Below, piece after piece: positions 1 to 46,273 of a stretch of DNA of 46,273 nt (its first letter is position 1; each line of letters begins with the position of its first letter). The notes beneath the pieces are model-generated. The model saw only the letters and a program-made list of their open reading frames with translations, was not told the DNA's origin and searched no databases. The position numbers and the translations under genes were made by a program. Source of the DNA: Nostoc sp. T09 (GTDB taxonomy: Bacteria > Cyanobacteriota > Cyanobacteriia > Cyanobacteriales > Nostocaceae). The DNA is taken from assembly GCF_002154695.1 (NCBI RefSeq), contig NZ_MTAV01000201.1, forward strand, positions 1 to 46,273, in the 5' to 3' direction.

Positions 1-2303
1 CCATCAGGGCTAAAGGCGACAGAATTGATTTCTTTTTCATGCCCGCGCCAAGGTTGACCGATGGGGTTACCTTCCATATCCCACAAGCGGACTGTCGAAT
101 CATTGCTGGCACTGACAATCCACTTGCCATCAGGGCTAAAGGCGACAGAATTGACCCAATTCTCATATTTGCGCTGTGATCGCCCGATGACCCGCTCTTG
201 TAGTATTTGATTTAGCTCCCACAAACGCACAGTTTTATCGCCACCACTGACAATCAGCTTGCTATCGGGGCTAAAGGCTAAGGAATTAACCTGTCCTTCA
301 TGTCCCCGCCAAGGTTGAGTGATGGGGTTGCCTTCAATATTCCACAAGCGTATTGTGCGATCGCAGCTACCACTAATAATAAACTTACCATCAGGGCTAA
401 ACGCTACAGAATTTACACGTCCTTCATGCCCACGCCAAGGTTGACCGATGGGATTACCTTGGATGTCCCACAACCGCACTGTAGAATCACTACTACCACT
501 AACAATAAACTTGCGATCGGGGCTAAAGGCGACGCAAATAATTTTTGCCTCATGTCCGTGCCAGGGTTGAGCGATGGTGTTACCTTCTAGATCCCATAAA
601 CACACCGTTCCGTCAAAACCTACACTGATAATGCGCTCGCTATTTGGACTAAAGGCGACGGAAATAATTCCTTCCTTATGTCCGCGCCAAGGTTGAGTAA
701 TGGCGTTACCTTGTAAATCCCACAAACACACTGTTCCGTCAAAACCAACACTGACAATGCGTACCCCGGAGGGGTTGGCGCAGCCATCGCCATTGGGGTT
801 AAAGGTGACGGAAATAATTCCTTCCTCATGTCCCTGCCACGGTTGAGTAATGAGATTACCTTGTAGATCCCATAAACACAAAATTCCGTCAATACTACCA
901 CTAACAATAAACTTGCTATCAGGACTAAAAGCTACACAATTAACCTCTTGCTCGTGTCCCAACAATAATTGAGCAGTGGGATTGCCAATGATATTCCACA
1001 AGCACACCGTAGAATCACTACTGCCACTGGCAATAAACTTGCCATCAGGACTAAAGGCTAGACAATTAACCTCTTGCTCGTGTCCACGCAAGCAATTTGC
1101 CTCTATAGGTGTGTTCGTTGCTTCCTTTAAGCTTCCCAAAACAGAAGCTAGAAGCTGGTTTGGGTATTTCTCTAGATTCTCACCCATTGTTTGAATTGCC
1201 AGCACCAAACCCTCTAGCGGTTGGACAGGAAGTAAATCCAAAACCTTGGCAGATTGTTCGCGCAGTTTTAATTCAGTTAGTGCAAGGTTTAACTTTTGAA
1301 TCTCTTGTTCCTTTTCTCTCAAATGGCGATCGTGCCATCCAAGACTAGGATGAATAAATTGATTAGTTTGTTTGCTTAAATAACCAAATAATATTTGCTC
1401 TTTTAGTTCTTTATAAGTCTTTATTTTCAGAACCCGGTTTTGAATATTTTCGCTTTTCCACAGTAAATCCAGAGTATATTCCAGAAGTGGTAAAGAATCA
1501 TCTTGTTGGTGAAAATTATCAATAATTTGCTCAATTAGTCCTTGTTCAAAGGTAACGCCATTTCTAGCAGCAGGTTTAGCGATCGCTAACTTTAATTCAT
1601 CATCGCTCATTCTAGTGAGAATACAACTATAGCGGTCGTGGAGCTTCGCAAGTTGCGTATACTCACTAAATCTATCCAAAAAATTAGATCGCATTGTTAA
1701 AACAATTTTGACAGAGCTATCCTGTTGCTCGATCAGTCGAAAGAGACTAGCAACAAATTTGTCACGTTCCGGCTTTTGAGTTTCCGTAAACAGTTCTTCA
1801 AATTGGTCAATAAAAATCAGAACATACTGATAATTTTGTTTGATAAATCTGACAATTTTAATTAGTGTATCTTCTTTGATATCTCGACTGCTATCCGCTA
1901 TTTTTGATTGTTTTTCATAGTTAAAATTAAGACTCTCATAAAGAGATGTAAAAGGATTTTTATTTGGTTGAAAATTTATGCTAATTAAGGAATTTTTACA
2001 AAATACTAAATAAGGAATTAAACCTGCCAGAATCAATGATGATTTGCCACTGTATGCTCCTCCCAAAAGCAAGAGTACATCATCTTGTTTTAAGCGATCG
2101 CTAATCTCAGCGATCCACTTCTCCCGGCCAAAAAATTTGTCTTTATCTTTAATTTCAAAAGTTTTTAATCCTAAGTAGGGAGAGTCTATTTTTAGTGGAC
2201 GACGATAAATGTCCTCAAACTTACTGTCAGAAAACAAGTTGTATTCAGAAATACCTTGGACATGAGATCCAATATTTATATCGCCTTCAGAACTGTTAAC
2301 CAT
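1..2303 (-). CDS. STAND-type NTPase with WD40 repeats, C-terminus cut by window edge
   Basis: The frame is open from an ATG at 2303 to the left edge (about 767 codons visible). After about 45 residues comes an nSTAND-like NTPase segment: SPYLGLKTFEIKDKDKFFGRE, a Walker A (GGAYSGKSS) and a Walker B (VLIFIDQFEELF). A leucine-rich helical linker follows, then eight full WD40 repeats and part of a ninth, each near 42 residues with GH...VAFSPDGK...SGS.D.TVRLWD. Such proteins are signalling or defence ATPases whose beta-propeller senses a ligand; no effector domain is recognisable at the N-terminus. The third WD repeat carries an in-frame GC-rich insertion (about 759-791) resembling a REP-type palindrome. 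Ligand and role are unknown. The gene is divergent from the ArsA-like gene, with 248 bp between. Confidence 0.9.
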   Translation of the reverse strand, partial: MVNSSEGDINIGSHVQGISEYNLFSDSKFEDIYRRPLKIDSPYLGLKTFEIKDKDKFFGREKWIAEISDRLKQDDVLLLLGGAYSGKSSLILAGLIPYLVFCKNSLISINFQPNKNPFTSLYESLNFNYEKQSKIADSSRDIKEDTLIKIVRFIKQNYQYVLIFIDQFEELFTETQKPERDKFVASLFRLIEQQDSSVKIVLTMRSNFLDRFSEYTQLAKLHDRYSCILTRMSDDELKLAIAKPAARNGVTFEQGLIEQIIDNFHQQDDSLPLLEYTLDLLWKSENIQNRVLKIKTYKELKEQILFGYLSKQTNQFIHPSLGWHDRHLREKEQEIQKLNLALTELKLREQSAKVLDLLPVQPLEGLVLAIQTMGENLEKYPNQLLASVLGSLKEATNTPIEANCLRGHEQEVNCLAFSPDGKFIASGSSDSTVCLWNIIGNPTAQLLLGHEQEVNCVAFSPDSKFIVSGSIDGILCLWDLQGNLITQPWQGHEEGIISVTFNPNGDGCANPSGVRIVSVGFDGTVCLWDLQGNAITQPWRGHKEGIISVAFSPNSERIISVGFDGTVCLWDLEGNTIAQPWHGHEAKIICVAFSPDRKFIVSGSSDSTVRLWDIQGNPIGQPWRGHEGRVNSVAFSPDGKFIISGSCDRTIRLWNIEGNPITQPWRGHEGQVNSLAFSPDSKLIVSGGDKTVRLWELNQILQERVIGRSQRKYENWVNSVAFSPDGKWIVSASNDSTVRLWDMEGNPIGQPWRGHEKEINSVAFSPD
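759..791. repeat. REP-like GC-rich insertion inside a WD40 repeat
   Basis: This stretch contains the small palindrome ACCCCGGAGGGGT and GGCGCAGCC, a composition typical of Nostoc dispersed palindromes. Read on the coding strand it adds about eight residues (GDGCANPSGV in place of SE) between NPN and RI of a WD40 repeat whose neighbours lack them. The reading frame is preserved. Confidence 0.55.
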
Positions 2304-2551
2304 CTTATCTCCTGACCTTTGGACACCCCTGGCTAATTCTTTCCCTCAGTTATAGTTCCTCGACTAATCTTTGTAAGTACCTCAACAAAATTAATTACAC
2401 ATTCTCTTGTGAAGCTTTTCCTGTCGCCGCCGTATATAGAAGTTTTGTAAATCCCATCTGCGAAAAATTAAGGTTTTAAATATATTTATTCAGCGAAATT
2501 ACATAAGGCACTTTTAAAAATATGTAGTAAATTTATCCTAAAACGCCGGAA

Positions 2552-4435
2552 ATGACAAACGGGATGGAACTTTTTGATAACCTACACCTTGCTATGTTTA
2601 GCGGCAAAGGTGGAGTCGGAAAAACAACAATCTCCTGCACCTTTGCATGTCGTTGGGCGCAGAAATTTGTCAACGAGCAAATTCTTTTAATCTCAACCGA
2701 TCCGGCTCACTCTCTTGGAGATGTCTTACAAGTTAGCGTTGATGACATTCCTCGTCCCATAGCGGAACTACCTAATCTACTAGTAAGGGCGTTGGATGCA
2801 AAGCTTCTGCTACAAGAGTTTAAAGAACGTTATGGTCAGGTGTTAGAACTGCTAGTGGAGCGAGGTAGTTTTGTTGAGGGAGAAGACTTGCATCCAGTTT
2901 GGGATTTAAATTGGCCTGGTCTGGACGAGTTGATGGGCTTGTTAGAGATCCAACGTCTTTTCAACGAGCAGCAGGTTGATCGAGTAGTAGTTGATATGGC
3001 TCCTAGCGGTCATACTCTCAACTTGTTTGGATTGATGGATTTTTTAGACACTTTCCTCCACTCTCTGGAACTGTTTCAAGAAAAGCATCGGTATATTAGC
3101 AAAACCTTCGCTGGGAGCTACACACGCGATCGCGCTGACGAATTTTTGCAAACCCTGAAAGCTGAACTATCGCAAGGTCGTCGTCTACTTCAAGATCCTA
3201 CCCATACTGCTTGTTTGTTAGTTGCGATCGCCGAACCAATGAGTTGGTTGGAGTCAAAACGATTCCTAGAAGCCTTACAAACCATGCAGGTTCCTTGCGG
3301 AGGGTTGTTTGTTAACCAAGTTCTTGCCAGTGCGACTGACCCAGATCGTTACCAAGAACAACAACCACTGATCGGTCAGTATACGGCTCTTGCTAACGGA
3401 AAGCCGATTTTTATCGTGCCACAGCAATCTCAGGAGCCTTTGGGAATTGTAGCCCTCAGCCATCTGATCGACCAAATCCATGTTCCTCAGCTTGAACCGC
3501 TATCTCGTATTGATCTACTCCCAGTTCAATGGCCTGAAACAATTCCTCCTAGCTTTGGAGATTTTCTCAACCAAGGTCGCCGCCTGTTACTAATTGGCGG
3601 TAAAGGTGGAGTAGGAAAGACTACAGTAGCAGCTGCCATTGGTTGGGCGATGGCTCAACAACATCCCGATCGCAAAATTCGCATGGTTTCCATCGATCCT
3701 GCTCATTCCTTGGGTGATGCCTTTGGTCTGAGTTTAGGACACGAACCGTATCAAATAACTGCCAATCTTCGAGGTCAGGAAGTAGATAGCGATCGCATTC
3801 TCGATCGATTCAGAGCCGATTACCTGTGGGAACTGGCCGAAATGATGAGTGGCGAAACCCAAACAAGCGAAGCTATTGAAATGGCATACGCTCCTGTTGC
3901 GTGGCGCAAAATTGTCGAGCAAGCTTTACCAGGGATTGATGAAATGCTTTCCCTGTTAACAGTAATGGAATTGCTAGAGCAACAAGAAGAAGACTTGATT
4001 ATTTTAGACACTGCTCCTACAGGTCATCTTCTGCGTTTTCTAGAAATGCCAACTGCACTAGCAGACTGGTTAGCTTGGATTTTCAAACTCTGGATCAAGT
4101 ATCAAAATGTTCTTGGTCGTACAGAGTTTATGGGGCGTTTACGAACTTTGCGACAGCGCGTAGTCAAAGCCCAAAAAGTGCTAAAAGACCCACAGCAAGC
4201 AGAGTTCATAGGGGTTACACTTAACCAAGCTAGCGTACTTGCCGAACAACAACGCCTGTTCAAATCTCTGCAAGAAATAGGTGTAAGCCAGAATTACCTT
4301 GTTCTCAACCGCTTTACTTCTACAGCAACCATTAATTGCGATTTTCCAGGTTTGACAATGGTTCGCTTACCAGTGCTTCCTCGCTCAGTTCAGCCTTTAG
4401 AACGCATCCAAGCAGCCGCCTCCTGTTTATTTTAA
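2552..4435 (+). CDS. ArsA/Get3-family tandem ATPase in the gas-vesicle region
   Basis: A 627-residue protein made of two ArsA-type halves. Each half has a deviant P-loop (SGKGGVGKTT at 17-26; GGKGGVGKTT at 349-358), a switch I-like STDPAHSLGD or SIDPAHSLGD, and a DMAPSGHTL or DTAPTGHLLRF motif. ArsA family members energise arsenite export or, as Get3, deliver hydrophobic tail-anchored proteins. No arsB, arsR or other arsenic gene is near. The next gene downstream is a GvpV-like protein starting 45 bp later, and gas-vesicle genes follow. I therefore infer a chaperone-like role for hydrophobic gas-vesicle subunits rather than arsenic resistance; this is not shown by the sequence itself. The start is ATG 2552 after CGCCGGA; an in-frame ATG at 2564 is an alternative. 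Confidence 0.85.
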   Translation: MTNGMELFDNLHLAMFSGKGGVGKTTISCTFACRWAQKFVNEQILLISTDPAHSLGDVLQVSVDDIPRPIAELPNLLVRALDAKLLLQEFKERYGQVLELLVERGSFVEGEDLHPVWDLNWPGLDELMGLLEIQRLFNEQQVDRVVVDMAPSGHTLNLFGLMDFLDTFLHSLELFQEKHRYISKTFAGSYTRDRADEFLQTLKAELSQGRRLLQDPTHTACLLVAIAEPMSWLESKRFLEALQTMQVPCGGLFVNQVLASATDPDRYQEQQPLIGQYTALANGKPIFIVPQQSQEPLGIVALSHLIDQIHVPQLEPLSRIDLLPVQWPETIPPSFGDFLNQGRRLLLIGGKGGVGKTTVAAAIGWAMAQQHPDRKIRMVSIDPAHSLGDAFGLSLGHEPYQITANLRGQEVDSDRILDRFRADYLWELAEMMSGETQTSEAIEMAYAPVAWRKIVEQALPGIDEMLSLLTVMELLEQQEEDLIILDTAPTGHLLRFLEMPTALADWLAWIFKLWIKYQNVLGRTEFMGRLRTLRQRVVKAQKVLKDPQQAEFIGVTLNQASVLAEQQRLFKSLQEIGVSQNYLVLNRFTSTATINCDFPGLTMVRLPVLPRSVQPLERIQAAASCLF

Positions 4436-4480
4436 GTGCTAATTAAACTAAATACTTTCATACCCAAAGAGAAATTTATT

Positions 4481-4765
4481 ATGCATCGCACTCCAAATCG
4501 CGGACAAATTCAAGCCAAACTTAGCTCAATGCCTCCTCAACGTTCACAAGCAAGAGTTTACTTAAATGCTTACAAAATGATGTTGGAAAAAGAGCGTTTA
4601 GAGCAGGAATTACAGAAACTCGAAGCACGCCGACATCAGATTCAGCAGCGCCTTGCTATTTTAAATAGTCAAATCATTGCTGAAGAAGACATCACCCATC
4701 AGCAAGCAAATACTGATTTAGAGGAAAATACACCAAAATTCAACACCATAACATTGGAATATTAA
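4481..4765 (+). CDS. gvpV: GvpV-like small coiled-coil protein
   Basis: The 94-residue product begins with a short basic segment (MHRTPNRGQIQAKLSSMPPQR) and then a strongly helical, charged stretch (YLNAYKMMLEKERLEQELQKLEARRHQIQQRLAILNSQI), predicted coiled coil. The pattern of a MPxQR segment, then YLxxY, an E-K-rich coil and an RL-LxxQI ending is what I remember of cyanobacterial GvpV, a minor gas-vesicle assembly protein of unknown mechanism. The frame is also open from GTG 4436 directly after the ArsA stop, but ATG 4481 is preceded by AAAGAGAAA and gives the conserved-looking N-terminus. It is probably co-transcribed with the ArsA-like gene. The gvpV assignment is from memory of the family only. 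Confidence 0.6.
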   Translation: MHRTPNRGQIQAKLSSMPPQRSQARVYLNAYKMMLEKERLEQELQKLEARRHQIQQRLAILNSQIIAEEDITHQQANTDLEENTPKFNTITLEY

Positions 4766-4892
4766 GTACTAAGATTTGAGATGCCTATTCTTTGCAACTT
4801 CCTTGCGCGATAGCCGGGAATATGGGGGAAGATGACATTGGGGTAACATTGCTTAAATTTAAACATTCAGCTTTTAGTATTTAAGAGGATTA

Positions 4893-5480
4893 ATGTCTAT
4901 TGAACTAAGTCTTCTAAAAATTGATTATGACAAACTCAACGACATTGAATCAAAATTGATTCAATGGGATGAGAATTATGAGGGTGAAGCCGATGACTCC
5001 TTTAGTCTTGAAAATGGTCTGACAGAGGTATTATATTTTCTGCTTACTGGTTTAACAGACTTTTCAGCAGCATGGTTCAGTGAGTCCAAGTTCTTAGTTG
5101 ACGAAATAGCAATACCCAACTATGGAAACGTGCTGCTAGTTGATGCTTTAGCTGGCGGAACATGGTTGAAATCATTACGTTCTCATGGACTCATAGCATC
5201 TTTTTTGACAGTTGAACAGGTTAAGGAAGTTGCTCAGGCTTTGTCTCAAATTGCCCAAGAAGATTTAGTATCACGTTGGGATGCTTTGACACAATTCGCT
5301 AGTGCAGAGCGCCGTAAAATCATTGGTGGTTTGGAGAAATTGCAACCAAACTTTAGGAGATTGGAACAGGCTGTGGAGAATGTTAACGAGTTCTCAGAAG
5401 ATTTTGTCAATGAGTTTGTTGCCTATTATATTGATGCTGCTGAAAATAATATGCCAATTGTAATTATTGACTGTACTTAG
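4893..5480 (+). CDS. DUF1877-like (YfbM-type) protein
   Basis: A 195-residue soluble acidic protein. Recognisable features are YFLLTG near residue 48, ALAGGTWLKSLRSHGLIASFLTVEQVKEVAQALSQI around 83-118 and a C-terminal helix ending in FVAYYIDAAENNMPIVIIDC. This fits the DUF1877 family, whose members (for example YfbM) often occur beside toxin, immunity or defence genes; biochemical function is unknown. The ATG follows AAGAGGATTA, an acceptable ribosome-binding site. It lies between gvpV-like and gvpG but has no known link with gas vesicles. With the following converging two-gene pair it seems to be a small accessory insertion in the gvp region. Confidence 0.7.
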   Translation: MSIELSLLKIDYDKLNDIESKLIQWDENYEGEADDSFSLENGLTEVLYFLLTGLTDFSAAWFSESKFLVDEIAIPNYGNVLLVDALAGGTWLKSLRSHGLIASFLTVEQVKEVAQALSQIAQEDLVSRWDALTQFASAERRKIIGGLEKLQPNFRRLEQAVENVNEFSEDFVNEFVAYYIDAAENNMPIVIIDCT

Positions 5481-5673
5481 CTTTTGTTTTGTAGTGGGAC
5501 TATCGGCAGAGAGTTCTTAGTGCATTACTGCGGTTATAGTTTGGAATTTCAATCTTTGCGATACCCCAAAGGTGAGCAACAAAGCCTACCTCAAACCCTT
5601 AGATATTCAGCTTTGCGCTAGGCACGAAAATTCGTTGCTTAGTTATTTCTTACTTCTACTTAATTCCCTAAAA

Positions 5674-6075
5674 TTATCCAGATCGCTTCACAAGTAATGG
5701 AGAATCGACATCTAAAAGCCAATTCTCATCAATAAATTCTAGATTTTCATCATAAACAAGAACCAATTCACCAAGTTTTTGAGCATTGCTACTTGTAGTT
5801 TTCGTATTATCAACAGCATCAGCTATGAGCAAAAACTTTAGTTGTAAAAAACGTTCTTGGTGAGTAACGCCTATTGAACTGCTAACTAATTCAGTTTCTA
5901 GGGTACGAGGTAACGTAATTTGCTCATAATATTCATCTTGTTCATCCCAATAGCCACACACTTTATAATCACACTGATCAAGATGTTCTTGAACAAGAAG
6001 ATTAGCATCTAAACTTTGTAATATTTCAGTTAAATCTTGCCAAACTTGATGATTTTTTAGTTCGAGCCTTGTCAT
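5674..6075 (-). CDS. Hypothetical protein, possible immunity partner of the upstream gene
   Basis: I do not recognise this 133-residue acidic protein. It is rich in E, D and Q, has no membrane segment or signal peptide, and contains LKFLLIADAVDNTK then LGELVLVYDENLEFIDENWLLD. It starts 12 bp after the stop of the small basic gene at 6088-6396 on the same strand, so the two are very likely co-transcribed. An acidic soluble protein directly behind a small basic one is a typical toxin-immunity layout, but nothing in the sequence proves this. Confidence 0.6.
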   Translation of the reverse strand: MTRLELKNHQVWQDLTEILQSLDANLLVQEHLDQCDYKVCGYWDEQDEYYEQITLPRTLETELVSSSIGVTHQERFLQLKFLLIADAVDNTKTTSSNAQKLGELVLVYDENLEFIDENWLLDVDSPLLVKRSG

Positions 6076-6087
6076 AGTTGTGTGTGT

Positions 6088-6396
6088 TTAATGTTCTGTT
6101 ACCAAACCAGGGAAGTGCAATATACCATCAATAAATTTTGCATGAAATCGGCGGTCGCCACCTTTACCTAAGACTTTAGATTTCAAATCGTAGCCAGATT
6201 CTTGGGAAGCCACCAACCCAACATTACTGCGAGGAGGTACAAGCCCTTTCTCAATGGCTTTTAAATGTTTCCCCTTTTGATCGTATTTTAATCCCAGCTT
6301 TATTTGTTCGCTGCCAAATGAAACTAGCAGACCACTGATTGAAAGATATACAGTATCAGGTTGAATATCTGCCCAATTATCGGGTAAAGTTTCCAT
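6088..6396 (-). CDS. Small basic hypothetical protein, resembles a C-terminal toxin module
   Basis: The 102-residue product has no recognisable family. Its second half (KAIEKGLVPPRSNVGLVASQESGYDLKSKVLGKGGDRRFHAKFIDGILHF) is rich in G, K, R and H and looks like the end of a polymorphic-toxin domain, with a compact GGDRRFHA segment. No secretion signal or trafficking domain precedes it, and the upstream 90 bp hold only repeat DNA. It may be a stand-alone toxin or an orphan C-terminal module. The start ATG at 6396 has no strong ribosome-binding site. Its partner is the acidic protein 12 bp downstream. Confidence 0.55.
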   Translation of the reverse strand: METLPDNWADIQPDTVYLSISGLLVSFGSEQIKLGLKYDQKGKHLKAIEKGLVPPRSNVGLVASQESGYDLKSKVLGKGGDRRFHAKFIDGILHFPGLVTEH

Positions 6397-6425
6397 TAAA
6401 TTAAACTTGTATAGTACAAGCCTTT

Positions 6426-6455
6426 TCCTCTCTGCGTCTCTGCGCCTCTGCGTGA
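6426..6455. repeat. Dispersed CTCTGCG repeat
   Basis: Four near-copies of CTCTGCG(T/C) in tandem (TCTGCGTCTCTGCGCCTC then TGCGTGA). The same CTCTGCGCCTCTGCGTGA core recurs near 9812-9831 inside the element at 9724-9872. It matches a short repeat common in Nostoc-type intergenic DNA. Confidence 0.75.
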
Positions 6456-6483
6456 AAAAATCATCCCGCCTTTATACAACGCC

Positions 6484-6732
6484 CTATTCCCTATTCTCTG
6501 TTCCCTGCTTTTCTGCTTCCAGAATCGCTAATAAAAGAGCTTCCTCCTGAATTTCAAACTCTTCTTCCGCAATTTCTCCCATATCAAAAGCAAGTTGCAG
6601 TGCAAGAAGCTGCTTGCTGAGATTTTCTTTATCATCAATTTCAGTACTCGCTTGTTCTAAAATTTTTTCTCCAAGCCATGTTACCCCCATTAATGGGCCG
6701 GTAATCGGTAATAGTAAAAAGCGCAGAACCAT
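6484..6732 (-). CDS. gvpG: Gas vesicle protein GvpG
   Basis: The 82-residue product has the GvpG signature: hydrophobic start LLLPITGPLMGVTWLGEKI, then DDKENLSKQLLALQLAFDMGEIAEEEFEIQEEALLLAILE. GvpG is a small, essential accessory protein found in gas vesicles or needed for their assembly. In Anabaena it lies in line with gvpF; here it is on the opposite strand from the gvpNJK block, with 212 bp of shared upstream DNA between 6732 and 6945. The coding length is typical of the family. Confidence 0.93.
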   Translation of the reverse strand: MVLRFLLLPITGPLMGVTWLGEKILEQASTEIDDKENLSKQLLALQLAFDMGEIAEEEFEIQEEALLLAILEAEKQGTENRE

Positions 6733-6944
6733 ATCATTTTACACTCGTGTGGATTTATTAAAGCTGTCCTCGCAAGACCGTAATCATGCTGATGACATAG
6801 ATATTAAACATTACTAGTCTTGTGTTGATGACAAAATTCTTTGGATTTGAGTCCAGTTAAGGCTTATTGACATCCGTATTTTATATATCTGATGTGCAAA
6901 AAATTACTTTTTTAGAAAATTACTATTTAGGAGGTACTTAGAGC

Positions 6945-8114
6945 TTGACAACAGTATTAAATGCATCTCCGCAGCGATTTGTCAATACCCCTGCTGTTCA
7001 ACGCGTCGCTCAACGTGCTTTGCGCTATCTCCAGTCAGGTTTTTCAGTACATTTACGTGGTGCGGCCGGAGTCGGAAAAACTACTCTGGCAATGCATCTA
7101 GCTGATTTGCTCAACCAGCCTATCATCCTCTTATTTGGAGATGATGAGTTTAAAACCTCAGACTTGATTGGTAATCAGTTAGGCTACACCCGCAAAAAGG
7201 TCGTTGATAACTTTATCCACAGCGTTGTTAAAGTTGAGGATGAACTGCGACAACACTGGGTTGATGCCCGATTAACCCTAGCTTGTAAAGAAGGATTTAC
7301 GCTGGTTTACGACGAATTTAATCGATCGCACCCGGAGGTAAATAACGTTTTACTCTCGGTACTTGAGGAGAGGTTGTTAGTATTGCCAACAAATCAACAG
7401 CGAGCAGAGTATATCCGGGTTCATCCTAAGTTTCGGGCAATTTTAACATCAAATCCTCAAGAGTATTGTGGAGTTCATGCAACACAGGATGCTTTGATGG
7501 ATCGTGTTATTACCATCGATATGCCTCCACCTGATGAACTAACTCAGCAGGAAATTGTAGTTCATAAAACAGGCATAGATTCTGAGAAAGCAGACAAAAT
7601 CGTGCGCTTAGTACGGATGTTTTGGAGTCGATCTGGCTCTGGACAGGGCGGTGGGTTACGTTCCTGTCTGATGATTGCTAGAATCTGCCACGAACACGAA
7701 ATTTCCGTAAACTTTGAAGAGCCTAACTTCCAAGATATTTGTGCCGATATCCTGCTTACTCGCACGAATCAACCTCGCATGGAGGCGACTCGGCTACTGG
7801 AAGAGGTTTTGAGTGAATTGCATCGTAGTACAAACACTCAATCTCAGCCAGCAGAGATCATACCAGACAGCCAAAATCAGATTGTATTGGAACAACGAGT
7901 ACCTTACGAGCATGAAGTTTACAACTACCTGTGCAAGTCTCCAGGAAGGCGTTTCTCTGATTTGGCAGCAGAATTAGGCATCGATCGCAGTCAAATTGTA
8001 GCTGCACTCAAGTCTCTCAGAGAACAGGGAGTATTATTGCAAATGCAGGGTAATGCTGAACTGCCAAACATATCACAAGTGGCTTTTGATTCTGGCCATT
8101 TAATAAACAAATGA
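6945..8114 (+). CDS. gvpN: Gas vesicle AAA+ ATPase GvpN with C-terminal winged-helix-like tail
   Basis: A MoxR-type AAA+ ATPase of 389 residues: Walker [11 protein letters not shown] (38-47), Walker [10 protein letters not shown] (about 120-128), the [16 protein letters not shown] segment, and sensor region [16 protein letters not shown]. GvpN is needed for gas vesicles to grow to full width and is thought to act together with GvpC. The start is TTG 6945, fixed by a perfect AGGAGGT at 6929-6935, nine bases upstream. After the AAA+ part the protein carries about 70 extra residues including [30 protein letters not shown], a winged-helix-like motif that also ends the GvpC-like protein at 13232. 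The stop overlaps the gvpJ start (ATGA). Confidence 0.95.
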
Positions 8115-8458
8115 GTACTCATACTAACCGGGGAGTTATTACATCAACTCAAGGTTCCACCTTGGCAGATATTCTCGAACGGGTTTTAGATAAAGGCATT
8201 GTGATCGCAGGAGATATTTCTGTTTCTGTCGGCTCCACAGAACTGCTCAACATCCGAATTCGTTTGTTGATTTCTTCTGTTGATAAAGCCAAAGAGATTG
8301 GAATTAACTGGTGGGAGAGCGACCCCTATCTCAATAGTCAAGCTCGTTCCTTATTAACAACTAATCAACAACTTCAAGAGCGTGTTGCCAGTCTAGAAAC
8401 AGAACTGCGATCGCTCAAAGCACTCAATCCTATTAATCATCAGAATGCAGGCGATTAG
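8111..8458 (+). CDS. gvpJ: Gas vesicle protein GvpJ (GvpA family)
   Basis: The 115-residue product has a GvpA-like core ([53 protein letters not shown]) followed by a C-terminal coiled coil ([21 protein letters not shown]). GvpJ is a minor GvpA relative that probably seeds or shapes the conical caps. It overlaps gvpN by four bases and gvpK by 14 bases, so the three are translationally linked. Length and structure are usual for cyanobacterial GvpJ. Confidence 0.93.
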
Positions 8459-8879
8459 CAAATCAAAAGGTTCCGATTCAGGTTTAGCACCGTTGTTACT
8501 GACGGTTGTTGAACTGATACGCCAACTCATGGAAGCTCAGGTAATCCGGCGCATGGATGCTGGCAACCTCAGCGACTCTGAGTTAGATCGGGCTGCCGAA
8601 AGCCTGCGACAGCTTGAAAAACAGGTTATTCAGCTTTGCGAAGTCTTTGATATTGACCCAGCCGAGCTAAATATTAACTTGGGTGAAATAGGAACTTTAC
8701 TTCCCCAATCTGGAGGATATTACCCTGGTGAAACCTCTAGTCAACCCTCTATTCTAGAACTCCTCGATCGCCTATTAAATACAGGTGTGGTGGTTGAAGG
8801 TGACTTGGACTTAGGACTGGCTCAGTTGAACTTAGTCCATGCCAAGTTAAGGTTAGTACTCACCTCTAAACCCCTGTAA
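8445..8879 (+). CDS. gvpK: Gas vesicle protein GvpK
   Basis: The 144-residue product has the GvpK core LAPLLLTVVELIRQLMEAQVIRRMDAGNLSDSELDRAAESLRQLEKQVIQLCEVFDIDPAELNINLG (about 14-83). The last 40 residues (SILELLDRLLNTGVVVEGDLDLGLAQLNLVHAKLRLVL) look like a short GvpA/J half: compare [23 protein letters not shown] in GvpJ. So this GvpK appears to be GvpK plus a GvpA-like strand-helix; I believe this is usual in cyanobacteria but cannot confirm it. GvpK is required for vesicle formation. The ATG lies inside the end of gvpJ. Confidence 0.92.
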   Translation: MQAISKSKGSDSGLAPLLLTVVELIRQLMEAQVIRRMDAGNLSDSELDRAAESLRQLEKQVIQLCEVFDIDPAELNINLGEIGTLLPQSGGYYPGETSSQPSILELLDRLLNTGVVVEGDLDLGLAQLNLVHAKLRLVLTSKPL

Positions 8880-8920
8880 CTTTTTTATCTACATTCTTCT
8901 TTTCTTGGTAATACATTCTT

Positions 8921-9691
8921 ATGAGTTATGGCTTTTACATTTATGGAATTTTGACCTTGCCTGCTCCAGAAAATTTAAATTTAGAGGGCTTAGATCGGCA
9001 ACCCGTACAAATTAAAATTTTGGATGATTTTGCAGTAATCTACTCCGAAGCACAGCAGGAGCGTTATTTGGCAAGCCGTCGTAACCTGCTAAGTCATGAG
9101 AAAGTCCTTGAGGAAATCATGCAAGCAGGCGATGTCTACGACGGGCTACGGCAACGCAATTTACTACCCGTGCAATTTGGACTTTTGGTTGCAAACTGGG
9201 AAACATTTACACAACAATTAATTCGTCCTCATCAAGAAGAATTGACGCAATTACTAGCAAAATTATCAGGTCGCCGAGAAGTTAGCGTCAAAGTTTTTTG
9301 GGATACCGAGGCAGAAATTCAGGGATTGTTAGCAGAAAATCCAGATATCAAAACCGAAAGGGATAAGCTAGCTGGTCAACCTCTGAATATGGAGCAGGTA
9401 ATCCAAATAGGACAAGCCATAGAACAGGGAATGAGCGATCGCAAACAAGGCATCATCAATTTATTTCAAGGCACGCTCAACTCCATTGCGATCGATGTGG
9501 TGGAAAATAATCCCCAAATGGACACAATGATTTACAACGCAGCCTACCTAATTCCTTGGGAAGCAGAATCACAATTTAGCGAACAGGTAGAAGCACTCGA
9601 TCGCCAATTTGAAGAACGTTTGCGAATTCGCTACAACAACTTCACTGCCCCCTTTAACTTTGCTCGTCTGCGATTATTCAGTTCCAACTAA
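8921..9691 (+). CDS. gvpF: Gas vesicle protein GvpF/L
   Basis: A 256-residue GvpL/GvpF family protein: N-terminal YGFYIYGILTLP, HEKVLEEIMQAGDVYDGLRQRNLLPVQFGLL (about 60-90) and the C-terminal IYNAAYLIPWEAESQFSEQVEALDRQFEERLRIRYNNFTAPFNFARLRL. The family binds GvpA and may act as a chaperone or vesicle-pole component. Its place directly after gvpK matches gvpF in other cyanobacteria. A second, shorter paralogue is at 11871. It is followed by a mobile-element-like repeat. Confidence 0.92.
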   Translation: MSYGFYIYGILTLPAPENLNLEGLDRQPVQIKILDDFAVIYSEAQQERYLASRRNLLSHEKVLEEIMQAGDVYDGLRQRNLLPVQFGLLVANWETFTQQLIRPHQEELTQLLAKLSGRREVSVKVFWDTEAEIQGLLAENPDIKTERDKLAGQPLNMEQVIQIGQAIEQGMSDRKQGIINLFQGTLNSIAIDVVENNPQMDTMIYNAAYLIPWEAESQFSEQVEALDRQFEERLRIRYNNFTAPFNFARLRLFSSN

Positions 9692-9723
9692 ACAGCAATA
9701 AAAATTGAAAATCAAAAATTATT

Positions 9724-9872
9724 AGACCTCTTGCAAAAGTGCTAATTTAAAATTTTCTCTCTGTGCGATGCCAGATGCTTCAAGTCGGGAAACCCGCCCA
9801 ACGCACTGGCTCCTCTGCGCCTCTGCGTGAGATAAAAAAATGCTTGTTTTCCAACATTCGTGCAAGAAGTCT
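9724..9872. mobile_element. MITE-like element, family A copy 1
   Basis: A 149-bp non-coding element with imperfect terminal inverted repeats AGACCTCTTGCA (9724-9735) and TGCAAGAAGTCT (9861-9872), 11 of 12 bases complementary. The interior holds a hairpin around TCGGGAAACCCG and the CTCTGCG repeat. A second element with nearly the same ends lies at 27937-28058. Both sit just after stop codons within gene blocks. Confidence 0.7.
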
Positions 9873-9913
9873 ATTGAAATTTTTCTTCTCTGTATTTTAT
9901 TTAACTAAAATCA

Positions 9914-11737
9914 ATGGACGACATATTTAAAGGATTTGAACAGCTATTAGAAATTGCCAAAGCTTTAGAAGAAAAAGCAGAGAAAGGCGAGTTAAAAACT
10001 TCTATTCAAATTCGCTCTCATAATCTCAGTAGTATTCCCCGACAAGGCAATATTCCGAGAAAAAGTAGTTCCAGCCGAGTCCGATCTAATTCCAACGATG
10101 CAGCGACACCAATGGATGATGCTGAAGTCACCCCCCCATCACCTCGGACAAACTCAAAAACTTCTTGGCAAGATGTCGGCGGCTTGGGTGATGTTCTCAA
10201 GGAAATCAGAGAGTTAGTTGAAATTCCCCTAAAACGTCCAGACTTATTAGCAAAATTAGGGTTAGAGCCTCCGCGTGGAGTTTTGCTAGTTGGCCCGCCC
10301 GGAACGGGAAAAACTTTAACAGCCCGTGTTTTGGCAGAAGAGTTAGAGTTAAACTACATTGCCATCAATGGCCCAGAGGTGATGAGCAAGTATTACGGGG
10401 AAGCAGAAGCTCGTTTGCGAAGCATTTTTGAGAAAGCAACTCGTTCTGCTCCCTGTCTGATATTTATTGATGAAATTGACAGTCTCGCCCCAGATCGCAG
10501 CCAAGTAGAAGGTGAAGTTGAAAAAAGACTAGTAGCGCAGTTGCTTGGGTTAATGGATGGGTTTGCCAAAACCGAGGGCGTACTCGTACTAGCAGCAACA
10601 AACCGTCCCGATTATCTCGATCCGGCACTGCGTCGTCCGGGACGCTTCGATCGCGAAGTTCATTTTCGCGTTCCCGATCGCAATGGACGATTGGAAATTC
10701 TCACGATTTTAACAAGTGCCATGCCCTTGGAGACTGCGGTTGATTTAGGAGCGATCGCAGATTTGGCCGTCGGTTTTGTTGGTGCAGATATCAAAGCTCT
10801 TTGTCAAAAAGCAGCCTACATTGCCCTGCGTCGTCAAGTCCCCTCGCTCAACAGTCCCGTTCCTGAGAACATGACTATCATGCAGCAGGATTTTCTCGAA
10901 GCAATTAAGGAGATAAAACCCTCAGTTCTCAGGTCTGTAGCAGTTGAAGCACCTAGTGTAAGTTGGGATGATATTGGTGGTTTGGATGATGTGAAACAAA
11001 AACTTCAAGAATCTGTAGAGGGCGCACTCCTCTATCCCGAACTATACGAACAAACCAAAGCCAAGCCTCCCCGTGGGATTCTGTTGTGGGGTCCGCCAGG
11101 AACGGGAAAAACATTACTTGCAAAAGCGATCGCTTCCCAGGCTAGAGCCAACTTTATTGCTGTGAATGGCCCGGAATTACTCAGCCGATGGGTAGGAGCC
11201 GCAGAACAAGCAGTTAGAGAACTCTTTGGCAAAGCTCGGCAAGCAGCGCCTTGCGTTGTGTTTGTAGATGAAATCGATACCCTAGCACCAGCACGGGGAA
11301 GATTCAGTGGTGATTCTGGAGTTAGCGATCGCGTTGTCGGTCAACTGCTCACCGAATTGGATGGGTTGCATGAATGCCCGAAAGTATTGTTAGTAGGAGC
11401 AACCAATCGTCCAGAAACCCTCGATCCTGCCTTGCTCAGAGCCGGAAGATTGGACTTACAAATCAAAATCGATCTACCAGATCGAGCCAGCCGATTAGCA
11501 ATTTTACGAGTTCACAATCTAGATCGTCCCTTGGTTGATGTCGATTTAGAAACCTGGGCGACAGTTACCGAGGGTTGGAATGGCGCAGACTTGGCTTTGT
11601 TGAGCAACCAAGCTGCTTTAAGCGCAATTCGTCGATACCGCGCTCAGGGATTGAGCGACTCTAGCCTGATTCAGATTACAAATGATGATTTTCAAGTTAC
11701 ATATCAGATGCTTGCCAATCAGCACCAATCTCAATAA
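9914..11737 (+). CDS. CDC48-like double AAA+ ATPase in gvp cluster
   Basis: A 607-residue protein with two AAA modules: Walker A GPPGTGKT at 127-134 and 393-400, Walker B FIDEID and FVDEID, and NRPDYLDPALRRPGRFD or NRPETLDPALLRAGRLD with arginine fingers. It lacks the N-terminal substrate-binding domain of true CDC48/p97; instead there are about 60 residues beginning with a short helix (FKGFEQLLEIAKALEEKAEKGEL). The family threads or remodels proteins as hexamers. Being inside the gvp run, between two gvpF/L genes, it probably remodels vesicle proteins; this is inference. No strong ribosome-binding site precedes ATG 9914. Confidence 0.9.
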   Translation: MDDIFKGFEQLLEIAKALEEKAEKGELKTSIQIRSHNLSSIPRQGNIPRKSSSSRVRSNSNDAATPMDDAEVTPPSPRTNSKTSWQDVGGLGDVLKEIRELVEIPLKRPDLLAKLGLEPPRGVLLVGPPGTGKTLTARVLAEELELNYIAINGPEVMSKYYGEAEARLRSIFEKATRSAPCLIFIDEIDSLAPDRSQVEGEVEKRLVAQLLGLMDGFAKTEGVLVLAATNRPDYLDPALRRPGRFDREVHFRVPDRNGRLEILTILTSAMPLETAVDLGAIADLAVGFVGADIKALCQKAAYIALRRQVPSLNSPVPENMTIMQQDFLEAIKEIKPSVLRSVAVEAPSVSWDDIGGLDDVKQKLQESVEGALLYPELYEQTKAKPPRGILLWGPPGTGKTLLAKAIASQARANFIAVNGPELLSRWVGAAEQAVRELFGKARQAAPCVVFVDEIDTLAPARGRFSGDSGVSDRVVGQLLTELDGLHECPKVLLVGATNRPETLDPALLRAGRLDLQIKIDLPDRASRLAILRVHNLDRPLVDVDLETWATVTEGWNGADLALLSNQAALSAIRRYRAQGLSDSSLIQITNDDFQVTYQMLANQHQSQ

Positions 11738-11767
11738 TGGTCTGTCGCATTAGTTATGAGGGCTTAT

Positions 11768-11800
11768 AGATCCCCGACTTCTTAAAGAAGTCGGGGATCT
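11768..11800. repeat. Perfect 33-bp inverted repeat (terminator-like or dispersed palindrome)
   Basis: AGATCCCCGACTTCTT at 11768-11783 is exactly complementary to 11785-11800, leaving a one-base centre. This strong hairpin sits 30 bp after the AAA ATPase stop. No run of T follows, so it may be a dispersed palindrome as well as, or instead of, a terminator. The DCCCGACTTCTT-type palindrome is common in cyanobacterial intergenic DNA. Confidence 0.85.
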
Positions 11801-11870
11801 GAACACCTGCAAAAAACACAGAAGTTCAGTATTTATACAGACTTAATTACTTAATAAATATCCCTAATTT

Positions 11871-12560
11871 ATGTCAATATACGCCTATGCTCTTCTAGTA
11901 CCGATCGCATCACCGCTTGTTCTACCTTTAGGGATGGAAAGGAATACTGAACTCGTTTACTCTTCTGGTTTAGCCGCGATCGTAGAGCCGGAAATCTCAC
12001 TGGAAGCATTACAAGCAACTGATGAGCGTTTACTTCAAGCTGTATTAAACCACGATCGTGTAATTCGAGAACTTTTTCAACAAACTCCCCTTCTTCCCCT
12101 ACGCTTTGGGAGCGGTTTTAACTCGCAAGAAACACTGCTGAATCATCTAGAAAAACACCAACAGCAGTATCTAGAAACCCTAACTCACCTAGCAGACAAA
12201 GTTGAGTACACTTTAAAAGCTACACCCTGTAATTTGCTTGACGAGTCTGACACTATTGATGCTAGGGGGAAAGCCTATTTATTAGCTAAAAAACAACGCT
12301 ACCAAACCCAGCAAGCATTTCAAGCACAACAATCCGAACAGTGGGAACTCCTGAACCAGTTAATTCTCAAAACATATACAAATGTTATCTGTGAAACTCG
12401 ACAGTCAGATGTGCGGCAAATCCACTTTTTAGCACAGCGCAACAATTCAACGGTCAGTACGCAGCAATTTTCTCTTTGGCAAGTACAATGCTCGCACTGG
12501 CAATTGGCACTGAGCGAACCTCTACCACCCTATCATTCTCTCAAAAATCCTCTTATATAA
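11871..12560 (+). CDS. Second GvpF/L-family protein
   Basis: The 229-residue product has the family pattern in more divergent form: start SIYAYALLVP, then LAAIVEPEISLEALQATDERLLQAVLNHDRVIRELFQQTPLLPLRFGSGF (about 34-83), comparable with HEKVLEEIMQAG...LLPVQFGLL of the first copy. The C-terminus (LWQVQCSHWQLALSEPLPPYHSL) also fits the family's final strand. Several GvpF/L paralogues in one cluster is common, and they may form caps or chaperone GvpA. It lies after a strong hairpin, so it may be transcribed separately. The start ATG 11871 has no clear ribosome-binding site. Confidence 0.85.
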   Translation: MSIYAYALLVPIASPLVLPLGMERNTELVYSSGLAAIVEPEISLEALQATDERLLQAVLNHDRVIRELFQQTPLLPLRFGSGFNSQETLLNHLEKHQQQYLETLTHLADKVEYTLKATPCNLLDESDTIDARGKAYLLAKKQRYQTQQAFQAQQSEQWELLNQLILKTYTNVICETRQSDVRQIHFLAQRNNSTVSTQQFSLWQVQCSHWQLALSEPLPPYHSLKNPLI

Positions 12561-12801
12561 ATTTATAAAAAATAATATTTAAAGTTTGTCAAGAAAAAAT
12601 AAAGACGAGATGATTTTTTCTGTTATTTTTTTGTCTAAAAAAAAATTGTTAACTTTTTAGTATTTTTTTATTTCCTTTTATTTATCTTATGTTTTTGGGA
12701 ACAATAAATCTAGGAAGAATAAAACACATTGTGTAAGTTTTACCTACTGCTCGCGCAGAGCAAGATGAAACCAATAATTAGATTTATGTGAGGAAAATAA
12801 A
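12561..12801 (+). promoter_or_regulatory. AT-rich gvpA upstream and leader region
   Basis: This 241-bp stretch is very AT-rich with long A and T tracts (around 12585-12680), unlike the flanking genes. A small hairpin (TGCTC GCGCA GAGCA) lies at about 12749-12763, and GAGG at 12790-12793 is the ribosome-binding site. It most likely carries the strong gvpA promoter and a structured leader. I cannot assign an exact -10/-35 or sigma factor. Confidence 0.5.
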
Positions 12802-13023
12802 ATGGCTGTTGAAAAAGTTAACTCATCTTCAAGTCTGGCTGAAGTTATTGACCGCATTTTAGACAAAGGAATTGTAGTTGATGCTTGGGTGCGTGTTTCT
12901 TTAGTTGGTATTGAACTGCTAGCAATCGAAGCTCGGATTGTCATTGCTTCAGTTGAAACTTACTTAAGATATGCTGAAGCAGTTGGTTTAACGTCTCAGG
13001 CTGCTGTTCCATCTGCTGCTTAA
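12802..13023 (+). CDS. gvpA: Major gas vesicle shell protein GvpA
   Basis: The 73-residue product begins [20 protein letters not shown] and continues [43 protein letters not shown], essentially the canonical cyanobacterial GvpA (71 residues) with a slightly longer tail ([10 protein letters not shown]). GvpA assembles into the ribbed, gas-permeable wall of the vesicle. Only one copy is present here; many cyanobacteria carry repeated gvpA. It has its own AT-rich upstream region and a small hairpin after the stop, followed by a MITE-like insertion before the GvpC-like gene. Confidence 0.98.
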
Positions 13024-13038
13024 AACACATTAGAAAAA

Positions 13039-13057
13039 GGGAGTTTTCATGGCTCCC
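13039..13057 (+). terminator. Small hairpin after gvpA
   Basis: GGGAG at 13039-13043 pairs with CTCCC at 13053-13057, followed by ATTT. It may be a weak terminator or an mRNA 3'-end stabiliser that lets gvpA message exceed downstream message. The stem is short, and the next base positions belong to the duplication flanking the element at 13062. Confidence 0.4.
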
Positions 13058-13061
13058 ATTT

Positions 13062-13185
13062 CAATACGGTACGGATAAGCATTTTGCGCTAAGAATTGGT
13101 TTGGGGAAAAGGTTAAAGGGTAAGGGTTAAAGGTTTTTTCTTTCCCTTTCCCCCTTCGCCTTTACCCTTTAACCAAACCGTATTG
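13062..13185. mobile_element. MITE-like insertion between gvpA and gvpC-like gene
   Basis: A 124-bp element with 9-bp perfect terminal inverted repeats, CAATACGGT (13062-13070) and ACCGTATTG (13177-13185). The 10-bp sequence GCTCCCATTT occurs directly on both sides (13052-13061 and 13186-13195) as a target duplication. Inside is an inverted repeat of GGGTAAAGG-type and CCTTTACCC-type tracts (about 13110-13174). It has no coding capacity, so it would need a transposase from elsewhere. Confidence 0.8.
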
Positions 13186-13231
13186 GCTCCCATTTAATGT
13201 TTCTAGTTAACAAAATAGGAGATTTCAGCTG

Positions 13232-13912
13232 ATGGCTCTCAAAAATTTATGGGAACAAGAGCGATCGCAGCGATTGCAAGTAACTGCTGAACGCCGCCAA
13301 CAAGTTAACCAGTGGAAACAGCTAACTCAACAAGAACTTCAGCTGCAAGCAGATCTGCTTCATCAAGAATTGAACAGTTCTGTTAGCAGCCTTCACAACA
13401 ACAGAAACTTACAACAGCAGCAATTTCAGCAAGAGATTGTAGAGAGGCAATTGGAAATATTGCAAATAAAAACAGATGTCTCGCAACGCCAGCAAGAATA
13501 CCGCCAACAGCGGGCAGCAAAGGCTCAGGCATTATTCCAAGATTTGCAAAATTTTCGAGCAATTTTACATAACAGTGTTTGGGGCAATCGCACTCACGAA
13601 CAAGCAGTTTCCCCGCCTCCTGCTAAAACAGAGAAATTAGTTGCAACAGTTCCAAAATGGTCAATCTCCCGTTCTTCAATTAAAGCCACTGGTTTTCGTC
13701 CTGCCGTCAATACCATGACTAAGAAAGTGCCTGCATTGAATGCAGATACTAAATCTAAAGTGCAGCAATATATTCAGCAGGCTGAAGGAGCTACTCTGAT
13801 AGAAATTGAAGAGGTGATAGGCTTAAGCCGAGTGCAAACGATAGATATCCTGCGCTCCTTAATCAAACAAGGAGTACTAGAACAACGCGATCGCCAATAC
13901 TTTATTCGGTAA
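13232..13912 (+). CDS. gvpC: GvpC-like protein with C-terminal winged-helix-like domain
   Basis: The 226-residue product starts with about 115 residues of Q/E/R-rich helix (QRLQVTAERRQQVNQWKQ and so on) ending in FQDLQNFRAILHNSVWG, which matches the end of classical GvpC (FRQDLFVSIFG). The 33-residue repeats of GvpC are only faintly visible. A Pro/Ser-rich linker follows, then a folded C-terminus (DTKSKVQQYIQQAEGATLIEIEEVIGLSRVQTIDILRSLIKQGVLEQRDRQYFIR) that reads as a winged helix. GvpC binds and stiffens the outer wall; position right after gvpA is the usual one. The winged-helix end is absent from classical GvpC as I know it but resembles the tail of GvpN here. AGGAG lies 14 bp before ATG 13232. 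Confidence 0.7.
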   Translation: MALKNLWEQERSQRLQVTAERRQQVNQWKQLTQQELQLQADLLHQELNSSVSSLHNNRNLQQQQFQQEIVERQLEILQIKTDVSQRQQEYRQQRAAKAQALFQDLQNFRAILHNSVWGNRTHEQAVSPPPAKTEKLVATVPKWSISRSSIKATGFRPAVNTMTKKVPALNADTKSKVQQYIQQAEGATLIEIEEVIGLSRVQTIDILRSLIKQGVLEQRDRQYFIR

Positions 13913-14357
13913 TAAGCAATTTCTTGACAAACTTGATTCAAGCTCATTTTTTGTAATTGCAGACTAGCGGCTCTTGCGATCGCTTGTGTCTTTTGTCTGA
14001 AGTCGACATAGTACGCAATTGATAAGCATTAAAGCTGGTCTATGCTTTGTAATATTCAACATTTCCATCTTTTCAAGGTCTGTATTGACAAGCAATTGTC
14101 TCAGTATATGTAACGTTGCAAAAGTAATATAGATAACTTAGTTCTAATTAAAAAAAGAGCTTAAATTTTTGTTCGAGCTTCCGGCTTTGAACTTTAAAAA
14201 TGTCCGGATTGGAAAGGGATATAACAAGCTGAGATAGCTCAATCGAGGTTTTGACCTGTGCTATTGGCGATCGCACGATGAGGTTAGTAAGCTTGATTGT
14301 TTGAGGAATTCTAATGTAAATGCAAAATTCAAGATATATAAGGAGGTGCGATCCTTT
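13913..14357 (+). promoter_or_regulatory. Upstream region of the ptx operon
   Basis: These 445 bp contain no gene I can support. They include HIP1-type sites (13978, 14269) and AT-rich DNA near 14120-14160, and end with AGGAGG at 14341-14346, the ribosome-binding site of ptxA. As the only long gap before eight same-strand chemotaxis genes, it is the likely site of the ptx promoter, but I cannot define one. Confidence 0.45.
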
Positions 14358-15569
14358 GTGAAGCAATTGATCGAGCAACTTCAAACTAAATTATTCACAG
14401 GCAAGCTGAATCTTGGAACAAGAGACGGGCCGACTTGGACGCTATATTTTCGTTTAGGACGATTAATTTGGCAGGCCGGCGGTTCTAATGCCGATGAACG
14501 ATGGCGACGATACTTGTCGCAATACTGTCCTAATCTGGATGTGACAAAGTTGGAGGGGCTTGTCTCTCCCCAGGAAAATTATCGCGAGTATTGCATTCTT
14601 GCTAAGTTGCGAGAACAAAAATTAATCGAACAACAACAACTTGTTAGCTTAATTACAAGCTTAATAGCTGAAGTCCTGTTTGATATAATCCAGTTCGTTG
14701 AAGCCAAAAAAAATGGCAACAATCCAGCAGGGCAGTTGTCACTTACTACCGTTGTTGGTGAAGTTCCTGGGTTTCTCCTAGCTGTAATACCAACTGAGGA
14801 AGTCTTAAAACAGGCTACACAAGCCTGGCAAGAATGGCGAGATGCAGGACTGGCAAGTTACTCGCCTAATTTATATCCTGTCATTCAAAAACTTGAGCTA
14901 CTCCAAGGACAAGCATCCTCTAAACTGATTATTTCTCTAGTTGATGGCACAAAAACTTTACGAGGTCTAGGGCAAAAAATCGGCCGGGATGCCTTAGCTT
15001 TGACTCGGGTATTGATGCCATTGGTAAAAGCAGGGGCGATCGCTTTTTCACCCACCCCAAGCCCCAGAAAGGTTGGGATTAGTCAAGAAACAGGCAACCC
15101 CTCCAGTGCAGTTAATAATCCCAATTCTTCACTGAAGACAGAAGAGAAAACTGTTATACAAACTGCCCCCCCAGCGGCTAGCAAAGCAATTATTAATGTC
15201 TCAAGACCTTTAGTAGCCTGTGTAGATGATAGTCCGACGATCTGTCGCAGTTTAGAGGAAATTCTCAGCCAACAAGGTTACCGCTTTGTTGGCATTCAAG
15301 ACTCTTTGACGGCAGTTTTAAAGCTAATTAAAAGCAAGCCCGACTTCATTTTTTTGGATCTGTTAATGCCAAAAGTGAATGGCTATGAAATTTGTTCTCA
15401 AATCCGTAAAACTCCAAGTCTTAAAGATGTGCCGGTTGTCATCTTAACGGGGAAAGATGGAATAGTAGATCGGATGCGAGCAAAATTAGTAGGCGCAACT
15501 GACTTTTTGGGTAAACCCGTAGAGTCAGAAAAAGTACTCAATGTGCTGCACAAGTATTTAAGCGTTTAG
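14358..15569 (+). CDS. ptxA: PatA/PixG-type response regulator
   Basis: A 403-residue protein with an N-terminal PATAN-type region (FTGKLNLGTRDGPTWTLYFRLGRLIWQAGG near the start), a helical middle, a Pro/Ser-rich linker and a C-terminal receiver domain (VACVDDSPTICRSLEEIL..., phospho-acceptor Asp near 334 in FLDLLMP, Lys in FLGKPV). This architecture defines PatA, PixG and TaxP1 proteins, which act as outputs of cyanobacterial chemotaxis-like systems. The frame is open from TTG 14301, but GTG 14358 is preferred because AGGAGG lies 11 bases ahead and the PATAN region starts at once. It is the first gene of the ptx operon. Confidence 0.9.
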   Translation: MKQLIEQLQTKLFTGKLNLGTRDGPTWTLYFRLGRLIWQAGGSNADERWRRYLSQYCPNLDVTKLEGLVSPQENYREYCILAKLREQKLIEQQQLVSLITSLIAEVLFDIIQFVEAKKNGNNPAGQLSLTTVVGEVPGFLLAVIPTEEVLKQATQAWQEWRDAGLASYSPNLYPVIQKLELLQGQASSKLIISLVDGTKTLRGLGQKIGRDALALTRVLMPLVKAGAIAFSPTPSPRKVGISQETGNPSSAVNNPNSSLKTEEKTVIQTAPPAASKAIINVSRPLVACVDDSPTICRSLEEILSQQGYRFVGIQDSLTAVLKLIKSKPDFIFLDLLMPKVNGYEICSQIRKTPSLKDVPVVILTGKDGIVDRMRAKLVGATDFLGKPVESEKVLNVLHKYLSV

Positions 15570-15669
15570 GTTGAAGTGCCAGGTTCCCCTACACCCATTT
15601 TCAAAACAGCTATTCATGCACAGTTTTGGCACAACTAAAGTATGAAAATTCTTAAACCTGCCTTCTGGA

Positions 15670-15710
15670 GACAGCGCGTTGCGGGGGTTCCCCCCGTTTT
15701 AGCGACTGTC
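15670..15710. repeat. REP-like palindrome between ptxA and ptxB
   Basis: GACAGCGCGTTGCGGGGG and the partly complementary CCCCGTTTTAGCGACTGTC surround a short TTCC loop, making a long GC-rich hairpin with a few mismatches. It matches the dispersed palindromes of Nostoc. It could reduce read-through or stabilise RNA between the regulator and the CheY gene. Confidence 0.7.
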
Positions 15711-15759
15711 GTCCCTCTGCCTTATTTTGAAATTCTGAATTAAATACTTAGGAATAAAA

Positions 15760-16122
15760 ATGAAAAAAGTTCTTTTAGTTGAAGATAGCCTCACAGAAGC
15801 CGAAAAGATGACACGTTACCTGGAACAAGGAGGATATTCAGTTTATGAAGTTCGCAGTGGTGAAGAGGCTCAACTACGGTTAAAACAACAAAAACCTGAC
15901 TTGATCTTACTGGATTTGATTTTGCCAGGTCAAAGTGGATTTGAGTTTTGCCGCAAGTTGAAAGGCGATCCGACAACAAAAGCAATCCCGGTAGTGATTT
16001 GCTCAACTAAAAACACAGATGTTGATAGAACTTGGGGCAATATGAGTGGTGCTGATGCCTATTTAGTCAAACCTGTAGATGAAAATACCTTGCTCCAGAC
16101 TGTTAGTAAATTTATTCGCTAA
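15760..16122 (+). CDS. ptxB: CheY-like response regulator
   Basis: A single 120-residue receiver domain: acidic pair E8-D9 (LLVEDS), phospho-acceptor D52 (LLDLILPG), Thr/Ser region CSTKN at 81-85, and K104 (LVKPV). No output domain. It corresponds to PixH/PtxB, the diffusible regulator between the CheA kinase and the motility motor. It lies 14 bp ahead of the CheW gene and downstream of a hairpin. Confidence 0.93.
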   Translation: MKKVLLVEDSLTEAEKMTRYLEQGGYSVYEVRSGEEAQLRLKQQKPDLILLDLILPGQSGFEFCRKLKGDPTTKAIPVVICSTKNTDVDRTWGNMSGADAYLVKPVDENTLLQTVSKFIR

Positions 16123-16136
16123 AGGAAGCTGGGGCA

Positions 16137-16670
16137 ATGGTACAGAGCAATGATAGCTTTAGAGCACTACCTATTAATAGCCAATTTCCACTTGAAAACT
16201 CTCCCCAAGGAAACAACCAGAGGTTTTTAAGATTTCCGTTAAATGGAAAGGTAAATGGGTTACTCCCACTAGCTAATTTGCGGGGAGTAATTCAAGTTGC
16301 ACTCACAGAGATTTTACCAGTACCGCAGGTAGCAGAATTCTTGTTAGGCATCATGAATTGGCGGGGAGAAGCTATCTGGATTCTTGATTTAGCAGGTTTA
16401 CTGGGAGCAACACACTGGTGTCGGCGAGAAAATGTACGCAACTCTGGCATGGCGATGCTTGTTCAAGTCCAGAATCAAACTGTCGGGCTATTGGTGGAGC
16501 AAGTCAATACCATTGAAGTTTACGATTCCCAAGAGCGGTTAGCGATTTCGGCATCGATGTTACCCGCCCGATTCAAATCGTTCTTGCAGGGTTACTTTAT
16601 GGATGCTCAAGGTAGCCCTTTGATGTTAGTTGACACCTATGCTGTGATTCAAGCCCTTCAGTCTATTTAA
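16137..16670 (+). CDS. ptxC: CheW-like adaptor
   Basis: A 177-residue CheW-domain protein: FLRFPLNGKVNGLLPLANLRGVIQ, LLGIMNWRGEAIWILDLAGLLG and VGLLVEQVNTIEVY. It should couple the photoreceptor/MCP (next gene) to the CheA kinase. About 27 N-terminal residues precede the domain. The ATG follows AAAGGAAG. Equivalent to PixI in Synechocystis. Confidence 0.9.
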   Translation: MVQSNDSFRALPINSQFPLENSPQGNNQRFLRFPLNGKVNGLLPLANLRGVIQVALTEILPVPQVAEFLLGIMNWRGEAIWILDLAGLLGATHWCRRENVRNSGMAMLVQVQNQTVGLLVEQVNTIEVYDSQERLAISASMLPARFKSFLQGYFMDAQGSPLMLVDTYAVIQALQSI

Positions 16671-16721
16671 AACTCTGCATTCTACTTATTAACTCCGACA
16701 ACCTTAATAGCAAGAAAGATT

Positions 16722-19700
16722 ATGGTAACGCAACCCAATCTTACACCCAACCAACCACACTCAAATTTCAGTAACGGTCATAAGGATACCGGTAACGGGC
16801 ATACCGTTGACGTACTAGCAAAACAACAAATCACCTCTACTTTAGAAGAATTGCGAGCTGAACTGGATCAAGCTGATTGGGTGGAAACAGGGCCATTGCG
16901 AGACAGAATCCGCAAGTTAAAAGAACTGGTAAGTGTGTTGCCATATCAAGACGGAGGAGATGGATTCGAGGTAGAGCAAGTACAGGCGATCGCCAGCAAA
17001 ATCCGCCAATTTTCCGATCTAGATACCTTGCTTGCCACTGCTGTCATAGAGGTACAAAGCGCCCTGCAAGCCGATCGCGTGGTGCTGTATGAATTTACGA
17101 ATCCGACGCTGGGGATAGTTGTTGCGGAGGCGATGAGGGATGGCTTTACCCCAATGCTGAAGGAAAAACTGCCTGCCGTCACTTTTGGTTTAGGTTCTGC
17201 CAAGCTTTATCAACAAGAAAAATTAGCAGCGATCGCGGATACCTACACTGCTGGCTTGTCTCCTTACCAAAAGCAGCTCGTAGATCGGTTTCAGGTAAGA
17301 GCTTGTGTGAGTTTGCCGATCTTAGCGAAAGATGGGGTTTGGGGTTTGTTGGTAGTGCAGCAATGTACTGCACCTCGCCAGTGGCAGAATGCTGAAATTA
17401 AGTCACTAAAATTGCTCGCCCAGGAATTAGAAGCGCAACTGCAAGTTGCCGCGATTCAAGCTACATTGCAACAAGAAGTGGAAAAAGACCAAATCCTTAC
17501 TGGTGTAGCAAATAAAATTCTCCAGTCCAAAGATGTAGATACCATCTTTCGCGTTGCCACCCAAGAAGTGCGACAGTCACTAAAATGCGATCGCGTGGCA
17601 ATTTATCGTTTCCAGCCAGATTGGACTGGGGAATTTGTTGCTGAATCTGTTGGATCGGAGTGGGTTTCTCTGTTAGAAGAACAGCGAAACAATCCAGCAA
17701 TTGTCAAGAACGTTAACTATTGCAGTGTTAGGCAACTTGCAGACGAAGGGGGATTGGCTGGAACAACAGGGCGATCGCACAGTGCAGATAGCTACATCCA
17801 GCACACCCAAGGCAAAACTTTCCATCGCGGACAGGTCTATCGAGTCACTAATGATATTTACAGTGCTGGTTTTTCTGACTGCTATATCAAAATTTTAGAA
17901 GCCTATCAAGCCAAAGCATATATTATTGCTGCCATCTTCCAGGGAGAAAAGTTGTGGGGCTTGCTCGCAGCCTATCAAAATTCTCAGGCTCGTCAGTGGA
18001 AAGATAGTGAAGTTCGACTAATGGTGCAGGTTGCATCTCTGTCTAGTATTGCTATTCAACAGTTGCAATATCAGCAACAACTTTATAACCGCTCTGAAGA
18101 GTCAGCCAAACTTGTTGAACGAGAACGTACTGTTTTCGGCATTATCGGAAAGATTGGGCAAGCAACGGATCTTCGCACCCTTTTCCGCACTGCAACCCAA
18201 GAGTTGCGCCGATTTTTAAAATGCGATCGCGTTGTCGTTTATCAATTTCATCCAGATTGGAGTGGAGAAGTTATCGCTGAATCTGTGGCTGCTGGTTGGT
18301 CGTCCCTGTTGGAAATGCAGGAACAAGACGGTATTTTAAAAACAGGTCTGATATCTTCAGAGCGTTGCAGTGTTAAGGAGTATGGCTCTGCTATTAAACC
18401 AGATACCGATACTTATCTTAAGGAAACGCAGGGTGGAATGTATACCAAAGGAACGCGCTTCCGCAAAGTCAACGATATTTATGCTGCTGGTTTTTCACCT
18501 TGCTATTTAGAAGCATTAGAGAAGTTCCAAGCCAAAGCGTACATCATTGTTCCCATTTTTCGCACTGGTAAGCTTTGGGGTTTGTTAGCAGCCTATCAAA
18601 ATTCTGATGTCCGGAAATGGACTGAAGAAGAGACTGGCGCTTTGTTGCAGATTGGCGAACCGTTGAGTATTGCCCTCCAGCAAGCTGAATATATCGAACA
18701 GCTACGGTTAAAAAATATAGAAATGACCCAAGTAGCTGAAGTAGAAAACGCCATTGCGCGAATGGCGGAGAGAATGCGTCATTCCCAACAGGCAGAAACG
18801 ATCTACCGCACTACCTTGGCAGAATTGCGGCAGTTGTTCAAATGCGATCGCCTGGCAATATATCGCTTCAACTCTGACTGGGGTGGTGAATTTATTGCTG
18901 AATCTGTAGGAAGTGACTGGGTGCCTTTGGTTGGCCCCGATATCAAAACCGTATGGGAAGACGAACACCTACAGCAAACCCAAGGCGGACGCTATCGCCA
19001 CAATGAAACTTTTGTCGTCAATGACATCTATACTGTTGGTCATGCCCAGTGCCACATTGATATACTTGAGCAGTTCCAAGTTAAAGCCTACACCATCGCT
19101 CCTATTTTTGCTGGCAACAAACTTTGGGGTTTGTTAGGAGCTTACCAAAATAGCGGGTCGCGCCAGTGGAATTCCGAAGAGGTGCGATTACTGACCAAAT
19201 TGGGCATTCAGTTGGGATTAACTGTGCAGCAAGCCGAGTATATCGAACAACTGAAAACGAAGAATGCTGAATTGGCGCAGGCAGCAGAAGAGGAACAAGT
19301 GCTGACAGGGATGGTGGAAAAAATCCGTCAAGCCCAGGATACAGATACAATTTTCCGGAATGTACTGCCAAGTTTACGCGAACAACTACAGTGCGATCGC
19401 CTAGCAGTATTTCGCTTTAATCCCGACTGGAGTGTGGAGTTTGTTACCGAAGCCGTCAAAAATCAATGGCTGTCTTTGGCTGGTTCCGACATCAAAACGA
19501 TTTGGATAGACGAACACTTGCAAGAAACTCAGGGAGGACGCTATCGCAATCATGAAACCTTTGTTGTCAATGATATTTACACTATTGGTCACGTTCAGTG
19601 CTACCTAGAGATATTAGAAAAAATCCAGGCCAAGGCTTACACGATTGCTCCTATCTTTACTGGCAGTAAACTCTGGGGCTTTTTAGGAGCATACCAAAAT

Positions 19701-21968
19701 ACTGGACCTCGGCAGTGGAAATCCAAGGATGTGCAATTGTTGCGAAAACTAGCTCTGCAAATGGGTATAGGCTTGCAGCAGATTGAGTATATCGAACAGC
19801 TTAAGAAGAAGAATGCAGAGTTAGCGCGAACCGCAGAAGGGGAACGAGCATTGACACGGTTGGCAGAAAAAATCCGCCAAGTTCAAGAGCTAGATACGAT
19901 TTTTCGCAATGCCCTACCAGAATTGCGATCGCACTTGGAATGTGATCGTCTCGCAGTGTATCGCTTCAATCCAGATTGGGGTGGGGAGTTTATTGCCGAA
20001 TCCGTAAGTCGTGAATGGGTGGCTTTGGTTGGCCCCGATATCAAGACTGTATGGGAAGACGAACACCTACAACAAACCCAAGGTGGACGCTATCGCAACA
20101 ACGAGACCTTTGTGATTAATGACGTTTACACTGCTGGTCATGCCCAGTGCCACTTAAAAATTTTAGAGCAATTCCAGATTAGAGCCTATATCATTACCCC
20201 GATTATTGCCGGAAACAAGCTCTGGGGTTTGTTAGGAGCATATCAGAATAGCGGGTCGCGGCAATGGCAAGATAATGAAGTCAACTTGGTAGCGAAAATC
20301 GGCACGCAGTTTGGGGTTGCCGTCCAGCAATCGCAATACTTACAACAAACCTTAACCAAGAATGAGGAACTGATCAAACTGGCAGAACGGGAAGTAGCAA
20401 ACGCCCGATTTTCCTATCGCCTGCCAAGTCGGTTAACAGAGATGGCTCAAAGTCATAGTAATGTTCTGGAATTTGTCCAGTTTGCCACCCTTGAACTTCG
20501 TCAGCTACTCAAAGTAGATCGAGTTGGAGTTTACCGTTTTGAGCCTGATTGGTCTGGAGAATTTGTAGTTGAGTCTGTGAGTGGGGATTGGCCTAAGCTG
20601 GTGGGAACTAGCCTTGCCAGAGTTAGAGATACCTATCTCCAGTACAACAAAGGAGGGCGTTATGCCCGCAAAGAAAGTTTGCGGGTTGACAATATCTATA
20701 CTGTCGGTCATGACGAATGTCACATTCAATTATTAGAAATGTGGGGAACTAAAGCCTACATGATTGCTCCGATTTTTCAAGAAGATCGGTTATGGGGGCT
20801 GATGGGAGTTTATCAAAATAGCGCACCCCGCCAGTGGGAGCAATCAGAGGAGGATGTTCTCAATCAAGCCAGCGTCCAGATTGGTATTGCCCTCAATCTT
20901 GCAGACTACTTAAAACAGGTGCGTACTCAAGAACAGCAACTAGCAGAAGCAGCAGAGCGCGAACGCACTGCTCGAGAAAAACTGCAACAAGGAGCAATCC
21001 GCGTTCTCATGGCTTTGGAACCATCCTTCAGGGGCGATCTCACTGTTCGAGCTCCCCTATCTGAAGATGAAATTGGGACGATCGCCGATGGGTACAATAC
21101 TACAATCCAAAGCTTGCGAGATTTAGTCCGACAAGTACAGATTGCTGCCAGCAAGGTGAGTGAAAATTCCAGTAATAACACTAACTCAGTAGTGAAACTA
21201 TCTGACCAAGCTCAACAGCAGTTAGAGCGGCTCGAACGCGCTCAGGAACAATTACAAATGATGGTATCTTCCACCCAGGTAGTTGCTGCTGATGCCCAAA
21301 AAGTAGGGCAAGCGGTTCAAGAAGCTAATAAAACCGTCCAAGCTGGCGATTCTTTGATGGAAAGAACCGTAGATGGCATTTTGGAGATTCGGGAAACGGT
21401 GTCCGAAACAGCGAAGAAGATTAAACGCCTGGGTGAAGCTTCTCAGAAAATCTCGAAAGTAGTGAGTTTGATTGAAAATTTTGCCACTCAAACTAATTTG
21501 CTGGCACTTAATGCGGCGATCGAGGCTACCCGTGCCGGAGAGTATGGCAAAGGCTTTGCGGTGGTTGCAGATGAAGTTCGTTCCCTGGCTTATCAGTCGG
21601 CTAGTGCCACCACAGAAATTGAGCGACTCGTGCAAGAAATTCAAAGTGGCACCAATGAAGTTACCGAAGCAATGGAAGTAGGGATTACCCAAGTTGTCCA
21701 AGGCTCGAACTTGATCGATGAGACTCGTCATTCCCTGAGTGCGATCGTGGCAGCCACCAACCAAATTGGTGGACTGGTGCAAGGAATCACTCAAGCAGTT
21801 TCCACTCAAAGTCAGCAATCTCAGATATTGACAGAAGCGATGGTGGATGTTTCTGCGATCGCCCGCAAGACTTCACAAACTACCATCCACATTTCCGAGT
21901 CTTTTGAGGAACTACTGATGACTTCACAACAACTGGAAACCAGCGTTAGCCAGTTCAAAGTTGATTAA
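16722..21968 (+). CDS. ptxD: Seven-GAF cyanobacteriochrome methyl-accepting photoreceptor
   Basis: A 1748-residue cytosolic receptor without membrane segments. Seven GAF domains lie at about 85-240, 265-445, 470-655, 680-840, 862-1022, 1045-1205 and 1230-1395. The canonical bilin-binding Cys in the DIY..G...C(H/Y) motif is present in GAF2-7 (C387, C594, C777, C960, C1143, C1333). GAF1 has Y182 at this place and probably binds no bilin. GAF2 and GAF3 are longer and carry an extra Cys (C334, C549), as in insert-Cys cyanobacteriochromes; GAF4-6 keep the VW.DEHLQ type Trp/Asp seen in red/green types. A HAMP-like segment (near 1430-1480) and an MCP hairpin ([24 protein letters not shown], near 1595) follow. 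This matches PtxD, the Nostoc phototaxis receptor. Confidence 0.96.
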
Positions 21969-21983
21969 TCTCCCAAAACTGCT

Positions 21984-24900
21984 ATGAACCCCGATCCCAG
22001 TAATCAAGAGCAGCTAGAGCAGGCTTTTCTGGCTGAAGCGGCAGAGTTGTTGCAAACCATTGAGCAGACTCTTATCGGTCTACTTGATGAAAAAACAACA
22101 GAAAAAGTTCACGCCTTGATGCGAAGTGCCCATACTCTCAAAGGGAGTGCTGCCAGTGTTGGACAGGAAACGATTAAGACAATTGCCCATCATTTGGAAG
22201 ATGTATTCCAGGCGTTATACCCTCCAGAACTGGAAATCGATCCAGAATTGGGTGCTTTGCTTCTAGATGCTTATGAGTGCCTGCGAACTCCATTGAGTGC
22301 AACCTTGATGGGCTTAACCTGCAATGAGGCAGAAATACTCGATAAAACTGCCTCAATCTTCGCACAACTCCAACATAAACTAGGCGACTTTTTTGGTCGT
22401 GAGGCTCCGCTTCCCAGTTCGGAAGAACTTGGCTTTGATGTGGTAGAGTCAATCTTTTCGGGGAGTGTAACCCAGGATTTGCAACAGCTGGAAACTGACA
22501 TTCAAAGCCAAGATCCGCAACAAATTCAGACAACACTCAACTCTCAAGCAGAATTTTTTGCCGAACTAGCAGCATCTTATAGCTTATCTGGATTGGAAGA
22601 AATTGCCCAGGCGACCCTAAACGCGCTCAAAGCACATCCAGACAAAGTACTGCAAATCGCTCAGGTGGCTTTAGAAAATTTTAAAGCGGCTCAAGCAGCA
22701 GTACTTGCAGGCGATCGCATTCAAGGGGGAGAGATATCTCCACAATTGCGAGAATGGGCAGAAATAACTACTCCTGTCCCAGAACCGCAAGGGCAGCCAG
22801 TTTCCATAGCTGCCCAACCAACACAAACGACTACAACTGAGAATCAGCCATCTCCTCTCCTCAATGCGAGCGAAGCGGAATCAATTTGGTCGTTTTTCCC
22901 GAAGCGGACTGATAACTCCGTACCGAAAGCACCGGAGGTACTCGAACCAATTTCTCAGGATTCGGTAGTACCCCCCTCTCCCATAGATCGGATTTTACAG
23001 TCAATCTGGATAGGAGATCCACAGACATCTTGCCGCTACTCAGATTCAGAGCGGCCGGCTTCTCCACCACCAGCACCAAGCCTCCAGGCTCAGTCATCAG
23101 CATCACTTCCCAGTATCCGAGTAGCGATCGAACAACTAGATCGCCTCAGTCACACGATTGGGGAATTGCTCATCAACGAAAACCAACAAAACCTACAATC
23201 TAATCACATCCAGAAAGTAGCTCAAGAGACTCTACTACAGTTTTTGCACTGTCAACAACAACTTAGTAAAGTTTCTACTTGGTCAGATCGACAACTGCTT
23301 CCCGAACGCGCAAAGCAGCGATACCCACGCTGCTCAATTGTCCCTGCTTCCCCAACTACCCAGGCACAATCTAATTTTGATGCCTTAGAAATGGATAGCT
23401 ATAGCGAATTGCACATTCTCCTGCAAAATCTGACAGAAGATATGGTGCAATTAGGAGAACGGATTGAGGCTTTTAATGCCTTAGTCCAGCAATCTCGCTT
23501 GAGTCTCGGAAAGCGCAAGCAATTGCTCTCAGGAGCGCAGGAAGATTTGCTGCAAGCCAGAATGGTGCCACTGGGAACAGTGTTGAATCGCTTTCCCCGC
23601 CTCTTGCAACAGATGGTAGCAACTTATCATAAGCCTGTTGAACTCAAACTTGGCGGCACAAAGGTACTGGTGGATAAAGCCATTTCCGAGCAGCTGTACG
23701 ATCCCTTGCTGCACATGATTCGCAATGCCTTCGATCACGGTATTGAACCAGTAGAAACCCGTAGACAGCAAGGTAAAGCAGAAACCGGAACAATTACAAT
23801 TCAAGCCTATCATCAAGGCAACCGCACTACTATTGAGGTAAGGGATGATGGTCGAGGCTTTAACTGGGAATCCATTCGGCAGAAAGGTATAGAAAAACAC
23901 CTGTTGACTCCCGAACAAGCCGCCTACGCCTCCGAAGACCAACTAGCAGAGTTATTATTTGAACCGGGCTTTTCTACTGCTAACCAGATTGGTGAGTTAT
24001 CTGGCCGCGGTATCGGCTTAGATGTTGTTCGCACTCAATTGCAAGCTTTACAAGGTTCGATTGTGGTGCGATCGCTTTCAGGTCAAGGAACCACCTTTAT
24101 TCTGCAATTGCCCCTGAGCTTGACAACAGCACGCTTGCTCGTTTGTCAATCTCAAGGTATTACTTATGCCTTGCTGTCTGAAGGAATTAGCCAGGTTTTA
24201 TTACCGCAGCCAGAGCAGATTCAAGTCCAGCAATCTTTACACGGGCAAGGCAGCCAAAAATTCTGGCAGTGGGGAGATGGGCAAAGTCAGCAACTAGTTC
24301 CCATCCGCCCGCTTGCGAATTTGCTGGATTACAAATATCCTTTATTCACCCAAGACCACAATTTAAACCTAAGTCCTTTTCCAGTCAAACAACGGAACAC
24401 CGTCGAACCTCTGCTGCTGTTGGAAACAGAGCAGCAATACCTGTGTTTGCAAGTCGATCAGATTTTGGTCGAGCAGGAATTAGTCATTAAATCCCTCGGC
24501 AGAGTCCTGACTTTACCTAGTTACATCCAAGGCTACAGCGTGTTGGGAAATGGTAGCCTCACCCTAACCATTGACCCATTGGAGTTAGTTCGTCAAACCT
24601 GGGAGACAGATATGATGCCGACTTCCCTGGTATCAAGTCTTAGAACTAAACTATTGCCCGCACCTGAACCTGTTCTTACTCTAGAGGGGCAGCAATCCGA
24701 GCTAACGATAACACAACCGCAACAACAGCCAATAGAAGTTAATACAGTCGTTGCTCAACCTAACCGAGTGGCGGTGTTAGTGGTGGAAGATTCGGTTGTA
24801 CAAAGGCAAAGTTTGGTGCAGACGCTCCAGAAAGCCGATTATCAAGTGTTGCAAGCAGGTGATGGTCGAGAGGCGATCGCGCAAATGCTTCAACACGGTA

Positions 24901-25136
24901 ATGTCGCTCTAGTGATTTGTGACATTGAAATGCCTCGGATGAATGGATTTGAGTTCTTAGAACACCATCGCCAAGACGAGCGTTTGGCGGGGATTCCTGT
25001 GGTGATGCTGACTACCCGTAGCGGCCAGAAGCACCGCCAATTAGCTTTAGCTCTAGGGGCGAAAGCTTACTTGAGCAAACCCTATTCCGAACAGAACTTC
25101 CTAGCCACCATCGGCGAACTAGTTAATAGGTCTTAG
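21984..25136 (+). CDS. ptxE: Hybrid CheA histidine kinase with receiver domain
   Basis: A 1050-residue CheA: Hpt with phospho-acceptor H50 in SAHTLKGSA, a long Pro/Gln/Ser linker, the dimerisation/P4 region, N box HMIRNAFDHGIE from about 577, G1 VRDDGRGF, G2 GRGIGLDVV, a CheW-like domain, and a C-terminal receiver with D980 (CDIEMPRMNGFE) and Lys in LSKPY. All catalytic elements are intact. It should be the kinase controlled by PtxD through CheW, equal to PixL. It starts 15 bp after ptxD. Its stop runs directly into the purine-rich repeat flanking the four-helix-bundle gene. Confidence 0.95.
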   Translation: MNPDPSNQEQLEQAFLAEAAELLQTIEQTLIGLLDEKTTEKVHALMRSAHTLKGSAASVGQETIKTIAHHLEDVFQALYPPELEIDPELGALLLDAYECLRTPLSATLMGLTCNEAEILDKTASIFAQLQHKLGDFFGREAPLPSSEELGFDVVESIFSGSVTQDLQQLETDIQSQDPQQIQTTLNSQAEFFAELAASYSLSGLEEIAQATLNALKAHPDKVLQIAQVALENFKAAQAAVLAGDRIQGGEISPQLREWAEITTPVPEPQGQPVSIAAQPTQTTTTENQPSPLLNASEAESIWSFFPKRTDNSVPKAPEVLEPISQDSVVPPSPIDRILQSIWIGDPQTSCRYSDSERPASPPPAPSLQAQSSASLPSIRVAIEQLDRLSHTIGELLINENQQNLQSNHIQKVAQETLLQFLHCQQQLSKVSTWSDRQLLPERAKQRYPRCSIVPASPTTQAQSNFDALEMDSYSELHILLQNLTEDMVQLGERIEAFNALVQQSRLSLGKRKQLLSGAQEDLLQARMVPLGTVLNRFPRLLQQMVATYHKPVELKLGGTKVLVDKAISEQLYDPLLHMIRNAFDHGIEPVETRRQQGKAETGTITIQAYHQGNRTTIEVRDDGRGFNWESIRQKGIEKHLLTPEQAAYASEDQLAELLFEPGFSTANQIGELSGRGIGLDVVRTQLQALQGSIVVRSLSGQGTTFILQLPLSLTTARLLVCQSQGITYALLSEGISQVLLPQPEQIQVQQSLHGQGSQKFWQWGDGQSQQLVPIRPLANLLDYKYPLFTQDHNLNLSPFPVKQRNTVEPLLLLETEQQYLCLQVDQILVEQELVIKSLGRVLTLPSYIQGYSVLGNGSLTLTIDPLELVRQTWETDMMPTSLVSSLRTKLLPAPEPVLTLEGQQSELTITQPQQQPIEVNTVVAQPNRVAVLVVEDSVVQRQSLVQTLQKADYQVLQAGDGREAIAQMLQHGNVALVICDIEMPRMNGFEFLEHHRQDERLAGIPVVMLTTRSGQKHRQLALALGAKAYLSKPYSEQNFLATIGELVNRS

Positions 25137-25167
25137 GGGGAAAGGGTAAAGGGTAAAGGGTAAAGGG
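25136..25167. repeat. Left GGGTAAA purine-rich repeat of the four-helix-bundle unit
   Basis: After the ptxE stop comes GGGGAAAGGG and three tandem TAAAGGG heptamers. The strand is complementary, with mismatches, to the C/T-rich tract at 25560-25618 on the other side of the gene, so the two can pair as a long stem in RNA or DNA. Confidence 0.8.
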
Positions 25168-25175
25168 AAGGAAGA

Positions 25176-25553
25176 ATGGAAAGGAAAAAAATTGAAACTT
25201 TTGAGGATTTAAAAGTATGGCAAAAAGGTATTGATTTAGTTAAGCAAATATACTTAAGGACTAAGGAAGGTGAACTGAGTAAAGACTTTGGTTTAAGAGA
25301 TCAGTTAAGACGTGCATCCGTATCAATACCTGCAAATATTGCAGAAGGATTTGAACGATATTCTCGCAAAGAATACTTAAACTTTCTAAATATTGCTAAA
25401 GGGTCTGCCGGTGAAGTTCGCAGTCTTTTAAGAGTAGCGTTAGAAGTGGGCTATCTAGACCAACCAACTTATACACAACTTTCTAATCAAGCTATGGAGT
25501 TGAGCCGTATGCTATCTAATCAAATTCAATCTATAAATCAGTCATTAAAATAA
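25176..25553 (+). CDS. Four-helix-bundle (23S rRNA intervening-sequence type, S23) protein
   Basis: A 125-residue protein of the S23/Avd-like four-helix-bundle family: ETFEDLKVWQKGIDLVKQIY, then LRDQLRRASVSIPANIAEGFERYSRKEYLNFLNIAKGSAGEVRSLLRVALEVGYL. In spirochaetes and others these genes lie in intervening sequences of 23S rRNA; elsewhere, as here, they are scattered in genomes and their function is unclear. This copy sits between ptxE and ptxF, bracketed by inverted purine-rich/pyrimidine-rich repeats, and is foreign to the chemotaxis operon. AAGGAAG precedes ATG 25176. Its base use (A-rich, few HIP1 sites) differs from the neighbours. Confidence 0.92.
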   Translation: MERKKIETFEDLKVWQKGIDLVKQIYLRTKEGELSKDFGLRDQLRRASVSIPANIAEGFERYSRKEYLNFLNIAKGSAGEVRSLLRVALEVGYLDQPTYTQLSNQAMELSRMLSNQIQSINQSLK

Positions 25554-25559
25554 TAAATC

Positions 25560-25618
25560 TTTACCCCTTCCCCTTTCCCCTTTACCCTTTCCCCTTTCCC
25601 TTTTACCCCTTCCCCTTC
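25560..25618. repeat. Right pyrimidine-rich inverted repeat of the four-helix-bundle unit
   Basis: Alternating CCCCTT, CCCTTT and TTTACCC tracts, the inverse of the left repeat at 25136-25167. It ends just before CTTCATGAGTTACG, which begins another short repeat (ACGAATTACGAATTG) reaching the ptxF start. Confidence 0.8.
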
Positions 25619-25649
25619 TTCATGAGTTACGAATTACGAATTGATATTT

Positions 25650-26663
25650 ATGCTTAACACTCCCTTTCCGTTTAAGCGATTATCTGGCACTGTGAGCGAG
25701 AGCGACTCATTACGAGTCGTTGTTTTTGCGATCGCAGACTATTTATTTGCCCTGCCAGTTGGTGCAGTTCTCAAGGTGATTGCTTGTCCCCCTATTAGCA
25801 GTACGGTTGAAAGTGGGATCGGGATGGTCGATTTGGGAGCGCAAACTATTACGATTGTGGACTTGCGCCAGAAAGTACAACCCCAACAAAGGCACCAAGT
25901 TCTCTCTGGAGTTGACACTTCAGGACGCTTTTTACTTCTGACTCAAACGCGAACTGGAGAAATTTGTGGCATTCCTGTGGACAAGCCCCCTGCTTTAATC
26001 GATATTCCTTTGGAAGCTGTGCGTCCGGTGCCGTGGTCTTATCGGCAAGTAGCGGAGTTAAACTTTGTTAGCCACATGGCTGTCTTATCTGTAGCACCAA
26101 ACGAGGAACCACTCAAAGTCCTGCTTCTAGGCATGAACCAGATATTGGCTGATAAGTTGGGTTTACCTGGAACAACCCCAACCTTGGCTCCTGGGCTGAC
26201 ATCATGCGAACAACGGCAAAGATTTCTGCGTTTTTCCTTGGGCGATCAAGGAAGTGGATTGCTACCATTCCACTCAGTAGTGGACATGATTCATATCGCT
26301 AGCCAAGAAATTTCCCCAGCCCCGGCCTTACCAAGTTGGATTTTAGGTTTCTATAATTGGCAAGGACAGATGCTGCGGCTGGTTGACTTAGAACATTTGC
26401 TTGGTTATGCACCGCTTTTTAAGCGGCAGTCACGACCAGAAAAGCCAATAGTTCTAGTTGTTGAGCTTCAAAATCAGGTAGTCGGGTTTTTGGTCGCTCA
26501 TGTCTACGATGTAGAGTGGCAGGATTTACAGCAAGCGCAATCAGCACCAACCGACTTTTCCCCCAACAAACTACTAAATTTTGTTCGAGGTATTCTACCA
26601 GGCGATCGCTGGATTTTAGACACCAAAGCCATCGCCCAGACATTGCAATGGCAAACCCACTGA
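25650..26663 (+). CDS. ptxF: Tandem CheW-domain protein
   Basis: A 337-residue protein with two CheW-like domains. The first is at about 20-170 (VVVFAIADYLFALPVGAVLKVI...GMVDLGAQTITIVDLRQ...GIPVDKPPALIDI). The second is at about 193-335 (RFLRFSLGDQGSGLLPFHSVVDMIHIASQE...WILGFYNWQGQMLRLVDLEHLLG...VVGFLVAHVYDVE). It could bridge two receptor or kinase types, for example PtxD/PtxE and PtxG/PtxH. The frame opens at TTG 25641, but ATG 25650 is the likelier start. No clear ribosome-binding site is present, perhaps because the inserted repeat DNA replaced the original upstream region. Confidence 0.88.
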   Translation: MLNTPFPFKRLSGTVSESDSLRVVVFAIADYLFALPVGAVLKVIACPPISSTVESGIGMVDLGAQTITIVDLRQKVQPQQRHQVLSGVDTSGRFLLLTQTRTGEICGIPVDKPPALIDIPLEAVRPVPWSYRQVAELNFVSHMAVLSVAPNEEPLKVLLLGMNQILADKLGLPGTTPTLAPGLTSCEQRQRFLRFSLGDQGSGLLPFHSVVDMIHIASQEISPAPALPSWILGFYNWQGQMLRLVDLEHLLGYAPLFKRQSRPEKPIVLVVELQNQVVGFLVAHVYDVEWQDLQQAQSAPTDFSPNKLLNFVRGILPGDRWILDTKAIAQTLQWQTH

Positions 26664-26692
26664 TTTAACTTGATGCTGCCAAGGAGTTTTCT

Positions 26693-27937
26693 GTGACGAT
26701 CGCAACCTTAGATACTAATTTTGAAAGCCAGCCTGTTGACAATCAAATTCCGATAGAAGAAATTTTGGCTAATGTGGCTGTACTCAAAGCAGTCTTTCAA
26801 TCTGCTAAGGGGCCAAAGGTCGCTCAATTGCAGCACAAGGTAAGTCAAATCGAAGCTTTTATCCAAGCTTTGGCTAAGGATTCGCCCAGTGGCAATGATG
26901 ACAATGTGCAAAGGGCTTTTCAGTTCCAGCGAGAACAACTGGCGGCAATTGCTCGGCAAATGCAGCAAGCAAAAGGCCAAACCGCACTTTTGCAGGCTAC
27001 AGTCACCGCCCTGCGAGATGTTCTCAACGCCGATCGCGTCCTGATTTATCGTTTTGAGGAAGATAATCGCAGCCGGGCGATCGCTGAAGCTATACAAGCG
27101 GGTGGGACATCCTTGCTCAACCAATCTCTACCGATAAATTTGTTAGTTAGTACCGATGTTGGTAACGGAACTGAAGTATTAGAATTAACTCCGCGCCAAC
27201 AGCAATTTTGGCAACGCTTTCAGGTACAAGCTAGCCTGTGCTTGCCCTTGATTGTCAAACAACGGCCTTGGGGTTTGTTAGTTATTCATCATTGCCTTGC
27301 ACCTCGACAATGGCAGGAAGCAGAGCGCAGTTTGCTGCAACAAGTAGGAATGATGTTGACAATTAACTTGCACTCGGCTGAAATAGTAGCTCCACCTGCT
27401 CAACAGCTTTCATCGCCTCCCCAAAAGGCTGAATCTTTCGATCGCTCACAGTTACTAGTGCCATTGCAGCAGGTGAGCCAGTCCGTACAAGAAGGAGCAA
27501 GAATTGCCGAGCAAGAGCGCGAGTATTTAATGTCTATTCAAGATACTGTTGCCTTTACAAATAAACAGCTGCAATACCTTTGTGAATTTTGCCAGCAAGC
27601 TTCTGGCTTTGTTGGCCTTGTGGAAGGCTTGAGTACCAAAATTCAGATTTTGTCTTTGAATACAGCCATCGAAGCAACAAAAGCTGAGCAAGAGCTAAGT
27701 TTGCTAGCTGCTGCCGAACAGGTGGAAATTCTCGCCCGTCAAGCCCGTGAAAGCACCTTAAATATAGAAGAATGGTTTCAAGAACTCCAGGTAGCAACAG
27801 GAGATGTAGCTTCTGCTATCGAACCGTGCGATCGCCAAATCAGTGCGGGGTTGGAGTCAATCGCGCAAATACAGGAGCAATTCAGAGCGATCGCCGAGAT
27901 TGTTGCTTATACCCTCAAATCAATGTCGAAGCCATAA
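26693..27937 (+). CDS. ptxG: Reduced MCP-like protein with one GAF domain
   Basis: A 414-residue cytosolic protein: a helical start, a GAF domain at about 100-235 (TALRDVLNADRVLIYRFEED...FQVQASLCLPLIVKQRPWGLLVIHHCLAPRQWQ) and a short, degenerate MCP signalling hairpin near 320-390 (LSLNTAIEATKAEQELSLLAAAEQVEILARQARESTLNIEEWFQELQ). HAMP and membrane segments are missing, and the GAF lacks the bilin Cys (it resembles GAF1 of PtxD). The start is GTG 26693 with AAGGAG six bases ahead. It may serve as a non-photosensory partner of PtxD or as part of the array scaffold. Confidence 0.88.
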   Translation: MTIATLDTNFESQPVDNQIPIEEILANVAVLKAVFQSAKGPKVAQLQHKVSQIEAFIQALAKDSPSGNDDNVQRAFQFQREQLAAIARQMQQAKGQTALLQATVTALRDVLNADRVLIYRFEEDNRSRAIAEAIQAGGTSLLNQSLPINLLVSTDVGNGTEVLELTPRQQQFWQRFQVQASLCLPLIVKQRPWGLLVIHHCLAPRQWQEAERSLLQQVGMMLTINLHSAEIVAPPAQQLSSPPQKAESFDRSQLLVPLQQVSQSVQEGARIAEQEREYLMSIQDTVAFTNKQLQYLCEFCQQASGFVGLVEGLSTKIQILSLNTAIEATKAEQELSLLAAAEQVEILARQARESTLNIEEWFQELQVATGDVASAIEPCDRQISAGLESIAQIQEQFRAIAEIVAYTLKSMSKP

Positions 27938-28058
27938 AACCTCTTGCAAAAGTGCTTTTTGCAAGAGATGGGAAAAGGGTAAAGGTTAAGGGGGAAGGGC
28001 AAAATACAGAACCTTTCCCTTTCCCCCTTCCCCTTTTCCCGACTTCTGCAAGAAGTCT
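27937..28058. mobile_element. MITE-like element, family A copy 2
   Basis: A 122-bp element starting at the last base of ptxG with AAACCTCTTGCA (27937-27948) and ending TGCAAGAAGTCT (28047-28058), the same ends as the element at 9724-9872. Its interior is different: an inverted pair of GGGAAAAGGGTAAAGG-type and CCCCTTCCCCTTTTCCC-type tracts. So the ends are shared while the cores are exchanged. Confidence 0.7.
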
Positions 28059-28086
28059 ATAGAATTGTCACAAACCAGGAGTTTCG

Positions 28087-30324
28087 ATGAGTACCGATTT
28101 TGTCCCCCAACCGCAGAACGACGATTGCTTTCTAGAAGAAGCGATCGATTTGTTACTGTTCTTGGAGCAGGAGTTGCCTAACTATACAAAAGACAGTAAC
28201 CCCGGTACAGCTTTGGCTCTCATGGAAGCTGCTGGCTCTCTGCATTCTATTGCTATAGCAGCCGAGCTAGATACCATTGCCATAGTTGCGGCTGCACTAG
28301 AAGAGATTTTTCAGCTTTTGTATCAGTATCGGGCAACTATCGACGCTCCAATCGCCTCCCTTTTGTCGGAAGGATTAGATTGCTTACAAATGCTGCTGAT
28401 GGCATTTTTAACAGCCTCGAAAATTGACGAAGTAGAAATTCTGGAGCGCATGTCTGCTATTGTTGCTCGCCTGCAAGCAGAGTTTGGCGATTCCCAGGAA
28501 ACAAACCTTGAGACATCGGTAGAGCAACCGCAGGAACATCAATCAGTTATTCAGTTTGGCGATTCCTTGACTGAGGTAGAATCTTCTGCATCTCTACCAG
28601 AACAAGTTATGGTTAAAGACAAGGAAAGTCTTGACAGGAAACTAATAGATGAAACTAGCCCCCAGTCTGGCAGCCTTTGTTACGTAGATACCGAGCAGCT
28701 TCCCGTCAAGGTAGGGGAACTAGCAAACTTGGAGGATTATGGGGAAGAAGATTTCCAAGCTTGGTTGGGGGATTTTTATCTGCCTGCTGAAAAATCTGAA
28801 GCATCCCTAGTTAAATCTTTGAGCGATCGCGATCCACTCTCTTTGCAAGAATTCATTCCCACCGTTGTTGCAACCAGTATTCCAGCCGCCACACCGATCA
28901 ATATTCAGCATCTCGAACAACTAAACGCGCTGATTGCAACATTACTAATTAACTATAATCAGCAAGCTTATCAGGAAGAACAACAGCAACATACCATCGG
29001 GCAGTTGCTTCGACAAGTTAAACGATTACAACGCCTGTTGGACAATCTACAGGAATGGTCAGGACGTTTAGCAGCAATTTCAGATACCCTTTCCCCTCTA
29101 GCTGCTTCTCGCTCTCAGCAATTGTACAGTACTCTGCAATCTGTTTTAGCTGAAGCGTCTGTTGTGGCATCAACTGTTCATTCTCTGAATAACGATCGCC
29201 ACCAACTCAAACAAGAACTCATACAGCAGGAAAAGTTACTTAACCGTTCTGCCGATTTAGTCAAAAAAGTTACAACTATTCCTTTAAAAGTAGCCTTAGA
29301 ACCGTTGCATCGGCTTTGGTCACAGTTACAAGCTCTACAAGATAAGTCTGCTAGACTACATTTACAAATTAGCGATATCCAAGTCGATCGCGCGTTTAGC
29401 GATCGCCTCCGTGTCCTTCTGTTGCATATAAGTTGCTATCTGCTAGAGCAAAGTATAGAGTCTTGCCAAACACGCCAACAGTTAGGTAAAAATAGCAACG
29501 GTATTATCGAAATTCAAGTTTACCAGCAGGGAAATCAACTAATTATTGATGGCTGTGATGATGGTGCAGGGCTTAACTTATCTCAAATCTATCAACAGGC
29601 TTTAGCCCAAGGACTCGCCCTGACAAAACCAGGGGATATCTTACAAGTGAGCGAGCTGATACTTGAACCAGAGGTTTCATCTGTTTTGTGCGATCGTGCT
29701 GCCTTAGAGTTAGGAGCAGAATTAACTGAAGTTTGCAAGCAATTAACAGATGTTCAGGGAAGAATAGTATTGAAGTCTAAAACTGGACACGGTACAGCCT
29801 TCTCGCTGCAAATTCCCCTGGAGCAAAAAATTGCTCAACTGATCGTCTGTCAAGCTAACTCTAGACTCTATACATTTGTTGCCGATTCCGTAGAGCAGAT
29901 TTGTTTATCCCAGTCCGAACAAATTCTCCAAACTCAAGCGGGACGCATGTTATTTTTGCAGTCTTCTGGCACCAGTGGCTTGCTTCGTGGCGATCGCCAG
30001 CATCCAACAACAGAAATGCTCGTTCCTATCCACTTATTGACTGATGTGCTGATTTGTCCTAATCACCTTCCCACCCCAGTTACCACTTACAGTACAGATA
30101 CACTAAATGCTTTCAAGCAGGATAAGCCGTTATTAGTATTTCGTTACTTAGACAAACTATGTGCTTTAGAAGTAGATTGCATCATCGGCAAGCAATCCTC
30201 TGCGATCCATCCTCTAGGGGAAGCAATTCCAGTCGCTCCTTATATCCTAGGAACTAGCGTTCTTGCCAATAGGCAACTTAGCCTTGTTTTGGATGGTCGC
30301 CTTTTCACAAAATCTCTAACTTAA
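28087..30324 (+). CDS. ptxH: CheA-like protein, predicted pseudokinase
   Basis: A 745-residue CheA relative with key residues lost. The Hpt site AHTLKGSA of PtxE reads AAGSLHSIA here, placing G50 where PtxE has H50. The N box HMIRNAFDHGIE is replaced by HISCYLLEQSIESC (near 450), without the Mg-binding Asn. G1 keeps CDDGAGL, but G2 GRGIGLD is replaced by DRAALELG. A CheW-like C-terminus remains (QLIVCQANSRLYTFVADSVEQICLSQ...SSAIHPLGEAIPVAPYILGTSVL), and there is no receiver domain. It should be unable to autophosphorylate and may act as a structural or regulatory partner in a mixed CheA array. CAGGAG precedes ATG 28087. It is the last gene of the ptx operon. Confidence 0.88.
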   Translation: MSTDFVPQPQNDDCFLEEAIDLLLFLEQELPNYTKDSNPGTALALMEAAGSLHSIAIAAELDTIAIVAAALEEIFQLLYQYRATIDAPIASLLSEGLDCLQMLLMAFLTASKIDEVEILERMSAIVARLQAEFGDSQETNLETSVEQPQEHQSVIQFGDSLTEVESSASLPEQVMVKDKESLDRKLIDETSPQSGSLCYVDTEQLPVKVGELANLEDYGEEDFQAWLGDFYLPAEKSEASLVKSLSDRDPLSLQEFIPTVVATSIPAATPINIQHLEQLNALIATLLINYNQQAYQEEQQQHTIGQLLRQVKRLQRLLDNLQEWSGRLAAISDTLSPLAASRSQQLYSTLQSVLAEASVVASTVHSLNNDRHQLKQELIQQEKLLNRSADLVKKVTTIPLKVALEPLHRLWSQLQALQDKSARLHLQISDIQVDRAFSDRLRVLLLHISCYLLEQSIESCQTRQQLGKNSNGIIEIQVYQQGNQLIIDGCDDGAGLNLSQIYQQALAQGLALTKPGDILQVSELILEPEVSSVLCDRAALELGAELTEVCKQLTDVQGRIVLKSKTGHGTAFSLQIPLEQKIAQLIVCQANSRLYTFVADSVEQICLSQSEQILQTQAGRMLFLQSSGTSGLLRGDRQHPTTEMLVPIHLLTDVLICPNHLPTPVTTYSTDTLNAFKQDKPLLVFRYLDKLCALEVDCIIGKQSSAIHPLGEAIPVAPYILGTSVLANRQLSLVLDGRLFTKSLT

Positions 30325-30387
30325 ACTGTATTGATCTTTAACCTCCATGAAAGGACTTGCAAACAATAAAATCAGCAGTTACAAGAA

Positions 30388-30402
30388 TGATAATAATTAT
30401 TA
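30388..30402. promoter_or_regulatory. Fur-box-like palindrome
   Basis: TGATAATAATTATTA agrees in 14 of 15 positions with the TGATAATnATTATCA form of the Fur consensus. It lies 4 bp before the groEL remnant, in AT-rich DNA, with no intact gene directly downstream. It may be fortuitous or the remains of a promoter. Confidence 0.3.
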
Positions 30403-30405
30403 TTC

Positions 30406-30765
30406 ATAGAACTAGAAGATCACGTTGAAAACACAGGTGTATCTCTAATTCGTCAAGCCGCTTCTAAAACTAACGATGCTGCTGGAGACGGGACTACAAC
30501 TGCAACTGTTTTGGCTCACGCCATTGTCAAAGAAGGATTACGGAATGTAGCTGCTGGTGCGAATGCCATCGAAATCAAGCGTGGTATCGACAAAGCCACA
30601 GGTTTTCTCGTGGACAAAATCAAAGAACACGCGCGTCCTGTGGAAGACTCCAAAGCGATCGCCCAAGTTGCTGCCATCTCTGCTGCTCCTGTTGCACCCG
30701 GTGGCGGCGGCTTAGGTGGATATTTGTCAAAATTCCGTTCTACCATTTTTTTGACACCAAGTTAA
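30406..30765 (+). pseudogene. groEL: groEL remnant with 5' truncation and internal deletion
   Basis: The reading frame gives [92 protein letters not shown], a clear chaperonin stretch equivalent to about residues 60-150 of GroEL. It then jumps to [13 protein letters not shown], which resembles a chaperonin C-terminal tail. An in-frame TAA (30394) precedes it and no start codon exists. About 60 N-terminal residues and some 390 central ones are missing, so this is a dead fragment. The downstream bases (30725-30765) are unrelated. Confidence 0.85.
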
Positions 30766-30784
30766 TTTTACGGACAGGTCTAAT

Positions 30785-31187
30785 GTGCGATGGGTTGAAC
30801 GGTACAGCCTGCGAGCGCGCAATTCTGCCAATGCCTTACCTGCTTCAAAAAACGCTTGTTCTACCTTGCGTTCGAGATGCAAGCGATGTCTACGACAAGC
30901 CGCTTTGCGTCTACGCTCTGTTCTTCTGGGGTTAATTCTGGAACTTCACCAGCAGGTGCTAACTGTGGGATATATTCTAAACGCGGTTTCCGCGATCGTT
31001 TTTCCTAGGCAACGATGAGAGTAGCTACATCTGCGGCTGATGATATAGCATTATCGTCTGGAATGGCATAGTTGAGGAAAGGAATGTCGTTAGAGCGAGA
31101 GAAGGTGGCGAGAAATGAACCTATTTGTTCGGTGTCGTGTTGATAGCTGGCTGTAATCCGCAAGTATGACTGAATGCGCGATTCCAT
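30785..31187 (-). pseudogene. Broken GNAT-like gene fused to a second remnant
   Basis: Reading from ATG 31187, MESRIQSYLRITASYQHDTE...AISSAADVATLIVA looks like the start of a cyanobacterial GNAT-type protein, then hits TAG (31003-31005). The same frame continues EKRSRKPRLEYIPQLAPA, which fits the same gene family, and changes to GEVPELTPEEQ, typical of another protein. A REP-like palindrome (30881-30917) then shifts the frame, after which LERKVEQAFFEAGKALAELRARRLYRSTHRT is readable. I take this as a chimera of two decayed genes. The family names are from memory and moderately sure only. Confidence 0.65.
30881..30917. repeat. REP-like palindrome inside the chimeric pseudogene
   Basis: The 37 bp contain AAGCGATGTCTACGAC and GCGTCTACGCT around a GCCGC centre, the usual Nostoc palindrome type. 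On the minus strand it separates LTPEEQ from LERKVEQAFFEAGKALAELR and shifts the frame. Confidence 0.7.
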
Positions 31188-31190
31188 AAC

Positions 31191-31757
31191 TCAGAAATAC
31201 CTTCTTACTTGATTGCAATACTCCAAATATTCCTTGCCGTAATGCTTCTTCAAATAGTCTTCCTCACGTAATACTTGACGATGCAACAGCCATGTAGCTG
31301 CACCGATATAGAGCAGAAGTATGAAGTTTGAGAATATCAGGAATTGACCAAGCAAGATAAACGCAAATGCCACATAAATCGGATTGCGGCTAAAAGCGAA
31401 AATGCCTGTCGTTATCAGTTTGTCAGGATGGTTTATATCGATGCCAACACGAAAACTCTGCCCAAAAGAAACAAGACTCCACAACAACAGCAATAACCCT
31501 ACCAGGCAAAAAAACGCTCCGACCCAGGAAACTACCTCAAAATGAAAAAATTCTTGTGTGCTTACAGTAGGAAAATTGAAGGCAGCAGCAAATACGATAT
31601 AGAAATAGAAAAGGACAAATGGCGGAATCAAGAAATCTGTCCGATCTATTTTGCCGAAATTCATTGCTTCTATCCCTTTTGTTTTCATCAGCAAAGTTCG
31701 GGTCAATACCATTGCGAGCATTAGTACAATTGTCAGTACTGCGAAATACCTTGGCAT
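31191..31757 (-). CDS. Isoprenylcysteine carboxyl methyltransferase-like membrane protein
   Basis: A 188-residue integral membrane protein with about five hydrophobic segments and the ICMT/PEMT-type C-terminus: DKLITTGIFAFSRNPIYVAFAFILLGQ and HRQVLREEDYLKKHYGKEYLEYCNQVRRYF, the motif that binds S-adenosylmethionine in this superfamily. Bacterial members methylate phospholipid or isoprenoid-type substrates; the true substrate is unknown. The frame is open from GTG 31769, but ATG 31757 is preferred because GGAG lies six bases ahead. A broken relative lies at 39888-40430. Confidence 0.85.
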   Translation of the reverse strand: MPRYFAVLTIVLMLAMVLTRTLLMKTKGIEAMNFGKIDRTDFLIPPFVLFYFYIVFAAAFNFPTVSTQEFFHFEVVSWVGAFFCLVGLLLLLWSLVSFGQSFRVGIDINHPDKLITTGIFAFSRNPIYVAFAFILLGQFLIFSNFILLLYIGAATWLLHRQVLREEDYLKKHYGKEYLEYCNQVRRYF

Positions 31758-31806
31758 AGAATTCTCCACTCATAATCAGGTTTTTGGTTGCTACATTGAG
31801 TCATAT

Positions 31807-33039
31807 CTACTCACCTAATAGAAGCGACTGATGAAGCAGGAACTCGCGAATTGCAGCGTCTTCGGTTAAGGCGATCGCTCGTAAATAAGCTTGCTGAGCT
31901 TCCGAATGATAGCCTGAGTGCTTGAGTAAGTGAGCTTTCAGCGCCCAATAAGGTTGGTAGTTTTTCACAGCTTCGATTGACAGTGCATTGAGCTTTACTA
32001 AACCCTGGTTTAGTCCTTTGGCTTCGGCGATCGCAGCCGCCTGACTCACTAATGCACCGATCGTCGGTGAAAGCTGAACTAATCCCTCGTACAGCAATGC
32101 CAATACCTGCCAATTCACCTGCCCAGTGATGGCACGCTGAGCATGAACCGATTGAATGGCAGCTTCAAGCTGAAATCGTCCCAATTGATTGAATGTCGCT
32201 GCCTGCGTTAGTTCTTGTTCTGCTTCGTCGATCGTCGGCTGTAACCAAAGCCTTGTATCCTGCTGCAATAGGGGAATGTAGTCACCGTTAGCGGCGCGTC
32301 GAGCATTGTGTCGAGATTCGCAGTAGAGCAGCAGAGCTAGCAAACCGCGTGCTTCTGGTTCTTGAGGCATGAACTCAACGCATAAACGAGCTAGCCAGAT
32401 TGCTTCTTCTGTTAATCCTGGATGCCGAGAATCACTGCCATCGACAGTTTCCCAAGCAGTGGTGTAAGCGGCATAGATTGATTCGAGGACGGCGGCTAAT
32501 CGAATTGGTAAGTCTTTTGCGTCTGGTAGCTCGAAGGCGATGCCAGCATCTCGGATTTTTGCCTTTGCCCGCACTAAGCGCTGGCTCATCGTGGTGGGCG
32601 CAACTAAAAATATGGAAGCAATCTCAGCCGCATTCAAACCGAGTACTGTTTGCAACATTAGTGGCGTATGAATAGCGGGATTAATCGCGGGATGGGCACA
32701 AACAAACAGCAGTTTTAAGCGTTCGTCTGGAAAGTTCACCGCATCGAAAATGGGTTCAGTTTGGGATTCTAGTTCATTCCATTTGAAAGCATTGAGGACT
32801 TGATCCTGAACTTTCGTGCGTCGCACAACATCAATGAGCCGATGTCGTGCAGTCACAAGTAGCCATGCTTCAGGATTTTTGGGAACTCCGCTTTCCGACC
32901 AAGTTTTCAAGGCGACCAGGAAGGCATCGCCGAGGGCATCTTCGGCAGCCATCACATCCCTGGTTTGGGCTGTCAAATAAGCAACCAACCGTCCATAAGC
33001 GCTCCGGGCTGCCAATTCTGCTGCTCGACGTGCATCCAT
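31807..33039 (-). CDS. ECF42-type sigma factor with long C-terminal extension
   Basis: A 410-residue sigma-70 family protein: region 2 (YGRLVAYLTAQTRDVMAAEDALGDAFLVALKTW...NPEAWLLVTARHRLIDVVRR), region 4 (TPLMLQTVLGLNAAEIASIFLVAPTTMSQRLVRAKAKIRDAG), then a TPR-like helical extension of over 200 residues (EARGLLALLLYCESRHNARR...GDYIPLLQQDTRLW) as in the ECF42 group. These sigma factors have no classical anti-sigma and are paired with DGPF/YCII proteins; exactly such a gene lies 25 bp upstream on the same strand. Target genes are unknown. Confidence 0.92.
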   Translation of the reverse strand: MDARRAAELAARSAYGRLVAYLTAQTRDVMAAEDALGDAFLVALKTWSESGVPKNPEAWLLVTARHRLIDVVRRTKVQDQVLNAFKWNELESQTEPIFDAVNFPDERLKLLFVCAHPAINPAIHTPLMLQTVLGLNAAEIASIFLVAPTTMSQRLVRAKAKIRDAGIAFELPDAKDLPIRLAAVLESIYAAYTTAWETVDGSDSRHPGLTEEAIWLARLCVEFMPQEPEARGLLALLLYCESRHNARRAANGDYIPLLQQDTRLWLQPTIDEAEQELTQAATFNQLGRFQLEAAIQSVHAQRAITGQVNWQVLALLYEGLVQLSPTIGALVSQAAAIAEAKGLNQGLVKLNALSIEAVKNYQPYWALKAHLLKHSGYHSEAQQAYLRAIALTEDAAIREFLLHQSLLLGE

Positions 33040-33064
33040 CTTTCGCGCTTGCTTCCTCTAACAA

Positions 33065-33424
33065 TTAGGTTTGGTGAACAATAGAACGAACTTCAACCCC
33101 AATAATCGGACGAACTTCGACACCTGCTAAACTCGCGGCAGGATTCCGGGCTGCCCATTCCAGAGCAGTATCCAAATCGGGCACGTCGATGATATAAATA
33201 CCACCCAATTGCTCTTTGGTATCAGCAAAAGGACCATCTTGCACGCTCCGCTGTCCGTCTTGGACGCGAACGGTTGTAGCAGTCCGGGTGGGCTGAAGTC
33301 CTGTGGCAGCAACCATTACTCCAGCTTCAGACAGGGCTTGGGCATAGGCAGCGAATGCCGGAGGATGGATTTTGCCAGTTGCGTAATCGTGCTCGTTGGC
33401 GTAGTTGAGAATGGCGTATTTCAT
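33065..33424 (-). CDS. YCII-domain (DGPF) protein, partner of the ECF sigma factor
   Basis: A 119-residue small alpha/beta protein with the YCII/PhnB-like DGPF pattern: MKYAILNYANEHDYATGKIH, QDGPFADTKEQLGGIYIIDVPDLDTALEWAARNPA. The end shows a short duplication (GVEVRPII GVEVRSIV). ECF42 sigma genes are normally co-transcribed with one or more such proteins, which may carry or sense the inducing signal. The open frame extends to 33481, but ATG 33424 gives the conserved N-terminus. Confidence 0.88.
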   Translation of the reverse strand: MKYAILNYANEHDYATGKIHPPAFAAYAQALSEAGVMVAATGLQPTRTATTVRVQDGQRSVQDGPFADTKEQLGGIYIIDVPDLDTALEWAARNPAASLAGVEVRPIIGVEVRSIVHQT

Positions 33425-33823
33425 AATCTTTACCTGTTTTGGGTTGAAGTAGATGATGCCTTCTATAACAATGACGAACAAGACACCGACATTTCGACAG
33501 GATCTAAAATTTTTTGAGAGTGATTTTGAAATAGGTTGATAGTAGGCTGGTGATTTTAGCTAAACAGCGATCGCTCATTCGTCCATTGCTGAAAACTTGA
33601 GCCGTATAACGACTAAGATCAGCGGTGGTGAGTAAACTTCTCGACCGTCCGCAAATCGACTTGTTTGATCGCGATCGTCACAATCGACTGACTAGAAACG
33701 AACATGGCCTACCTGCACAATCATCCGTTTTAGAGGACGCAAGATTGGATGCCAAGTTTAAGCATCACTAGTTAACTGCAAATATACACTTTTGATTAGT
33801 GCAGTACTCAACTTCAAAGCACA
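33425..33823. other. Intergenic stretch without a recognised gene
   Basis: About 400 bp. The upstream region of the DGPF-sigma pair should lie next to 33424. A few short frames (for example plus strand around 33640-33730, DLFDRDRHNRLTRNEHGLP) look gene-like but are too short and unrecognised. No hairpin or repeat stands out. Confidence 0.5.
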
Positions 33824-35152
33824 TTAATTATCAGTTTCAGACAGCTTCAGATTTTCCACAATCGTTTTTAAGTGAGGTTCAAACTGCTCCAGGCTGCCAA
33901 GGTCTTTGAATATATGACTTTTTGCCGCTGGATCATAGCTTGTAGTAATAATGTACAAATTCCCATTAAATGCCATATAACTCACATACTTTTCGCGCAC
34001 CTGCCCTGAACGATCTATGCTCTTAAAGCCATACTTTAATCCTGGCAAAGCTCCAATCTTGACTGCTTGTGGTTGTTCCACCTGAACTTTATAGGCTTTG
34101 CCATAAGTCGAAGTACGAGCTTTTGTAATCGCTTGGTAGTAATCTGCAATTACAGCTTTTAATGCAGTCATTACCTTAGCTTTATCATTAGGATTGCTAT
34201 AGGTGATTAGTCCTGGGACTAGCCCAAGTTTTTCAAATTGTGTTTGCAAAATCGGATAGTCTGTATACATCCTGCGTTGAAGTTCGACGCTTCCCAGATC
34301 GAGTTTGTTGCGATAAACGCACAGGAAGGGTTTTTGATAATGGCAAGGGCTGACACTCCATCCCGCAGGAGAAGAGGTTTTACCTAGAACCGATAGCCAC
34401 GGGTTGCCTAATTCTTTTTGAGTATCATACAGAGGAGTACCGTCGGTCGCTATCACCACATAGCGATACTGATGGAAGGCAGTTTCTAAATATGGCTTGA
34501 GTTGGGTAACATCATTAGCATTACGAACTGTGACTTCAAAGTAGCCGCTCTCCGGCACCCAACCAATCCACCAACCTTGGTTGTATTTGTCATAGCCAAC
34601 TTTTCCCCAAAATTTGAAGCGTGCTTTGCGCTCATCTTCGGGATGTATACTCTGGTTAACTTTGCGCCAAATCGGTTGTCCCGAATTACGTAAAGCATCG
34701 CGTAACATGGGCAACGGCATCTCAACCGGAGGGCGATTGAGATACCAACCATAGCGATCTCGCTCAGTCTTCAGATGAGTACGAGTACAGCCATCATACT
34801 GAGCCGAAACCAGTCGCTCATCAGCAGTGTAAACTTCGTAGGTTGAACCGTCTAATTGTAAAGTATTGAGAACTTGTTGTTTCTCGATTCCCGTTAAACG
34901 ATCAAATTCCACAGTCAATGTGATGCGGCGATTTGCGATCGCATCCAACATCTTCTTTCCAAAAAACTGATTGGGATCGTTTTTGAGTTGGTTTGCACGT
35001 TGTTGTACCTCAGGATTCACTTGTTCTGGCGGACGAGCAAAACCTGGACAGTTTGCCTGGGCTGGATGTGCCCCCATCCATACATAAGCGGTGAGTAATA
35101 TAACTGGAAACAAAGAGTGCAGTAAGTGCGATCGCACTTTGAGTTTCAACAT
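33824..35152 (-). CDS. Exported protein of unknown function
   Basis: A 442-residue protein with a signal peptide (basic start, LLHSLFPVILLTAYVWMG, cleavage probably after AHPAQA). The mature part begins NCPGFARPPEQVNPEVQQRA. It has no family I recognise. The final 80 residues (GLKYGFKSIDRSGQVREKYVSYMAFNGNLYIITTSYDPAAKS...LGSLEQFEPHLKTIVENLKL) resemble the compact domain of PsbP/MOG1-like and related cyanobacterial exported proteins. Several aromatic-rich stretches (NQGWWIGWVPESGYF) and three Cys near the middle suggest a folded periplasmic protein. Confidence 0.8.
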   Translation of the reverse strand: MLKLKVRSHLLHSLFPVILLTAYVWMGAHPAQANCPGFARPPEQVNPEVQQRANQLKNDPNQFFGKKMLDAIANRRITLTVEFDRLTGIEKQQVLNTLQLDGSTYEVYTADERLVSAQYDGCTRTHLKTERDRYGWYLNRPPVEMPLPMLRDALRNSGQPIWRKVNQSIHPEDERKARFKFWGKVGYDKYNQGWWIGWVPESGYFEVTVRNANDVTQLKPYLETAFHQYRYVVIATDGTPLYDTQKELGNPWLSVLGKTSSPAGWSVSPCHYQKPFLCVYRNKLDLGSVELQRRMYTDYPILQTQFEKLGLVPGLITYSNPNDKAKVMTALKAVIADYYQAITKARTSTYGKAYKVQVEQPQAVKIGALPGLKYGFKSIDRSGQVREKYVSYMAFNGNLYIITTSYDPAAKSHIFKDLGSLEQFEPHLKTIVENLKLSETDN

Positions 35153-35312
35153 AATTCTTTAGTCAACAATTCCATCAATAGATGCCACTGTATATACCTT
35201 CATTAGAATTCAATCGATTTACGCTGTTATTGCAATCTTCATCTGCCCCACCGATGGAATTTATATTTTAAAGTAGAAAATAGTTTGATCAACAATTGTT
35301 GTTAACAAACCA

Positions 35313-35687
35313 ATGAAAATCTTAAGCTTAGTTGTACCTGCTTTGTTATTACTCAGCACGCCTGCTATGGCAGTTGAATACAAAGGGCATTCCATTGATG
35401 GTCAAAAGCTGCCTGCTAGAGCTTACTATTATGCAACTGGTGGAGCCTACAACGTTCAGGCCAGCTTTCACAAACAACGAGCCACCATTTACTTTGAAGA
35501 CGGCAACCAAACGAATATACAGTTGAACAGCCAGGTAATCGCGGACGCAAAAAATATCGAAGGTTTTGGAAAACTTGGACAGTATCGGGTGAATAATTTC
35601 TTCAGTGTTGGCTTGATATATGGCAGTGATTGGCCTAGCGCCACCGATAATCAATTGCAACAGTCCAATCCACTAGAGGGTTTATAG
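35313..35687 (+). CDS. Small exported hypothetical protein
   Basis: A 124-residue product with a clear signal peptide (MKILSLVVPALLLLSTPAMA, cleavage after AMA). The mature 104 residues are beta-rich (EYKGHSIDGQKLPARAYYYATGGAYNVQASFHKQRATIYFEDGNQ) with no known domain. It is divergent from the exported protein at 33824-35152 and followed after 24 bp by the hydrolase gene, with which it may be co-transcribed. Confidence 0.75.
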   Translation: MKILSLVVPALLLLSTPAMAVEYKGHSIDGQKLPARAYYYATGGAYNVQASFHKQRATIYFEDGNQTNIQLNSQVIADAKNIEGFGKLGQYRVNNFFSVGLIYGSDWPSATDNQLQQSNPLEGL

Positions 35688-35711
35688 AAAATTAGTTTGG
35701 ATTGAATACCA

Positions 35712-36608
35712 ATGCTTCCTAACTTTCTGCCATCACAAGTTAATCAAATAACAGATCCAAAAGCGATCGCCTTCATCAATAGTATTGAAAGAATTGCCCT
35801 TGTAACTTCCCTCAGTCAACAGCCAATCCTCACAACCTACATTCATAAAGGATTGGGAGGAACACCGATTCTGCTGCTGCACGGCTTCGACAGTTCCATC
35901 CTAGAGTTCCGTCTTCTATTGCCATTACTTGCTGCTCACAATCAAACATGGGCAGTAGATTTGTTAGGTTTTGGCTTTACACAAAGGCAAAAAGAAATCA
36001 AATACAGTCCACATACAATCAAAATTCACCTTTATGAATTTTGGGCAACTTTAATTAATCAACCTATCGTACTAGTAGGTACATCAATGGGAGGTGCAAC
36101 TGCAATTGACTTTACTCTTACTTATCCTGAAGTCGTAAAATCGCTAGTATTGATTAATAGTTTGGGTTATACTGGTGCTCCCACTTTTAGCAAATACTTG
36201 TTTCCTCCTTTTGACTTTCTTGCTGTAGAATACTTACGTCAACGGCATATTTTTGCATTAAATATAGGCAGTATTGTAGCTAATTTAGCTCCAGAAATAC
36301 TTTTGGCTATTCAGTGCGCGATGCTACACCAAGAAATGCCCCTTTGGCATGATGCCATGATTTCTTATGTCAAAACTGGTGGTTATAGTGACTTAGCGAA
36401 TAGAATTGCCCAAGTTTATAAACCCACACTAATTTTATGGGGAGAAGCTGATGATATGCTCCCATCTGAAGATGCTGAAAAATTTCGGCAAGCTCTTGCC
36501 AATTCTCAGCTAATCAAGCTGAAAAATTGCGGTCATGCGCCTCAAATTGAACAGCCACAAATTACATCTCAACATATTTTGCATTTTCTGAGTCTTCACG
36601 ATTTTTAA
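35712..36608 (+). CDS. Alpha/beta hydrolase
   Basis: A 298-residue alpha/beta-hydrolase: oxyanion motif LLLHGFDSS, nucleophile elbow VGTSMGGAT (Ser near 121), acid Asp in WGEADDMLPS, and catalytic His in NCGHAPQIEQP. The substrate is unknown; the sequence is of the general esterase/carboxylesterase (MhpC-like) type. No signal peptide. The start ATG 35712 lies 24 bp after the small exported protein gene. Confidence 0.9.
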   Translation: MLPNFLPSQVNQITDPKAIAFINSIERIALVTSLSQQPILTTYIHKGLGGTPILLLHGFDSSILEFRLLLPLLAAHNQTWAVDLLGFGFTQRQKEIKYSPHTIKIHLYEFWATLINQPIVLVGTSMGGATAIDFTLTYPEVVKSLVLINSLGYTGAPTFSKYLFPPFDFLAVEYLRQRHIFALNIGSIVANLAPEILLAIQCAMLHQEMPLWHDAMISYVKTGGYSDLANRIAQVYKPTLILWGEADDMLPSEDAEKFRQALANSQLIKLKNCGHAPQIEQPQITSQHILHFLSLHDF

Positions 36609-37332
36609 TCATATTGGTCAATCTGAAGCCTTCGTCAAACTCTTTCAGGGAAATGCATTACATATGTTAATAGCCTATACAATAAACCAGAAGCGGCTTT
36701 TTTCTAATCAAATGTTCGTAGCTATTAACCAAATTTAAACTCACATATTGCTAATAAATGATATTTAGATTTTCAAATGAAGACAATTGAATCACTTCAG
36801 CTGGTTTGTGATTATCCAAGTCGCGTATTGAAGAAGAATACAGTATACAGAATTCAGAATCATTAATGGGGGATTCAACCCACCACTAATTAAAGACCGC
36901 TAAATTGAAAATTTAGCGTGGCGTTTCACCATGAATTCATCTATCAGCGATGCATTGAGCTTGTCGAAGTTTCGCGCAGAATTCAAGCCTGTATTATAGC
37001 TACTAATTCCTGAATTTTGCTAAAAAATCTAATTTTCAAACCTGTCAGATCAGAATTAGCTAATATACTTAATTTTGCTCATTGAGTTAGGAAATTAGGA
37101 TTACTAATTGCCTAAAATTTCTGGCTGGTACTATTGAGAAAAATTTACTTGAGCGAATTAAACATTTCTGCGACTTTTGAGCAAGAATTAGGAATAAATT
37201 TAATAAAAATTGATACTTTACAAACATACCTTAGTTAAATGCTATGACACAAACGATGGGTTATATTAGCAATATAAGTGTAAAAGTAAAATCATACAGA
37301 CTGTAATTCCTATAATTTATAAACCAAAGATT
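36609..37332. other. Long AT-rich intergenic region
   Basis: About 720 bp without a supportable gene. It has a hairpin GCTAAAT-TGAAA-ATTTAGC at 36899-36917 and short direct repeats of AGAATTCAG/TGAATTC type around 36840-36990. A segment GCATTGAGCTTGTCGAAG (about 36952-36969) resembles a Nostoc dispersed repeat. The last 300 bp should include the promoter of the kinase gene. Confidence 0.5.
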
Positions 37333-39822
37333 GTGATTGGTGTATTTTTAGACAGGCGTTATAAAATTATTAGCTTTTTGTCTGCTGGAGGATTTGGACA
37401 CACTTATCTAGCGGAAGATACGAAGCGTCCTGGTAATCCTATTTGTGTTGTTAAACATCTCCGTCCCCCGGCTCAAGACCCTAAGACAATCAAAATTGCT
37501 CGTGACCTGTTTGCTAAAGAAGCAGAAACTTTAGAAAGCTTGGGTCAATACGCACAAATTCCCAGATTATTTGCCTATTTTGAACAACAACAAGAGTTTT
37601 ATTTAGTTCAAGAGTTCATTCCTGGTTCTACTTTGGCAGCAGAAATTCAAGTTGGGCATCCTTGGGCTGAAGAAAAAGTCCGCCAACTCTTAATTGCAGT
37701 CTTAGAAATTTTAACCTTTGTTCACGAACAAGGAGTGATTCACCGAGATATTAAGCCTGCTAATTTAATCCGCCGCCAGTCTGATAACAAGCTCGTATTG
37801 ATTGATTTTGGAGCGGTAAAAGAACTTGCTACACAAACCGTCAATTCTCAAGGACAGGTGATTTCAACAGTGGCAATTGGCACTAGAGGGTACATGCCGC
37901 TGGAACAATTGAATGGTTATCCCCAATATAGTAGCGATATCTACGCTGTTGGGATGATGGGGATTCAAGCCCTGACAGGTTTAGGAATCAATGACCTATT
38001 AAGGCTGAAAGACCCCGATAATCCTAGTGCTGGTGAGATTATTTGGCGCGATCGCGCTCAGGTGAGTTCTGAGTTTGCTGCTATTGTCGATCGAATGGTG
38101 CGTGTAGATTACCGCCAGCGATATCAGACCGCCGCAGACGCGCTGACAGTTTTGCGAGATACTGTGAAGATAGCAACCCGTCAACCTTCATCTTTGAGAG
38201 CCAAACAGTCGGTGAATGTCGCTCACCGCTTGCGCCAGTTCCCTAAGCGAGTCTGGTTGATGGTTGCTGGAGGGCTGAGTGTTGTCCTACTCAGTGGGTT
38301 GGGAATTGCATCCTGGCAGAATCATCAGCAAAACGCTCAAGCTTCAGCCCTTCTAGAACAAGCTAGAGCAAAAATTAACCGAGAAGATTATCAAGCAGCC
38401 AGCGCAGATTTAAACCAGCTCCTGCGGATTCAACCCGAAAATGGTGAAGCATACTTTTGGCGGGGATATAGTCATAGTAAATCTTTCGATTTAGATTCCA
38501 CCAAAAAAGCGATCGCAGACTATACGCAAGCTCTACGTTACCTAAAACCTGTGACACCACAAGTTGGTATCCAATTTAGTATCGATCCCAACACCAAACT
38601 GCCAATCATTACCGATGTTCCTTATAAGTTGCCTGCGGCTCAAGCAGGAGTGAGACAAAACGATCGCATTTTGGCGATAGACGGTCAACCAACAGTCAAT
38701 AAAACCGATACCCAATTACAGAAATTGCTCCAGGGTGAAGCTAATACACCCCTAACTTTACGGCTTGCTCGCAAAGAAGCGAGCGAATTTGAGTTAACAT
38801 TCAAACGAGTGATGGCTCCTAATCAGCAGTTAGCAATGATTTACGGACAAAGGAGCTTGGCTCGGTGGCGAGATAAAGATTATGAAGGTGCGCTTCAGGA
38901 TGCTCGCAAAGCCCAAGAGATTGTTCCTAATTCCAAATCCACAGGGTTGTTTCACTACTATGAGGGACTGGCTCTAGCTGGTCAAGGTAAGAAACAGGAT
39001 GCACTTTCCGCATATGGAAAAGCCATTACTGAAGACCCGAAGCTGGAAAAGCCATACATTAAAAAAGGCGAAATTCTCCGCCAGTTAAATAAACCTTTAG
39101 AAGCAGTTGAAGTTTATAATCAAGCGATTCAAGTCAATCCCAACTTCGTAGAGGCTTATTCTGAGCGTGGTGAAACCCGTTTCAATTATTTAGGACAAAA
39201 ACAAGCTGCTATTCAAGATTTCACCAAGATAATTCAGATCCACCCTGAAGTTCATTCGATTCTTGAGCCAAATTATCTGGCAAATGCTTATTTTCAGAGA
39301 GGTAGAGCCTATCTTGACTTAGGAAAGCCGCAAGCCGCGATCGCAGATTTTAATTGGCTATTAAATCAAAAACCTTTACCAACTAAAGACCTTCCCTACA
39401 TTTTCCGAGGAGTTGCAAAAGACAAGCTCAAAGACTTTCACGGAGCCATTGCGGATTTTACAAAAGTTATTGACGACAATTCCTATTCCAGATACAAGCA
39501 AGAAGCTTATCACTTTAGAGGACTAACTTACGTTCATATCAAAAATATTCCCGGTGCGATTCAGGATTTTACTAAAGCAATTGAGGTCACTGAGGATGCA
39601 ATTGAAAAGGCGAAATTCTCACGTTTTCCTGAGCTTTTGGACGACTACGATCCCAAAGCCTATCTTCCTAGTTACTATATGAGTCGAGGGCGTGCTTATG
39701 CCAATTTAGGCTATAAGCAACAGGCTATAGAAGATTTACAAAAGGCAGCACAACTTGCCTTTGAGCAAAAACAACTTGACCGATATACGACAGCTAACAC
39801 TGAGATTCAAAAGCTACGGTAG
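37333..39822 (+). CDS. Ser/Thr protein kinase with PDZ and TPR repeats
   Basis: An 829-residue Hanks-type kinase: glycine loop SAGGFG (17-22), Lys41 (VVKHL), HRDIKPAN (137-144), DFG 158-160, then a single membrane helix at about 306-327 (RVWLMVAGGLSVVLLSGLGIA). The extracytoplasmic part has TPR-like repeats, a PDZ domain at about 411-493 (YKLPAAQAGVRQNDRILAIDGQPTV), then six or more TPRs to the C-terminus. So the kinase senses through PDZ/TPR, probably a peptide or protein partner. The start is GTG 37333; no strong ribosome-binding site is seen. It is a single gene with its own long upstream region. Confidence 0.93.
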   Translation: MIGVFLDRRYKIISFLSAGGFGHTYLAEDTKRPGNPICVVKHLRPPAQDPKTIKIARDLFAKEAETLESLGQYAQIPRLFAYFEQQQEFYLVQEFIPGSTLAAEIQVGHPWAEEKVRQLLIAVLEILTFVHEQGVIHRDIKPANLIRRQSDNKLVLIDFGAVKELATQTVNSQGQVISTVAIGTRGYMPLEQLNGYPQYSSDIYAVGMMGIQALTGLGINDLLRLKDPDNPSAGEIIWRDRAQVSSEFAAIVDRMVRVDYRQRYQTAADALTVLRDTVKIATRQPSSLRAKQSVNVAHRLRQFPKRVWLMVAGGLSVVLLSGLGIASWQNHQQNAQASALLEQARAKINREDYQAASADLNQLLRIQPENGEAYFWRGYSHSKSFDLDSTKKAIADYTQALRYLKPVTPQVGIQFSIDPNTKLPIITDVPYKLPAAQAGVRQNDRILAIDGQPTVNKTDTQLQKLLQGEANTPLTLRLARKEASEFELTFKRVMAPNQQLAMIYGQRSLARWRDKDYEGALQDARKAQEIVPNSKSTGLFHYYEGLALAGQGKKQDALSAYGKAITEDPKLEKPYIKKGEILRQLNKPLEAVEVYNQAIQVNPNFVEAYSERGETRFNYLGQKQAAIQDFTKIIQIHPEVHSILEPNYLANAYFQRGRAYLDLGKPQAAIADFNWLLNQKPLPTKDLPYIFRGVAKDKLKDFHGAIADFTKVIDDNSYSRYKQEAYHFRGLTYVHIKNIPGAIQDFTKAIEVTEDAIEKAKFSRFPELLDDYDPKAYLPSYYMSRGRAYANLGYKQQAIEDLQKAAQLAFEQKQLDRYTTANTEIQKLR

Positions 39823-39887
39823 AAGTAAATGCAGTTCCTAACTTTTTTTGCGAGTTGAGAAAAAATCATGATTCTAGAATTCACTAT

Positions 39888-40430
39888 TTACCAAAAATAT
39901 GGCAATAACTTATACCTAACTCATTGGATGTAACTATCGTAGCCGTGGAGCTCTTGCCGCAAAAATTTATCCTCAAATTGAATCCGTATAACCAGGATTA
40001 TAGTTGAAACAATCGCTATTAGCGCCATTCTAACCACAGGGACATACCAAGCATCGTCAGAACGGCACCTGCATACATGGGATGTCGGACAACGCTCTCC
40101 AACTCCCTGATCAATCACTGTTTGTTGCAGATTTGCTTGATGTTTGACCGCAGTTGCTGCAAAGGTATTAACCTTAAAGGATAGGGAGATAATCCCCCAA
40201 CCAATAATAAACAAGAGTAACCCCAACACCGAAGAAATCGCCTTTGGTGGAGCAAATAAGTGAAATCGGAAGACATCTAGGGGAATGAAGGCGACCAAAC
40301 TCAGGAATGAGGCAATTAGTAGATTGGCAAGAATTTTGTCACTCAGGGGTTCTTTTTCTTGAATGGGTGGTTTGAGGCGTTCTTGCAATAAAGCATCATC
40401 ATCTCGGAAAACGCCAATCATCGTCGCCAC
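39888..40430 (-). pseudogene. Decayed isoprenylcysteine methyltransferase-like gene
   Basis: The frame from 40430 gives membrane segments typical of the ICMT family, then out-of-family text GERCPTSHVCRCRSDDAWYV. In the next frame the same bases read ESVVRHPMYAGAVLTMLGMS, the conserved motif, and the first frame then resumes (VIRIQFEDKFLRQELHGYDSYIQ). So there are two compensating frameshifts. A TGA at 39921-39923 replaces the codon before VRYKLLPYFW, which is readable to TAA at 39888. The gene is broken in three places and surely inactive. The nearby relative at 31191-31757 is intact. Confidence 0.88.
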
Positions 40431-40468
40431 ATGGGATAACAGGCGTTTCTAATTCACATCAGGCGTAA

Positions 40469-40513
40469 ATTTCAAAATAAAGAGGTGGGTTGAAAGGAAT
40501 GTCACCTTCCCAA
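40469..40513 (+). ncRNA. Delocalised type V-K CAST guide RNA against tRNA-Gly(CCC)
   Basis: TTTCAAAATAAAGAGGTG then GGTTGAAAG looks like a degenerate V-K repeat (TTTCAA...TTGAAA can pair); the end GGTGGGTTGAAAG equals the guide-scaffold end of Scytonema CAST as I remember it. The next 17 bases, GAATGTCACCTTCCCAA (40497-40513), are identical to tRNA-Gly bases 40742-40726 (minus strand), where GGTA (NGTN PAM) precedes them. Short spacers in single repeats are known for the homing guides of V-K CASTs. No array or tracrRNA is visible beside it. Confidence 0.9.
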
Positions 40514-40595
40514 ATTTATTCTTGTAGTGACTGAATCCAAATTTGCATTGATAAATTCAAGTTCAGCATAGAATAAAAGGAAGTGAGTTGTTTAA

Positions 40596-40681
40596 GAGGA
40601 CGTTAATTTGTTAACAGTGACACTAATTCGTTAAAAATGACATGAATCTGTTAACAGTGACAAATAATTTGGCAATCGACA
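40596..40681. mobile_element. CAST/Tn7-like transposon end with four TnsB-site-like repeats
   Basis: On the minus strand four contiguous 20-bp repeats occupy 40675-40596; for example GTTAACAGATTCATGTCATT is 40655-40636. The consensus is near GTTAACAAATTAATGTCACT, and copies resemble the GGTGACAGATTAATGTCATT-type sites of known V-K ends. The outer terminus is TGTCGA (40681-40676). A possible 5-bp target copy TGAAT follows at 40682-40686. The element's interior faces left. No matching second end is seen in the window. Confidence 0.88.
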
Positions 40682-40690
40682 TGAATCAAA

Positions 40691-40762
40691 AGCGGGTGAT
40701 GGGACTCGAACCCACGACGTTCACCTTGGGAAGGTGACATTCTACCACTGAATTACACCCGC
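40691..40762 (-). tRNA. tRNA-Gly(CCC)
   Basis: The minus strand starts GCGGGTGTAATTCAGTGGTA; acceptor stem GCGGGTG pairs with CACCCGC (40692-40698) and T is the discriminator base. The anticodon stem TCACC/GGTGA encloses loop TTCCCAA, so the anticodon is CCC. The T arm is CGTGGGTTCGAGTCCCAT. CCA is not encoded. Its anticodon arm is the target of the guide at 40497-40513, and the CAST end lies 9 bp past its 3' end, so the gene itself is intact. Confidence 0.97.
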
Positions 40763-40826
40763 AAAAAGCAGCTAGCCATTAAGCTATAGCTAGCCGCTAT
40801 CATACCACAATTTGCCAATGCTGAAT

Positions 40827-43800
40827 TTAAGAAGCAGATTTTTCGCGTTCTGATGGCAGGTTGATGACTTCATGTTCACCAGATGAATGGCGGGGTGGTT
40901 TTTTACCAAAGCCGTAGCGCAATGTATTGATGATCCAGTGTTGGAAGTTGTCAATATAACTAAATATCACTGGTACAACCACCAATGTCAGCAGAGTGGA
41001 AGTTGTGAAGCCACCCATAATGGCAATTCCCATCGGTTGGCGGACTTCTGAACCGACGCCAATTCCCAATGCAAGAGGTAGAGTACCGGCTATTGTTGCC
41101 ATAGAGGTCATCATAATTGGGCGTAGCCGTGATACACCAGCTTCTATCAGTGCTTGACGTTGGCTTTTGCCTTCTTGCATGTTGATGATTGTATAGTCTA
41201 CTAAAAGAATTGAGTTTTTGGTAACAATCCCTAACAGCAGAACAATCCCAATCAAGGCATAGAGTCCTAAGGGTTTCTGCACAAGCATCAAGGCTACAAG
41301 TGCGCCGCCTAAACAAAAGGGCAAGGCTGCCATAATCGATAGAGGATGGAGGAAGTTGTTATATAGCAGGACGAGAATTGCATAGATGCACAGAATTGCT
41401 AATCCCAAAGCGCTGCCAAAACCTCTAAATATGTCTTGCATAATTTTTGCACCGCCAGAAGGTTGCTGTACTACTCCTGGGGGCAAATTTTGCATGATGG
41501 GTAGTTTATTAACTGCTTGGACTGCTTCTCCTAGGGCGATGCCTTGTAAGTTGGCTTCTACGGCAACTTGACGGGCGCGATCATAGCGGTTGATGGTTGC
41601 AGGACCACTACCAAAACGGATATCTGCGACCGCGATCAGGGGAACTAAGCTGCCATTTTGACTTGGGACTTGGAGATTTTTAATATTGTTGATCTCTGCA
41701 CGGGCTTGAGGATCGATTTGCACGCGAATCGGGATTTGCCGATCGCTTAAATTATATTTAGCTAAATTCGCGTCGTTATCGCCAATTGTAGCTAGGGAGG
41801 CTGTACGCGCGATCGCTTGCACTGTTACACCCAAATCTGCGGCACGTTGCGGATCGGGAATTACTAAAATTTCTGGTTTTACCAAACTGGCGCTAGAAGA
41901 GACTTCTACTAATCCGCTTAAGGTTCGCATCTGCTTTTCTAGTGCCTCAGCAGCTTGATTAAGGGCTTGGGGATTTTCACTTCTCAGAACTATTGATAAA
42001 CCCTTACGGCTATCACCAGGCACTTGACTTTGAAAACTAATTCTAGCGCCTGGTATTTGTTGGAATGAGGGGCGTATTTGCTCTTCAAACTGTTTTTGGG
42101 AAATCTTTCGTTCTTCTTTGGGTTTAAGATTGACAGCAAGGTTAGCTGTATTCAAATCTTCAGTGGCTAGCACCTGTTCAACATAAGGGTTTTCTAAGAG
42201 GATATTAGTTGTCTGTGTAACTACCTGATTCATGTCTGCCAAGGTGGAACCAGGTGGAATTTCTATAGCTATGCTGGAAAGTCCGTAGTCACCATCATCA
42301 ACGAAACCCTTGGGAATTAGCGGAACTAGCATCAGACTGGCAATAAAGAAAGCTAGAGCGATCGCTATTGTTGTTAATCTATGGCGTAATGCCCATTGCA
42401 ATAGCGATTTATAAGGTTGAAACCTACGAGGCTTGACAGTAATGAGTTCTGAGTTGTGAGTTCTGAGTTTTTTAGTTCTTTGCTTGCTCGTTGGCAGTGT
42501 AAATTTAAAATGAAAGAATCGAAGGACTCTTGGCTGATTCTGTTCCTGCGTTTCCCTACTCCGATGCGTATGGTCTTTATCCTTGAGTAAATACGCCCCC
42601 ATCATCGGGGTTACCATTCGGGCTACGAAAGTTGAGAAAATTGTGGAAATAGCAACGGTAAAGCCAAATGGTTGGAAAAATTGTCCCGGAATTCCGCCCA
42701 TAAAGGCAACGGGCATAAATACGGCAATAATCGTTGCGGAAGAAGCCATCACAGCTAATCCCACTTCATCAGAAGAATCATAAGCCGCTTGCATAGCTGA
42801 TTTGCCCATTGCCATGTGCCGTTCCATGTTTTCAATTTCGACGACGGCATCATCTACTAAGTTACCTACCGCTAGGGCTAATGCTAGCAATGTCATGTTG
42901 TTGAGGGTGTAACCCAATGCTTGCTGTACCGCAAAGGTAGGAATCATTGATAAGGGCAGGGCTACGGCAGTAATCAATGTTGCTCGCCAGTTACGTAAAA
43001 ATAACATAATCACGATGACTGCCAGCACTGAGGCTTGAATCAACTCATCAATAGTGCTTTCGTAGGATTGGCGAACGACATCAGCCCTAGTAAAAATTAA
43101 ATCCAGCTTTACATCTGGAGGTAGAGTTTTTTCCAGTTCTTTAACTGCGGCTTTGACTCCTGATTCCACAGTCACCATGACGCTGCCAGTACTGCGGAGA
43201 ACCTGAAAAGCTACCACAGGTTTATTATTTAAGCTGGCAGTTTGCCGCACGTCGCCAAACTTATCTTCCACAGTGCCCAAGCTGGACAAGGGTACAGAAC
43301 CGCCCCTTGGCAGGACGATTTCGTAGGTTTTCAAAACACCGACACTGGCAGCGTTACCTAAAGTCCGAATACTTTGTTCGCTACCACCTAATTCTGCACG
43401 TCCACCGGGTAAGTTAATGTTTAAAGCGCGGATTTGGTCGTTTACTTGAGTTGCGGTTATACCCAAGGATTGTAAACGATTAGGATCGAGGTTAATTCTG
43501 ATTTCTCGGTCAACCCCACCCACACGTTTAATTTGGGCGACACCTTTAACTGCCAACAAGGCGCGGCTTATAGTTTGATCTACGAGGTTGCTTAACTCTT
43601 CTACAGAACGGCGATCGGATTTGACAACGTAGGTAATGATCGGGCCGCCAGCAAAGTCTAAGCGTTGAACGATTGGATCGTTGATGTCTTGGGGCAAACT
43701 TTGACGAATTTGGGCGATCGCATTGCGCACATCATTGGTGGCGCGATCGCTATTTGTCCCCAACAAAAAGTTAATTGTTGTTGTGGAATTGCCATCAGTC

Positions 43801-44057
43801 ACCTTTGAAATCATGTTGTCGATATTGCCCAACCCAGCGACAGCATCTTCAATCTTTTTCGTCACTTGAGATTCAAGTTCCACCGGGCCTGCACCCGGTT
43901 GTGTGACTGTCACGGAAACTGCGGGAATATCTACATTGGGATTGGTATCAATTCCTAAGGAAATGAAAGAAAACCAACCGACTATCGTCAAAATTAAAAA
44001 TAAAACTATCGTGGGAACAGGTTTTTTAATCGACCAAGCAGAGATATTAAAAGACAT
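40827..44057 (-). CDS. RND-family efflux transporter (HAE1/AcrB type)
   Basis: A 1076-residue RND pump with 12 expected membrane helices: first helix near 13-33, GNLVDDAVVEIENMERH with the paired Asp of helix 4, and LLLGIVTKNSILLVDY with the essential Lys of helix 10. It should drive proton-coupled export of drugs or other hydrophobic compounds in a tripartite complex. The central cytoplasmic loop (about 490-560) holds an unusual low-complexity insertion with THRSRETQEQ and LRTHNSELIT, the latter coded by a GAGTTCTGAGTT-type repeat (about 42443-42470). The adaptor gene lies 91 bp upstream on the same strand; no outer-membrane TolC gene is near. Confidence 0.95.
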   Translation of the reverse strand: MSFNISAWSIKKPVPTIVLFLILTIVGWFSFISLGIDTNPNVDIPAVSVTVTQPGAGPVELESQVTKKIEDAVAGLGNIDNMISKVTDGNSTTTINFLLGTNSDRATNDVRNAIAQIRQSLPQDINDPIVQRLDFAGGPIITYVVKSDRRSVEELSNLVDQTISRALLAVKGVAQIKRVGGVDREIRINLDPNRLQSLGITATQVNDQIRALNINLPGGRAELGGSEQSIRTLGNAASVGVLKTYEIVLPRGGSVPLSSLGTVEDKFGDVRQTASLNNKPVVAFQVLRSTGSVMVTVESGVKAAVKELEKTLPPDVKLDLIFTRADVVRQSYESTIDELIQASVLAVIVIMLFLRNWRATLITAVALPLSMIPTFAVQQALGYTLNNMTLLALALAVGNLVDDAVVEIENMERHMAMGKSAMQAAYDSSDEVGLAVMASSATIIAVFMPVAFMGGIPGQFFQPFGFTVAISTIFSTFVARMVTPMMGAYLLKDKDHTHRSRETQEQNQPRVLRFFHFKFTLPTSKQRTKKLRTHNSELITVKPRRFQPYKSLLQWALRHRLTTIAIALAFFIASLMLVPLIPKGFVDDGDYGLSSIAIEIPPGSTLADMNQVVTQTTNILLENPYVEQVLATEDLNTANLAVNLKPKEERKISQKQFEEQIRPSFQQIPGARISFQSQVPGDSRKGLSIVLRSENPQALNQAAEALEKQMRTLSGLVEVSSSASLVKPEILVIPDPQRAADLGVTVQAIARTASLATIGDNDANLAKYNLSDRQIPIRVQIDPQARAEINNIKNLQVPSQNGSLVPLIAVADIRFGSGPATINRYDRARQVAVEANLQGIALGEAVQAVNKLPIMQNLPPGVVQQPSGGAKIMQDIFRGFGSALGLAILCIYAILVLLYNNFLHPLSIMAALPFCLGGALVALMLVQKPLGLYALIGIVLLLGIVTKNSILLVDYTIINMQEGKSQRQALIEAGVSRLRPIMMTSMATIAGTLPLALGIGVGSEVRQPMGIAIMGGFTTSTLLTLVVVPVIFSYIDNFQHWIINTLRYGFGKKPPRHSSGEHEVINLPSEREKSAS
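42441..42470. repeat. STRR-type heptamer-like repeat inside the RND gene
   Basis: TGAGTTCTGAGTTGTGAGTT and TCTGAGTTT are repeats of (C/G)TGAGTT, usually found between genes in Nostoc. Here they are read in frame as part of a loop between the two halves of the RND protein. Confidence 0.65.
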
Positions 44058-44148
44058 CAGAGAATTTTAGATTTTAGATTAATTGCAAAAAAGATAAAGG
44101 TGCCAATCCTGATTTCACCGCAGTGCATTTATATATGGATTTTTCCGT

Positions 44149-45642
44149 TCACTCTTCATCCTTTAGTGGACTTGTAACTACTAGTACTTTGTCGCCATCT
44201 TTGAGATAGCCTGCACCACTAACTACCACGCGATCGCCTAATTTCAATCCGCTTTTGATTGCCACCCTGTTACCGTTAATAGGTTCTCCTAGTTCTACTT
44301 TCTGGGCGCGAACAATGTCTTCACCCGATAGCATGAATATAATTACACTTCCATCTGGTTGGGCTTGTACTGCTTTCTGCGGTACTGTCATTCCCATCGC
44401 TGAGTTGGTGGTAATCGCTGCGCGGGCGAACATTCCTGGTTTCAGCAAATTGGTAGGTGGTAAGTCGATTTTTACTGTTGCTTCACGCCTTTGATCGTTG
44501 ACTAGTGGTTGTATCTCTCTGACTTTTCCCTGCAACTTGACGCGGCGATCCAGATCGGAAGTAACTTCTACATTTACACCAACTTTTACCAGGGGTAGTT
44601 GAATTTCAGGAAGTTTTGCTTGCAGTTCTAACTTGCGATCGCGAATAATCGAAAACAGCTTTTGCGTACCACCGACAATATTGCCTACCTGAGTTTGCGG
44701 TGGTACACCTGTGACATCTCCAACTCTTGCCAGTTTTTCGGCAATAATTCCCGAAACAGGTGCAATCACCAATGTTTGTCCCAATTGAGTTTGCAACTGT
44801 CCTACCTTCGCCGCACTACTACGTACATCAGCCCTGGCTTTGTTGACATTCGCTTCAGCAATGCTGATATTTGCTTGACCACCACCAACGTTTGCTTGGG
44901 CGCTACGGATATTTTCTTGGGCAAGGCGCACAGCTTCTATGGCAGTTTTTACAGTGTAGGAACGAGTATCGAGTTCTTGTTGACTAATTGCACCTGACGC
45001 GGCAAGTTTTTCATAGCGTTGAAAATTCTTTTCGGCTTCTTCTAGCCTCGCCTGTGCTTGCGCTAAATCTGCTTGCCTTTGCTTGACAATCGCCAGATTT
45101 GATGACACAGTTGCCTGCTTAGATGTCACATCTGCTTGCTTAGATTCCACATCTGCTTGCTTGGATTGCACATCTGCTTTAGCTTGGCTAATTTGAGCTT
45201 GCAGTATAGAATCATCTAGCACCGCCAGCACTTGACCTTTTTTGACGAAGGCTCCTTCTTTGACATTGTCGGGAATTTGTTTGATTTGCAACCCGTTTGT
45301 CTGCGGTAAGACAGGAATTAAATCAGATGCGGCTATAGTACCTGTAGTATTAAGAGTCTGAGCAATACTAGCAGGTGCTACAGATGCGATTGTAACTGTC
45401 ATAGCTGGTTTAGCTGGCGATGCTGATTTATTCGCTACAGTCTTTTGTTGAGGATCTGCATGATTTTTGAATGCACCTACACCACCAAGGGCGATCGCAA
45501 AACCTAAACCAGTCCCTAGCAATAACGGCATCAACCACAGGCGAGTTTGTCTATCATCTAATTTTCTGTTAAAGCCAGCATCCTCAGTCCTTAAAGGTTC
45601 TTCCATCTCGACTTCTGATGGACTTTCGTCACCCACAGTCAT
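44149..45642 (-). CDS. RND efflux periplasmic adaptor (membrane fusion protein)
   Basis: A 497-residue adaptor: a cytoplasmic N-terminus, one membrane anchor near 33-56 (LWLMPLLLGTGLGFAIALGGVGAF), a lipoyl half-motif (VLPQTNGLQIKQIPDNVKEGAFVKKGQVLAVLDDS), a long coiled-coil hairpin containing four near-identical SKQADV heptads, the second lipoyl half (VIAPVSGIIAEKLARVGDV) and beta-barrel and membrane-proximal domains to the end (VVSGAGYLKDGDKVLVV). It links the RND pump at 40827-44057 with an outer-membrane channel. AGGAGGT on the minus strand precedes ATG 45642 by six bases, fixing the start. The two genes form an operon. Confidence 0.93.
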   Translation of the reverse strand: MTVGDESPSEVEMEEPLRTEDAGFNRKLDDRQTRLWLMPLLLGTGLGFAIALGGVGAFKNHADPQQKTVANKSASPAKPAMTVTIASVAPASIAQTLNTTGTIAASDLIPVLPQTNGLQIKQIPDNVKEGAFVKKGQVLAVLDDSILQAQISQAKADVQSKQADVESKQADVTSKQATVSSNLAIVKQRQADLAQAQARLEEAEKNFQRYEKLAASGAISQQELDTRSYTVKTAIEAVRLAQENIRSAQANVGGGQANISIAEANVNKARADVRSSAAKVGQLQTQLGQTLVIAPVSGIIAEKLARVGDVTGVPPQTQVGNIVGGTQKLFSIIRDRKLELQAKLPEIQLPLVKVGVNVEVTSDLDRRVKLQGKVREIQPLVNDQRREATVKIDLPPTNLLKPGMFARAAITTNSAMGMTVPQKAVQAQPDGSVIIFMLSGEDIVRAQKVELGEPINGNRVAIKSGLKLGDRVVVSGAGYLKDGDKVLVVTSPLKDEE

Positions 45643-46273
45643 ACCTGTACCTCCTATGCATATAAAATACTCTACTGAGATTTTCTTAAGAAAGGTTGAA
45701 ATTTATTAATGTATATTAAATATGACACCTTTTTTCAGACTCTGGCTGTCATTGTTCCCAGTATATAAACATGACGGAGGTCATATTTTTATTACCATAG
45801 AAGAATATTCGCAATATATTCAGATTATTCTATTATTGTCAATAAGTATTTGCACTAAATTAATAAATGTTTTTAAGTATTAAAATATTATAGGCTGGGA
45901 TTGCTGATAATATTAAGGAATGCTTGTGCATCTCACCAAAACTTCCAGCAATTGTCATTTTTCCCCTCAGAATTAGGAAATTTTAACTATTATTACTTGA
46001 ATCTGCAAATATATAGTTTAATATTGCTACGAATTGTCTGAAAAATTGATAATCCTATATCTAAGATTAGTTACTAATCAGTCTGATTCTCTAGCAACAT
46101 CACTTTGATTTATGTTACAAACCCTTGAGATCTAGATCGCTACTGCTTAAAGAATAGATGTTAACAACTAATGAGGCTAAGGTATATCTGTACAAATGTG
46201 AATAATTTGTGGCAATATATAGCAATCCTAAATGGTTTATGAGAAAACACCATATTCATGAAGTTTAGGGAAG
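45643..46273. other. AT-rich intergenic region at the right edge
   Basis: About 630 bp, very AT-rich, without any supportable gene in either strand. The part near 45660-45750 should hold the promoter of the adaptor-pump operon. A TGTACA with TGTGAATAATTTGTGGC follows at 46190-46214; it is only faintly like a CAST end (see the rejected list). Confidence 0.5.

Follow-up and report, generated by a model that had tools for sequence, protein, structure and literature searches.

Guide, target and transposon end beside tRNA-Gly(CCC)

The window, that is, the whole stretch of 46,273 nucleotides from Nostoc sp. T09 that was analysed, contains a tRNA-Gly(CCC) gene faced by a truncated CRISPR-type repeat (R*), a 17-nt spacer and what we identify from its sequence as the left end of a type V-K CRISPR-associated transposon (CAST). 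The features are as follows.

40449-40468, plus strand: IS-end-like dispersed repeat (CTAATTCACATCAGGCGTAA) adjoining the CAST relic; eight places in the genome; probable deletion edge
40465-40483, plus strand: upstream edge of the surviving CAST sequence; homology to the related loci L020 and L021 begins at 40465
40484-40496, plus strand: truncated repeat R* (GGTGGGTTGAAAG); same element in 20 other distinct loci at ≤2 mismatches
40497-40513, plus strand: 17-nt anchor (homing) spacer (GAATGTCACCTTCCCAA); matches the tRNA target at all 17 positions; related loci have the same guide beside tRNA-Gly(CCC)
40610-40662, plus strand: three predicted TnsB-type sites at 20-bp spacing (GTTAACAGTGACA, GTTAAAAATGACA, GTTAACAGTGACA), from motif matches and related ends
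40663-40681, plus strand: terminus of the CAST left end, ending in CAATCGACA; edge fixed by alignments to contig C146 and locus L042
40691-40762, minus strand: tRNA-Gly(CCC), the attachment gene (ARAGORN and Rfam; anticodon CCC according to ARAGORN)
40726-40742, minus strand: anchor protospacer in the anticodon arm of the tRNA, from its reverse complement identity with the spacer
40743-40745, minus strand: PAM GTA, of the GTN type; by coordinates the terminus lies 61 bp away

By direct sequence comparison, 40497-40513 is the exact reverse complement of 40726-40742 (17/17), and GGTA lies directly 5' of this target on the tRNA strand. An earlier note on this DNA had claimed both the identity of these 17 bases to the anticodon arm of a tRNA-Gly(CCC) gene and a GTN-type PAM before the target; the identity is borne out by the comparison and by ARAGORN and Rfam, and the PAM by GGTA. 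Furthermore, V-K array repeats in homologous loci agree in their 3' part with the repeat-like segment, and the motif of this segment is found once in the genome, so that neither of the outcomes named in the earlier note as speaking against its claim was seen. A weak Rfam match to CRISPR-DR45 (40467-40496, minus strand; 18.9 bits against a cut-off of 37, E 3.3) was set aside.

The motif GGTGGGTTGAAAG occurs a single time in the 8.25-Mb assembly; since the reversed string, used as control, occurs twice, this rarity proves nothing alone. Likewise, there are three inverted 17-mer matches in the window, so a lone 17-nt inverted match is weak evidence and would be compatible with a chance identity between a random stretch and a tRNA. 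Around the guides of 20 related left ends, however, none of 4380 other 17-mers matches the facing strand at ≤2 mismatches, and five do so at 3. This control, together with the R* context, the PAM, the left end, the spacing, the conservation across genera and the change of guides with the adjacent tRNA (see below), makes the probability of mere coincidence negligible. It is the context of the guide that lies beyond chance, not the 17-nt match by itself.

A V-K left end is recognised by repeated TnsB-type sites and a TGT/ACA terminus, and both are present here, the sites as predictions. The three sites are nearly identical to one another. The first and third are the only exact matches to the GTTAACAGTGACA motif in the window, while 20 other listed matches (≤3 mismatches) are scattered, and TnsB would be expected to bind the sites at 40610-40662. 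The outer edge was located by two independent comparisons. In the same genome, the end on contig C146 beside tRNA-Val(GAC) aligns with 40639-40681 and stops exactly at 40681, and locus L042 of genome G394, from the same genus, which has tRNA-Gly(CCC) without a left end, aligns with the window starting exactly at 40682; the edge is therefore placed at 40681/40682. The right end of the insertion was not found, either by motif search in the window or in the left flank of L042, and no target-site duplication was found at the insertion. The claim that a delocalised V-K homing guide lies beside its own target is supported, with R* and a 17-nt spacer situated inside a recognisable CAST left end; guide and target had been seen correctly, but the left end at 40610-40681 and the relic state of the locus had been missed.

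The end on C146 (L003 1500-1652) has two nested transposon-end-like termini, CGACA and then TGTACA, beside tRNA-Val(GAC), which lie 88 and 58 bp from a candidate GTT PAM. No R* was detected at ≤2 mismatches in the 20 kb of L008.

Comparison with known CASTs

The window locus belongs to a known kind of system and not to a new one. As described in PMC9938897, cyanobacterial V-K CASTs have an R* of ~12 nt, a GTN PAM and a spacer whose usual length is 17 nt, and in most cases a tRNA gene that points toward the left end lies upstream of it. The PAM-to-left-end distance given there is 46-82 nt, with one exception of 147, and the 61 bp between the GTA PAM and the left end in the window falls within 46-82 nt (PMC9938897). 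The window locus shares with these elements an R* and, after it, a 17-nt anchor spacer that matches the neighbouring tRNA, the GTN PAM, a tRNA target pointing at the left end, predicted TnsB-type sites and the ACA terminus. Unlike a complete V-K CAST, of which ShCAST and AcCAST are type examples (PMC11406308), it lacks an array, a tracrRNA, cas12k, cargo and a right end, and only the left-end stub and the guide remain. According to PMC11406308, I-F3, I-B and I-D CASTs, which are Tn7-like elements of other types directed by homing guides or by proteins, also occupy fixed chromosomal sites, some of them beside tRNA genes. Those elements use Cascade guides or TnsD-type proteins, whereas the R*, GTN PAM and left end of the window match V-K.

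What is missing at the locus

Homology between the window and L020 and L021 runs from 40465, just before R*, through the guide, the left end and the tRNA into the flanking gene, and left of 40465 the alignment to related CASTs ceases. The repeat that adjoins this point, CTAATTCACATCAGGCGTAA, is found at 8 places in the genome at ≤3 mismatches (0 for a control pattern); two of the copies form an inverted pair ~1 kb apart on contig C126, and the sequence beside the copies diverges past the GGCGT side. The repeat at 40449-40468 looks like an IS end, and an IS-associated deletion may have removed the body of the element. The array is missing at the window locus, where homology to array-bearing relatives ends at 40465. 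In addition, several relatives have a promoter-like stretch just upstream of R*, e.g. TTGAGACAAACTCTACTATG in L018, which we read as probable -35 and -10 elements, and this stretch is missing at the window locus when compared with them.

In the Nostoc sp. T09 genome no match to the Cas12k family was found, in a search that was positive for seven of its ten genomes; a further Cas12k search, run without a positive control, was likewise negative. Nor was the tracrRNA core found at ≤3 mismatches, in a search positive for 4/10 genomes. One V-K-type tnsB-tnsC-tniQ operon is present in the genome, on contig C120 (L007 1827-5142; V-K models). Its three frames have no internal stops, the tnsB frame matches its model in two parts separated by extra sequence, and end-like motifs occur upstream of tnsB. 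Of the machinery that the earlier note had suggested looking for in the genome, tnsB, tnsC and tniQ were thus recovered, but Cas12k and the tracrRNA core were not.

From these observations we conclude, with a probability of about 0.92, that the locus is the left-end stub of a dead type V-K CAST that has kept its homing guide and the target of that guide. Set against this conclusion are the lack of a right end and of a target-site duplication, the draft state of the assembly, the C120 operon, and tRNA-Gly loci without R* of the kind seen at L087. The assembly is in 270 contigs, and the body of the element could lie elsewhere. The CAST might then still be living, with its body unassembled or on other contigs, the C120 operon as its own and the guide in use, as the uninterrupted tnsB, tnsC and tniQ frames and the 17/17 agreement of guide and target would allow. 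However, contig C157 continues for 40 kb past the relic with no break at 40465, neither Cas12k nor the tracrRNA core was found in the genome, and the promoter-like stretch upstream of R* is gone, so that a living element seems very improbable. Alternatively, left end and guide may have been kept as a non-autonomous unit, usable in trans by the transposition proteins and Cas12k of another element. The surviving tnsB-tnsC-tniQ operon would suit such a unit, as would similar stubs without adjacent cas12k in other genomes (e.g. L109, L114 and L115). Yet no mobile unit can be defined because the right end was not found, no Cas12k was found in the genome, and 10 of 30 related loci lack an R*-guide pair, as decay would give; we consider this very improbable too.

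By analogy with the family, the guide loading, the insertion and the past activity of the element would have been as follows. In the living element, R* and the 17-nt spacer would have served as a short homing guide, which together with the tracrRNA would have loaded Cas12k. Cas12k would have bound the tRNA-Gly(CCC) gene at the GTA PAM, and TniQ, TnsC and TnsB would have carried out the insertion at a point 61 bp downstream of the PAM, immediately beyond the 3' end of the tRNA. The left end would then have faced the tRNA, with the guide ~185 bp further into the element. Later this place would have lost its array, tracrRNA, cas12k, cargo and right end, with a deletion edge at the IS-like terminus near 40465.

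As regards the rest of the window, an intact CAST was sought and rejected: among the 20 ORFs, out of 44 listed, that were scanned with Pfam, neither a transposase nor a Cas protein was seen, and Rfam gave the tRNA only. The idea that 39921-40430 is a relic of the methyltransferase gene at 31191-31769 was also dropped, as there was no tblastn match and Pfam and NCBIfam gave none. At 25137-25596, an inverted exact match of 17-19 bases, with its arms ~440 bp apart, flanks a small ORF (25176-25553) and could be a small mobile cassette. A gas vesicle gene cluster is seen by Pfam at 6945-9691 (AAA ATPase, Gas_vesicle, GvpK, GvpL/GvpF), and one of its ORFs combines a GvpK domain with a following Gas_vesicle domain.

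Related elements at the same tRNA gene

Scanning for the repeat plus spacer gave seven cyanobacterial records (Nostoc, Spirirestis, Trichormus and Tolypothrix) among named contig records, and matches at ≤2 mismatches in five of 388 genomes of the class, Nostoc sp. T09 included. The two scans yielded 11 loci besides the window, two of which, L012 and L019, are the same DNA, leaving ten distinct ones. The order R*, guide, end, tRNA is the same in all 11 rows (ten distinct loci), and in all 11 the target is on the opposite strand, 193-431 bp downstream of the guide; ARAGORN calls tRNA-Gly(CCC) in ten of them, the exception being L013. The target specificity suggested as possibly new is thus not private to Nostoc sp. 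T09, and other elements of the group share the target tRNA-Gly(CCC). The papers that were searched for 'tRNA-Gly' do not mention it, and the site may still have been reported.

Several of these relatives have more of the element. CRISPR-type repeats precede R* in L016, L017, L018, L020, L021 and L022, split in L017 by unrelated sequence; tracrRNA-like sequence lies upstream of R* in L016, L020 and L021, and cas12k fragments in these three and in L018. Repeats, tracrRNA-like sequence and cas12k, each in part, therefore occur together in L016, L020 and L021, and in L017, L018 and L022 there are repeats, either alone or together with a fragment. At L110 (G555:C21) and L013 (G131:C85) the guide adjoins tRNA-Gly sequence without an ARAGORN tRNA call, and the target gene there may be damaged. 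At L052/L087 (G438:C1, ~2810960-2811078) a left end stands at tRNA-Gly but neither R* nor a guide can be recognised, which makes it a further decayed stub at this site.

None of 11 tRNA-Gly(CCC) loci (the window, nine others and L136) shows a complete cas12k beside the guide. In this count, which leaves out L013 and L014, the contig start truncates L116 and L136, and at L110 R* is altered and no tRNA is called. L136 has an open cas12k frame of 501 aa at the contig start, and this gene may well be intact. Among 12 guide-bearing loci at other tRNAs, cas12k is complete in four (L119, L120, L121 and L123) and not complete in another four (L117, L118, L122 and L124), and the remaining four, near contig starts, hold C-terminal parts only (L137-L140); guide-less loci at other sites have a complete cas12k in 0/8. 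As the loci compared are mutually related and it was the guide itself that led to most of the tRNA-Gly loci, the comparison gives only a hint that elements at tRNA-Gly(CCC) are generally dead relative to those at other sites.

Guides and adjacent tRNAs across related left ends

When 40465-40690 was used as query against 217 genomes of the family, matches were obtained in 137, mostly to end motifs only. Twenty of the 30 loci returned, the window included, have R* (≤2 mismatches) and a spacer that matches the facing strand at 0-2 mismatches, and the other ten have no R*-guide pair. With L020, which was found by its guide, this makes 21 distinct R*-bearing loci. All 21 have a target that falls entirely within a called tRNA gene and is preceded by a GTN PAM, and in 13 guide and target agree at 17/17. 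Eight tRNA types serve as targets: Gly(CCC), Thr(TGT), Thr(CGT), Arg(CCG), Ala(CGC), Cys(GCA), Val(GAC) and Lys(CTT). Among these loci, the left ends next to Thr, Arg, Ala, Cys, Val or Lys tRNA genes have a spacer that fits the neighbouring tRNA instead.

Within the tRNA-Gly(CCC) set, genome G530 (L081 and L109; G530:C287, ~2607-2884) has the guide GAATCTCACTTTCCCAA, which differs from the family guide by two changes and matches its own adjacent tRNA-Gly(CCC) at 17/17. Genome G519 (L082, which is the same site as L016) shows one of the two GAATCTCACTTTCCCAA changes in its tRNA and neither of them in its guide. The variant is also the tRNA-Gly(CCC) sequence in G375, G543 and G545, of the same genus as G530, so the G530 guide matches a tRNA allele of its host group. 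No R* was found in 1.2-1.6 kb around the variant tRNA in these three genomes, and G545 has a left-end match ~40 bp from it. Selection for re-homing could explain the match in G530, and so could copying from the target; in this single case, the guide may have been adjusted to the tRNA allele found in the host group, or an element already adapted may have arrived. That the homing guide of this V-K CAST family changes over time together with the tRNA that it targets is a tentative suggestion, which we hold to be somewhat doubtful.

In summary, the locus in Nostoc sp. T09 is probably a clean fossil of RNA-guided homing, in which guide, target, PAM and transposon end can still be read and the machinery is gone. 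It is also a warning that a perfect guide-target pair does not mean a working CAST. Furthermore, the tRNA-Gly(CCC) set, with guides that match, lag behind or follow their targets, provides a natural record of guide and target evolution after insertion.
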